From contig JANLHM010000008.1 in the NCBI GenBank assembly GCA_024654565.1, forward strand, positions 1 to 42,653: 42,653 nucleotides of DNA. Reading direction: 5' to 3'. The notes under the pieces are model-generated. The model was not told where the DNA came from. It saw only the letters and a list, made by a program, of their open reading frames with translations, and ran no database searches. The position numbers and the translations under genes were made by a program. How positions within the stretch are numbered: position 1 is the first letter of the stretch; the number at the start of each line of letters is the position of its first letter. Source of the DNA: Nanobdellota archaeon. Its GTDB lineage: Archaea > Nanobdellota > Nanobdellia > Pacearchaeales > GW2011-AR1. Below are positions 1-42,653 of the stretch, piece by piece.

Positions 1-107
1 AAGGAAAGTTCTTCTGACCTCGAGACTGGAGCGGAACCTCACAGGCTCGAGCTGGAAGAAGAATTTGGGGAATTTCTGCAAGAAATTCCTCTTTATCCCC
101 GGTTAAG
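1..107 (+). repeat. Partial copy (D) of the structured intergenic element; left end is outside the window
   Basis: Nested hairpin TTCTTC..CTCGAG..CTCGAG..GAAGAA, then AATTTGGG, then hairpin GAATTTCT-GC-AAGAAATTC, then CTCTTTATCCCC and GGTTAAG; same order of parts as copies A, B and C. Confidence 0.55.
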
Positions 108-254
108 TCGTGTGAGGCATTTATGCCGAAAGTCTGCAAGACGGCACCGAGCCGATAGGCGAAGGAGTTTTTTCTTCTGCGTTAAGAAAATTTAAATCTC
201 CTATCTTGGGTGGGAAGCGCGCGCTTTTTGCTTACTTTTTTCTAAAAAGCGAGA

Positions 255-1007
255 TTAGACTTTTTCCTCTGAATTACTTAGCATATTTTTTAAAAAACTC
301 CCAAAACTTCCTGTTCTTTGTTTTTCTGCTCTTTCTAAAGAACCTGCAGATTTTACACGAACATAATCTTTCACATAAGCTAAAACTCCATAAACAAATT
401 CTTTTGGAGATTCGGAAGTATAAAGTGGCTCAACTTCAAAAGAATCATCAACAAGTCCTTCTCTTTTTGCTTCTCTTTCAAATAATTTAAATCTCCAATA
501 TTGAGTCGGATTTGTTGCAATTTTCATATGATTAACTTTTTTTCTTTTCAGTTTTTTTATTGAATATAAAAAATTCTCTAAAGTATCCCTTGATTTTCCC
601 TCAATAATAAAATCAGAAGGTTTTAACCCATAATGCTCTCTTAATTCTTTGTAAATTGAATATTGCTGTGTATCTGGTTTTGGTCGCCCTCTTTCATCTC
701 TGTGAATTTCTCCACTAACAAGAACATAAGGTTTTGGCTCTTTTGTATGAGAATAACTTCTCATCGCTGTTTCAACTCTTTTTTCATCAGCTTCCAAAGT
801 TCCTGTTGGAATAACCAAAGATTCCAAAGATTTATTTGCTACAAATAAAATAAGAGACGCCATAAAAAAAGTTAAACCAAAAACGAAGAAAAGAGAATTT
901 GTAATTTTAATGTCGGTCCCTATAACTGCTCCAGTCAAAGTTACATCAACAGATAAAAACAAAAAAATAAATCCTGCAAACAATAAAACTAAAGGCAACT
1001 TTTTCAT
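255..1007 (-). CDS. YdcF/SanA-like (DUF218) membrane protein
   Basis: N-terminal TM segments; VLVSGEIHRDERGRPKPDTQQYSIYKELREHYGLKPSDFIIEGKSRDTLENF resembles the DUF218 core. Confidence 0.65.
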   Translation of the reverse strand: MKKLPLVLLFAGFIFLFLSVDVTLTGAVIGTDIKITNSLFFVFGLTFFMASLILFVANKSLESLVIPTGTLEADEKRVETAMRSYSHTKEPKPYVLVSGEIHRDERGRPKPDTQQYSIYKELREHYGLKPSDFIIEGKSRDTLENFLYSIKKLKRKKVNHMKIATNPTQYWRFKLFEREAKREGLVDDSFEVEPLYTSESPKEFVYGVLAYVKDYVRVKSAGSLERAEKQRTGSFGSFLKNMLSNSEEKV

Positions 1008-1256
1008 AAAGAAGAAAAGAAAAATAAACCTTAAAACCTTTTCGGAGTTAGAAAATATAAATTAGAAAAATTTGGGCGAAGCCTTTTATCGTTTGTTATG
1101 CGAAATTTTAATTTCGTGGTTTTCTCGTCGGTCAGGTAAAAGAAGTTTTTCTCTGAAACTTGTTTCAGCTATCTGTCCGTAGGACGCAGGCTTTTTTCTC
1201 GTATCTTGGGGGGCAAAAAATGAAATTTTAAATTTGGTCGCTTTAGCGACGCTGGG

Positions 1257-1370
1257 AACATCGCGATTTAAAGAAGTTTGCAATAGTATTCTGAGCGAAG
1301 CGAACTATCTTAAAAAAAATGCACATTTGGGCAAAATCCTGCAAGGATTTTCCTTTAAATCGCTGTTATG
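1257..1370 (+). repeat. Structured intergenic element, copy A
   Basis: AACA-TC-GCGATTTAAAG (1263-1273) and CTTTAAATCGC-TGTT (1353-1367) are inverted repeats; contains AAGTTT, ATTTGGG and hairpin AAATCCT-GC-AAGGATTT. Confidence 0.8.
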
Positions 1371-1405
1371 TGGGGAGGGTGCAACCCTACCGAGCGAAGC
1401 GACAG

Positions 1406-1418
1406 TTTTGAGTGTCCC
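1406..1418. repeat. Left arm of 13-bp inverted repeat flanking the TrmB/AlaE gene pair
   Basis: TTTTGAGTGTCCC, exact reverse complement of GGGACACTCAAAA at 2738-2750. Confidence 0.85.
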
Positions 1419-1421
1419 GTT

Positions 1422-2138
1422 TTAGTTTTTTGCCATCTTCCATAGTTCTTTGAAATATTCTAAATAAGATTTGTTTACTTCTTTGCTTTCTATTACTATT
1501 CCCCAATAAGGCTTCTGCCATATGAATATTGCTACTTTATCTTCAAAAATAAATGTAGATGATTTTCCTGTTAATGATTCAGTAAGAAATTTTACTTCTG
1601 ATATTTTAGACACAGATTTGACAATTTCAGAGTTCTTAAGTTGTAATCCAAGAATTGTTTTACTTTTTATTTTCAATTCTTGTTTTTGTTTTTGAAATTG
1701 ATAATAATAATGTTCCATTACTTCTGGAAATTGCTTTCCTGAACCAAAACTTACATATTCTTTTGTTTTTAGAATTATTCTCAAGATATTCATAATTCCT
1801 TCTTTGCCTTTATATGTGTAAACAGTAGATTCATTTTCATCATCATTATTCATTGATTTTAGACTTGGTAGTATTGCCATTGCTGATTTTTTCATATCAT
1901 CAATTTTTTTAACAATTATTTCTGGATCAATGGCAAAGAAATGCTTTGTATTATTAATTATGCTATGTGCAATAATGCCTTTTTCTTCTAATCTAGATAA
2001 AGAATCATAAACAGTTCTTCGATTCAATGCTGTTCGTTTAGTTATCTGTCCTGCAAGTAAATTTTTTTCTTTTAATAATTCTAAATAAATTTTAGATTCA
2101 CTTACATTAAATCCTAATTTTTGTAATTCTTGTTCCAT
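1422..2138 (-). CDS. TrmB-family transcriptional regulator
   Basis: N-terminal wHTH (LGFNVSESKIYLELLKEKNLLAGQITKRTALNRRTVYDSLSRLEEKGII) typical of TrmB, followed by an effector-like domain. Confidence 0.8.
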   Translation of the reverse strand: MEQELQKLGFNVSESKIYLELLKEKNLLAGQITKRTALNRRTVYDSLSRLEEKGIIAHSIINNTKHFFAIDPEIIVKKIDDMKKSAMAILPSLKSMNNDDENESTVYTYKGKEGIMNILRIILKTKEYVSFGSGKQFPEVMEHYYYQFQKQKQELKIKSKTILGLQLKNSEIVKSVSKISEVKFLTESLTGKSSTFIFEDKVAIFIWQKPYWGIVIESKEVNKSYLEYFKELWKMAKN

Positions 2139-2161
2139 ATAGATTTAGGGTTGCTTAAAGT

Positions 2162-2204
2162 ATATAAATCTTGTGGTAAGTGTCTGCACCACAAGGATTT
2201 ATAT
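2162..2204. promoter_or_regulatory. Palindromic operator/divergent promoter between the TrmB-like gene and the AlaE-like gene
   Basis: ATATAAATCTTGTGGT - 10 nt - ACCACAAGGATTTATAT, a 16-bp inverted repeat with one extra G, overlapping TATA-like sequences. Confidence 0.7.
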
Positions 2205-2227
2205 GGTTGTTTGAATGTTATTTATTT

Positions 2228-2734
2228 ATGAAAGATTCACTTAAAGAAAAAATTTACGATCAAGGAAAGAAGTATTTAGTGGATACTACATCTTCGTTGA
2301 TTTATTCAAATGCAGTTTTTACTCCAATAGAACTATTAACAACAGGAGGAAATTTGGAAGAGGTTTCTGAAACTAGGTTAAAAATGAGTTTAATTGCCCT
2401 AGCAATTTCTAGACCCTATGGGGCATTTAGAAATTTTTGGTCTCAAAAAGTATGGAAAGTTGATAAAGAATCTTCAAAGCTAAAAAAATATGCTTCAGAT
2501 GTTACAGCAAACCTTTCATATTATGGGGGAATCTACACAATTATGGCTCTTTCTAGTGGCAGAGATTTAAAAGAAATTGGAACGGCTTTAGCATGTGCGT
2601 CAATAACAACAGCGGTTACGGGGAGACCATATGGCATGTTTATGGATTATTGCAGAAAAAAAGTTGGAATTCAACCTGCAATAAAATCAAAAAATGATTT
2701 AGAAAGCAAAATTTTAAAGGAAGATGGCATTTAG
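2228..2734 (+). CDS. alaE: AlaE-like (L-alanine exporter family) membrane protein
   Basis: Two RPYG-type repeats: RPYGAFRNFWSQKVWK..YASDVTANLSYYGGIYTIM..TTAVTGRPYGMFMDYCRKKVG; ATG at 2228 preferred over the 2180 start in the ORF track. Confidence 0.75.
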   Translation: MKDSLKEKIYDQGKKYLVDTTSSLIYSNAVFTPIELLTTGGNLEEVSETRLKMSLIALAISRPYGAFRNFWSQKVWKVDKESSKLKKYASDVTANLSYYGGIYTIMALSSGRDLKEIGTALACASITTAVTGRPYGMFMDYCRKKVGIQPAIKSKNDLESKILKEDGI

Positions 2735-2737
2735 TTA

Positions 2738-2750
2738 GGGACACTCAAAA
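2738..2750. repeat. Right arm of 13-bp inverted repeat flanking the TrmB/AlaE gene pair
   Basis: GGGACACTCAAAA; pairs with 1406-1418. Confidence 0.85.
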
Positions 2751-2758
2751 TTGCAATT

Positions 2759-2872
2759 AACATCGGCATTAACAGAAGTTGTGTTCTCCTCGTGACCGAA
2801 GGGAACAGAGCTGAGAATTCAATTTGGGAAAATCACGAGCCGAGTGATTTTCCTGTTAATGCCTGTTAATAG
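2759..2872 (+). repeat. Structured intergenic element, copy C
   Basis: AACA-TC-GGCATTAACAG (2765-2775) ... CTGTTAATGCC (2853-2863)-TGTTAATAG; AATTTGGG and hairpin AAAATCAC-GAGCCGA-GTGATTTT inside. Confidence 0.8.
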
Positions 2873-2928
2873 ACCCGAACGAAGTGAGAGCGCAGCGTGG
2901 CAAGGATTTTCGTAGAAAATCCGCAGAG

Positions 2929-2941
2929 TAAAAATGAGCCG
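2929..2941. repeat. Left arm of 13-bp inverted repeat flanking the GAMT-like gene
   Basis: TAAAAATGAGCCG, exact reverse complement of CGGCTCATTTTTA at 3670-3682. Confidence 0.85.
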
Positions 2942-2990
2942 TCGTTAAGATGGGAGGATTTATAAATAAAAAGAATTATTAAATGATATA

Positions 2991-3668
2991 ATGAAAAAGA
3001 CGGTGTCAATAAGAAAAAAATTAGGATTCCCTACGAAAGCTCAATTTCTGAAAGAACATGCTATCTACACTCGAGAATCTCTTGATATTGCAGGTCATGA
3101 AATAATGCAAAGATGGGAAACTAACTATATGAAAAAACTTGCGTCGATTGCATGCGCAAATGGGGGAAAAGTTTTAGAGCTTGGTTTTGGGATGGGAATT
3201 AGTGCCCATTTTATTCAAAAATATAAATATTCACAATCGACGCCAAAAATTAAAAGTCATGTAGTTATTGAAGCACATCCTGAAGTTTGTAAGTATGCAA
3301 GAAAGATGTTTTCTAAAGAAATAAAAGTGGGACAATTAAAATTACTTCAAGGTTATTGGCAGGATGTTACAAAAGAATTAAAGAAGGAATCATTTGATGG
3401 AATTTTATTTGATACATATCCACTTACTGAAAAAGAAATTCACAAAAACCACTTTTATTTCTTCAAAGAGGCATACAGATTGTTAAAGAAAGGTGGTGTG
3501 CTGACTTATTATTCTGATGAGTCAAAGAGATTCTCCAAAGAACATTTACAGAAATTGAGAGAAGCTGGTTTTAAAAATATTGAGTGGGAATCCTGTAAAG
3601 TAAATCCTCCTAAAGAGAGCATGTATTGGAGGAGAAAAACAATACTTGCTCCAAAAATCATCAAGTAG
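2991..3668 (+). CDS. Guanidinoacetate N-methyltransferase-like SAM-dependent methyltransferase
   Basis: IMQRWETNYMKKLA, VLELGFGMGISA, FDGILFDTYPLTEKEIHKNHFYFFKEAYRLLKKGGVLTYYS; closely follows the GAMT pattern (VMERWETPYM, VLEVGFGMAIAA, FDGILYDTYPLSEE). Confidence 0.75.
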   Translation: MKKTVSIRKKLGFPTKAQFLKEHAIYTRESLDIAGHEIMQRWETNYMKKLASIACANGGKVLELGFGMGISAHFIQKYKYSQSTPKIKSHVVIEAHPEVCKYARKMFSKEIKVGQLKLLQGYWQDVTKELKKESFDGILFDTYPLTEKEIHKNHFYFFKEAYRLLKKGGVLTYYSDESKRFSKEHLQKLREAGFKNIEWESCKVNPPKESMYWRRKTILAPKIIK

Positions 3669-3669
3669 G

Positions 3670-3682
3670 CGGCTCATTTTTA
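3670..3682. repeat. Right arm of 13-bp inverted repeat flanking the GAMT-like gene
   Basis: CGGCTCATTTTTA; pairs with 2929-2941; starts 2 nt after the stop codon. Confidence 0.85.
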
Positions 3683-3685
3683 TTT

Positions 3686-3821
3686 CTATTAATCGCGATT
3701 TAAAGAAGTTTTTTTGTCCTCGAAAAATCCGACCCATATGGCTGGAGGATTTTTCAGAGCTGACAAAAAAATTTGGGGGAACAAGTGCAACGCAGTTTCC
3801 CTTTAAATCGCTGTTATACCC
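3686..3821 (+). repeat. Structured intergenic element, copy B
   Basis: CTATTAA-TC-GCGATTTAAAG (3695-3705) ... CTTTAAATCGC (3801-3811)-TGTTATACCC; nested TTTTTTTGTC/GACAAAAAAA and AAAAATCC/GGATTTTT. Confidence 0.8.
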
Positions 3822-3880
3822 TCCGAGCCGAAGGCGAGAGTGCAACGTGACCGAGAAAAATCTTTGATTTTTCGAAGGAG

Positions 3881-3894
3881 TAATTTTCGGCGCC
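3881..3894. repeat. Left arm of 14-bp inverted repeat flanking the deoxyribosyltransferase-like gene
   Basis: TAATTTTCGGCGCC, exact reverse complement of GGCGCCGAAAATTA at 4332-4345. Confidence 0.9.
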
Positions 3895-3930
3895 GTTACA
3901 TTTATAAAATGCCACAAAATAACTATTATT

Positions 3931-4332
3931 ATGAGAGAAATTTTGATATTAGGTTCATTACCGAGCAATAGGGCGGAAGAGAAACTTTACGAGGCAACGG
4001 TTGATGTCTGTAAAAATTATGCTAAAATAGTTTGTTCTCCAATAGATACTGCCAAATTTAAAGGAGATGACAGGCAGAGATATGATAGGGCATTACAAAA
4101 AGTAGAAAATGCCGATTTAATAATTGGAGAACAAACAAGACCATCAACAGGACAGGGAATGGAGATTGGTTATGCAATTAATCTAAAAAAACCAATCGTG
4201 GTAGTTGCCGAAGAAGGAAGTAAAGTTTCTGGATTGGTTAGGGGTTGCCCTATTGTGAGAGATATTTTATACTATAATTCTGTTGGAGATTTGGAAACAA
4301 AGCTCTCAAAATTTCTCGAAACTCATCAGTAG
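3931..4332 (+). CDS. Nucleoside 2-deoxyribosyltransferase-like protein
   Basis: REILILGSLPSNRAEEKLYEA..ENADLIIGEQTRPSTGQGMEIGYAINLKKPIVVVAEEG matches the deoxyribosyltransferase/DNPH1-like fold pattern. Confidence 0.7.
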   Translation: MREILILGSLPSNRAEEKLYEATVDVCKNYAKIVCSPIDTAKFKGDDRQRYDRALQKVENADLIIGEQTRPSTGQGMEIGYAINLKKPIVVVAEEGSKVSGLVRGCPIVRDILYYNSVGDLETKLSKFLETHQ

Positions 4333-4345
4333 GCGCCGAAAATTA
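4332..4345. repeat. Right arm of 14-bp inverted repeat flanking the deoxyribosyltransferase-like gene
   Basis: GGCGCCGAAAATTA; starts in the stop codon; pairs with 3881-3894. Confidence 0.9.
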
Positions 4346-4361
4346 TTGGGTATAACATAAG

Positions 4362-4387
4362 ATTATCAATAATAAACTATTGATAAT
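4362..4387. other. dif-like palindrome upstream of the tyrosine recombinase (candidate recombination site)
   Basis: ATTATCAATA-ATAAAC-TATTGATAAT: perfect 10-bp arms with a 6-bp centre; 11-6-11 layout if one flanking mismatch is included. Confidence 0.6.
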
Positions 4388-4444
4388 ATTCCATTTAGGG
4401 TTGAGAACAATAAATTTATAAAATATTTTTTCTTAGTAAAAATA

Positions 4445-5248
4445 ATGAATGGACTGAGATTAAAATTAGAAAGAGAACTAGAGATAAGAAACTTTTCAAA
4501 GCAAACAATTAAATCATACATTTATTCTGTTGACAAATTTATGGAATTCTCAAAGGATAAAGGATTAAATGAAGATATAGTTAAAATCTACACTCAAAAA
4601 AAACTTAAAGATAAAAATCCTGCTAGCGTTAGAAGAGATCTTTTTGCAATTAAATTCTTTTTTGATAAAGTTTTAAAACAAAAAATTAATGTCCCTAATC
4701 CAAAAAAGTATCTCTCCTTACCGGACATTTTAACAATTGATGAGATGAGAAAACTTATTGAAATCACTTCTAATGTTAAACATAGACTAATAATTAAATT
4801 GTTATATGGATGCGGATTAAGAGTTTCTGAGATAGTTGTCCTAAAAAAAGAAAATATAAATTTTGAAGAAGGATTAATAAAAATAATTTTGTCAAAGGGG
4901 AAAAAAGACAGATTTGTTAAAATTCCGCTTTCAATAATTAAAGAGTTAAAAAATTATTGTGAAATTGAAAAATCAAAAATATTGTTTCCATCTTCAAGAG
5001 GCGGAAAATTAACAAAAGATACTATCCAAAAAATTGTTCAGAACTCTGCAAAAAAGGCAGGTGTTAAAAAAAGGGTTTATCCTCATTTACTGAGACACAG
5101 CTTTGCAACACATTTACTTGAACAGGGAACTGATTTAAGAGTAATTCAAAAACTCCTTGGACACAGTTCGATTAAAACAACTCAAATTTATACTCAAATT
5201 TCTCAAGCATCAATCAAACAAGTAAAAAGCCCCTTAGACAATTTATAA
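4445..5248 (+). CDS. Tyrosine recombinase, XerA/XerC-D-like
   Basis: N-terminal SAM-like core-binding domain; catalytic pattern GCGLRVSEI..K..HLLRHSFATHLLEQGTDLRVIQKLLGHSSIKTTQIYTQ. Confidence 0.92.
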   Translation: MNGLRLKLERELEIRNFSKQTIKSYIYSVDKFMEFSKDKGLNEDIVKIYTQKKLKDKNPASVRRDLFAIKFFFDKVLKQKINVPNPKKYLSLPDILTIDEMRKLIEITSNVKHRLIIKLLYGCGLRVSEIVVLKKENINFEEGLIKIILSKGKKDRFVKIPLSIIKELKNYCEIEKSKILFPSSRGGKLTKDTIQKIVQNSAKKAGVKKRVYPHLLRHSFATHLLEQGTDLRVIQKLLGHSSIKTTQIYTQISQASIKQVKSPLDNL

Positions 5249-5249
5249 A

Positions 5250-5579
5250 ATGATTTCAAAAAACAAATTATTGTGGGAAATTTTAGTTCCGAAATGCTCT
5301 AACAGTGGAGAGAAGTTTGATGTTACTTTTCACAAAAAATGGGATATGGAAGTTGAAAAAGTTTCAGGGGGTTTGACAATACTTCGAACTGCAAAAGGTC
5401 GATGGATAAACCCGGATAAAAAGTTTTTTGTCGAGGAAATGATTCCGGTAAGGATATACTGCCAAGAGAAAGATATTGAAAAAATAATGAAGTTCACACT
5501 TAAATATTACAATCAGGAGTCCGTATTTTGCTACCTTGTGAGTGAGAAGGTAAAAATATTTAGAAGGAAGAAAAAATGA
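5250..5579 (+). CDS. Hypothetical protein
   Basis: ORF immediately downstream of the recombinase, tightly packed with the following genes. Confidence 0.55.
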   Translation: MISKNKLLWEILVPKCSNSGEKFDVTFHKKWDMEVEKVSGGLTILRTAKGRWINPDKKFFVEEMIPVRIYCQEKDIEKIMKFTLKYYNQESVFCYLVSEKVKIFRRKKK

Positions 5580-6103
5580 TAGAAAAGTCATCCCTCGGTC
5601 TTGTTCACATTTATACTGGAGAAGGAAAAGGAAAAACTTCAGCAGGGATGGGGCTTGTTGTTCGTGCTCTTGGGAGAGGACTCAAAGTAAAAATCATTCA
5701 GCTCTTCAAAAGGGATACGGGGGAGCAATTTTTCTTTGAAAACTCAGGAATTAAATATATTCAATTTAAGCCACTTCACCCTTATTTTAAAAATTATGAT
5801 TCAGTTCAGCTTGAAAGTTTGAAAAAAGAATTCCTTATTTTTTGGGAAGATGTGTTAAGGGATATTGATGAATATGATGTGATTTTAATTGATGAAGCGG
5901 GTCCAGGAATAAACTGGGGAATAATTCCTGAAGAGCTTATTTTTAACTTGATTAAAAACAAACCGAGAAACACGGAACTTATTTTGACTGGAAGAGACTT
6001 TCCCCTTTCAGTAAAAGACAAGGCGGATTATGTATCTGAAATAAAACATGTGAAACACCCTTATGACAAAGGAATATTAGCTAGAGAAGGAATTGAATAC
6101 TGA
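5576..6103 (+). CDS. Corrinoid adenosyltransferase-like (BtuR/CobO family) P-loop protein
   Basis: HIYTGEGKGKTSAGMGLVVRALGRG P-loop; DVILIDEAGPGINWGIIPEE; TELILTGRDFP. Confidence 0.8.
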   Translation: MIEKSSLGLVHIYTGEGKGKTSAGMGLVVRALGRGLKVKIIQLFKRDTGEQFFFENSGIKYIQFKPLHPYFKNYDSVQLESLKKEFLIFWEDVLRDIDEYDVILIDEAGPGINWGIIPEELIFNLIKNKPRNTELILTGRDFPLSVKDKADYVSEIKHVKHPYDKGILAREGIEY

Positions 6104-6150
6104 CATTTTTGTATAATTATTCTTAAAAAGGAGAAAACATAATTTGTTTT

Positions 6151-6648
6151 ATGTTAAAGAACATTAACTGGGATGATTACTTCATGTCAATGGTGTACCT
6201 TGTTGCAATGAGAAGTAAGGATGAGTCAACTCACGTAGGAGCTGTTGTTGTTGGGCCCGACAATGAAGTGAGGTCTCTAGGGTATAATGGGTTTCCCCGT
6301 GGACTTATTGACAATGTTCTTGAAAGACAGAAGAGGCCTGAAAAATATTTTTGGATTGAACACGCTGAAAGAAATGCCTTTTACAATGCTACCCTAATCG
6401 GAGTTTCACTCAAAGGGTGCAGAATGTACACAAACGGAACTCCATGTATGGATTGCGGGAGAGGAGTTGTGCAGTCTGGAATTGTTGAAGTTATAGTTGA
6501 CAAAAACTGGGAAAAACATAATCCTCCCGAATGGGAAAACCATGCAAACAAGACTAAGGTTATGTTTGATGAAGTTGGAATTAAACTCCGACACTGGGAA
6601 GGAAAGACAGCAAACATTGAAAAATTTATGAGGGGAGAAAAAATATGA
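6151..6648 (+). CDS. dCMP deaminase
   Basis: Zinc motifs HAERNAFYNA and TPCMDCGRGVVQSGI; N-terminal WDDYFMSMVYLVAMRSKDESTHVGAVVV. Confidence 0.88.
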   Translation: MLKNINWDDYFMSMVYLVAMRSKDESTHVGAVVVGPDNEVRSLGYNGFPRGLIDNVLERQKRPEKYFWIEHAERNAFYNATLIGVSLKGCRMYTNGTPCMDCGRGVVQSGIVEVIVDKNWEKHNPPEWENHANKTKVMFDEVGIKLRHWEGKTANIEKFMRGEKI

Positions 6649-6935
6649 TTCCAGTAATTTTGATGCTCCTTGATTTACTTGCACTTGTTTCACTTACTCT
6701 TATTCAGTTCAATATTTCCCTTGCACTACAACTTCCACTAATGTCTTCAATATACCTCATTGCAAAAGGGTTCATATTTAGAGATGTTATGAGTATAATT
6801 GACCTTCTTTGTGGAGTATACATATTAATTGCATTTATATTTGGCATTTCATCTTTCATATACTGGATAATTCTCGCTTGGTTTTTGTATAAGCTTTTCT
6901 TTGTCACAATCTTTAGTGCGATGAAATTTTCGTGA
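6645..6935 (+). CDS. Small membrane protein
   Basis: Hydrophobic segments; start overlaps the stop of the upstream gene. Confidence 0.55.
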   Translation: MIPVILMLLDLLALVSLTLIQFNISLALQLPLMSSIYLIAKGFIFRDVMSIIDLLCGVYILIAFIFGISSFIYWIILAWFLYKLFFVTIFSAMKFS

Positions 6936-6947
6936 GATTGTTTTAAA

Positions 6948-7502
6948 ATGATAATTGGAATAACGGGAACACTTGGTGCGGGTAAAGGAACGATTGTTGA
7001 ATTATTGAAAAAAAGGGGATTTAAGCATTATTCAGTAAGGGGTTTTTTAATTGAAGAGATAAAAGTAAGAAACCTTCCCATTAACAGGGATTCTATGGTT
7101 ATTGTTGCAAATTTGCTTAGAAATGAAAACTCTCCAAGTTATATTGCAACAAAATTATATGAAATTGCAGAAAAAAACGGGGGTAACTCTGTTATTGAAA
7201 GCCTAAGGGCCGTTGGAGAGGTAAAAGAATTGAAAAAAAATAAAGATTTTTATTTATTTAGCGTTGACGCGAATATAAAGAAAAGATATGAAAGAATTAT
7301 TAAGAGGGGTTCAGAGTCTGACAAAGTAAGTTATGAGAAGTTTCTGGAAGATGAAAAAAGAGAAATGGAAAACAGTGACCCTGCAAAGCAAGATTTAAAA
7401 AAATGTATTGAAATGTCTGACTTCAAGTTCCGAAATAACGGAACAATTAAAGGGCTTGAAAAAAAAGTCGAAGAAATTTTAAGGGAATTAAAATTTAAAT
7501 AA
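6948..7502 (+). CDS. P-loop nucleotide/dephospho-CoA-kinase-like protein
   Basis: IIGITGTLGAGKGTIVELLKKRGF Walker A and kinase-like lid region. Confidence 0.65.
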   Translation: MIIGITGTLGAGKGTIVELLKKRGFKHYSVRGFLIEEIKVRNLPINRDSMVIVANLLRNENSPSYIATKLYEIAEKNGGNSVIESLRAVGEVKELKKNKDFYLFSVDANIKKRYERIIKRGSESDKVSYEKFLEDEKREMENSDPAKQDLKKCIEMSDFKFRNNGTIKGLEKKVEEILRELKFK

Positions 7503-8108
7503 TTTATCAACATGAAATTTCATCATTTCATGCATTTCTTCTAATCCATTTTCAATATAGGGGATAACAATATAATTATTCGGATTCTCTTTTGCAATTT
7601 CAAGGTACCCCTTGTTTACTTTTCTATGGAATTCCAGACCATCCAAGGACATTCTATCTGCACTTAATTGTTTTTCAAGGCCTTTTTCAGGAGATATGTC
7701 TATTATAAATGCCAAATCCGGTTCATATCCAAAGGTAGATAAAATATTTAATTTTTTTATTAAGTCCAAATTTCCTCCCCTACCATATCCTTGGTAAGCT
7801 ATCGAAGAATCTCTCCCTCTGTCTTGCTGAACAGTGATTCCTTTTTTTAATTTGGGAATAATTAAATTGTGATAAAGCAATGCCCTTGAAGACTGGAAAA
7901 GCAAAACCTCCGACCAGGGCTCAACCTCATCACTTTTCGGATCCAAAAGAATCCCCCTTACTTTTTCGGACAGAGGTGTTCCTCCAGGTTCTCTTGTATT
8001 TATTACCTGAATTCCCTTTCCGATTAAATAATCTTTCATTAATCTGGATTGTATTGACTTTCCACAACCTTCACCACCCTCATAATAAATCAATTTCCCT
8101 CTTTTCAT
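7488..8108 (-). CDS. tmk: Thymidylate kinase
   Basis: KLIYYEGGEGCGKSIQSRLMKDYL, TREPGGTPLSEKVR, DRGRDSSIAYQGYGRG. Confidence 0.88.
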   Translation of the reverse strand: MKRGKLIYYEGGEGCGKSIQSRLMKDYLIGKGIQVINTREPGGTPLSEKVRGILLDPKSDEVEPWSEVLLFQSSRALLYHNLIIPKLKKGITVQQDRGRDSSIAYQGYGRGGNLDLIKKLNILSTFGYEPDLAFIIDISPEKGLEKQLSADRMSLDGLEFHRKVNKGYLEIAKENPNNYIVIPYIENGLEEMHEMMKFHVDKLFKF

Positions 8109-8195
8109 TTTATTTCAAAAACTTTTTTCTTTTTAAATTGATATTTAATTTATAATATACATAAGAGTTGTATTTTTGATAATTGTTTCTGGCAA

Positions 8196-9278
8196 TCATG
8201 CCGCCATATTCGCTTTAGAATCCCATTTATGTGGATTGTAATTGTTAACACTCACTACCTCTAAAGCGGGTAACTTAATTGCCTCTAACAAAGGCAAGTC
8301 TTTCTCAAACTTAAATGTTGGAAGTTCTCTTGGTTCTTTTGACAATTGCTCAAGTATAAATGGAACGTGGTCTTTTCTTTCATTACCCTCAGATTCGATC
8401 GGGGCTTTGTTCAAATACCATTCTCTTAAGCCCAAATAATCTTCCCTTTTTTCAATACTCTTGAACTTTTTCTGAAACTCTTTTACATTTTCGGAATTTG
8501 TCCAAAAGTTGGACCTTGGTGGAACTCCAAGATAGGAGTGAGTGTTTATTGTAGTGTAAATAAACTTTCTAGGGATTTTCCCTGCTTCCTTTGCAACCAT
8601 ATGAAGCATAAGGGAATCTTGTGCCTGATTAAAAGGGTCTCCTAAAAATATGTCGTTACTTCTCTGAACCATGTGCAGGTCCATAAAATCTCCCCAAATA
8701 CTAAACTGGTGCCAAAATGGACAAGGACCGAGAGCCATTTCTTTCAATTTTGAAACATTCCATGATGAGAGAACATGATATCTTGAACCTGGCTTCTCTT
8801 TAGTTCCTTTAAGTAAATTTTCAAGTTGATTTATTATATTTCCATTTTTATCCTCATCATAAACCCAGTTATATCCATAAACAGGTCCTAAATCTCCTGC
8901 GACTTTTGCGAACTCTTCATCTTCTTTAATTTTTAAAGAATATTTTTCAAATTCATTATTCCATTCTAAAGAGTGTTTTGGAATTTTATCTTTTAAGCCT
9001 TGGTTATTTAAATAACGGTCAAAAGCATTTGCTGTCCAAATGTGAATATTTTTATCAACTAAACTTTTAACATTCCTTTCGCCACGAAGTTTCCAAAAAA
9101 GTTCTTCAAAAGGCAATCTAGGGGGAACATTTTTAGTAGTTAATAACGGAAAACCTTCTCTTAGATCAAACTCCGTTGAAAATCCAGAAATCCCTAAAAT
9201 GAATTCCTGAGTACGTGGTTCATAATTGACATCTCCCCTTCCCAGAATCTCTTTTAAAAGTGTATGATACTCCTCCAT
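8196..9278 (-). CDS. thyA: Thymidylate synthase (ThyA type, extended)
   Basis: EFILGISGFSTEFDLREGFPLLTTKNV, GDLGPVYGYNW, catalytic ALGPCPFWHQF, QRSNDIFLGDPFNQAQ, TTINTHSYLGV. Confidence 0.85.
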   Translation of the reverse strand: MEEYHTLLKEILGRGDVNYEPRTQEFILGISGFSTEFDLREGFPLLTTKNVPPRLPFEELFWKLRGERNVKSLVDKNIHIWTANAFDRYLNNQGLKDKIPKHSLEWNNEFEKYSLKIKEDEEFAKVAGDLGPVYGYNWVYDEDKNGNIINQLENLLKGTKEKPGSRYHVLSSWNVSKLKEMALGPCPFWHQFSIWGDFMDLHMVQRSNDIFLGDPFNQAQDSLMLHMVAKEAGKIPRKFIYTTINTHSYLGVPPRSNFWTNSENVKEFQKKFKSIEKREDYLGLREWYLNKAPIESEGNERKDHVPFILEQLSKEPRELPTFKFEKDLPLLEAIKLPALEVVSVNNYNPHKWDSKANMAA

Positions 9279-9360
9279 AAAATAAAATTAAAAAAAGGTT
9301 TAAAATAACTCACGAAGAAAAATTTTCAATATATAGAAAAAAAATCTATGAAAAATTAGG

Positions 9361-10068
9361 TTACAAATCTTCTGCAATTATCTCTCCGAAACTAGTCAAC
9401 ACAATTTTGACCAAATTTCCATCATTCCTAATTTCTACCAAACCTTTATCCTTTAGTTTTTTGCATAGGAAATGAAATTCACTTCTCAAACGATTTTCAT
9501 TATTTCCTTTAACATCTTTTATAAAATCTTTAACTCCAACTTTTTTATTCTCTTTTAGAAGATTTATAAGAATTTTTTCTTTTGGAGTAAATTTGATTTT
9601 ACTATTAATTATGGGAATTTCTATAATTTTTGAAAGACCGTTGTGAAAACCTTCCCCTTTCTCGACCAAAGCCATAATCTTTTTATTATGGCCTTCTGAC
9701 AATGAATACTCAAGCTTAATATTTTTTGTAAAAGAAATGAACATCAAAGCTGCTGAAAGGAGGTGTGAACCCGTTGAGAGGTTTATAGTAAAATTATCAT
9801 CTTTATTTCTTTTCAGATAATTGTTAATTTCTATAATTATGTCTTTTATATCAATGTAATTAACTTCCAAAAATTCAACTTTTGTGAATTTGGAAAGTTC
9901 TTGCAAAATGAATTTATTGACTTCTTGGGTTACTTTATCTGATTTAGAGTAACTATGACCTTTTTTCTGCTTTGTAGAAATTAAGCAAATTTTATCTGCT
10001 CCGCTTTTAAATGCAGTCTTTATTACAAGGTCCCTATCCCACCCTGAGGGGATAATATAAACTTTCAT
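9361..10068 (-). CDS. CARF-like sensor domain + winged-helix protein (HFX_2341/Csa3-like)
   Basis: Rossmann-like N-terminus MKVYIIPSGWDRDLVIKTAFKSGADKICLI; NLSTGSHLLSAALMF CARF-type motif; C-terminal wHTH. Confidence 0.65.
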   Translation of the reverse strand: MKVYIIPSGWDRDLVIKTAFKSGADKICLISTKQKKGHSYSKSDKVTQEVNKFILQELSKFTKVEFLEVNYIDIKDIIIEINNYLKRNKDDNFTINLSTGSHLLSAALMFISFTKNIKLEYSLSEGHNKKIMALVEKGEGFHNGLSKIIEIPIINSKIKFTPKEKILINLLKENKKVGVKDFIKDVKGNNENRLRSEFHFLCKKLKDKGLVEIRNDGNLVKIVLTSFGEIIAEDL

Positions 10069-10153
10069 TCAAATTCAAACCCCCCTTTATTTAAAAGATT
10101 TTGGAAAACTAGAAGATATAAAATTTTATAAATCCAGAAAAGTTTTTTCAATT

Positions 10154-10636
10154 ATGGGGGGAATAATTATTGCTGCATTATCAGAAAACAATGTAATAGG
10201 GGTGAACAATAAAATTCCATGGTATATTCCTGAAGATTTGACTCGGTTCAAAAAACTTACTTTGAATCACCCAGTTCTGATGGGAAAAAACACTTGGTTT
10301 TCAATCCCTGAAAAATTTAGGCCCCTCCCGAAAAGAAAGAATATTGTTTTGTCAAAAAGTTTAGAAAGTATTGAGGGGGTGCATATTGCAAGGAATATTG
10401 AAGAGGCTTTGGGCTTAACAGGAAATAAAGAATATTACATTATGGGAGGGAGTCAAATTTACCAGCAGTTTTTGCCTTTAGTTGACCATATGGAACTGAC
10501 AAGGATCCACCAAAATTTTGAAGGGGATTCATTCTTTCCCAAATTTGACTTTGAATCTTGGGATTTGCTTAATGAAGAAACAAGAGTGAGTGAAAAGAAC
10601 ATAAAGTATTCCTTTCAAAGTTATCTTAAAATATAA
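10154..10636 (+). CDS. folA: Dihydrofolate reductase
   Basis: IIAALSENNVIGVNNKIPWYIPEDLTRFKKLT..VLMGKNTWFSIP..YYIMGGSQIYQQFLP. Confidence 0.92.
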   Translation: MGGIIIAALSENNVIGVNNKIPWYIPEDLTRFKKLTLNHPVLMGKNTWFSIPEKFRPLPKRKNIVLSKSLESIEGVHIARNIEEALGLTGNKEYYIMGGSQIYQQFLPLVDHMELTRIHQNFEGDSFFPKFDFESWDLLNEETRVSEKNIKYSFQSYLKI

Positions 10637-10693
10637 TTTCTTAAAAATCAACTATATAAAATCTTATAAATAAATTTTTCTTTGATTGGGATT

Positions 10694-11020
10694 ATGACAA
10701 ACAATGACATCGTTCCAGAATTAACAAATGGGGAGTTTGACTCTTTTGTAAAAGGAGAAACAGTTTTTCTTGATTTTTTTGCGGAATGGTGTATGCCCTG
10801 CACCATAATGAGCCCCATAATTGATGACCTTTCTGAAGAATTTAGGGGAAAAATAAAATTTGGGAAAGTTAATGTTGACGACAATCAAAAAATTGCCCAA
10901 AAGTTTGAAATTTCATCAATACCAACTTTCGTACTTTTGAAAGATTCCCAAGTTCTTGAAAGAATTTCAGGTTCAATAACACAGGATGAACTTGAAGAAA
11001 TTTTAAACAGGCATTTGTAA
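10694..11020 (+). CDS. trxA: Thioredoxin
   Basis: FFAEWCMPCTIMSPIIDDLSEEF, KVNVDDNQKIAQKFEISSIPTFVLLKD; ATG at 10694 preferred. Confidence 0.88.
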   Translation: MTNNDIVPELTNGEFDSFVKGETVFLDFFAEWCMPCTIMSPIIDDLSEEFRGKIKFGKVNVDDNQKIAQKFEISSIPTFVLLKDSQVLERISGSITQDELEEILNRHL

Positions 11021-11074
11021 AAAAATCTTGCGAGAAACTTTTATAAACTACTTTTATTAACTAATTTGAGCTGC

Positions 11075-11193
11075 GGCTCCGTAGCTCAGCCTGGTTAGAG
11101 CACCGGACTTTTATGCACGACTTCGTCGTTAAGTTCTTCGCGAAGCGTCGCAAAGAAATCCGGGTGTCGAGGGTTCAAATCCCTTCGGGGCCA
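11075..11193 (+). tRNA. tRNA-Lys (anticodon UUU) with a 44-nt intron (11114-11157)
   Basis: Acceptor GGCTCCG/CGGGGCC + A73; D arm GCTC/GAGC; anticodon stem CCGGA/TCCGG with loop C-T-TTT-A|intron|A; T arm GAGGG-TTCAAAT-CCCTT; CCA not encoded. Confidence 0.9.
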
Positions 11194-11283
11194 TTTTTAG
11201 CAGGTAAACCCGAGACACAAGTGTCGAGTGAGTGTTTTAATTTCTCTCAAATACAAATGTTTCAGAAAGTAAAATGCGAATCT

Positions 11284-11309
11284 GTTCAAATCCCTTCGGG
11301 GCCATTTTT
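11284..11309 (+). repeat. 26-bp direct repeat of the tRNA-Lys 3' end plus T-run
   Basis: GTTCAAATCCCTTCGGGGCCATTTTT identical to 11173-11198. Confidence 0.92.
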
Positions 11310-12068
11310 TGGAAAAACTATTTTTTTTAGTGTTTTAATTAATTTGGATTTTATTTTACACTCTTCCAATATTAATTTTTGATTTGCGGGAAGCTCTTCC
11401 CCATAAAGATAGAATTTTTCTTTAAAAGGAAAATTAGATAGGGCATTTTTCCAGTAAGGACAATATTCTGGTTCTTGGAGATATTTTTTAAGCTGAAAAA
11501 GAGGTTCTCCTTTTAGATCATTAAATAAAGAGACCTCAAACTTCTCATCCACATTTTTTAATTCAGGAATTTTGAATAAGTCTAAGTGAAAATTGTGATA
11601 ATTATACTCATCTCTATCACTGTAAGTCCCATTAATAACGTAAGGTCTCTCTCCAATTGTGTCTCCATAAATATAATGATGGCTACTTTCAACATTCCTA
11701 GAAAAAAACATTTCTGTAGGACTGCTTTCTTGGTCTAACAGCTGAATAACTTCTTCTTTTTTCCCCCCAACAATATGATTCATATACCCCCATTTTTTAA
11801 TTGGAGAATGTGAATAATTGGAGTATATACATTTAACCTCTTTTTGGAGATTCATCATTTCCAACAGATTTAATTCTTTTTGACCTTTTTTTTCTAAAGG
11901 AAGATATAAATCTTTGAAAAAATATTTAAAGTTTTCAATAAAATTCTTGTTTAACTCCATAATTTGGGATTGCTCTTTACTAAGAAATTCTCTTGCCTCT
12001 CCAACCTTCTTTTCCAATGCTTTTCTTTCTTGTTTAAATTCATTTATTTTTCTTAATAATTCTTCCAT
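11286..12068 (-). CDS. Hypothetical protein, coiled-coil N-terminus; C-terminus and stop lie in the duplicated tRNA 3' end
   Basis: 260-aa ORF; terminal NGPEGI* is encoded by the antisense of the tRNA repeat. Confidence 0.6.
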   Translation of the reverse strand: MEELLRKINEFKQERKALEKKVGEAREFLSKEQSQIMELNKNFIENFKYFFKDLYLPLEKKGQKELNLLEMMNLQKEVKCIYSNYSHSPIKKWGYMNHIVGGKKEEVIQLLDQESSPTEMFFSRNVESSHHYIYGDTIGERPYVINGTYSDRDEYNYHNFHLDLFKIPELKNVDEKFEVSLFNDLKGEPLFQLKKYLQEPEYCPYWKNALSNFPFKEKFYLYGEELPANQKLILEECKIKSKLIKTLKKIVFPKNGPEGI

Positions 12069-12163
12069 GAATATCTGAAAAATAGAACACTAATTATACC
12101 TTATGCATATTAAACATATGTAAAAGGCGAAAAAATTAAAAACCTTGATTTTCCTGTTTTATT

Positions 12164-13015
12164 ATGAAAAGAAAATTAATCTCACAAAGAAATTCTTTGA
12201 CCTTGACTCTTCCAAAAAATTGGGTAAAAGAAAGAAACTTGAACTCAAAAGATGAAATAGATTTAGTAGAAGAAGGTGATTCAATAATAATCAACTCAGG
12301 AAAAAAAGAAACAAAAAAAGAGTTTACAATTGATGTTTCAGATTATTCAGAAATTCTTATTAGAAATTTGCTTAATCAGATGTATATTTTATCTGCAAAT
12401 AAAATTATTATCCGTTCAAATAAACAGTCTAAATTAGTTTTGTGTGAGAAATTAAGTTCTCTTTTTTTGGTTGGATTTGAGGTGATTGAAAAAACAAAAG
12501 ATAAAGTTATTTTAGAAGCGTTAGCTATTCCGTCAAAAGACAATCTTGATCAATTCATATTAAAAATATTTAATTTTTTAGACAGCAATTTTATTTTTTT
12601 AAGGGAAAGCTTTCAGAAAAACGATAAGCACATTTACAATGAAATTAAAAGAGACACAAAAAAAATTTCACAGTATAGGAATATTTGCAAAAGAATTTTG
12701 TTGGATGACCCAACAAACCCAATAGAAAATAAAATGTTATTGGAGATGATTAATTATTTAACAGAAATTAATCACCTTCTTTTCCATTTGGTTGAAGAAA
12801 AAATTAAAGTGGCCCAAAAATTAGTTGAAGAACTGGAAGAAATCTTTAATTTAATCAAAAAAAGTTACTTCAAAAAAGATTTGGATGCAATTCAACATTC
12901 CCAAGATAAGATTGAAAGAAAACTCTCTGAGAAAAATCAAACTATTTATCCAATACTGAGAAATTTTTATAATCTTTTAATAAGTATAACCCCTGTTGCC
13001 CTGAAAACCTCTTAA
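12164..13015 (+). CDS. AbrB/SpoVT-type DNA-binding + PhoU-like domain protein
   Basis: MKRKLISQRNSLTLTLPKNWVKERNLNSKDEIDLVEEGDSIII swapped-hairpin motif followed by a helical PhoU-like region. Confidence 0.7.
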   Translation: MKRKLISQRNSLTLTLPKNWVKERNLNSKDEIDLVEEGDSIIINSGKKETKKEFTIDVSDYSEILIRNLLNQMYILSANKIIIRSNKQSKLVLCEKLSSLFLVGFEVIEKTKDKVILEALAIPSKDNLDQFILKIFNFLDSNFIFLRESFQKNDKHIYNEIKRDTKKISQYRNICKRILLDDPTNPIENKMLLEMINYLTEINHLLFHLVEEKIKVAQKLVEELEEIFNLIKKSYFKKDLDAIQHSQDKIERKLSEKNQTIYPILRNFYNLLISITPVALKTS

Positions 13016-13220
13016 ACATTTTCTACAAAAATACGTTTTCTATAAAGATCTCCTTAACAAGATCATAAAATTATAACAAAATAGTAATTAAAAAAGGAGA
13101 TTAATGTTTATACTTGCTGAAGAGAGAATTTACTATTTTGACAAAAAGTTTCAAAAAGGGTATTACAAATCTCGGAAAGTTTAAAACAGAAAAACCTCGG
13201 GTTTTCCCCCTTCATGGAAA

Positions 13221-13240
13221 GATTTATAAACTAATTTTTT
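13221..13240 (+). promoter_or_regulatory. TATA box region of the RNA polymerase operon
   Basis: GATTTATAAACTAATTTT; near-identical GTTTTATAAACTAATTTT precedes EF-2 near 25350. Confidence 0.55.
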
Positions 13241-13343
13241 ATCAATTTTGTATCACTTAGTGCTCTATAAAGTGTTCCGAAAATTAAATCCGATTAAATC
13301 CCCAACTAACCTTCAATTAAAATTAATTACCGACGACAAAAAT

Positions 13344-13556
13344 ATGCATATTCTACAACCAAAACACACAAAATTGTCTGAAAAAGATTCTGAAGAAATC
13401 TTAAGTAAGCTCAACATTTCTAAAAGTCAGCTTCCAAAAATTCTTTCAAGTGACGTTACCCTCCCCGAAAATTGTGAAGTTGGGGATGTAATAAAGATTG
13501 AGAGAACTGACCCTTCTACAGAGGAATTAAACGCATATTTTAGAGTTGTGGTTTAA
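13344..13556 (+). CDS. rpoH: DNA-directed RNA polymerase subunit H (Rpb5-like)
   Basis: MHILQPKHTKLSEKDSEEILSKLNISKSQLPKILSSDVTLPENCEVGDVIKIERTDPS..YFRVVV; internal ATG at 13344 preferred. Confidence 0.88.
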   Translation: MHILQPKHTKLSEKDSEEILSKLNISKSQLPKILSSDVTLPENCEVGDVIKIERTDPSTEELNAYFRVVV

Positions 13557-16500
13557 ATGGTCGAAGGAAAAAGTCACCTTGTTGTAAAAAAATACTTAGA
13601 AGACCACTCACTTGTTGAGTCTAACATTATTTCATACAATGAGTTTGTTGAACACAGAATGCAAGAGATTGTTGATGAAATTTCAAATTCTCTTGAACAA
13701 GATGATGAAGAATTCAAAATCAAGCTTGGAAAGATTGAAGTAGGAAGGTCGATTGTAATAGAAGCAGACGGAAGCACTTCATCAATAATGCCTTATGAAG
13801 CTAGACTCAGAAATTTGACTTATGCTGCACCAATAACACTTGAACTAACTGTCAGAAAAGACGGACAGGTTGATTCTGAAATTGTTGAAATTGGAAAAAT
13901 TCCTGTGATGGTAAAAAGTAAAGTCTGTAATACTTCTGGCCTTGACAAAGAAAAACTAATTGAAAACTACCATGACCCACTCGACCCAGGGGGATACTTC
14001 ATAATTAAAGGAAATGAAAGAGTGATGGTTATGGCTGAGGACCTTGCTGAAAACCAGCCCTTTATTGAAGAAAATGCAAAAAAGATTCTTGTTTTGAAAC
14101 TCTTCAGTCTTAAAGGAACATATAGAATCCCTACAACCATTAAAGAAGGAAAAGAAGGAATTTTTGAAACTTCTTTCTCAAGATTTAAAGACATTCCAAC
14201 AATTGTTCTTCTTAAGGCACTTGGACTTACTAAAGAAGCTGAAATTGCAAAGTTTGTTTCCAAAGAAACTGACAGCATGATTGTTAACCTCTATGAATTT
14301 GCGAACCTTGGGACAGAAGAAGATGCTATGATGTTTATTGCTGAAAAAACAAACCTTCAGGGAACTAAAAAAGAAATTCTTGACAGAGTTAAACAACGAA
14401 TTGATTCATATCTTTTCCCGCATATTGGTCAAGATAAGCAATCAAGAATGAAAAAGGCTGTTACAATATGTAAACTCCTAAAACAACTAATTCTTGCAAA
14501 GGAAAACCCTAGCTTACACACTGATAAAGACCATTATGCAAATAAAAGGGTAAGACTTTCAGGGGACTTACTTTCGACACTTTTCAAGGTTAATCTTGGA
14601 ATTCTTATAAAAGACCTCCAATACTCACTCCAAAAGTCATCAAAAAGGAAAAAATTCTTTTCAATAAAAGTTCTTGCGAAGTCAACACTTTTTAGCCATA
14701 GAGTAGAGTCTGCAATTGCAACAGGCTCATGGACGGGAGAGAGAAGTGGGGTAACTCAGAATATGGACAAAACAAATTACCTTGCAACAATATCTCAATT
14801 GCAGAGAGTTTCTTCTATGCTTGAAAGCGGACAGGAAAATTTTAAAGCGAGAACTCTTCATCCAACACATTTTGGAAGGTTCTGCCCAATTGAAACCCCG
14901 GAAGGAACCGAAATTGGTTTAAGAAAAAACCTTGCACTCATGAGTAAAATTTCTACAAGAGTTGACCTGAACGAAGACAAATTCATAAAAGAACTTGAAA
15001 AATCAGGACTTAGTAAAGAGATTACAAAGGGTTTTGAAGTTTTTTTTAATGGGAATTATGTTGGAAATGTTGATAACCCAAAAGAATTTTCAAACTTGGT
15101 AAAAGAAAAGAGAAGAGCAGGAGAATTTCCTATTGAACTAACTCTCCATGAAAAAGAGGGGCTTGAATGTATCTCAATTTCAACTGAACCAGGAAGAGCT
15201 CTTCGACCACTTATCATTGTTGAAAATGGTGCTTCAAAGTTAAGGGATGAACATTTAATTCAACTTGAACAAGGAAATTTAAAATGGATGGATTTAGTTA
15301 GATCTGGAATTGTTGAATATATTGATGCTTCAGAAGAGGAAAGTGCCCTTGTTGCCCTTAATGAACAGGAAATAACTACTGAGCACACCCACATGGAAGT
15401 TGACCCAATTGCATTTCTTGGAGCTGTCACAAGTTTAGTTCCTTACGGAAATCACGATCAGTCCTCGAGACTTAACAGGGGTTCAAAGACTCAAAAGCAG
15501 GCACTTGGACTTTATGCTGCAAATTACCTTTGTAGACTTGACACAGATGTTTCAGTATTACAATATCCCCAAAAACCACTTGTTAGAAGTTTTGTTTATG
15601 ACACTTTAAACACTTACCCTGCAGGTCAAAATCTTACTGTTGCAATTATGACTTATGAAGGTTACAATATGGAAGACGCATTAGTTCTAAATAACGGAAG
15701 TCTTCAAAGAGGAGTTGGAAGAAGTTTTTACTTTCGACCTTATTCAGCAATAGAAATGAATTATGCTGGAGGACTCAGAGATGAAATAACTATTCCTGAA
15801 AAAGATGTTTCAGGTTACAAAATGGAATCTCTTTACGGATTGCTTGAGGATGATGGAATAGTATATCCGGAAGCAGATATAAATGAAAGTCAAGTTTTAA
15901 TTGGTAAAACATCCCCTCCAAAATTCCTTTCTGAAGCAAGAGAAATTTCAGTTAGAACAAAAAAAGAATCAAGTGTTACATTAAGGCAAGAAGAAAAAGG
16001 AATTGTTGAATCTGCATTTATAACTATTGATGACGAAGGAAATAAAATTGTTCAGATAAAAACAAGAGATTTAAGAATTCCTGAACTTGGAGATAAGTTT
16101 GCTACTGCTCATGGTCAAAAAGGAGTTATCGGGGCTCTTGTTGACGAAGAAGACATCCCATTCACAAATTCGGGAGTAAGGCCTGACGTACTTTTCAATC
16201 CTCATGGTCTTCCGAGCCGTATGACTGTTGGTTATTTACTTGAACTTCTTGCAGGTAAAACTGCTTCCCTGAGAGGAGAAATTGTTGACGGAACTTCCTT
16301 TAGCGGTGAAACAAAAAAAGATCTTGAAAGACAACTTAAGGCTCTTGGCTTCAGGTATGACGGAAAAGAAACTATGAGAAGTGGAGTAACTGGAAAAAAA
16401 ATTGAAACAAAGATTTTTATCGGGAATTTATATTATTTGAAACTTAAATATATGGTTGCAAATAAAATTCACGGAAGAGCCTCAGGAAAGATTGCACTTT

Positions 16501-16820
16501 TGACAAGGCAACCAATCGAAGGAAGGTCACGTGGAGGAGCTCTTAGACTCGGAGAAATGGAACAGCAAGCGCTTGTTGCACATGGAGCATCATTATTACT
16601 AAAAGAAAGGTATGACTCAGACAAGGTTGTTCTTCCTGTTTGTTCAAAATGTGGAGCTGTTGCAATTGAGGACAAAATAAGAGTTAAGACTTCATGCCCT
16701 GAATGCCACTCTGAAGAAATTGAACCTGTTGAAATTTCATATGCATTTAAGTTATTAGTTGAAGAATTACAGGGACTTCACGTTAACACTAAATTTAAAC
16801 TAAAGAATAAATACGAATAA
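13557..16820 (+). CDS. rpoB: DNA-directed RNA polymerase subunit B (unsplit)
   Basis: FIIKGNERVMV, RFCPIETPEGTEIGLRKNLA, GYNMEDALVLN, GDKFATAHGQKGV, RGGALRLGEMEQQALVAHGA. Confidence 0.97.
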   Translation: MVEGKSHLVVKKYLEDHSLVESNIISYNEFVEHRMQEIVDEISNSLEQDDEEFKIKLGKIEVGRSIVIEADGSTSSIMPYEARLRNLTYAAPITLELTVRKDGQVDSEIVEIGKIPVMVKSKVCNTSGLDKEKLIENYHDPLDPGGYFIIKGNERVMVMAEDLAENQPFIEENAKKILVLKLFSLKGTYRIPTTIKEGKEGIFETSFSRFKDIPTIVLLKALGLTKEAEIAKFVSKETDSMIVNLYEFANLGTEEDAMMFIAEKTNLQGTKKEILDRVKQRIDSYLFPHIGQDKQSRMKKAVTICKLLKQLILAKENPSLHTDKDHYANKRVRLSGDLLSTLFKVNLGILIKDLQYSLQKSSKRKKFFSIKVLAKSTLFSHRVESAIATGSWTGERSGVTQNMDKTNYLATISQLQRVSSMLESGQENFKARTLHPTHFGRFCPIETPEGTEIGLRKNLALMSKISTRVDLNEDKFIKELEKSGLSKEITKGFEVFFNGNYVGNVDNPKEFSNLVKEKRRAGEFPIELTLHEKEGLECISISTEPGRALRPLIIVENGASKLRDEHLIQLEQGNLKWMDLVRSGIVEYIDASEEESALVALNEQEITTEHTHMEVDPIAFLGAVTSLVPYGNHDQSSRLNRGSKTQKQALGLYAANYLCRLDTDVSVLQYPQKPLVRSFVYDTLNTYPAGQNLTVAIMTYEGYNMEDALVLNNGSLQRGVGRSFYFRPYSAIEMNYAGGLRDEITIPEKDVSGYKMESLYGLLEDDGIVYPEADINESQVLIGKTSPPKFLSEAREISVRTKKESSVTLRQEEKGIVESAFITIDDEGNKIVQIKTRDLRIPELGDKFATAHGQKGVIGALVDEEDIPFTNSGVRPDVLFNPHGLPSRMTVGYLLELLAGKTASLRGEIVDGTSFSGETKKDLERQLKALGFRYDGKETMRSGVTGKKIETKIFIGNLYYLKLKYMVANKIHGRASGKIALLTRQPIEGRSRGGALRLGEMEQQALVAHGASLLLKERYDSDKVVLPVCSKCGAVAIEDKIRVKTSCPECHSEEIEPVEISYAFKLLVEELQGLHVNTKFKLKNKYE

Positions 16821-16827
16821 ACAAAAA

Positions 16828-19800
16828 ATGAAAAAAGTCGTAAGTAAAAAAATCGGGGAAATAAAGTTCTCTCTTCTTAGCCCGGAGCAGATTAAAAAAA
16901 TTTCAGTTGCAAAGATTGTGACTCCTGAACTTTATGACATCGACGGATATCCTGTTGACGGAGGACTTATGGACTTAAGACTTGGAGCAATTGATGCAGG
17001 AGTAAGATGTAGGACTTGTGGGGGAAAAATTAAGGAGTGCCTTGGACACCCTGGAAGTATTGACCTTGCTAAATCAATAATTCACTTAAAATATATTCCT
17101 GTAATTGAACTTGGACTCAGATGTTTCTGTCAGGAATGCGGAAAACTTATGCTTGATGACAAAGACTTGAAAAAATATTCACTAAGTGAAAGAGCAAAGA
17201 AAGCAAAAGACAATAAAAAATGTCCCCATTGTCAAGCTCAGCAAGAAAAAGTAAAGTTGGAAAAACCAACAAGTTTCTATAAGGGTAAAACAAGAATTTT
17301 CCCGACAGAGATAAGAGAAAGTCTTGTCAAAATACCTGATGAGGAATTAAGGAAAATAGGAATTGACCCAGTTACATGCAGAATTGAGTGGTCTATTTTA
17401 AATTCTTTAATTGTTCCGCCAGTGACTGTTAGACCAAGTATTATCCTTGAATCTGGTGAAAGAAGTGAAGACGATTTAACGCATAAACTTTCAGACATCA
17501 TAAGAGCAAATCAAAGACTCTGGGAAAACCTTAACGCGGGAGCGCCCGAAGTTATAATTGAAGACCTTTGGGATTTACTTCAATATCACGTTACAACTTT
17601 CTTTGACAACACTGTTGCGAGAGTTCCTCCAGCTAGACACAGAAGTGGACAACCATTAAAGACTATTACTGAAAGGATAAAAGGAAAAGAGGGAAGAATA
17701 AGAAAAAACATCGCCGGAAAAAGAGTTAACTATTCTGGAAGAACTGTTGTGAGCCCTGACCCAAACATAAACATCAATGAAGTGGGAATTCCATTTGAAA
17801 TTGCAAAGATTGTGACAGTATGTGAAACAGTTAACGACATAAATAAAGAGAAACTTACAAAACTAATAAGAAATGGTGAAAACTGGCCAGGGGCAAATTA
17901 TATTATAAGGCCTGACGGAAGAAAGAAAAAAATAAACCCTGAACTTCAAGAAGAGATTATAGAAGAATTAAAACCAGGGTACAAAGTTGAAAGACACCTT
18001 CAGGATGGAGATATTGTTCTTTTCAACAGACACCCTTCACTTCACAGAGCAAGTCTTATGGCACACTTTGTAAGAGTTCTTCCTGGAAGGACATTTAGAG
18101 TTCACCCAGCTGCAGCAAACCCATATAACGCAGACTTTGACGGAGATGAAATGAATATACACTCACCTCAAAATGAAGAAGCAAGGTCAGAAGCAAAAAT
18201 TCTTTTAGATGTAAAACAAAATTTAATTTCTCCAAAAAACAACACAAACCTTATTGGGTGTATTGTTGACGCTGTTACTGGAAATTATGTTCTTGGGAAA
18301 AAAGATTTTTCAAGAGAAGACGCTAATCAGCTCCTGTATAAATCAGGAATTGAAGCAGATATTGATAAAAAAACTGTAACTGGAAAAGAAATTTTCTCAA
18401 TGATTATCCCTGAAGTTGACTTTTCGAGTGGCTCAATTGAAATAAAAAAGGGGAAGATTATAAGGGGAGAAATTGACAAAAGTACTTTTGGAGATGAAGA
18501 CGGGGAATTAGTTAAAATAATTGACCAAAAATACGGAAGAAATGTTGCATTTGACTCAATAAAAAAAGCCTTTAACCTTGGTAAAAATCACCTTTCTGAA
18601 GTTGGAATTACTGCATCTGTTGAAGACTTTGACCTTGATGAAGACACAATTAACGAAAGTGAAAAAGTAATAAAAGCAACTGAAAAAAAGTGTGAAGAAA
18701 TTATTGAGTCTTATAGAGACGGGTCAATTGAACTTATACCTGGTAAAACTTCTGAAGAATCTAGAGAAATTCACCTCCTTAAAGTATTGAATGAAGTGAG
18801 GACAAAAGTTGGTGCAATTGTTAAAGAAAATTTCCCTGCAACAAACCCTGTTAGTGACATGATTAAGTCGGGTGGTGGAGGAAACATACTTAACATTACT
18901 CAGATGGCTTCATGTGTTGGTCAGCAGGCATTTCAAGGTGGAAGAATTGACTTTGGATACTCTGAAAGAACTCTCCCATTTTTCAAGAAAAAAGATTTGT
19001 CTCCAAAAGCGAGGGGTTTTATTAAGAGCGCTTTTATAAAAGGTTTACATCCTGATGAATTTTTCTTCCAAGCAATTACAGGGCGTGATTCACTTATGGA
19101 TACTGCACTTAGAACTCCTAAATCAGGTTATTTGTACAGACGCCTTGCTAATGCGCTACAGGATATGAGAGTTGAATACGACGGAACAATAAGAGATTCT
19201 GGGAAGAACATTATCCAATTCCAATATGGCTCTGATGGTTATGACGTTTCAAAAATTCACTTAAAAGAGAAGATTTCTCCTGGGGAAGCAATTGGACTTG
19301 TAACTGCACAATCATTCGGTGAAGCTTCGACTCAGATGGTTTTGAGAACTTTCCATATGGCTGGTGTTGCTGAAATGCAGGTTACAACGGGTTTACCAAG
19401 AATTATTGAAATTTTTGACGCGAGAAAAAAACCTTCTTCACCGAAGATGGAAGTTTATCTTGACAAGGAATATAACAATGAAGAGAGTGCCAAAACTTTT
19501 GCTACCAAAATAAAAGAAGTTACATTGAGGGAAATTGCCTCTGAAGTTCACCTTGACTTTGCAGGTAAAAAAATAACAATTGACTTAGATAAAGATCAAC
19601 TTAAAAAGACTCACATGACTCCAAACAAAGTTTCTGAAAGGTTAAATGAAATGGGATTCAGCGTTGAAAATAAAGGAAACCTTATAATTTTGAGTGCGAG
19701 CGAAGGCGGATTTAAAGAACTTTATCAATTAAAAGAAAAAATTAAGAAATCAATTATTTCAGGTGTAAAAGGAGTTGAGCAAATCCTTATTGTTAAAAGA

Positions 19801-20316
19801 GGCAAAGACTTTGCAGTTGTTACTCTTGGAACAAATCTTAAAGAGATAATGAAACTTAAAGAAGTTGATAAAAAAAGGACCGTCTCAAACGACATCCATG
19901 AAGTTGCAGGAATATTTGGAATTGAAGCTTCAAGGCAATTGATAATACATGAAATTAAGGAAATTCTTGATTCTCAAGGTCTTGATATCCATTCAAAACA
20001 TCTTGAACTTATTGCTGATGCTATGACAAACACGGGGGAAGTTAAGGGAGTCACAAGAATGGGAATAATTGCACAGAAAGCCTCAATACTTGCAAGAGCA
20101 ACTTTTGAAACCCCTGTAAAACAGTTTGTAAACTCAATTGTTAAAGGTTCAACGGATAAACTTGAGAGTGTAATTGAAAACATAATTTTAAATCAGCCAG
20201 TTCCTGTTGGAACAGGTTTACCTGGTCTAGTAGTTAACGTGATTGGACCACTTTCAAAAGAGGAAAAAAGCAAAAAAACAGCAACTTCCCAAATTGTTGA
20301 AGCAACTAACCGATGA
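16828..20316 (+). CDS. rpoA: DNA-directed RNA polymerase largest subunit, A' and A'' in one ORF
   Basis: NADFDGDEMN catalytic loop, RTPKSGYLYRRLANALQDMRVEYDGTIRDS bridge-helix region, then A'' region PGEAIGLVTAQSFGEASTQMVLRTFHMAGVAE in the same frame; 1162 aa. Confidence 0.96.
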   Translation: MKKVVSKKIGEIKFSLLSPEQIKKISVAKIVTPELYDIDGYPVDGGLMDLRLGAIDAGVRCRTCGGKIKECLGHPGSIDLAKSIIHLKYIPVIELGLRCFCQECGKLMLDDKDLKKYSLSERAKKAKDNKKCPHCQAQQEKVKLEKPTSFYKGKTRIFPTEIRESLVKIPDEELRKIGIDPVTCRIEWSILNSLIVPPVTVRPSIILESGERSEDDLTHKLSDIIRANQRLWENLNAGAPEVIIEDLWDLLQYHVTTFFDNTVARVPPARHRSGQPLKTITERIKGKEGRIRKNIAGKRVNYSGRTVVSPDPNININEVGIPFEIAKIVTVCETVNDINKEKLTKLIRNGENWPGANYIIRPDGRKKKINPELQEEIIEELKPGYKVERHLQDGDIVLFNRHPSLHRASLMAHFVRVLPGRTFRVHPAAANPYNADFDGDEMNIHSPQNEEARSEAKILLDVKQNLISPKNNTNLIGCIVDAVTGNYVLGKKDFSREDANQLLYKSGIEADIDKKTVTGKEIFSMIIPEVDFSSGSIEIKKGKIIRGEIDKSTFGDEDGELVKIIDQKYGRNVAFDSIKKAFNLGKNHLSEVGITASVEDFDLDEDTINESEKVIKATEKKCEEIIESYRDGSIELIPGKTSEESREIHLLKVLNEVRTKVGAIVKENFPATNPVSDMIKSGGGGNILNITQMASCVGQQAFQGGRIDFGYSERTLPFFKKKDLSPKARGFIKSAFIKGLHPDEFFFQAITGRDSLMDTALRTPKSGYLYRRLANALQDMRVEYDGTIRDSGKNIIQFQYGSDGYDVSKIHLKEKISPGEAIGLVTAQSFGEASTQMVLRTFHMAGVAEMQVTTGLPRIIEIFDARKKPSSPKMEVYLDKEYNNEESAKTFATKIKEVTLREIASEVHLDFAGKKITIDLDKDQLKKTHMTPNKVSERLNEMGFSVENKGNLIILSASEGGFKELYQLKEKIKKSIISGVKGVEQILIVKRGKDFAVVTLGTNLKEIMKLKEVDKKRTVSNDIHEVAGIFGIEASRQLIIHEIKEILDSQGLDIHSKHLELIADAMTNTGEVKGVTRMGIIAQKASILARATFETPVKQFVNSIVKGSTDKLESVIENIILNQPVPVGTGLPGLVVNVIGPLSKEEKSKKTATSQIVEATNR

Positions 20317-20413
20317 TTTTACCGACGACAAAATGTTTCTCAACCAATTACATTTCAAACTAAAAATAAAAACAACAATTTTATAAATCAACTTAATATA
20401 AAGAGTTATAACC

Positions 20414-20830
20414 ATGGTTAACACAATTGATATGCAGGACCTAAGACACCTAAATTTATTTAGAAAAATTACAAGAATTCCAACAAGATACTGTTTTAGT
20501 TACAATGAAACTTTAATGTTTTGTGTCCACAGAAGTGAACTCTCACAAGCTCTTGGAAGAAATGGAGAAAATTTAAGGGAGATGTCTAACATAACTAAGA
20601 AGAGGATAAGAGTTCTCCCAATCCCTAACGGAATTGAAAATTCAAAATCATTTATACAATCTATTGTTGCCCCAGTTACATTCAAAGATATTGAAATTAC
20701 CCCCAATGAAATAATTGTAAACGCTGGGTCTGAAAACAAGGCTGCCCTTCTCGGAAGAAACAAAAGAAGATTTCTTGAAATGAAAAAAATTGTAAAAGAT
20801 TTTTTCAAGGTTGATTACAGAATTATATAA
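20414..20830 (+). CDS. nusA: Archaeal NusA-like KH-domain protein
   Basis: Position after rpoA; ELSQALGRNGENLREMSNITKKRIRVL and ENKAALLGRNKRRFLEMKKIVKDFF KH-like segments. Confidence 0.85.
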   Translation: MVNTIDMQDLRHLNLFRKITRIPTRYCFSYNETLMFCVHRSELSQALGRNGENLREMSNITKKRIRVLPIPNGIENSKSFIQSIVAPVTFKDIEITPNEIIVNAGSENKAALLGRNKRRFLEMKKIVKDFFKVDYRII

Positions 20831-20840
20831 TTAAGAAAAT

Positions 20841-20945
20841 AAAAATTGTATAATCAAAAATAGAAAAATTGTATAACCGAGAACGTAAAAATTGTATAAT
20901 TAACACTATAAGATTGGATAATCAAAAACATAAATTGTTATAAAC
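20841..20945. repeat. Short tandem repeats, ~23-bp period (about 4-5 units)
   Basis: aaaaattgtataatcaaaaatag / aaaaattgtataaccgagaacgt / aaaaattgtataattaacactat / aagattggataatcaaaaacat / aaattgttataaac. Confidence 0.8.
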
Positions 20946-20953
20946 TTCTTTTT

Positions 20954-21760
20954 TTGGATATCCTTATGAAAGAGGGTAAACTCGTTAGGGATGGAATTAT
21001 TAAGATTCTTAAAGAGGACAAAATAGAACACTCCTACCACATTGCCTCTAAAAACGAGTTTGGGAAAAAATTAGATGAGAAATTAGTTGAGGAAGTTTAT
21101 GAATTTCTGGAAAGTAAAAATGAAGAGGAAATTTCAGATGTCGAAGAAGTCCTTAGTGCAATAAAGGAATTTTACAGTTTAGATAAAGAGAAAATTGAGT
21201 TGATAAAGAAGAATAAGTATGAAAAACGTGGGGGATTTAGAAAAAGAATAATTCTTGATGAAGTTAAGGAAAATAACCCCAAAATAGTAGATAATTGTTT
21301 TTTTTGTCAAGTATACGGGGATGGAAAAGAAGTAGAATCTGAAAACAACCATTTTTACACAAGGTTTGACCGATTTCCAATCACTCCCGGGCATATTGAA
21401 ATAATCCCAAAAAGGCATGTTGTTACCCTTGATGAACTAACTCCCCATGAATGGGCTTCATTAAACCCCATAATAAAAGAAACCTTGGACAGGATTGTTT
21501 CTTCAAATCTTGAAGAAAAGTATTTTGAATTTTTAGAGAACCCAATTAATTCCTCTTCTGAAAACTTTTTGAGAAAAGCTGTTGAGTCACCTTTCATCCA
21601 TTTGAGACCTGACGCTTACACTCATGGAATCAATGACGGGGAGGCTTCTGGAAGAACTGTTCACCATCTACACTGGCACATAATTCCAAGATATGTTGGA
21701 GACGTCCCAAATCCCCGTGGCGGAGTAAGGCACATAATTCCTGAGAAAGGATTTTATTAA
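20954..21760 (+). CDS. MazG-like N-terminal domain fused to a HIT-family hydrolase
   Basis: KLVRDGIIKILKEDK..LDEKLVEEVYEFLESKNEEEISDVEEVLSAIKEF resembles MazG/HisE-like helices; C-terminal HIT motif HHLHWHIIPR. Confidence 0.75.
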   Translation: MDILMKEGKLVRDGIIKILKEDKIEHSYHIASKNEFGKKLDEKLVEEVYEFLESKNEEEISDVEEVLSAIKEFYSLDKEKIELIKKNKYEKRGGFRKRIILDEVKENNPKIVDNCFFCQVYGDGKEVESENNHFYTRFDRFPITPGHIEIIPKRHVVTLDELTPHEWASLNPIIKETLDRIVSSNLEEKYFEFLENPINSSSENFLRKAVESPFIHLRPDAYTHGINDGEASGRTVHHLHWHIIPRYVGDVPNPRGGVRHIIPEKGFY

Positions 21761-21766
21761 CAAAAA

Positions 21767-22117
21767 ATGAAGAAAACAATTGATGAAAAAAATTATTTTA
21801 TTTTATATGAAGGCTTAGTAGAGGAAATGAAAGTTCATCTTGAAAATTTAATTGGGCTTTGGGACAAAAACCTAAAAGAGATGATTATTGAAGACTTAAA
21901 TTGCTTGGAGAACATTTCTTCTGAAGAGAATAAAGAAGTTTCTGACATGTACAGGAGAATTTATTATTCAAAAGAGAAATTGATGTACCGGGTTAATTCA
22001 AGTGACAAATTTACTCAAAAATTTGTCTTTCCCCTAATTGTTGAAAATTCAAAAAAAGCAGATAAAAAGTTTCTCGAGAAAAATCCTGATTACAAGATAG
22101 TTCAGCATAACCTTTAA
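21767..22117 (+). CDS. Hypothetical protein
   Basis: ORF between the HIT gene and rps12. Confidence 0.5.
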
Positions 22118-22149
22118 AAACTAATTTTCTTAAGAATAGTCATACTAAA

Positions 22150-22572
22150 ATGGGATTAAAAAGTGCATTTAAAAAGGTAAAGGACCGAAAGAAGTTCAGA
22201 TGGAAAGACAGAGATTACAAAGTGCATACTCTAGACCTCTTTGCAAAATCTGACCCTCTTCAAGGAGCAAACCAGGCAAAGGGAATTGTTCTTTCAAAAT
22301 TTCAAAAAGAAGCAAGACAACCAAACTCGGCTATGAGAAAATGTTGCAGAGTTCAATTAACTAAAAACGGAAAGGTTGTTGGGGTTTTTATTCCAGGAAA
22401 CCTTGCACAAAAGTTTGTTGATGAACATGACGAAGTTATGATTGAAAGAATTGGTGGAAAGCAGGGAAAGAGTAAAGGAGACATGCCGGGGATCAGGTAC
22501 CAAGTTATAAAAGTAAATGATCAGCCCCTTCACAGATTGTGGCAGGGACTTATCCAGAAGGGTAGAAGATAA
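22150..22572 (+). CDS. rps12: Ribosomal protein uS12
   Basis: [65 protein letters not shown]. Confidence 0.95.
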
Positions 22573-22573
22573 A

Positions 22574-22864
22574 ATGGAAAAAAATTTTAGATTCACAGAA
22601 AATGAATATTACGGAAGGGTTGTCCCATATTTACAAGAAATTACGGACGCCCATGACATTGGTGAAGATGAGGCTTTATACTCTTTAAACTCTGAAATCC
22701 AGATTTTTGAATTAAAAACCCCCTATGAATCGTTAGAAATTATTAGAATAAAAGGTTTTGAAAATGTGAAGCCTAAGTTTAATGTCCGTTTAAACACTGA
22801 TGACTTTGAATTGATGAACAACCTAGAAAAAATATCAAAAGGGAATTGTGTGAAAAAAAAATGA
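22574..22864 (+). CDS. Hypothetical protein between rps12 and rps7
   Basis: MEKNFRFTENEYYGRVVPYLQEITDAHDIGEDEALYSLNSEIQIF; ATG 2 nt after the rps12 stop. Confidence 0.5.
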   Translation: MEKNFRFTENEYYGRVVPYLQEITDAHDIGEDEALYSLNSEIQIFELKTPYESLEIIRIKGFENVKPKFNVRLNTDDFELMNNLEKISKGNCVKKK

Positions 22865-23064
22865 ACAAAATTTATTCCCGAGAAGACTGGGACACTTATC
22901 AAGGAAATTTAGGTAAAGACCCCGATTCGATTTGGTACAATCAATTTTTTGGAAAGGTTTATCTTGCGCTTGAAAAAGGAAAAGAATTTTTTAGTTTGGA
23001 TAGAACTCAGTTTGAAAAAACATCAAAAAATAAAAAAACATTGGAGAACAAAAAGTATGATTGA
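22861..23064 (+). CDS. Small hypothetical protein between rps12 and rps7
   Basis: MNKIYSREDWDTYQGNLGKDPDSIWYNQFFGKVYLALEKGKEFF; overlaps the upstream stop. Confidence 0.45.
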   Translation: MNKIYSREDWDTYQGNLGKDPDSIWYNQFFGKVYLALEKGKEFFSLDRTQFEKTSKNKKTLENKKYD

Positions 23065-23692
23065 AGAGAAAGAAGAGGTAAAAGTTGAAAGTAATTCACC
23101 TAATTTCAAAATTTTTGATATGTGGGACATTTCTCAGATTCATGTTGAAGACGCAGGACTAAAAAATGTAATAAATCTTGAGCCAAAATTAATATTAAAA
23201 TCCGAAGGAAGGAATGTGGTAAAACATGGTCAAACAAGGGTTAACGTTGTTGAGAGACTTGTAAACAAATTAGCTCTTACTGGTCACAGGGGTAAAAAGC
23301 ACAGGATTGAACTTGGACACTCTACAGGAAAATACTCAAAAAATATGAAGGTAGTCCTTGAAGCTTTCAAATATGTTGAAAAGAAAACTGGAAAAAACCC
23401 CGTTGAAGTTTTGGTTCGTGCAATTGAAAAAATTTCTCCAAGAGATGAAACTACAATAATTGAATATGGTGGAGCAAGATATCCTCAGGCAGTTGATGTT
23501 TCTCCCATAAGAAGGGTTAACCTTGCACTTAAAAATTTAGTTCATGGGGCAAGCGACAAAGCTTTTGGAAAAAAGAAAAAACTTTCACAATCACTTGCTG
23601 ACGAAATAATTCTTGCATATGAAGAAAATGGTGAAAGTTCAGCATTAAAGAAGAAAAAAGAGTCTGAAGCTCAAGCAGATTCAGCTCGATAG
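23057..23692 (+). CDS. rps7: Ribosomal protein uS7
   Basis: KSEGRNVVKHGQTRVNVVERLVNKLALTGHRGKKH..KTGKNPVEVLVRAIEKISPRDETTIIEYGGARYPQAVDVSPIRRVNLALKNL; ATG 23057 preferred. Confidence 0.95.
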   Translation: MIEEKEEVKVESNSPNFKIFDMWDISQIHVEDAGLKNVINLEPKLILKSEGRNVVKHGQTRVNVVERLVNKLALTGHRGKKHRIELGHSTGKYSKNMKVVLEAFKYVEKKTGKNPVEVLVRAIEKISPRDETTIIEYGGARYPQAVDVSPIRRVNLALKNLVHGASDKAFGKKKKLSQSLADEIILAYEENGESSALKKKKESEAQADSAR

Positions 23693-23730
23693 TTTTAAAT
23701 ATAAATTTCTTCCCTGCTTTTTTATGATAT

Positions 23731-23976
23731 TTGAACTTTATATTGAAACTTTGGCTGGGAAAAGAAAATTATGAACGAATTTTTGAAAAACTGAAAAAAC
23801 TTGGCCTTGTTAACGCGATAGGTCCCTTGAACTACCCAGATAAATCTAAGAATTATTGTTTAGTTTGGGATGATGAAAAGGGAGTTGGTAGATACATAAG
23901 TTCACTTGGACAAAAGTCTGTTTTCACCAAGATAAAAAAAAGAAGTCGATATGTTCCCATTTTTCTACTGGCTTAA
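23731..23976 (+). CDS. Small hypothetical protein
   Basis: 81-aa ORF; overlaps a 57-aa ORF at 23951-24124. Confidence 0.35.
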   Translation: MNFILKLWLGKENYERIFEKLKKLGLVNAIGPLNYPDKSKNYCLVWDDEKGVGRYISSLGQKSVFTKIKKRSRYVPIFLLA

Positions 23977-24146
23977 TAAAAACAGATTTTATGGGGAGAT
24001 TTTAAAAAAAGACCCTATGAAAGAAGCAATTGAAAAATGCCTTAATGCTGTTAATGGACCTATTATTGAACTAGCCCGAAACGAAAAAGATACGGAAAAA
24101 TTCATCAATTCATCAAATTTATAAATGACAATTTTTTATTTTCCAA

Positions 24147-24605
24147 GTGACAGATTATAATGAATTGAAAAACAGGATTGACAAGGTTTATGAACAAAAA
24201 AAGGAAGAAGAACAAAAAGCGATAGAAAATATCTGGAGTGGTTTTTCTGAAGAAAAAAGTGCTCTTGAAAAAATAATTTACGATGAATTTGGAAAAATAA
24301 TCCTTTCTATTGGTCCATTAGTTCATAAGAACAAAAATTCAAAATACGCAGAGATTATTGAATACAAAGTTTCCTATAACAATGATTCAAAAAGCTCTCA
24401 GGTAAAGATCACAAAATTTAAACTTCCCGACGGAAGGATAATGAGCAATGAATTATTTATGTCCAAACTCTATGAATGTCCACATCTTTACACTTACAAA
24501 ATATGCGGGAAAGGTGAAGAAATTGACAACAGAATAAAAGAATTCAGAGAAAAGTTCCATATTGATTCTATAAAAAATGTGAATCACAATTGCTCACATA
24601 AATAA
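24147..24605 (+). CDS. Hypothetical protein
   Basis: 152-aa ORF, charged N-terminus. Confidence 0.45.
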   Translation: MTDYNELKNRIDKVYEQKKEEEQKAIENIWSGFSEEKSALEKIIYDEFGKIILSIGPLVHKNKNSKYAEIIEYKVSYNNDSKSSQVKITKFKLPDGRIMSNELFMSKLYECPHLYTYKICGKGEEIDNRIKEFREKFHIDSIKNVNHNCSHK

Positions 24606-24750
24606 CTTTTTATTTTATCTCACAGGCAATTAACAATTCTTTATCATTTTTTTAGTATCTATACTCTTTTTTTCCAAAGGCATTTTCATAAGAAAAGTTT
24701 TTACCTGAACTCACCCAAAACTTTCAGAAGTGACAAAAATATTGACTAAT

Positions 24751-25293
24751 TCAAATTTTAAATTCATATCCCTTGCTTTTCCAATCTTGAAATTCTTCTT
24801 TTGTTAGGGAATTTTTCGGAAATCTGCCGTTCCAAAGTTTTTCTCCCTTTTTTCTATAAGGAACATAAACTTCGGGATCGTTAAAAAAATTATATGAAGA
24901 AAGAACGGGGTATTTTGTTTCAGTATTTTTTCTGCAAAATCTTGGTTTAGATACAAGACCTTTTTTTATGAACAATTTAAGGTAATGGTTATACTCCTTT
25001 TCTGAAATTTCACTTGCAAGAGGATTTACAAACTCCTCAATTTCTTCTATTTTTGAACTGGGAACTCCTGGACCAATATACCTCTCGTATGTTTTTTTCC
25101 CATATTTTTTGTTTATAATCCACTCTTGTGCTTCTTCCCAAAATAGATGTTTACAATTCCCAAACATAATAAGTCCGTCTTCTAAATCTGCTGACTCCAT
25201 AAAATTTACATAAGCGTTTATTTCCCAATCATGTTTAAGACCAGTTCTCTTGGAAATCCTTTCTATCAAATCTTTGTTTTTTATTTTGGTCAT
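24751..25293 (-). CDS. Hypothetical protein
   Basis: 180-aa ORF, composition consistent with coding. Confidence 0.5.
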   Translation of the reverse strand: MTKIKNKDLIERISKRTGLKHDWEINAYVNFMESADLEDGLIMFGNCKHLFWEEAQEWIINKKYGKKTYERYIGPGVPSSKIEEIEEFVNPLASEISEKEYNHYLKLFIKKGLVSKPRFCRKNTETKYPVLSSYNFFNDPEVYVPYRKKGEKLWNGRFPKNSLTKEEFQDWKSKGYEFKI

Positions 25294-25382
25294 TTTACTA
25301 AATTAACCTTGTGAACTTATTAAGGATTATTGTTATAAAATTCATAAAAAGTTTTATAAACTAATTTTTGTAAAACCTATTT

Positions 25383-27578
25383 ATGGCAGATAAGGAAACA
25401 AGTTTAGAGAAGATTCAAAGATTAGTTTCAGTACAAGAAAACATAAGGAATGTTGCAACTTCGGCACACATTCACCATGGTAAAACTGCATTTACTGACA
25501 ACCTTCTTGCTGCGGCAGGGATGATGGCTGCGAAAAATGCGGGGGACCTTGAGGGAGGCATGGCAACATGGCAACATACTGATGAACAAGAGAGACTTAT
25601 GACTGTTGACGCTGCAAATGTTTCGATGGCCCACAATTACCAGGGAACAGAATATTTGATTAACCTTATTGACACTCCTGGGCACGTTGACTTTGGTGGA
25701 AATGTAACAAGAGCAATGAGAGCAATTGACGGAACTTTTGTTTTAATATGCGCTGTTGAGGGAATTATGCCTCAAACAGAAACTGTTTTAAGACAAGCAC
25801 TAAAGGAAAGAGTTAAACCAATTCTTTTCATTAACAAAGTTGACAGACTCATAAATGAATTGAAGTTTACCCCTGAACAAATGCAGGAGAGATTCATAAA
25901 ATTAATTGAAAGTTTTAATCACCTTATTGAGCAGATTGCTGAAAGTGAATATGCTAAAAAGTGGAGAGTTAATGTTAATGACGGTAGTGTTGCCTTTGGT
26001 TCAGCAAGAGAAAACTGGGCACTTTCAATACCGTTTATGAAAAAGAAAAATGTAAGCTTCAAAGACGTTTACAGAATATATGACGAAACTATTCCAAAAG
26101 AAGAAAGACAAAAGTGGGTATGGGAAAATGCTGCCCTTTATGAAGTTGTTCTTGATATGGCAGTTAAGCACCTCCCAAATCCACTTGAAGCCCAAAAGTA
26201 CAGAATTCCAAAAATATGGCATGGGGAGGAAGACTCTGAATTTGGAAAATCTCTTATAAATTGTAACAAAAAAGGGGAAGTTGGTTTTGTTGTCACAAGA
26301 ATTGTTATTGACCCACGTTCAGGAAAAGAAATTTGTGCTGGAAGGCTTTATTCTGGAACTATTAAAAACGGTATGGATGTTTACTTAAATAACAGAAAAT
26401 CTCCCGGAAAAATACAGCAAGTTTTAGTCTACAATGGAATTAAACCCGAACAGCTTGAATCAGTTCCTGCAGGAAATGTTCTTGCAATAAGTGGAATTGA
26501 TGTTGACGTGGGTGAAACAATAACTGAGAAAGAACAAACTCCTTTTGAAGAGATAAAGCACATTTTCCAGCCTGTAATTACAAAGTCTATTGAAGTGTTG
26601 AAAACTGCTGACCTTCCAAAACTTATTGAAATTTTAGGAAAAGTTGCAAAGGAAGACCCTTCTATAAAAATTTCTATTAATGAAGAGACAGGGGAATCTT
26701 TAATTTCAGGAATGGGGGAGCTTCACTTAGAAATTATTGAAAACAGGATAAAAACTGAAAAAGGTCTTGAAGTAAAAACTTCTCCCCCAATTGTTGTTTA
26801 CAGAGAAAGTGTTCTTAAATCTTCAACTCCGAGTGAAGGAAGAAGTCCGAACAAACACAATAGTTTCTTTATAAAAGTTGAACCTCTGCCAAAAGAACTT
26901 GCAGATTTAATTAGCAAAGATGAACTTCAGGAAGGACGTTTAAAGAAGAAATCTGAAAGGGTAACTAAATCACTTTCAGGTATTGGATGGGGTGCTGACG
27001 AAATAAGAAATGTTAAAGACATATACAAGGGAAACATTTTGTTTGACGAAACTCGTGGAGAGGTCCACATTGGAGAAGTAATAGAAATGGTAATGGACGC
27101 GTTTGAAATGGTAATGGACCAAGGACCACTCGCAAGAGAACCATGTATGAACCTGAAAGTTACATTGACTGACATTAAACTTCATGAAGATGCAATTCAC
27201 AGAGGCCCTGCTCAGGTTTATCCTGCAGTGAGGGATGCTATTAAAGAAGCATTCAAGAGTGCTAACCCAATAATACTTGAACCTCTTCAGGTTCACATGC
27301 TTGAAGTTCCTGAGGCGATAATGGGTGCTGCATCTAAATTAGTTGGAAGTAAAAGAGGGCAACTTCTTGACATGAAGCAGGAAGGCGGAATTATGATTCT
27401 TGAAGCAAAGATACCTGTTGCCGAAATGATAGGGTGGGCTAGTGACTTTCGAAGTGCAACGGAAGGACGTGGAATTTCTTCACTAAGAGACCAAAGTTTT
27501 GAAAGAACTCCTCAATCTCTTCAGGCCGATGTAATAAAAAAGATTCGTGACAGAAAAGGTTTGGCGGAGAACCAGTAA
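25383..27578 (+). CDS. fusA: Elongation factor 2
   Basis: AHIHHGKT P-loop, DTPGHVDFGGNVTRAMRAIDG, NKVD, LHEDAIHRGPAQVYPAVRDAI (diphthamide-region His present). Confidence 0.96.
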   Translation: MADKETSLEKIQRLVSVQENIRNVATSAHIHHGKTAFTDNLLAAAGMMAAKNAGDLEGGMATWQHTDEQERLMTVDAANVSMAHNYQGTEYLINLIDTPGHVDFGGNVTRAMRAIDGTFVLICAVEGIMPQTETVLRQALKERVKPILFINKVDRLINELKFTPEQMQERFIKLIESFNHLIEQIAESEYAKKWRVNVNDGSVAFGSARENWALSIPFMKKKNVSFKDVYRIYDETIPKEERQKWVWENAALYEVVLDMAVKHLPNPLEAQKYRIPKIWHGEEDSEFGKSLINCNKKGEVGFVVTRIVIDPRSGKEICAGRLYSGTIKNGMDVYLNNRKSPGKIQQVLVYNGIKPEQLESVPAGNVLAISGIDVDVGETITEKEQTPFEEIKHIFQPVITKSIEVLKTADLPKLIEILGKVAKEDPSIKISINEETGESLISGMGELHLEIIENRIKTEKGLEVKTSPPIVVYRESVLKSSTPSEGRSPNKHNSFFIKVEPLPKELADLISKDELQEGRLKKKSERVTKSLSGIGWGADEIRNVKDIYKGNILFDETRGEVHIGEVIEMVMDAFEMVMDQGPLAREPCMNLKVTLTDIKLHEDAIHRGPAQVYPAVRDAIKEAFKSANPIILEPLQVHMLEVPEAIMGAASKLVGSKRGQLLDMKQEGGIMILEAKIPVAEMIGWASDFRSATEGRGISSLRDQSFERTPQSLQADVIKKIRDRKGLAENQ

Positions 27579-27585
27579 TTTTGGG

Positions 27586-27882
27586 ATGGAGAACGAGTAC
27601 ATTCCAAAAGGAACACTAAAAGCTGGAATTGATTTTAATTTTAAAAATTATAAAATATATGCATTTCCTGGAAGGGAAGTTTCAAAAGAAGGCCGAGCTG
27701 AACACTTGCCTTATCACTGCCACATAATTTTTTCAGGAAAAGAAATTAGAGTCACAATAAGTGAGACAATTTATGAGATAGATGGAGAGAAAATTCCTAA
27801 AGACCTTCAAAAATATTTGGAAGAAAATAAAAAAGATTTAAACAAAAAAATAAAGTCTGTTTTTCATATTGGGAAAATTTAA
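27586..27882 (+). CDS. Small hypothetical protein
   Basis: MENEYIPKGTLKAGIDFNFKNYKIYAFPGREVS; follows the EF-2 stop. Confidence 0.45.
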   Translation: MENEYIPKGTLKAGIDFNFKNYKIYAFPGREVSKEGRAEHLPYHCHIIFSGKEIRVTISETIYEIDGEKIPKDLQKYLEENKKDLNKKIKSVFHIGKI

Positions 27883-27959
27883 AGGTTTATCTTTGAAAGA
27901 AAGTCATTTATTTGTTTTATCCCAATTAATTTTAAATATGCCCAAATTTGTTCTTTATT

Positions 27960-28712
27960 ATGACTCTTGTAGTAAAACTTTCAGAGACATACTCCCAAGT
28001 TCTTGAAACTCTTAAACTTAGAACAAATGCATTTTCAACAGGTGAAAAATTTGATACTGATGAATTTGATCAATATTGTGACCACCTTATGGTTGAAGAG
28101 GACGGAAAACTCGTTGGTTCGATAAGACTCAGACAAAAAGAATATATGAAAGAAAAACCTCTTTATTTGGAATCTAAATTTGAAATAAAAGAAACTTACT
28201 TGGAAAAAATGGGAAGTCTTCTTGAAATGGGTAGGCTTTGCAGTATTGAAAATGGAAACCCTAAAATTCCAATTGCAATCCTTTCGGGAACTGCCGAATA
28301 CGGATTATCTAGGGGGATTAAAAACCTTATTGGATGCATCAGTTTTCACAGAACAGGGGCTCACGAAATAAACAACATTTATTATTCAATAAAAAATGGG
28401 GGGTGGGTTGAAGAAAATGAGAAACCCGTCCTTCCTCTTCCCAATTTTCAACTTTCGGGGTTTAATCCTAATTACATTTCTGACGTAAATTTTAAATATG
28501 AGGCTCTTGCAAAGTTATACTTTCAGCTCGGATCTAAGATTGTTAGTTATCCTGCTCTTTACAGTAGTCTTCACTGCGTTGACTTTCTTTCGGTTGCAAG
28601 TTTAAACGATTCATTTTCAAAATTTGATAAATTCAATAAAAGATTTGTAAATGACACCACAATATCCAAGAAAATAAAAGAAAATACCCTCGTTCCCATT
28701 TGGAAAAGATGA
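27960..28712 (+). CDS. OlsB-like N-acyltransferase (GNAT-type, hemolysin-like)
   Basis: LKLRTNAFSTGEKFDTDEFDQYCDHLMVEEDGKLVGSIRLRQ..LYLESKFEI..LEMGRLCSIENG; OlsB-type layout. Confidence 0.65.
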   Translation: MTLVVKLSETYSQVLETLKLRTNAFSTGEKFDTDEFDQYCDHLMVEEDGKLVGSIRLRQKEYMKEKPLYLESKFEIKETYLEKMGSLLEMGRLCSIENGNPKIPIAILSGTAEYGLSRGIKNLIGCISFHRTGAHEINNIYYSIKNGGWVEENEKPVLPLPNFQLSGFNPNYISDVNFKYEALAKLYFQLGSKIVSYPALYSSLHCVDFLSVASLNDSFSKFDKFNKRFVNDTTISKKIKENTLVPIWKR

Positions 28713-29521
28713 GCACTGAACTAAGAAAAAATTTGAAAAACTTCTTTTTGAAGAAAAATCCTGGTACTCCAGAGTTTATAATAGATATAATACTCTATCT
28801 CTCTAAAGGATTTACGCGTGAAAAAGATATAGGCAAACTCCTTAGTGAAAACAAAACATCTAAAGGGATTGAATTTTCAAACGCAGTTCTTAGACATTTT
28901 GATGTTAAATATAACGTAATAGGAGAAATCCCTCATGAAGGAAGGAACATTTTTACATGTAATCATCCCCTGGGAGCAATTGACGCGAATGTCCTTATTA
29001 GTTCTGTTGGAGAAAAAAACAAAAACTTAAAAATTATTGTAAATGACAGCTTGTCTTTTTTAAAAAATTATGAAGACATTTTTCTTCCAATTGACATCAA
29101 TGGGAAACAAAATAGAAATTATGCAAAAAACATTTCAAATTCACTCAAATCAGATTCACAAATTTTAATTTTTCCTTCGGGTTCAATTTCAAGAAAAGTC
29201 AATAGAAAAATTCGGGACTCCGAATGGATGCCAAGCATAATCAACTGGGCGGTTAAATACAAAAGAGAGATTGTCCCCACATATTTAAACGGCGAATGTT
29301 CAAAACTTTTTTATGGAGTTTCAAAAGTTAGAAAGAAACTTGGAATAAAAAAGAATCTTGAAGAATTTTTGCTGTCAAGGGAAGCATTTCTTCAGAGAGG
29401 GAAAAATTTTAACATTGTTTTTGGAGAACCAATTAGTTACACCAATTTTACCAAGGATTTATCCCCTAAAGAATGGATAAAAAAAGTTTATGACATAACT
29501 TATTTATTGGGAGAGAATTAA
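28709..29521 (+). CDS. OlsA/PlsC-like lysophospholipid acyltransferase
   Basis: IFTCNHPLGAIDANVLISSVGEK..VNDSLSFLKNYEDIFLPIDINGKQ..SDSQILIFPSGSISRK..REIVPTYLNGECSKLFY. Confidence 0.78.
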   Translation: MSTELRKNLKNFFLKKNPGTPEFIIDIILYLSKGFTREKDIGKLLSENKTSKGIEFSNAVLRHFDVKYNVIGEIPHEGRNIFTCNHPLGAIDANVLISSVGEKNKNLKIIVNDSLSFLKNYEDIFLPIDINGKQNRNYAKNISNSLKSDSQILIFPSGSISRKVNRKIRDSEWMPSIINWAVKYKREIVPTYLNGECSKLFYGVSKVRKKLGIKKNLEEFLLSREAFLQRGKNFNIVFGEPISYTNFTKDLSPKEWIKKVYDITYLLGEN

Positions 29522-29534
29522 TAAATAAATAAAA

Positions 29535-29918
29535 TTACCAATTTTTAAAATCTTTCTCAAATGAAGAATAATTGTCAGTTATCTCCTCTCCTTTTTCTAT
29601 ATCTCTTAATGCCTTGGACACAACTTCCTCTTCACCCTCATAATAAGCACTAAGAACGTTTGGGTTATAAGAGTGATTGCAATACTTTCCTTCATCACTG
29701 CAAAAGCAATATTTCCCACTCTTATCACTGAGCCAAGAATATTTTTTTAAATAAGATTGAATTTGGGGTGGGAATAAACTTATCTCTTCTTTTGTAAATT
29801 TTAGATCAAAACCCAGGGTAAATTTCCAAATTATTGTTTCTTTTTTTACAAATTCATTTGCAAACAGACCTATTCCCTGAATTTTACTTGGTCCAATGAA
29901 AGTTTCAATGTAAAGCAT
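29535..29918 (-). CDS. SET-domain protein
   Basis: SKIQGIGLFANEFVKKETIIW, GKYCNHSYNPNVLSAY, RDIEKGEEITDNYSSF. Confidence 0.82.
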   Translation of the reverse strand: MLYIETFIGPSKIQGIGLFANEFVKKETIIWKFTLGFDLKFTKEEISLFPPQIQSYLKKYSWLSDKSGKYCFCSDEGKYCNHSYNPNVLSAYYEGEEEVVSKALRDIEKGEEITDNYSSFEKDFKNW

Positions 29919-30008
29919 ATAAATACAATTCTTAAGGATTTAAATTTCTTTTGTGAACCGAGATAAAACCATATAAAAACTTATAAATAAAATAATCATA
30001 AACTCAAA

Positions 30009-30536
30009 ATGAGTGATGCACTAAGTGACCTAAATCAGGACCAAAAAATATCTGAAACTTTTGACAAAATCTCAGTGCTTGAGGAAAATTTTTTAAAAAA
30101 ACCTTCGAAAAATAAGGCGAAAGAAATAATTAAAATTTACGTGGAATATTTAAGCATGAGGGGGGGATATAATCACTCGCCAGATAAAAGCTATGCACAG
30201 GAAAAAATATCTTTATATGGTGAGTGGCTCTCTCGTGAAACTCCACTTGAAGAACTGAAAAAATACCTCAAGAAAGAAAATTCAAGAATTGTTGGAAATC
30301 TTGCAACAGGATATGTAGGATTTTCTAATATTTATTTAGAAAAAATTTTAATTAACCACATATATAATGATCTAAGAAAGAGAAAATGTTCTGTCGGGGA
30401 AAAACTTTTCCTTGAGACAATTCCTAAAGAAGGCAAATTTACGATAAAGTATGAAGTAGTTCCAAAAGAGTATGAACTTATTCGTTTAGAAAGAATAAAA
30501 AATTATACAAAATATCTTAACTTAGCTAAAGACTAA
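30009..30536 (+). CDS. Hypothetical protein
   Basis: 175-aa ORF preceded by TATA-like ACTTATAAATAAAA. Confidence 0.5.
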   Translation: MSDALSDLNQDQKISETFDKISVLEENFLKKPSKNKAKEIIKIYVEYLSMRGGYNHSPDKSYAQEKISLYGEWLSRETPLEELKKYLKKENSRIVGNLATGYVGFSNIYLEKILINHIYNDLRKRKCSVGEKLFLETIPKEGKFTIKYEVVPKEYELIRLERIKNYTKYLNLAKD

Positions 30537-30682
30537 CTTTTAATCCTTTTTTATTAATTTGCAAATTTCTGGAGGTTTATTAGTGTTGAAGAAATTCCCC
30601 TTAAAAGAAATCAAGGTCATACATCTTCCCTAAAAAAATTAACTAAATATAAATTTTTAAACTCAATATTCTTCGGTAACCA

Positions 30683-31573
30683 ATGTCAATCAAATCCTTT
30701 TGGAAAAGTTCGTTAACAAATAAGCTGATTTTAATTGTTCTTTTAATATGGATTTTACTTGCCGTTGTTTTTGGAATTTATGACCAACAGATTTCAGAAT
30801 TCCTTTTTAACCCTGATTCCTCTATCGGAAATATTGTGGATTCCTTTGGTGAAATTCCTGGTGCACTTTTTATTATTTTCTCTCTTTTTGTTCTCAACAC
30901 TAATGCAAAAATAAGGAATCAAAATTATAAAAAACTCTTTTTCATGTTTGAAATTTTACTTTCATCATTTTTATTTATATATATCCTGAATTTATTTTTT
31001 GATTTTTTTAAAGTGAGTTTCAATTTTTTCTCACTTGAAGGAATGAGTGTCCTATTCCTTTTTGTATTAGTCTCTCTTTTGGGATTTTATACTTTCAAAT
31101 TAAAATTTAAGAAATTTTCACAGAGAAATTATTTTGTCGCAAAAGTATCAATTCTACTTTTTGTTATTGCTGGTTTAATTGTTCAGGCGTTAAAACTTTT
31201 CTGGGGAAGAGTAAGGTACGAAGATGTCGCGAATAATCTTGGGGCCTTCACTTCATGGTATATTCCGCAGGGAATTGGAGTCGGTCATTCTTTTCCTTCT
31301 GGACACGTATTTTTTGCTTTAGTTTTAATTCCAATTTTTTTAATTTTCGCAGACAAAAAAAGGATATGGAAAGTTCTCACAATTGTTTTATCCATACTTT
31401 TTGGGCTATTTATTTCACTTGGAAGGATCATTTCAGGGGCACATTATGCATCCGACGTTCTGTTTTCAGGAGGGATAACTGTTATTACCTTTTTAATTCT
31501 TTATAGGAAAAACTTTGAGAAAAAGAAGAGTTCTCCGACGACAAAAAAGAAAAAAATAAAGAATAAAAAATAA
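30683..31573 (+). CDS. PAP2-family membrane phosphatase
   Basis: Multiple TM segments; LFWGRVRYEDV, FPSGHVFFAL, GRIISGAHYASDVLFSG. Confidence 0.82.
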   Translation: MSIKSFWKSSLTNKLILIVLLIWILLAVVFGIYDQQISEFLFNPDSSIGNIVDSFGEIPGALFIIFSLFVLNTNAKIRNQNYKKLFFMFEILLSSFLFIYILNLFFDFFKVSFNFFSLEGMSVLFLFVLVSLLGFYTFKLKFKKFSQRNYFVAKVSILLFVIAGLIVQALKLFWGRVRYEDVANNLGAFTSWYIPQGIGVGHSFPSGHVFFALVLIPIFLIFADKKRIWKVLTIVLSILFGLFISLGRIISGAHYASDVLFSGGITVITFLILYRKNFEKKKSSPTTKKKKIKNKK

Positions 31574-31610
31574 TAGAAACATTTATAAATATAAATTTTC
31601 ATAATCACAT

Positions 31611-32894
31611 ATGGCTAAAGGCAAACCAAGTATGAATATTGTTTTCGTTGGACATGTTGACGCAGGTAAGTCGACTTGTGTAGGTAGAATGATGTTTGAC
31701 GGTGGAGCAGTAACTGAGCAAGAAATGAAAAAGCTTAAAGAGGAAGCTGCAAAATACGGGAAAGCTGGTTTTGAATTTGCTTATGTTATGGACAACATTA
31801 AAGAAGAGAGGGAAAGAGGAGTAACTATTGACCTTGCTTATAAAAAATTAGTTACGGATAAATATGAAATTACAATTATTGATGCGCCAGGTCACAGAGA
31901 CTTTGTTAAAAACATGATTACAGGTGCTTCACAGGCTGATGCAGCATTTTTGGTTATTGCTGCTCCTTCAGGAGTTCAACCTCAGACGACTGAACACTTA
32001 TGGCTTCTTAGAACAATGGGTGTAAAGAACCTTTCAATTGCAGTTAACAAGATGGATGCAGTTGATTACAAAGAAGACAAATTTAATTCTGTTAAAGAAG
32101 ATGTTTCAAAACTTTTAAAACAGGTTGGAATAAACGCTGACGCGACCACTTTTGTTGCATGCTCTGGACTTCAGGGAGACAATATTCTTAAGAAGTCAGA
32201 TAAGATGCCATGGTATAAAGGACCAACAATAAGGGAACAAATCGATTTATTCCCAGCACCAGAAGTTCCTACAAATTTACCAATGAGGCTTCCAGTTCAA
32301 GATGTTTATGAAATTACGGGGATTGGAACTGTTCCAGTTGGAAAAGTTGAAACAGGTTTGTTAAAAGTTGGACAGAAGGTAAAGATTCTTCCTGGGAGAA
32401 CAGGTGAAGGTGTCCAGGGTGAAATTAAAACTATTGAAGCCCACCACGAAAGCCATTCTGAAGCACCAGCTGGAATGAACGTAGGGGTTAATATAAGGGG
32501 AATTGGTAAAAAGGATATTGCAAGGGGAGACGTTATTTGTGACGCTGCATTCCCAGTTCCAATTGTTGAAGAATTCATTGCTCAAATTGCGGTAATAAAT
32601 CACCCAACAGTTCTTGCAAAGGGATATACTCCAGTGTTCCATATTCACACTGCTCAGGTTCCATGCCAGTTTATTGAGCTAATTGCTCAAATTGATCCAA
32701 GAACAGGTGAAACAATAAAAGAACAGCCTGACTTCTTGAAAAACGGAGATGTTGCTAAAGTAAGAATTAAACCTCAGGGAAGACTCACTCTTGAAACTCA
32801 GAAGGATAATCCTTACATGGCAAGGTTTGCTGTTAGAGATGCTGGTGCAACTGTTGCAGCTGGTGTTTGCCTTGAGATTACTAAGAAAAAGTAA
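31611..32894 (+). CDS. tuf: Elongation factor 1-alpha
   Basis: GHVDAGKST, DAPGHRDFVKNMITGASQADAAFLVI, NKMDAVDY. Confidence 0.96.
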   Translation: MAKGKPSMNIVFVGHVDAGKSTCVGRMMFDGGAVTEQEMKKLKEEAAKYGKAGFEFAYVMDNIKEERERGVTIDLAYKKLVTDKYEITIIDAPGHRDFVKNMITGASQADAAFLVIAAPSGVQPQTTEHLWLLRTMGVKNLSIAVNKMDAVDYKEDKFNSVKEDVSKLLKQVGINADATTFVACSGLQGDNILKKSDKMPWYKGPTIREQIDLFPAPEVPTNLPMRLPVQDVYEITGIGTVPVGKVETGLLKVGQKVKILPGRTGEGVQGEIKTIEAHHESHSEAPAGMNVGVNIRGIGKKDIARGDVICDAAFPVPIVEEFIAQIAVINHPTVLAKGYTPVFHIHTAQVPCQFIELIAQIDPRTGETIKEQPDFLKNGDVAKVRIKPQGRLTLETQKDNPYMARFAVRDAGATVAAGVCLEITKKK

Positions 32895-33067
32895 AATTTT
32901 AATTGTTCTGTAATTCCATAAATACTTATTAATCAGTTTTATTTTTTAATCCAAATGAAAAAAAATAAATCTGAATTATTACGGAGATAAAGTTTTGGAA
33001 AACGCGAGATTAACTGCATGGGGAGACTGATGAATAATTTTTTAAACAATTTTAATTTAATTTTTTT

Positions 33068-33427
33068 ATGCAATATTTAGTTGATCCTAAAGAGTATTAT
33101 TCATGGGACATTACCAAAAAAATAGATTATGAATCAACTCTTACTGAAGAAGAAAAACTTCTTTTTATAGTTAAAAAGCAGGAGTATGACATAAAAACAT
33201 TTTTTGGGATTGAATTAAACACCCATGAGAAATGGGCTTTAAGAGTTTACAATCAGCGTCCAGACTCGCACGAGGTAATTCACAATTTCATGATGGATTA
33301 CTTTGGATTTAGTGTTCAGGAATTTTATTTAAACCCCTACGAAAATGATATCTACAAACACCCAAAAATTAAAGTCTATTTAAAAGAAAAGTCAAAGTTA
33401 TGGAGAGACGAAAGGGAATTAATTTAA
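33068..33427 (+). CDS. Hypothetical protein
   Basis: 119-aa ORF. Confidence 0.45.
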   Translation: MQYLVDPKEYYSWDITKKIDYESTLTEEEKLLFIVKKQEYDIKTFFGIELNTHEKWALRVYNQRPDSHEVIHNFMMDYFGFSVQEFYLNPYENDIYKHPKIKVYLKEKSKLWRDERELI

Positions 33428-33488
33428 TTTCCATCATATTTAATAATAAACAAAAATGCTTAAATAGTCAGAATTTGTGGATTTCTTC

Positions 33489-33755
33489 ATGAGACAAATT
33501 GATAGTAAAAAGGGGATGACTGCTTTCTTTGAAAAACATCTTGAAAATGGCCAAAATGCCGAGGAGCTTTATTCTGTTCTACTTAATCAGGGTTACCCAA
33601 AAAGTATAATTAATGACGGATATAATCAGGCTTTAATAAACATAAGGCAGAAAAAAGAAGCAGAAACTCCTAAAGTTGAAACTCCAGAAATAGAAATTGT
33701 GACTGAAACTCCTGAGAGAAAAAGTTTCTTTCAAAGAATTTTCAAAAAGAATTAG
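33489..33755 (+). CDS. Small hypothetical protein
   Basis: MRQIDSKKGMTAFFEKHLENGQNAEELYSVLLNQGYPKSIINDGYNQALINIR. Confidence 0.45.
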   Translation: MRQIDSKKGMTAFFEKHLENGQNAEELYSVLLNQGYPKSIINDGYNQALINIRQKKEAETPKVETPEIEIVTETPERKSFFQRIFKKN

Positions 33756-33813
33756 TCTTTTATTTTTTAAAAAACATAAAAATCCTTAAATACTTGAAGT
33801 AATTTTTATACAG

Positions 33814-34374
33814 ATGTTAACTAAAAATATGTTAAAGCAAGAGGTTGAAAGTTTCCTTAATGGAAAGGGGGATTTTGTCCAAATTGACCACCTGACCCGA
33901 TACCTTAAACTTATGCCTCCCCTTGAAATGAGAAAGTTTGCCCACCTTAAACTTGCCGGAATTTATATGAATAAAGAGATGTACCCGAGTGCTGCTGAAT
34001 CGTTTAAAAATGCAGCAGTTAACACTATTACGTTCAGGGAAAAACAGGAGAACTTTTTAAAAGAAGCTAAAGCACTGATCATGGCTTTAAGACTCGACGA
34101 AAGCGACAAGGCACTAAAAAAGGCACTTGACGAAGGAGCTCAAAGTGAAAAAGACAAATTGTATTCTGAGATTGTTGACTTTTATAAAAAACAGATTTTA
34201 GTACTTGAAAAAAAAGATAAACCTGGAAACCTTGTCAAACTATGTGAAAAATTTATGAAGTTAAAGACAAATGACCTTGACAAAGAAGAAGTAAAAAATA
34301 AGCTCCTTAATCTTTACACTAGACTTGGAAGGACAAAGGATTACCAGATTTTAAAGGACCTTGGAAGGACTTGA
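33814..34374 (+). CDS. Helical (TPR-like) hypothetical protein
   Basis: 186 aa, repeated helical hairpins (LAGIYMNKEMYPSAAESFKNAA; LNLYTRLGRTKDYQILKDLG). Confidence 0.5.
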   Translation: MLTKNMLKQEVESFLNGKGDFVQIDHLTRYLKLMPPLEMRKFAHLKLAGIYMNKEMYPSAAESFKNAAVNTITFREKQENFLKEAKALIMALRLDESDKALKKALDEGAQSEKDKLYSEIVDFYKKQILVLEKKDKPGNLVKLCEKFMKLKTNDLDKEEVKNKLLNLYTRLGRTKDYQILKDLGRT

Positions 34375-34827
34375 AAAAAATCTAAAACCAAACTTTAAAT
34401 TTTTATTGAATTCATTTTCGTAAATTTCTTGTGGCCTTTGTGGATGACTTTTCTCGTAGTTAAGAACTTTAACCATCTCTTTTTTTGGAGAATATTTTAT
34501 CACTAATTTATAAAGCCTGTCTTTATCTTCTGGTGGATCCAAATCCCCAATAGAAAGAAAGTGAATGTTAAGAGGAAATTCAAATTCGGCACTTAAATCT
34601 AAAAATTTTCCTTTTTTAGAATCAATTTTTTCAAAAATAACCGAATTCTCAATTTGAACAACTGCTGAATTGTAAAAAATTAACCCCATTGGAAGCATGT
34701 TTTTTGTTGGTTCTATAAAACTACGGTTATCAAGAAAGTCCTTAATAGTTCCAACAGAATACCAATTTGGCCAGAATACAGCGGACTTAACTCCCTTCTT
34801 TTGAGCTAATTTTTTTAGGTCTATCAT
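34351..34827 (-). CDS. Hypothetical protein
   Basis: 158-aa ORF, convergent overlap with the previous gene. Confidence 0.5.
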   Translation of the reverse strand: MIDLKKLAQKKGVKSAVFWPNWYSVGTIKDFLDNRSFIEPTKNMLPMGLIFYNSAVVQIENSVIFEKIDSKKGKFLDLSAEFEFPLNIHFLSIGDLDPPEDKDRLYKLVIKYSPKKEMVKVLNYEKSHPQRPQEIYENEFNKNLKFGFRFFSSPSKVL

Positions 34828-35080
34828 TTTTGTAAATTTTTTATAATAAAACTAGATTAAGACAAGTTTTATAAATTTACCCCAAAACTTCAAAAAAAAG
34901 ATGACACAATATTTAAAAAGCCGTTACCCCATAGTAATTCATTAGAAAAATACGCGAATAGGTATTATCTCACAATCACATTCACTCGTCCAAACTTTGT
35001 ATGTTTAGAAGTTAAAAGAAGTATTTTTCTAAGAAATCCTTTAAGGATTTAATAAATTAAACAGGAGAAAAAGAAAAAAA

Positions 35081-36235
35081 ATGGCTAAAGTAAGTCCAGT
35101 ATCGATTAAATATATGATACATGCAAACCTTAATGCTGAAGGGTCTTTAGAAAAACCTGACGTTATAGGAGCCCTTTTTGGGCAGACTGAAGGTCTTCTT
35201 GGGGCTGACCTTGAAATGAGAGAACTTCAGAAAGAAGGTAAAATTGGAAGGATAGAGGTTGAACTTGAAAAGCAGGAAAAAAGAACTGTTGGAGTGATAA
35301 AGATTCCAACTGCTCTTGACCAGTCTGAAACAACCCTTATTGCTGCTGCTATTGAAACAATTGAAAGAGTCGGTCCATGTGACGCACAGATTGAAATTGA
35401 AAAAATTGAAGATGTGCGTGGAAACAAAAGGGACTACATCCTTGAAAGGGCAAAAAAGCTCATGATGGGTATTGAAGGCTCAACAGATTCAAGAGACATT
35501 TCAAATCAGATTAAAGACTCTACAAAGATTGCCGGAGTAAAGGAATATGGGAAAAGTAAGCTTGCATACGGGGGAGACCTTGAGAGTAAAGAGCTCATTG
35601 TTGTTGAAGGAAGGGCTGATGTTGTAAATCTTGTGCGTGCCGGGATAAACAATGTTATCGGAATGAACGGAACAAAGCTTCCTGACGAAATCAAAGAATT
35701 GGGTAAGGAAAAAGAAATTACTCTTTTTGTTGATGGAGACAGAGGCGGAAAACTTATTGCCCAGAACGTTTGCGAAAATGCAAATATTAAGTATATTGCT
35801 GTTGCACCAGATGGGAAAGAAGTTGAAGAGCTTACTTCAAAAGAAATTTTAATGAATTTAAGGAAAAAAGTCCCGGCCAGGGACTTTTTTTCATTTTTTG
35901 AAAGAAATTCAAAATTTAATGACAACAAAACAAAAGAGGATTACAATGAAAAAATAGAATTAAGTGCTGAAGACAGGGAAAAACTAAAAGAAATCTCAAA
36001 AAATCTTAAGGGAAGTGGAAAAGCATTATTTTTGGATAAATTTCTAAATGAATTAAGAAGTGTTTCACCAAGGGCAGTACCTTCATCCCTTAAAAGGGGA
36101 GGGGTTCCAATAATTGTTCTTGATGGTTCTGCAACGGGAATGATTGTAAAGTCGGCTGAAGGGGCAGGTGTTCAAGTTATTGTTGCAAAAAATTTTCAGA
36201 CTACAGACACAAAAATAAAATTATTAAGTCTGTAA
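35081..36235 (+). CDS. dnaG: Archaeal DnaG (TOPRIM, exosome-associated)
   Basis: KYMIHANLNAEGSLEKPDVIGALFGQTEGLLGADLEMRELQKEGKIGRIEV; TOPRIM ELIVVEGRADVVNLVRAGINNVIGMNG and LFVDGDRGG. Confidence 0.95.
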   Translation: MAKVSPVSIKYMIHANLNAEGSLEKPDVIGALFGQTEGLLGADLEMRELQKEGKIGRIEVELEKQEKRTVGVIKIPTALDQSETTLIAAAIETIERVGPCDAQIEIEKIEDVRGNKRDYILERAKKLMMGIEGSTDSRDISNQIKDSTKIAGVKEYGKSKLAYGGDLESKELIVVEGRADVVNLVRAGINNVIGMNGTKLPDEIKELGKEKEITLFVDGDRGGKLIAQNVCENANIKYIAVAPDGKEVEELTSKEILMNLRKKVPARDFFSFFERNSKFNDNKTKEDYNEKIELSAEDREKLKEISKNLKGSGKALFLDKFLNELRSVSPRAVPSSLKRGGVPIIVLDGSATGMIVKSAEGAGVQVIVAKNFQTTDTKIKLLSL

Positions 36236-36465
36236 AATTTTATTTTTCTAGGTTAAGGTAAATTTTTAGAGTACAAACTTAACGTTTGCGGATATTGGAA
36301 TTTTTGTTAAGACCAAAAAAGATTTGAGGTGCAGGAACGCTGTCTTAAAGAGGGCAGTCAAGTAAAAAAAGTAAAAGTATTGATTAAGAAAAACATTTTT
36401 TACAGTGTTTCGCAGTAAGCTGTGTTTCATACCCAATAAATTAGCAATGTTAACTCAGCAGGCTA

Positions 36466-36723
36466 TTGGCCAAGAATCATGTTGGAGGAAAAACTGAAGA
36501 ATCGGGTGACAACAGCCAATTAATTCTTGGATTGTATGAGCTAGAAAATCCAACAGGAATAGTGACAATTCCAAATAGAGAAGTTTTACCTAAAAATTTA
36601 GAGTTATTAATGGGTCAATTGTCTGAAGGTATTGTTGTAGCGTCAAAATCCTTTTTTGACGAAAGGTCAGTTGAATTTGCAACAAAATCAAAAGACGAAA
36701 TGATTACTGAATATTTTAAATAA
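36466..36723 (+). CDS. Small hypothetical protein (TTG start uncertain)
   Basis: 85-aa ORF, LILGLYELENPTGIVTIPNREVLPKNLELLMGQLSEG. Confidence 0.35.
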   Translation: MAKNHVGGKTEESGDNSQLILGLYELENPTGIVTIPNREVLPKNLELLMGQLSEGIVVASKSFFDERSVEFATKSKDEMITEYFK

Positions 36724-36763
36724 GTTTTACTTCTACTCCTATCAATCGGGCGTCACAATAATT

Positions 36764-36937
36764 AAAACCCCAATTTTGCAGGTTAACAAGCTTTCTTTAT
36801 TAAGACTGGAAAATTCTACCAAGATTTACAGTTAAAAGTGCTTGTTAAATGTCCTGAATGACATTTTTGGAAAAATAAGAAAAAAATATTCTTCAAAAGT
36901 GACTTTCCTAAACTGTTTTTTGGAAGATTGGGGTTTT
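36764..36937. repeat. Long-range inverted repeat in an ORF-free region (candidate structured RNA)
   Basis: AAAACCCCAAT (36764-36774) / ATTGGGGTTTT (36927-36937), enclosing TTAACAAGC/GCTTGTTAA and hairpin AAATGTC-CTGAAT-GACATTT. Confidence 0.55.
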
Positions 36938-37287
36938 TAGTTCAATTGAATAAGTAGTACGGATTGTAAAGGACACCTCGTACTAAAGTTTGTAAAAAAT
37001 ATAAAGGCACATTCAAAGGGACGTCAAAAGAGTAATAGGACAAATTATTGACAAATCTTTCTAAAAACAAAAGAATTACAATCATTTAAAAAAGTCACTT
37101 GACAAGATACTAAAAGGTCCGGTTGATAGGAAAAACATACACTAATCCTTTTAATGTAACTCTTTGTTCCGACACATGGTAAAAATATTGTTACTTTATA
37201 ATTAACTAATTTTGTCATTACCGTAAAGTTTATAAAGAAATTTTACGACCAAGTTATAACGAAAAACAATGTTTTTCGGGTAATTAA

Positions 37288-38544
37288 ATGAAAACAAAAA
37301 AAGCAAAAATGAATAGAAAAAACCTGGTGGTTACTTTTTGTGCATTTGCACTTGTTTTATTCCTTCTCGCTAGTGTTAGCGCTGGGGATATAGCAAATAG
37401 TTACCAAGTTACTGTTGATGGAATTTCAGTTATTGGGGATTCCGGTTCAGACCCTTCAGTTCCTAGACCAACTGTTGCAGTTGTTGCGGGAGAAGAGTTT
37501 GTTCTTAAAGTATATTTTACTTCAATAGTATTCGACACAGATGTTGTAGTTGAAGCAACGGTTGATGGTGAAAAAGTTAGTTTTGACGGAAAAACAGCAG
37601 TTTTTGATGTTGAAAATAACTCTCAGTACAAGAAAACTTTGGTTATGAAAGTTCCATACGAACTTAAAGACCAACTTTCTGATGAGTTGACTCTTTCTAT
37701 TGAAATAGATGGAAAGAATCATAAAACAACTATCCCGGACATCACTTTGAAGGTTCAAAGACCCTCATATAATGTTGATGTTAAATCTGTATCTACACCA
37801 AGTACTGTTACTGCAGGGCAAGAATTTCCTGTGGAAATTGTACTAAAAAACATCGGTTACAATGATTTGGACGATGTGTATGTCTCAGCTGCTATAAGTG
37901 AATTGGGCGTTGTTCAGGGACCTAAATGGTTCGGCGACATCGTTTCACTTGAAAACTGCGACAACGACTGTGAAGAAGAAGACACTGTTCTTGGAACACT
38001 TTATTTAAGAGTTCCTTACAATGTTGAACCTGGTGTTTACGAACTTGAAGTGATGGTGCAAAATGATGACCTTACTATGGTTAAAACAAAACAAATTGTT
38101 ATTTCGAATGATTTCGTGAATAACATTTTAATTACATCTACAAAGCAGACTGTTGCTGTAGGTGAAGAAGCTTCATACGACCTTTTGATTGTGAACCCAA
38201 CTGATAACGTGAAAGCGTATAGAATCGTTACAGATGGGGACGTTCTTTCTCCATCTCAATCTGTTGTTGCTGTTCCTTCAGGATCAAGCGCTACAGTTGA
38301 CATCTCAGGAAGTGCAGACAAAGCCGGAAAATACAACTTCAATGTATATGTATTTGACGGAGACGTCCTTGTGAAGACAATTCCCCTAGAACTTGAAGTA
38401 GAAGGAAACTCCTCTTCGAGTACAATTGTTGTATTGACAATTGTTCTTGCAATAATCTTCTTAGTGTTGTTAGTTGTTTTAATCGTACTTTTAAGTAGAA
38501 AACCAGAAAAAACTACAGAAGACTTCGGCGAAAGTTATTACTAA
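37288..38544 (+). CDS. Secreted/surface protein: signal peptide, Ig-like (CARDB/S-layer-like) domains, C-terminal TM anchor
   Basis: N-terminal signal sequence; PSTVTAGQEFPVEIVLKNIGYNDLDDVYVSA; C-terminal hydrophobic helix and basic tail. Confidence 0.75.
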   Translation: MKTKKAKMNRKNLVVTFCAFALVLFLLASVSAGDIANSYQVTVDGISVIGDSGSDPSVPRPTVAVVAGEEFVLKVYFTSIVFDTDVVVEATVDGEKVSFDGKTAVFDVENNSQYKKTLVMKVPYELKDQLSDELTLSIEIDGKNHKTTIPDITLKVQRPSYNVDVKSVSTPSTVTAGQEFPVEIVLKNIGYNDLDDVYVSAAISELGVVQGPKWFGDIVSLENCDNDCEEEDTVLGTLYLRVPYNVEPGVYELEVMVQNDDLTMVKTKQIVISNDFVNNILITSTKQTVAVGEEASYDLLIVNPTDNVKAYRIVTDGDVLSPSQSVVAVPSGSSATVDISGSADKAGKYNFNVYVFDGDVLVKTIPLELEVEGNSSSSTIVVLTIVLAIIFLVLLVVLIVLLSRKPEKTTEDFGESYY

Positions 38545-38635
38545 CTTTCCTTAATTTTTTTATTTTTTATTTTTAGAAAACGGGGGGACCCGAAAACCCC
38601 TTTTATTTTTTATTATATTCTTAGGTGTCCTTAGA

Positions 38636-41494
38636 CTAAACTTTCAGACTTATTATTTTCGAAATTCCTTCGTGCATTGAAACTCCAAAAAGGTTTGTAG
38701 CACCCGTAATTATCTCATCATTGTGAGTTATCACGACATACTGGCCCCTTTTCATGTATTTTTTAAGTAATCCTGATAAACGCTCTGAATTTCTTTTGTC
38801 AAGTGCCGCATCAATTTCGTCAAGGATATAAAACGCATAAGGCTTTAATTCCTGAATTGCAAATATAAGCGAAAGAGCTACCATTGTCTGCTCTCCTCCT
38901 GACAAAGACTTTATATCAAAATATTTCCCGTGACCCGTTTTCACAATAACATCTACTCCTCCTTCAAAGGGATCTTTTTTATTTTGAAGTTCAAGGAAAA
39001 CTCTTCCCTTAGCAGAAATCTCAGAAAAGTTCCTTGTGAATACCTCATTTAACTCTGTCAAAGTTGAGAGGAAAACTTTTTTCTTCTTAACATCAATCTG
39101 ATGTATGATCTTCATTATTCCTTCTTTTTCCTGGGTTATTGTATCTACTTTTTCTCTTATCAAGTCATATTCTTTCTTTATTTCATCATAAACTTCAAGA
39201 GCCCTCATATTGACATTCCCAAGCCTGATTAAAGTCTCCTCCGTTTTCTTTAACCTTTCAACTAAAGAGTCTCTATTAGACTTGATTATCTCAGCCTCAG
39301 GAAATTCTAATATTTCTATTTCAAGGTTTTCCACTTCAGCACCTTTCTTTGCCTCTTCTATTTTAATGTTATTAATGACCTGTTCAAGATTATGGATTGA
39401 ATTTCTTTTTTGATTTAGCTCAATTTCCTTGTCCCGAATACTTTGATGCAAAGAATCCTTTTCTTCAATGTATTTTTTTGCCTTTTTTGTCAACTCTTCC
39501 TCTTCTTTTCTTTTTAGATCGAGCACCTTACCCTTTTCTGAAAAGTTTTTTTCTATTGATTTAAGCTCTTCAGAAAGGTCTTCTTTTTCTCTTGAAAGTT
39601 GTTTTAAAGAAACAATTAGTCTTTCAAATTCTCTTTGTTTAAATGAAATCTCTGAAGAAAGGTTTTCCTTTGTTCTAAGGGAGATTTCCTCAACTTCTAT
39701 TCTTGAAGTTTCATATCTTTCTTCAATATTAGAATTTTCATCAAAACTCTCTTCAAGTTTCTTTTTGTTTTTCAGGATTTCATTCACTTCTTTTTTTACT
39801 TCTTCAATTTTTTCATGTAAAGCCTTTATTTGATTGTTCTTATCTTGTATTAAGCCAAGCTTAATTAAATCACTTTGCCTTTTTTGAATTTCAAGGGTTT
39901 CATTTTCAACTTCTTTTTCAAGCTTATCTTTTTTTTGGGAAATTTCTTCAATCTCCTTTTCAATGTTCTTGACTTCTTTTTCTAACTCCCCCATTTTTGG
40001 ACTTGCCTCCTCTTTTATGGAGTGAATGTGACTCGGGGTGATTTTACTTTTACATAATGGACAGACATCAAACTTACCGATTTTTTCTATTATTTTTTTG
40101 TGTTCTTCTATTTTTGAATTATTGATTGTGATTGTTTTTTCTATTTCCCTCTCTCTCTTTTCAAGATTGTAAAGAGCTTCTTTTTTTCCAATCAACCCTT
40201 TTTTTAAAGCGTTTACCATCCCCTCATTTGTTTTTTTGTCAAACAATTCCGAAGTTAAGTTTTCTGTTTGCTGTAAAAGAAAATCTGACTCGCGGATATA
40301 ATTTTGAAGGAGATTTTTTTTGTCCTCAAGTTTTTCCCTTAAAGCACGCAATTCACTTTTTTCTGTATATTGCTTTTTTCTTAATTCTTCAAGTTTTTCA
40401 AGCTCCCTTTTTTTAATAAGAAGTTCTTTTTCAGTTTTTTCGACAGTCGGAGATTCATCTTTCATACTTCTTATCGAAACTTCTGCTTCTTCCATTGAAG
40501 ACTGAAGGCTCAACTTTTTTCTTTCAATGTCTTTTAATTTCTTTTCATGGTTATCTTTTCTTACAGCGAGCCCTGCAAGGTCTGCTCTTAAGTTTGAAAT
40601 ATCCTGATTTAATTTTTCCTGTTCTAACCCTGTTTGCCTTTGAATTTTTGAGTTTATTTCGGAAATTTTTCCTTCGATTGATTCAATTTCAGATTCAAAA
40701 CCCAGTATTGACTTTTTCATCTTTTCGACTTCTTTATTTTTTGATTCAATCTCCCCCTTAAAGTCATCACGTTCTTTTTTTCTTTTTGTTAAATCAATAT
40801 AAATTACACTTTTCTTGAATTTTCTTAACTCCTCTTCAAGCTTTTTGTGCTTAAGAGCCGCTTCCCTTTCTTTTTCAAGGTTTGTCAAGTAAGAATTTCT
40901 TTCTCTTAATATTGCATTTACTTCCTTTAACTTTTCTTCAGTTTTTTCAAGTTCATGAAGGGACTTTTCTTTTCTTGATTCATAAATTGAAATTCCCGCA
41001 ACTTCTTCTATTACTCCCCTTCTGTCATCAGGTTGCATTCTCACAAAATTTTGAATTTCTCCCTGAAGAACAATATTAAATCCATTTGGATCAATTCCTG
41101 CTTGGGCAAGAAGGGACAAAACTTCCTGACGGGTTTTAGTTTCATTGTTAATACGGTAAATACTCTGACCATTTTTTCTTACTATTCTTTTTACTGAAAT
41201 TTCTTTTTCATCTGTTGCAAAAATTCTCCCCTCATTGTCAAAAACAATCTCAACTGAAGCCTCTTTTGCGGGAGCTGCATCTTTAGTCCCAAGAAAAATA
41301 AGGTTTGAAGCTTTTGCAGCCCTCATTGACTTTATTGAAAGTCTCCCGAGAACAAAGCAAAGAGCATCCGTAATGTTTGATTTTCCTGATCCATTTGGTC
41401 CAAGAATTACGTTTATTCCAGGCGTAAACGGAATTTCGATTTTCCTTGGAAAACTCTTGAATCCATGCATCACCAACCTCTTAATATAAGACAT
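38636..41494 (-). CDS. smc: SMC-family ATPase with central CPLC hook-like motif
   Basis: GFKSFPRKIEIPFTPGINVILGPNGSGKSNITDALCFVLG, LSGGEQTMVALSLIFAIQELKPYAFYILDEIDAALDKRN; VCPLCKSKI at residues 478-481 of 952. Confidence 0.93.
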   Translation of the reverse strand: MSYIKRLVMHGFKSFPRKIEIPFTPGINVILGPNGSGKSNITDALCFVLGRLSIKSMRAAKASNLIFLGTKDAAPAKEASVEIVFDNEGRIFATDEKEISVKRIVRKNGQSIYRINNETKTRQEVLSLLAQAGIDPNGFNIVLQGEIQNFVRMQPDDRRGVIEEVAGISIYESRKEKSLHELEKTEEKLKEVNAILRERNSYLTNLEKEREAALKHKKLEEELRKFKKSVIYIDLTKRKKERDDFKGEIESKNKEVEKMKKSILGFESEIESIEGKISEINSKIQRQTGLEQEKLNQDISNLRADLAGLAVRKDNHEKKLKDIERKKLSLQSSMEEAEVSIRSMKDESPTVEKTEKELLIKKRELEKLEELRKKQYTEKSELRALREKLEDKKNLLQNYIRESDFLLQQTENLTSELFDKKTNEGMVNALKKGLIGKKEALYNLEKREREIEKTITINNSKIEEHKKIIEKIGKFDVCPLCKSKITPSHIHSIKEEASPKMGELEKEVKNIEKEIEEISQKKDKLEKEVENETLEIQKRQSDLIKLGLIQDKNNQIKALHEKIEEVKKEVNEILKNKKKLEESFDENSNIEERYETSRIEVEEISLRTKENLSSEISFKQREFERLIVSLKQLSREKEDLSEELKSIEKNFSEKGKVLDLKRKEEEELTKKAKKYIEEKDSLHQSIRDKEIELNQKRNSIHNLEQVINNIKIEEAKKGAEVENLEIEILEFPEAEIIKSNRDSLVERLKKTEETLIRLGNVNMRALEVYDEIKKEYDLIREKVDTITQEKEGIMKIIHQIDVKKKKVFLSTLTELNEVFTRNFSEISAKGRVFLELQNKKDPFEGGVDVIVKTGHGKYFDIKSLSGGEQTMVALSLIFAIQELKPYAFYILDEIDAALDKRNSERLSGLLKKYMKRGQYVVITHNDEIITGATNLFGVSMHEGISKIISLKV

Positions 41495-41599
41495 TCTTTA
41501 ACTAAGTTAGAAGGTTTTTTAAAGATTTATTTGAACATGATTTCCTTAATCTCTTCTGATAAAAAGGTTATTTTATTTTTTCTTTACCGCAAGAAGACC

Positions 41600-42433
41600 T
41601 TACTTACCTTGTTCCGCAATTCCATATACCCCGAGGTCGGTGTTAGTGTCAGACGGATCCGTGTAACAACTCAGGAGAGCCCCGCTAGAGAGCGCAAAGA
41701 ACCTCGCGACCTTTCCATCTACGGGTTTCCAATAATAGATATTTTTTCCTTCTTCATAGTTTGGAGTAGGATATACCGTTGTGGGTAAACCTTGAGAGTT
41801 TAAATTATTAAAATCAACGTAACAGTCTTCCCTAACACAACTTTCGAGATTTTCTGTTTTATTTGGCGTCAAAATCTTCTTTCCATTTGAATCAACAAAT
41901 GTTCTGTGCTCGAACAAAATCTTCATTCCATTATCTTCTTTAAACTTTGCATCAAGCCATGACCAGGCTCCTTTTTGAGTTCCATAAATTGCAAGATAAT
42001 CTTTTGTCATATGTTTATAGATATCTCTTACCTCTTTTATCGAAACAGTATTTCCCTCTCCATCAAACAGAGGATTTTTACCTTTGGATTGATATGCTAA
42101 AACAACATTCTTAAAGTGGGTCATAAATTCAGGGATAAGGGGCATATATAATCCATTTTCATGAAGTTTGAAGTGAGTGTCCTCCCAATTTAAATTATTG
42201 TATCCTAAAAGTTCAAATTTTGAAATTAATTTATTGAACTGCGGGAGCTGAATATAATCTGACTTTACTATATTTGCTGAGGTTTGAAAATTTTGAGGTT
42301 CGGGATTTTTCTTTTTTGGTTCTTTAATTTTTATGGGTTCTTTGTAAGAATCTGCTAATTTTATCAATTCATTTATGTCTCCTAACTCTGTATTTCTTGT
42401 TCCCTGTTTTCCTATTATTGATTTATTTATCAT
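41600..42433 (-). CDS. Candidate DGR variable (C-type-lectin-fold) protein
   Basis: C-terminus DGKVARFFALSSGALLSCYTDPSDTNTDLGVYGIAEQGK resembles variable-protein tails VARFxAxSxxAxLxCxxxPxxxxxxLGVR; the tail is visibly GC-richer than the surrounding DNA. Confidence 0.6.
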   Translation of the reverse strand: MINKSIIGKQGTRNTELGDINELIKLADSYKEPIKIKEPKKKNPEPQNFQTSANIVKSDYIQLPQFNKLISKFELLGYNNLNWEDTHFKLHENGLYMPLIPEFMTHFKNVVLAYQSKGKNPLFDGEGNTVSIKEVRDIYKHMTKDYLAIYGTQKGAWSWLDAKFKEDNGMKILFEHRTFVDSNGKKILTPNKTENLESCVREDCYVDFNNLNSQGLPTTVYPTPNYEEGKNIYYWKPVDGKVARFFALSSGALLSCYTDPSDTNTDLGVYGIAEQGK

Positions 42434-42653
42434 TTTTTCCTCCCGGAGTTAGAAAAGTTTGCGCTTCGCGTTTTTGATAAAACCACCCGACCATTGTCGT
42501 ACGAGTACTCGAGATCGTCGCCCCTGACATTCAGGCCGCCGCCCCAGCTCAAGCAAACCCCCGACAACGCATTATTCCCAGTCCAAATTTGTCTATTTGA
42601 ATTTTCATTTTTTTCAATTGGGAAACCAAAAGAATTTGTTTTTGAAAATCTTG
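42430..42653 (-). CDS. 3' end of a second candidate DGR variable protein (5' end outside window)
   Basis: Open frame not in the ORF track: ...RFSKTNSFGFPIEKNENSNRQIWTGNNALSGVCLSWGGGLNVRGDDLEYSYDNGRVVLSKTRSANFLTPGGKK*; stop overlaps the downstream ATG (ATGA), with GGGAGG just upstream. Confidence 0.55.
   Translation of the reverse strand, partial: RFSKTNSFGFPIEKNENSNRQIWTGNNALSGVCLSWGGGLNVRGDDLEYSYDNGRVVLSKTRSANFSNSGRKK

Follow-up and report, generated by a model that had tools for sequence, protein, structure and literature searches.

Whether the unrelated genes and recurrent structured spacers at one end of this archaeal contig form an integron-like cassette array, and which enzyme would then move the cassettes, is the question raised by the window, by which we mean the whole 42,653-nucleotide stretch of DNA analysed. 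The archaeal host named for this DNA holds, as the same contig bears archaeal rpoB and rpoA genes. Tandem gene cassettes with attC-like sites between them occupy positions 1–4444. The cassette array of the original prediction is confirmed. It extends to a tyrosine recombinase gene that follows directly at 4445–5248 and had been overlooked. Integron integrases recognise folded attC sites through a special I2 domain. We consider it likely, at a probability of roughly 0.88, that the locus is an integron-like cassette platform, widespread in Pacearchaeota-type archaea of the Nanobdellati (DPANN) and run by a XerA-type recombinase that lacks I2; recombination itself is inferred.

The spacer plan proposed earlier was matched exactly by three full spacers on the plus strand, each with perfect 11-bp inverted arms. 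These attC-like sites lie at 1251–1373 (AAC 1257–1259, GTT 1365–1367; arms GCGATTTAAAG 1263–1273 and CTTTAAATCGC 1353–1363), 2753–2873 (arms GGCATTAACAG 2765–2775 and CTGTTAATGCC 2853–2863; fold z-score −6.2) and 3685–3821 (arms GCGATTTAAAG 3695–3705 and CTTTAAATCGC 3801–3811). Covariance model R1, built from eight sites including these three, scored them at 61.6, 68 and 54.7 bits, respectively (E-values of 3.5 × 10−11, 1.1 × 10−12 and 1.5 × 10−9). R1 was based on a trimmed alignment (A2); a plain MAFFT alignment of the full sites (A1) misplaced the variable hairpins. Pairing is compensatory, with 22 of 27 pairs varying on both sides and 454 such cells versus 131 in shuffles. The left core of the third site reads TTAA--TC, without the ‘CA’, and this site, two core bases short, may be inactive. 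Another plus-strand site, truncated by the contig end, was read directly at 1–104. It retains the left hairpin (AAGTTCTTC..GAAGAAGAATTT), GGGG, the right hairpin, the right arm and GTT at 102–104, and contig C9 of the same genome (minus strand) overlaps window positions 1–94 exactly, over 94 bp, supplying the missing left half (..GTATAACATCGGGGATAAGGAAAGTT). By-eye comparison with locus L034 delineated a structured block without a gene at 1048–1256, with the half-site ATTTGGG..CCTTTTATCGTTTGTTATG. Its degenerate element near 1095 is genuine sequence that has no match to R1. A related block adjoins the recombinase in genome G010. The AAC/GTT core fits that of integrons, and only 24/104 and 22/104 boxes conform to RYYYAAC and GTTRRRY, in keeping with the earlier caveat that they depart from the strict consensus. 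Most genuine bacterial attCs were likewise overlooked in a strict search for this consensus, which on its own therefore discriminates poorly.

As claimed, the cassettes carry unrelated genes, and the cassette proteins represent 84 Pfam families. The window encodes a DUF218-domain protein of 250 aa (255–1007, minus strand; PF02698, E-value of 1.6 × 10−9), a TrmB-family regulator (1422–2138, minus; PF01978, 1 × 10−13), an AlaE-like alanine exporter (2180–2734, plus; PF06610, 2.7 × 10−21), a small SAM methyltransferase (2991–3668, plus; PF13847, 3.4 × 10−6, among several methyltransferase families) and a nucleoside 2-deoxyribosyltransferase (3931–4332, plus; PF05014, 2.6 × 10−10). The methyltransferase also has a weak match to spermidine synthase (PF01564, 3.4 × 10−5).

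The original prediction held that the short outer boxes complement each other at the two ends of one gene unit. This is real in the window (TGTTATACCC/GGGTATAACA and TTAATAG/CTATTAA). In 20 loci outside model building, the end boxes were complementary at five or more of six bases in 37/44 cassettes (84%), compared with 6/66 (9%) across the spacer and 10/150 (7%) between other cassettes (Fisher p = 1.5 × 10−23); chance therefore does not explain it. Many cassettes show exact 6/6 complementarity. The corresponding figures in a first locus set were 53% versus 8–11%. That set kept weaker matches and possibly missed intervening sites, and just half of its cassettes had complementary ends. We also found a second, previously unsuspected inverted repeat at the cassette termini, specific to each cassette and 12–16 bp long across loci. 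Repeats of at least 12 bp occurred in 37/64 cases in the first set (versus 1.3%) and in 28/42 in the loci outside the model (versus 1.0%). In the window's three cassettes they measure 13–14 bp, pairing on the plus strand TTTTGAGTGTCCC (1406–1418) with GGGACACTCAAAA (2738–2750) around TrmB and AlaE, TAAAAATGAGCCG (2929–2941) with CGGCTCATTTTTA (3670–3682) around the methyltransferase, and TAATTTTCGGCGCC (3881–3894) with GGCGCCGAAAATTA (4332–4345) around the deoxyribosyltransferase.

Because the array has to end at the recombinase, we infer that crossover occurs on the AA^C side (minus-strand G^TT) and that each spacer forms one cassette with the gene to its right. The crossover side first proposed, of opposite polarity, was rejected since it leaves the cassette nearest the recombinase without a site of its own. 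The predicted cassettes, on the minus strand, are now 1259–2760 (TrmB and AlaE, site at its left end), 2761–3692 (methyltransferase) and 3693–4355 (deoxyribosyltransferase, the first and recombinase-proximal one). All boundaries are inferred, the TrmB and AlaE cassette's from the attI side with support from its terminal repeat. The circle junction predicted for the methyltransferase cassette has a folding energy of −49.3 kcal/mol (z-score −8.56).

The recombinase (267 aa, plus strand) is of the archaeal XerA type, scoring 232 bits against NF040815 (XerA_Arch; cut-off 220), and some other array recombinases fall slightly below this cut-off at 207–219 bits. In the alignment its catalytic residues R-K-H-R-H-Y are intact. 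About 60 bp before its start lies a candidate attI (4348–4388, plus strand), composed of the cassette end GGGTATAAC, ATAA and a locus-specific palindrome, ATTATCAATA-ATAAAC-TATTGATAAT; its function as attI is inferred. Similar junctions of AAC and a palindrome occur upstream of the recombinases of many relatives, with perfect 11-bp arms in G010. The candidates differ among loci, and some (e.g., in G012 and G027) have no clear palindrome.

The original prediction had suggested searching related archaea with a custom model. Sampling one genome per species, R1 detected sites in 38/111 relatives and in 85/279 genomes across the phylum. Consecutive sites lie on one strand in 55/55 cases. For every recombinase whose contig bore a site no more than 20 kb away, the nearest site was upstream on the recombinase strand (22/22), as at seven of seven further new loci, giving 29/29 in total. 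The strand of cassette genes is near random (60/70), whereas that of the sites is fixed. Beyond the recombinase, a flank at 5250–7502 (plus strand), recognised from gene order in relatives, encodes a 109-aa protein, CobO/BtuR, a dCMP deaminase, a 96-aa protein and an AAA kinase. Its order is kept at 65–83% identity in G010 and G006. It is also found in G001, beside a recombinase of a different clade, and in G003 and G004, without a recombinase there; in G001, recombinase L029 adjoins a cassette. Cassette content changes beside this constant platform, even between same-genus genomes: despite the conserved flank, the window and G010 have no cassette gene in common (G000 and G010 compared). Arrays from two different families share one cassette gene, 78% identical at the DNA level. 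Viral contigs yielded no close recombinase relative (best long match 40% identity) and no convincing sites. Bacterial loci that encode related recombinases (Flavobacteria, Gracilibacteria) showed no arrays when scanned generically for palindromes, and in those genomes R1 gave single weak sites at most. Tandem sites in one orientation beside a recombinase, compensatory pairing, same-cassette end complementarity, and a constant platform with differing, unrelated accessory genes together lend strong support to the integron-like reading.

Along the minus strand one meets the recombinase gene, facing away, then the attI-like junction and the cassettes, each predicted to run G^TT-box R′-2 nt-IR-gene-IR′-leader (about 55 nt)-box R″-AAC-A-11-bp arm-hairpin-hairpin-11-bp arm-GA-TG^TT. 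On the proposed mechanism, one strand of the cassette end would fold into a long stem built from the paired R boxes, L arms and cassette-specific repeat. A conserved 2-nt bulge would flank the AAC/GTT core, and a three-way junction would lie within the stem. The recombinase may read this shape rather than the sequence and join the folded site with attI or another site, so that a gene circle is inserted or excised. That the site folds as a single strand in vivo, where exactly it is cut and that cassettes move are inferences.

The arrays could instead be fossils, that is, a once-real cassette system now mostly inactive in reduced genomes. Some recombinase copies beside sites do have frameshifts or stops (G009:C12, G015:C4) or give split matches (G037:C9), isolated sites without a recombinase exist among relatives, and the window itself contains the site with a 2-base core deletion (3685–3821). 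We nevertheless consider widespread inactivity unlikely, given that catalytic residues are intact in 13/13 aligned recombinases and many cassette ends are exactly complementary. Moreover, cassette-end stretches of about 165 bp are 93% identical between families, and sites are over-represented at contig ends (13 versus 2.3 expected).

A canonical integron, with a bacterial-type IntI (elsewhere or as a helper) acting on ordinary attCs and the neighbouring XerA-type gene incidental, shares the general plan, and IntI and attC have been reported in archaeal genomes, Nanoarchaeota included (Ghaly et al. 2022, PMC9668308). This is very improbable here. No IntI scored above the TIGR02249 cut-off of 265 bits in 279 phylum genomes (positive controls 523 and 410 bits), and it is the XerA-type gene that stands at the end of the array in all of the 29 cases (29/29). 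The window's recombinase reached 191 bits in two stretches, and array recombinases 179–213 bits, likewise in two, while true IntIs reached 410–523 in one. The arm from GLR to HxLRH spans about 88–95 residues in array recombinases, compared with 133–146 in IntI and 93–98 in Xer; the array recombinase lacks the I2 insert that is specific to IntI and lies between patches II and III. Nor do the site models cross-detect. Our bacterial model R2, from 10 attCs, had 74, 136 and 150 matches in three Vibrio genomes and none in eight archaeal genomes, and R1 found no sites in the same Vibrio genomes. The system would thus work like an integron without being a known IntI/attC integron.

Ordinary XerA/dif chromosome-dimer machinery, with the repeats as unrelated regulatory or repetitive elements, would account for the XerA_Arch match and for the dif-like attI palindrome (two 10–11 bp arms around 6–8 nt). 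We give it scant credence, as the genome carries another XerA-type gene, which falls in a separate housekeeping clade (support 99) and not in the main array clade (support 100), and the adjacent recombinase is fixed in position and strand relative to sites that form arrays. Reading the spacers as RNA elements (terminators, riboswitches or leader RNAs) or REP/MITE-like DNA repeats fits their good single-strand folding and intergenic location and is scarcely tenable, since site strand tracks the recombinase and not the genes, the outer boxes pair inside the gene unit and not across the spacer, and an Rfam scan of window positions 1–5500 gave no family match.

We lean, with considerable reservation, towards a third form of gene-capture platform, widespread in DPANN, in which a plain Xer-type enzyme acts on shape-coded, single-stranded sites with a three-way junction. 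It would be either ancestral to IntI integrons, as a pre-I2 intermediate, or an independent invention; in the tree, the node that would relate IntI to the array clades is unresolved. Escudero et al. 2016 (PMC4792948) described the origin of I2 as a chicken-and-egg paradox, the domain being useless without attC and attC without the domain. If our reading is true, arrays served by an Xer-type enzyme without I2 show how domain and sites can exist apart, and offer directly testable enzymes and sites. They would also mean that ultra-small archaea, in which gene flow is little understood, have a widespread means of capturing genes that R2 did not pick up.

Bacterial integrons (IntI1–3, Vibrio chromosomal) likewise have tandem cassettes of accessory genes beside a tyrosine recombinase, one site orientation, an AAC/GTT core, outer boxes complementary within the cassette and inner arms pairing across the site; the candidate attI beside the recombinase would be a further parallel. 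The archaeal system differs in its I2-less recombinase and in its sites. These have 11-bp arms, conserved AAGTT and TTTGGG boxes and a three-way junction, with a single 2-nt bulge in place of the two separated extrahelical bases of bacterial attC (PMC3053210). The archaeal cassettes also carry the additional, cassette-specific terminal repeat and a leader, their genes lie on both strands, and their boxes seldom meet RYYYAAC/GTTRRRY. The integrons reported by Ghaly et al. 2022 (PMC9668308) are similar in lying on archaeal chromosomes and in carrying cassettes with folded sites. They were found by bacterial attC models and have IntIs with the IntI-specific domain, neither of which is true here. 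The closest solved relatives by sequence are, together with IntI4 (2a3v), the archaeal XerAs (Pyrococcus abyssi PDB 4a8e; PDB 5hxy), which share the domain layout and catalytic residues. Housekeeping XerA differs in belonging to another clade and in not being found with arrays, with possible exceptions (e.g., G059:C3, L120). CTXphi and other Xer-exploiting elements (PMC4792948) also use an Xer-type enzyme on a folded single-stranded stem; here, by contrast, the recombinase gene lies at the array itself, and its product would act for gene cassettes rather than for a phage.

The array in this genome contains three complete attC-like spacers (window 1251-1373, 2753-2873 and 3685-3821), each with perfect 11-bp inverted arms. 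As the original prediction had claimed, all three share one plan, in which AAC(A)TC (left) and TGTT (right) flank the arms, AAGTT stands immediately inside the left one and ATTTGGG occupies the middle. A fourth spacer is truncated at the contig end, and its other half lies on contig C9, whose positions 1-94 overlap window positions 1-94 exactly. Since this assembly break falls within an attC-like site, the array runs on into C9, where a further site is located at 1154-1243. The host genome measures 771 kb and is 87.6% complete, the window being its contig C6. This contig also carries genes for archaeal RNA polymerase subunits, 8 kb downstream of the recombinase, which supports the predicted archaeal setting and argues against a bacterial contaminant. 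A structured block without genes is found at 1048-1256 (CGTCGGTC..AAAAGAAGTTTTTCTC..CTATCTTGGG), and similar blocks recur beside sites or a recombinase at other loci (L034, ~10290-10540; L040, upstream of the recombinase). Elsewhere in the window, a Csa3/HFX_2341-like regulator (9361-10068, minus strand) adjoins thymidylate synthase and dihydrofolate reductase genes.

Directly after the array is a gene that had been missed, encoding a tyrosine recombinase of 267 aa (4445-5248, plus strand). Elsewhere in the same genome, contig C1 encodes another Xer-type protein, with 45% identity, and C3 an integrase that is more distantly related. The array recombinase passes the NCBI model for archaeal XerA but not the one for integron integrases, which it matches in two pieces with the middle absent; two true IntIs, used as a control, scored far above the cut-off in a single piece. 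The stretch that holds the integron-specific I2 insert spans ~90 residues in array recombinases versus 133-146 in IntI. All 13 members that were aligned share the same catalytic residues (R, K, H, R, H and Y). Phylogenetic analysis supported an IntI clade (100), a main (100) and a second (96) array clade, and housekeeping XerA (99). A few array-linked sequences fell outside the array clades, one of them within the housekeeping XerA group, and the position of IntI relative to the array clades was not resolved. The recombinase has close relatives in genomes labelled Candidatus Pacearchaeota and in one labelled Aenigmatarchaeota.

Array-type recombinase genes that are interrupted by stops or frameshifts, or that give split matches, were observed in four genomes (G009:C12:8985-9773, G015:C4:2733-3527, G037:C9:6937-7594 and G028:C4:529-1250), seemingly pointing to repeated decay. 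As some broken genes lie beside sites, some of the arrays may be relics. Candidate-phylum bacterial recombinases from Gracilibacteria (L177, L178 and L180) branch with an archaeal array-linked one (L086, support 95), so that cross-domain transfer is possible judging by the tree, and no sites matching R1, our covariance model of the archaeal sites, were found at these bacterial loci.

R1 was trained on eight sites from four genomes. It describes a core of AAC/GTT followed by a 2-nt bulge, the left side most often being two bases longer than the right; AACATC occurs in 64 of 104 sites. The L stem, at most 11-12 bp long, encloses two hairpins, one starting with AAGTT and ending with AATTT and the other starting with GGG, which together form a three-way junction. 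Across 115 sites, 22 of 27 pairs change on both sides (454 such cells versus 131 in shuffles), and sliding the pairing lowers the paired fraction from 91% to 36-54%. This alignment was fitted to R1 and is therefore biased towards the model; an eight-sequence alignment gave the same covariation result.

R1 matches were found in 38 of 111 relatives and in 85 of 279 genomes sampled across the phylum. A single match (E-value 4e-5) was also observed in a Bacteroidota genome (L224, G359:C127:14981-15077). Neighbouring sites up to 10 kb apart always share a strand (55/55, median gap 1390 bp). Where a recombinase has a site within 20 kb on its contig, the nearest is upstream and on the same strand (22/22), as in all seven recombinases from further loci. 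Named Pacearchaeota loci with sufficient upstream DNA have arrays at the same position. At least 13 sites are no more than 200 bp from a contig end, versus 2.3 expected, an excess that fits branching assembly paths, although repeats could also be the cause.

The recombinase-proximal cassette terminates in GGGTATAAC; beyond it come ATAA and a palindrome (4362-4387), and an L stem is lacking here. Similar junctions are found upstream of many relatives' recombinases, with perfect 11-bp arms in G010. If the junction is attI, the site of each cassette must be at the end distal to the recombinase, which would put the crossover at AA^C (plus strand) or, equivalently, G^TT (minus strand). This would delimit cassettes at 1259-2760 (TrmB and AlaE), 2761-3692 (methyltransferase) and 3693-4355 (nucleoside deoxyribosyltransferase). 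Polarity and boundaries are inferred from this layout, whose geometry is as in bacteria. In the absence of reads, multiple strains and experiments, inference is also the basis for recombination itself, for folding of single strands in vivo, for the role of the junction as attI and for the precise cleavage position.

The proposal that the boxes at the two ends of a unit pair with each other held at 20 loci outside model training, where same-unit boxes were complementary in 37 of 44 cases, versus 6/66 across the spacer and 10/150 between other units. Among the 55 units of the first locus set, 29 had boxes complementary at five or six of six bases, versus 11/104 across the spacer and 17/210 between other units of one locus. 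Most cassettes also carry a second terminal repeat not seen in the original prediction, an exact reverse complement of 12-16 bp located ~30-75 nt inside one end, with its partner usually positioned 2 nt inward of the box at the opposite end. It occurs in 37/64 and 28/42 cassettes of the two sets, versus 1% for mismatched ends, and in the window at 1406-1418/2738-2750 (TrmB and AlaE), 2929-2941/3670-3682 (methyltransferase) and 3881-3894/4332-4345 (deoxyribosyltransferase). As the repeat sequence varies by cassette and its pairing is kept, recognition by shape rather than sequence appears to be indicated. For the methyltransferase cassette, the junction predicted to arise on excision folds into one long branched stem (-49.3 kcal/mol, z -8.6). 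Leader segments of ~60-170 bp just inside the cassettes, compared among L088, L098, L097, L099, L100, L103 and L034, are up to 93-98% identical across distant genomes, with differing genes.

The order of the recombinase and the five genes after it is conserved in three species of the genus (65-83% protein identity), and none of the window's cassette genes occurs in the array of G010. The G006 contig stops at the recombinase. G001 has, at the corresponding position, a recombinase of a different clade (43% identity) with its own cassette; G003 and G004 have the flanking genes without recombinase or array. By locus, the chromosomal spot beside CobO contains a clade-2 recombinase and cassette in L287 (G001:C48) and is empty in L288 (G004) and L289 (G003), which on sequence evidence makes it a hotspot for gain or exchange of the platform. 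One cassette gene is common to the arrays of G012 and G044 (78% DNA identity over 955 bp), whose recombinases are distant, and cassette end segments of ~165 bp are 93% identical between arrays of different families. The 95 sampled cassette proteins represent 84 Pfam families, none with more than five members. Cassette genes occupy both strands (60/70), and TATA-like boxes such as TTTATAAA (near 2957 and 3901) suggest that they may have their own promoters. Cassette proteins also matched ~30 PADLOC families, among them HEC-05, HEC-09, an NYN nuclease and a number of candidate defence systems, which suggests that arrays may carry defence genes.

Ghaly et al. 2022 (PMC9668308), the closest earlier report, detected archaeal integrons through bacterial attC models, with IntIs that have the specific domain. 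We found no description of a XerA-linked cassette system in the open-access literature; subscription papers and preprints were outside this search. No IntI scored above the cut-off in the 279 phylum genomes. A model built from ten bacterial attCs detected 74, 136 and 150 sites, respectively, when run on three Vibrio genomes but had no hits in eight array-bearing archaea; conversely, R1 had no hits in those Vibrio genomes. The integron boxes RYYYAAC and GTTRRRY are met by only 24/104 and 22/104 archaeal sites, and the archaeal array recombinase lacks the I2 domain. The integron-like reading originally proposed is upheld: the system works like an integron on every comparative feature testable here, but by the defining tests of I2, R boxes and site models it is not a member. 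How the I2 domain and attC sites originated was described by Escudero et al. 2016 (PMC4792948) as a chicken-and-egg paradox, on which a system without I2 bears directly.
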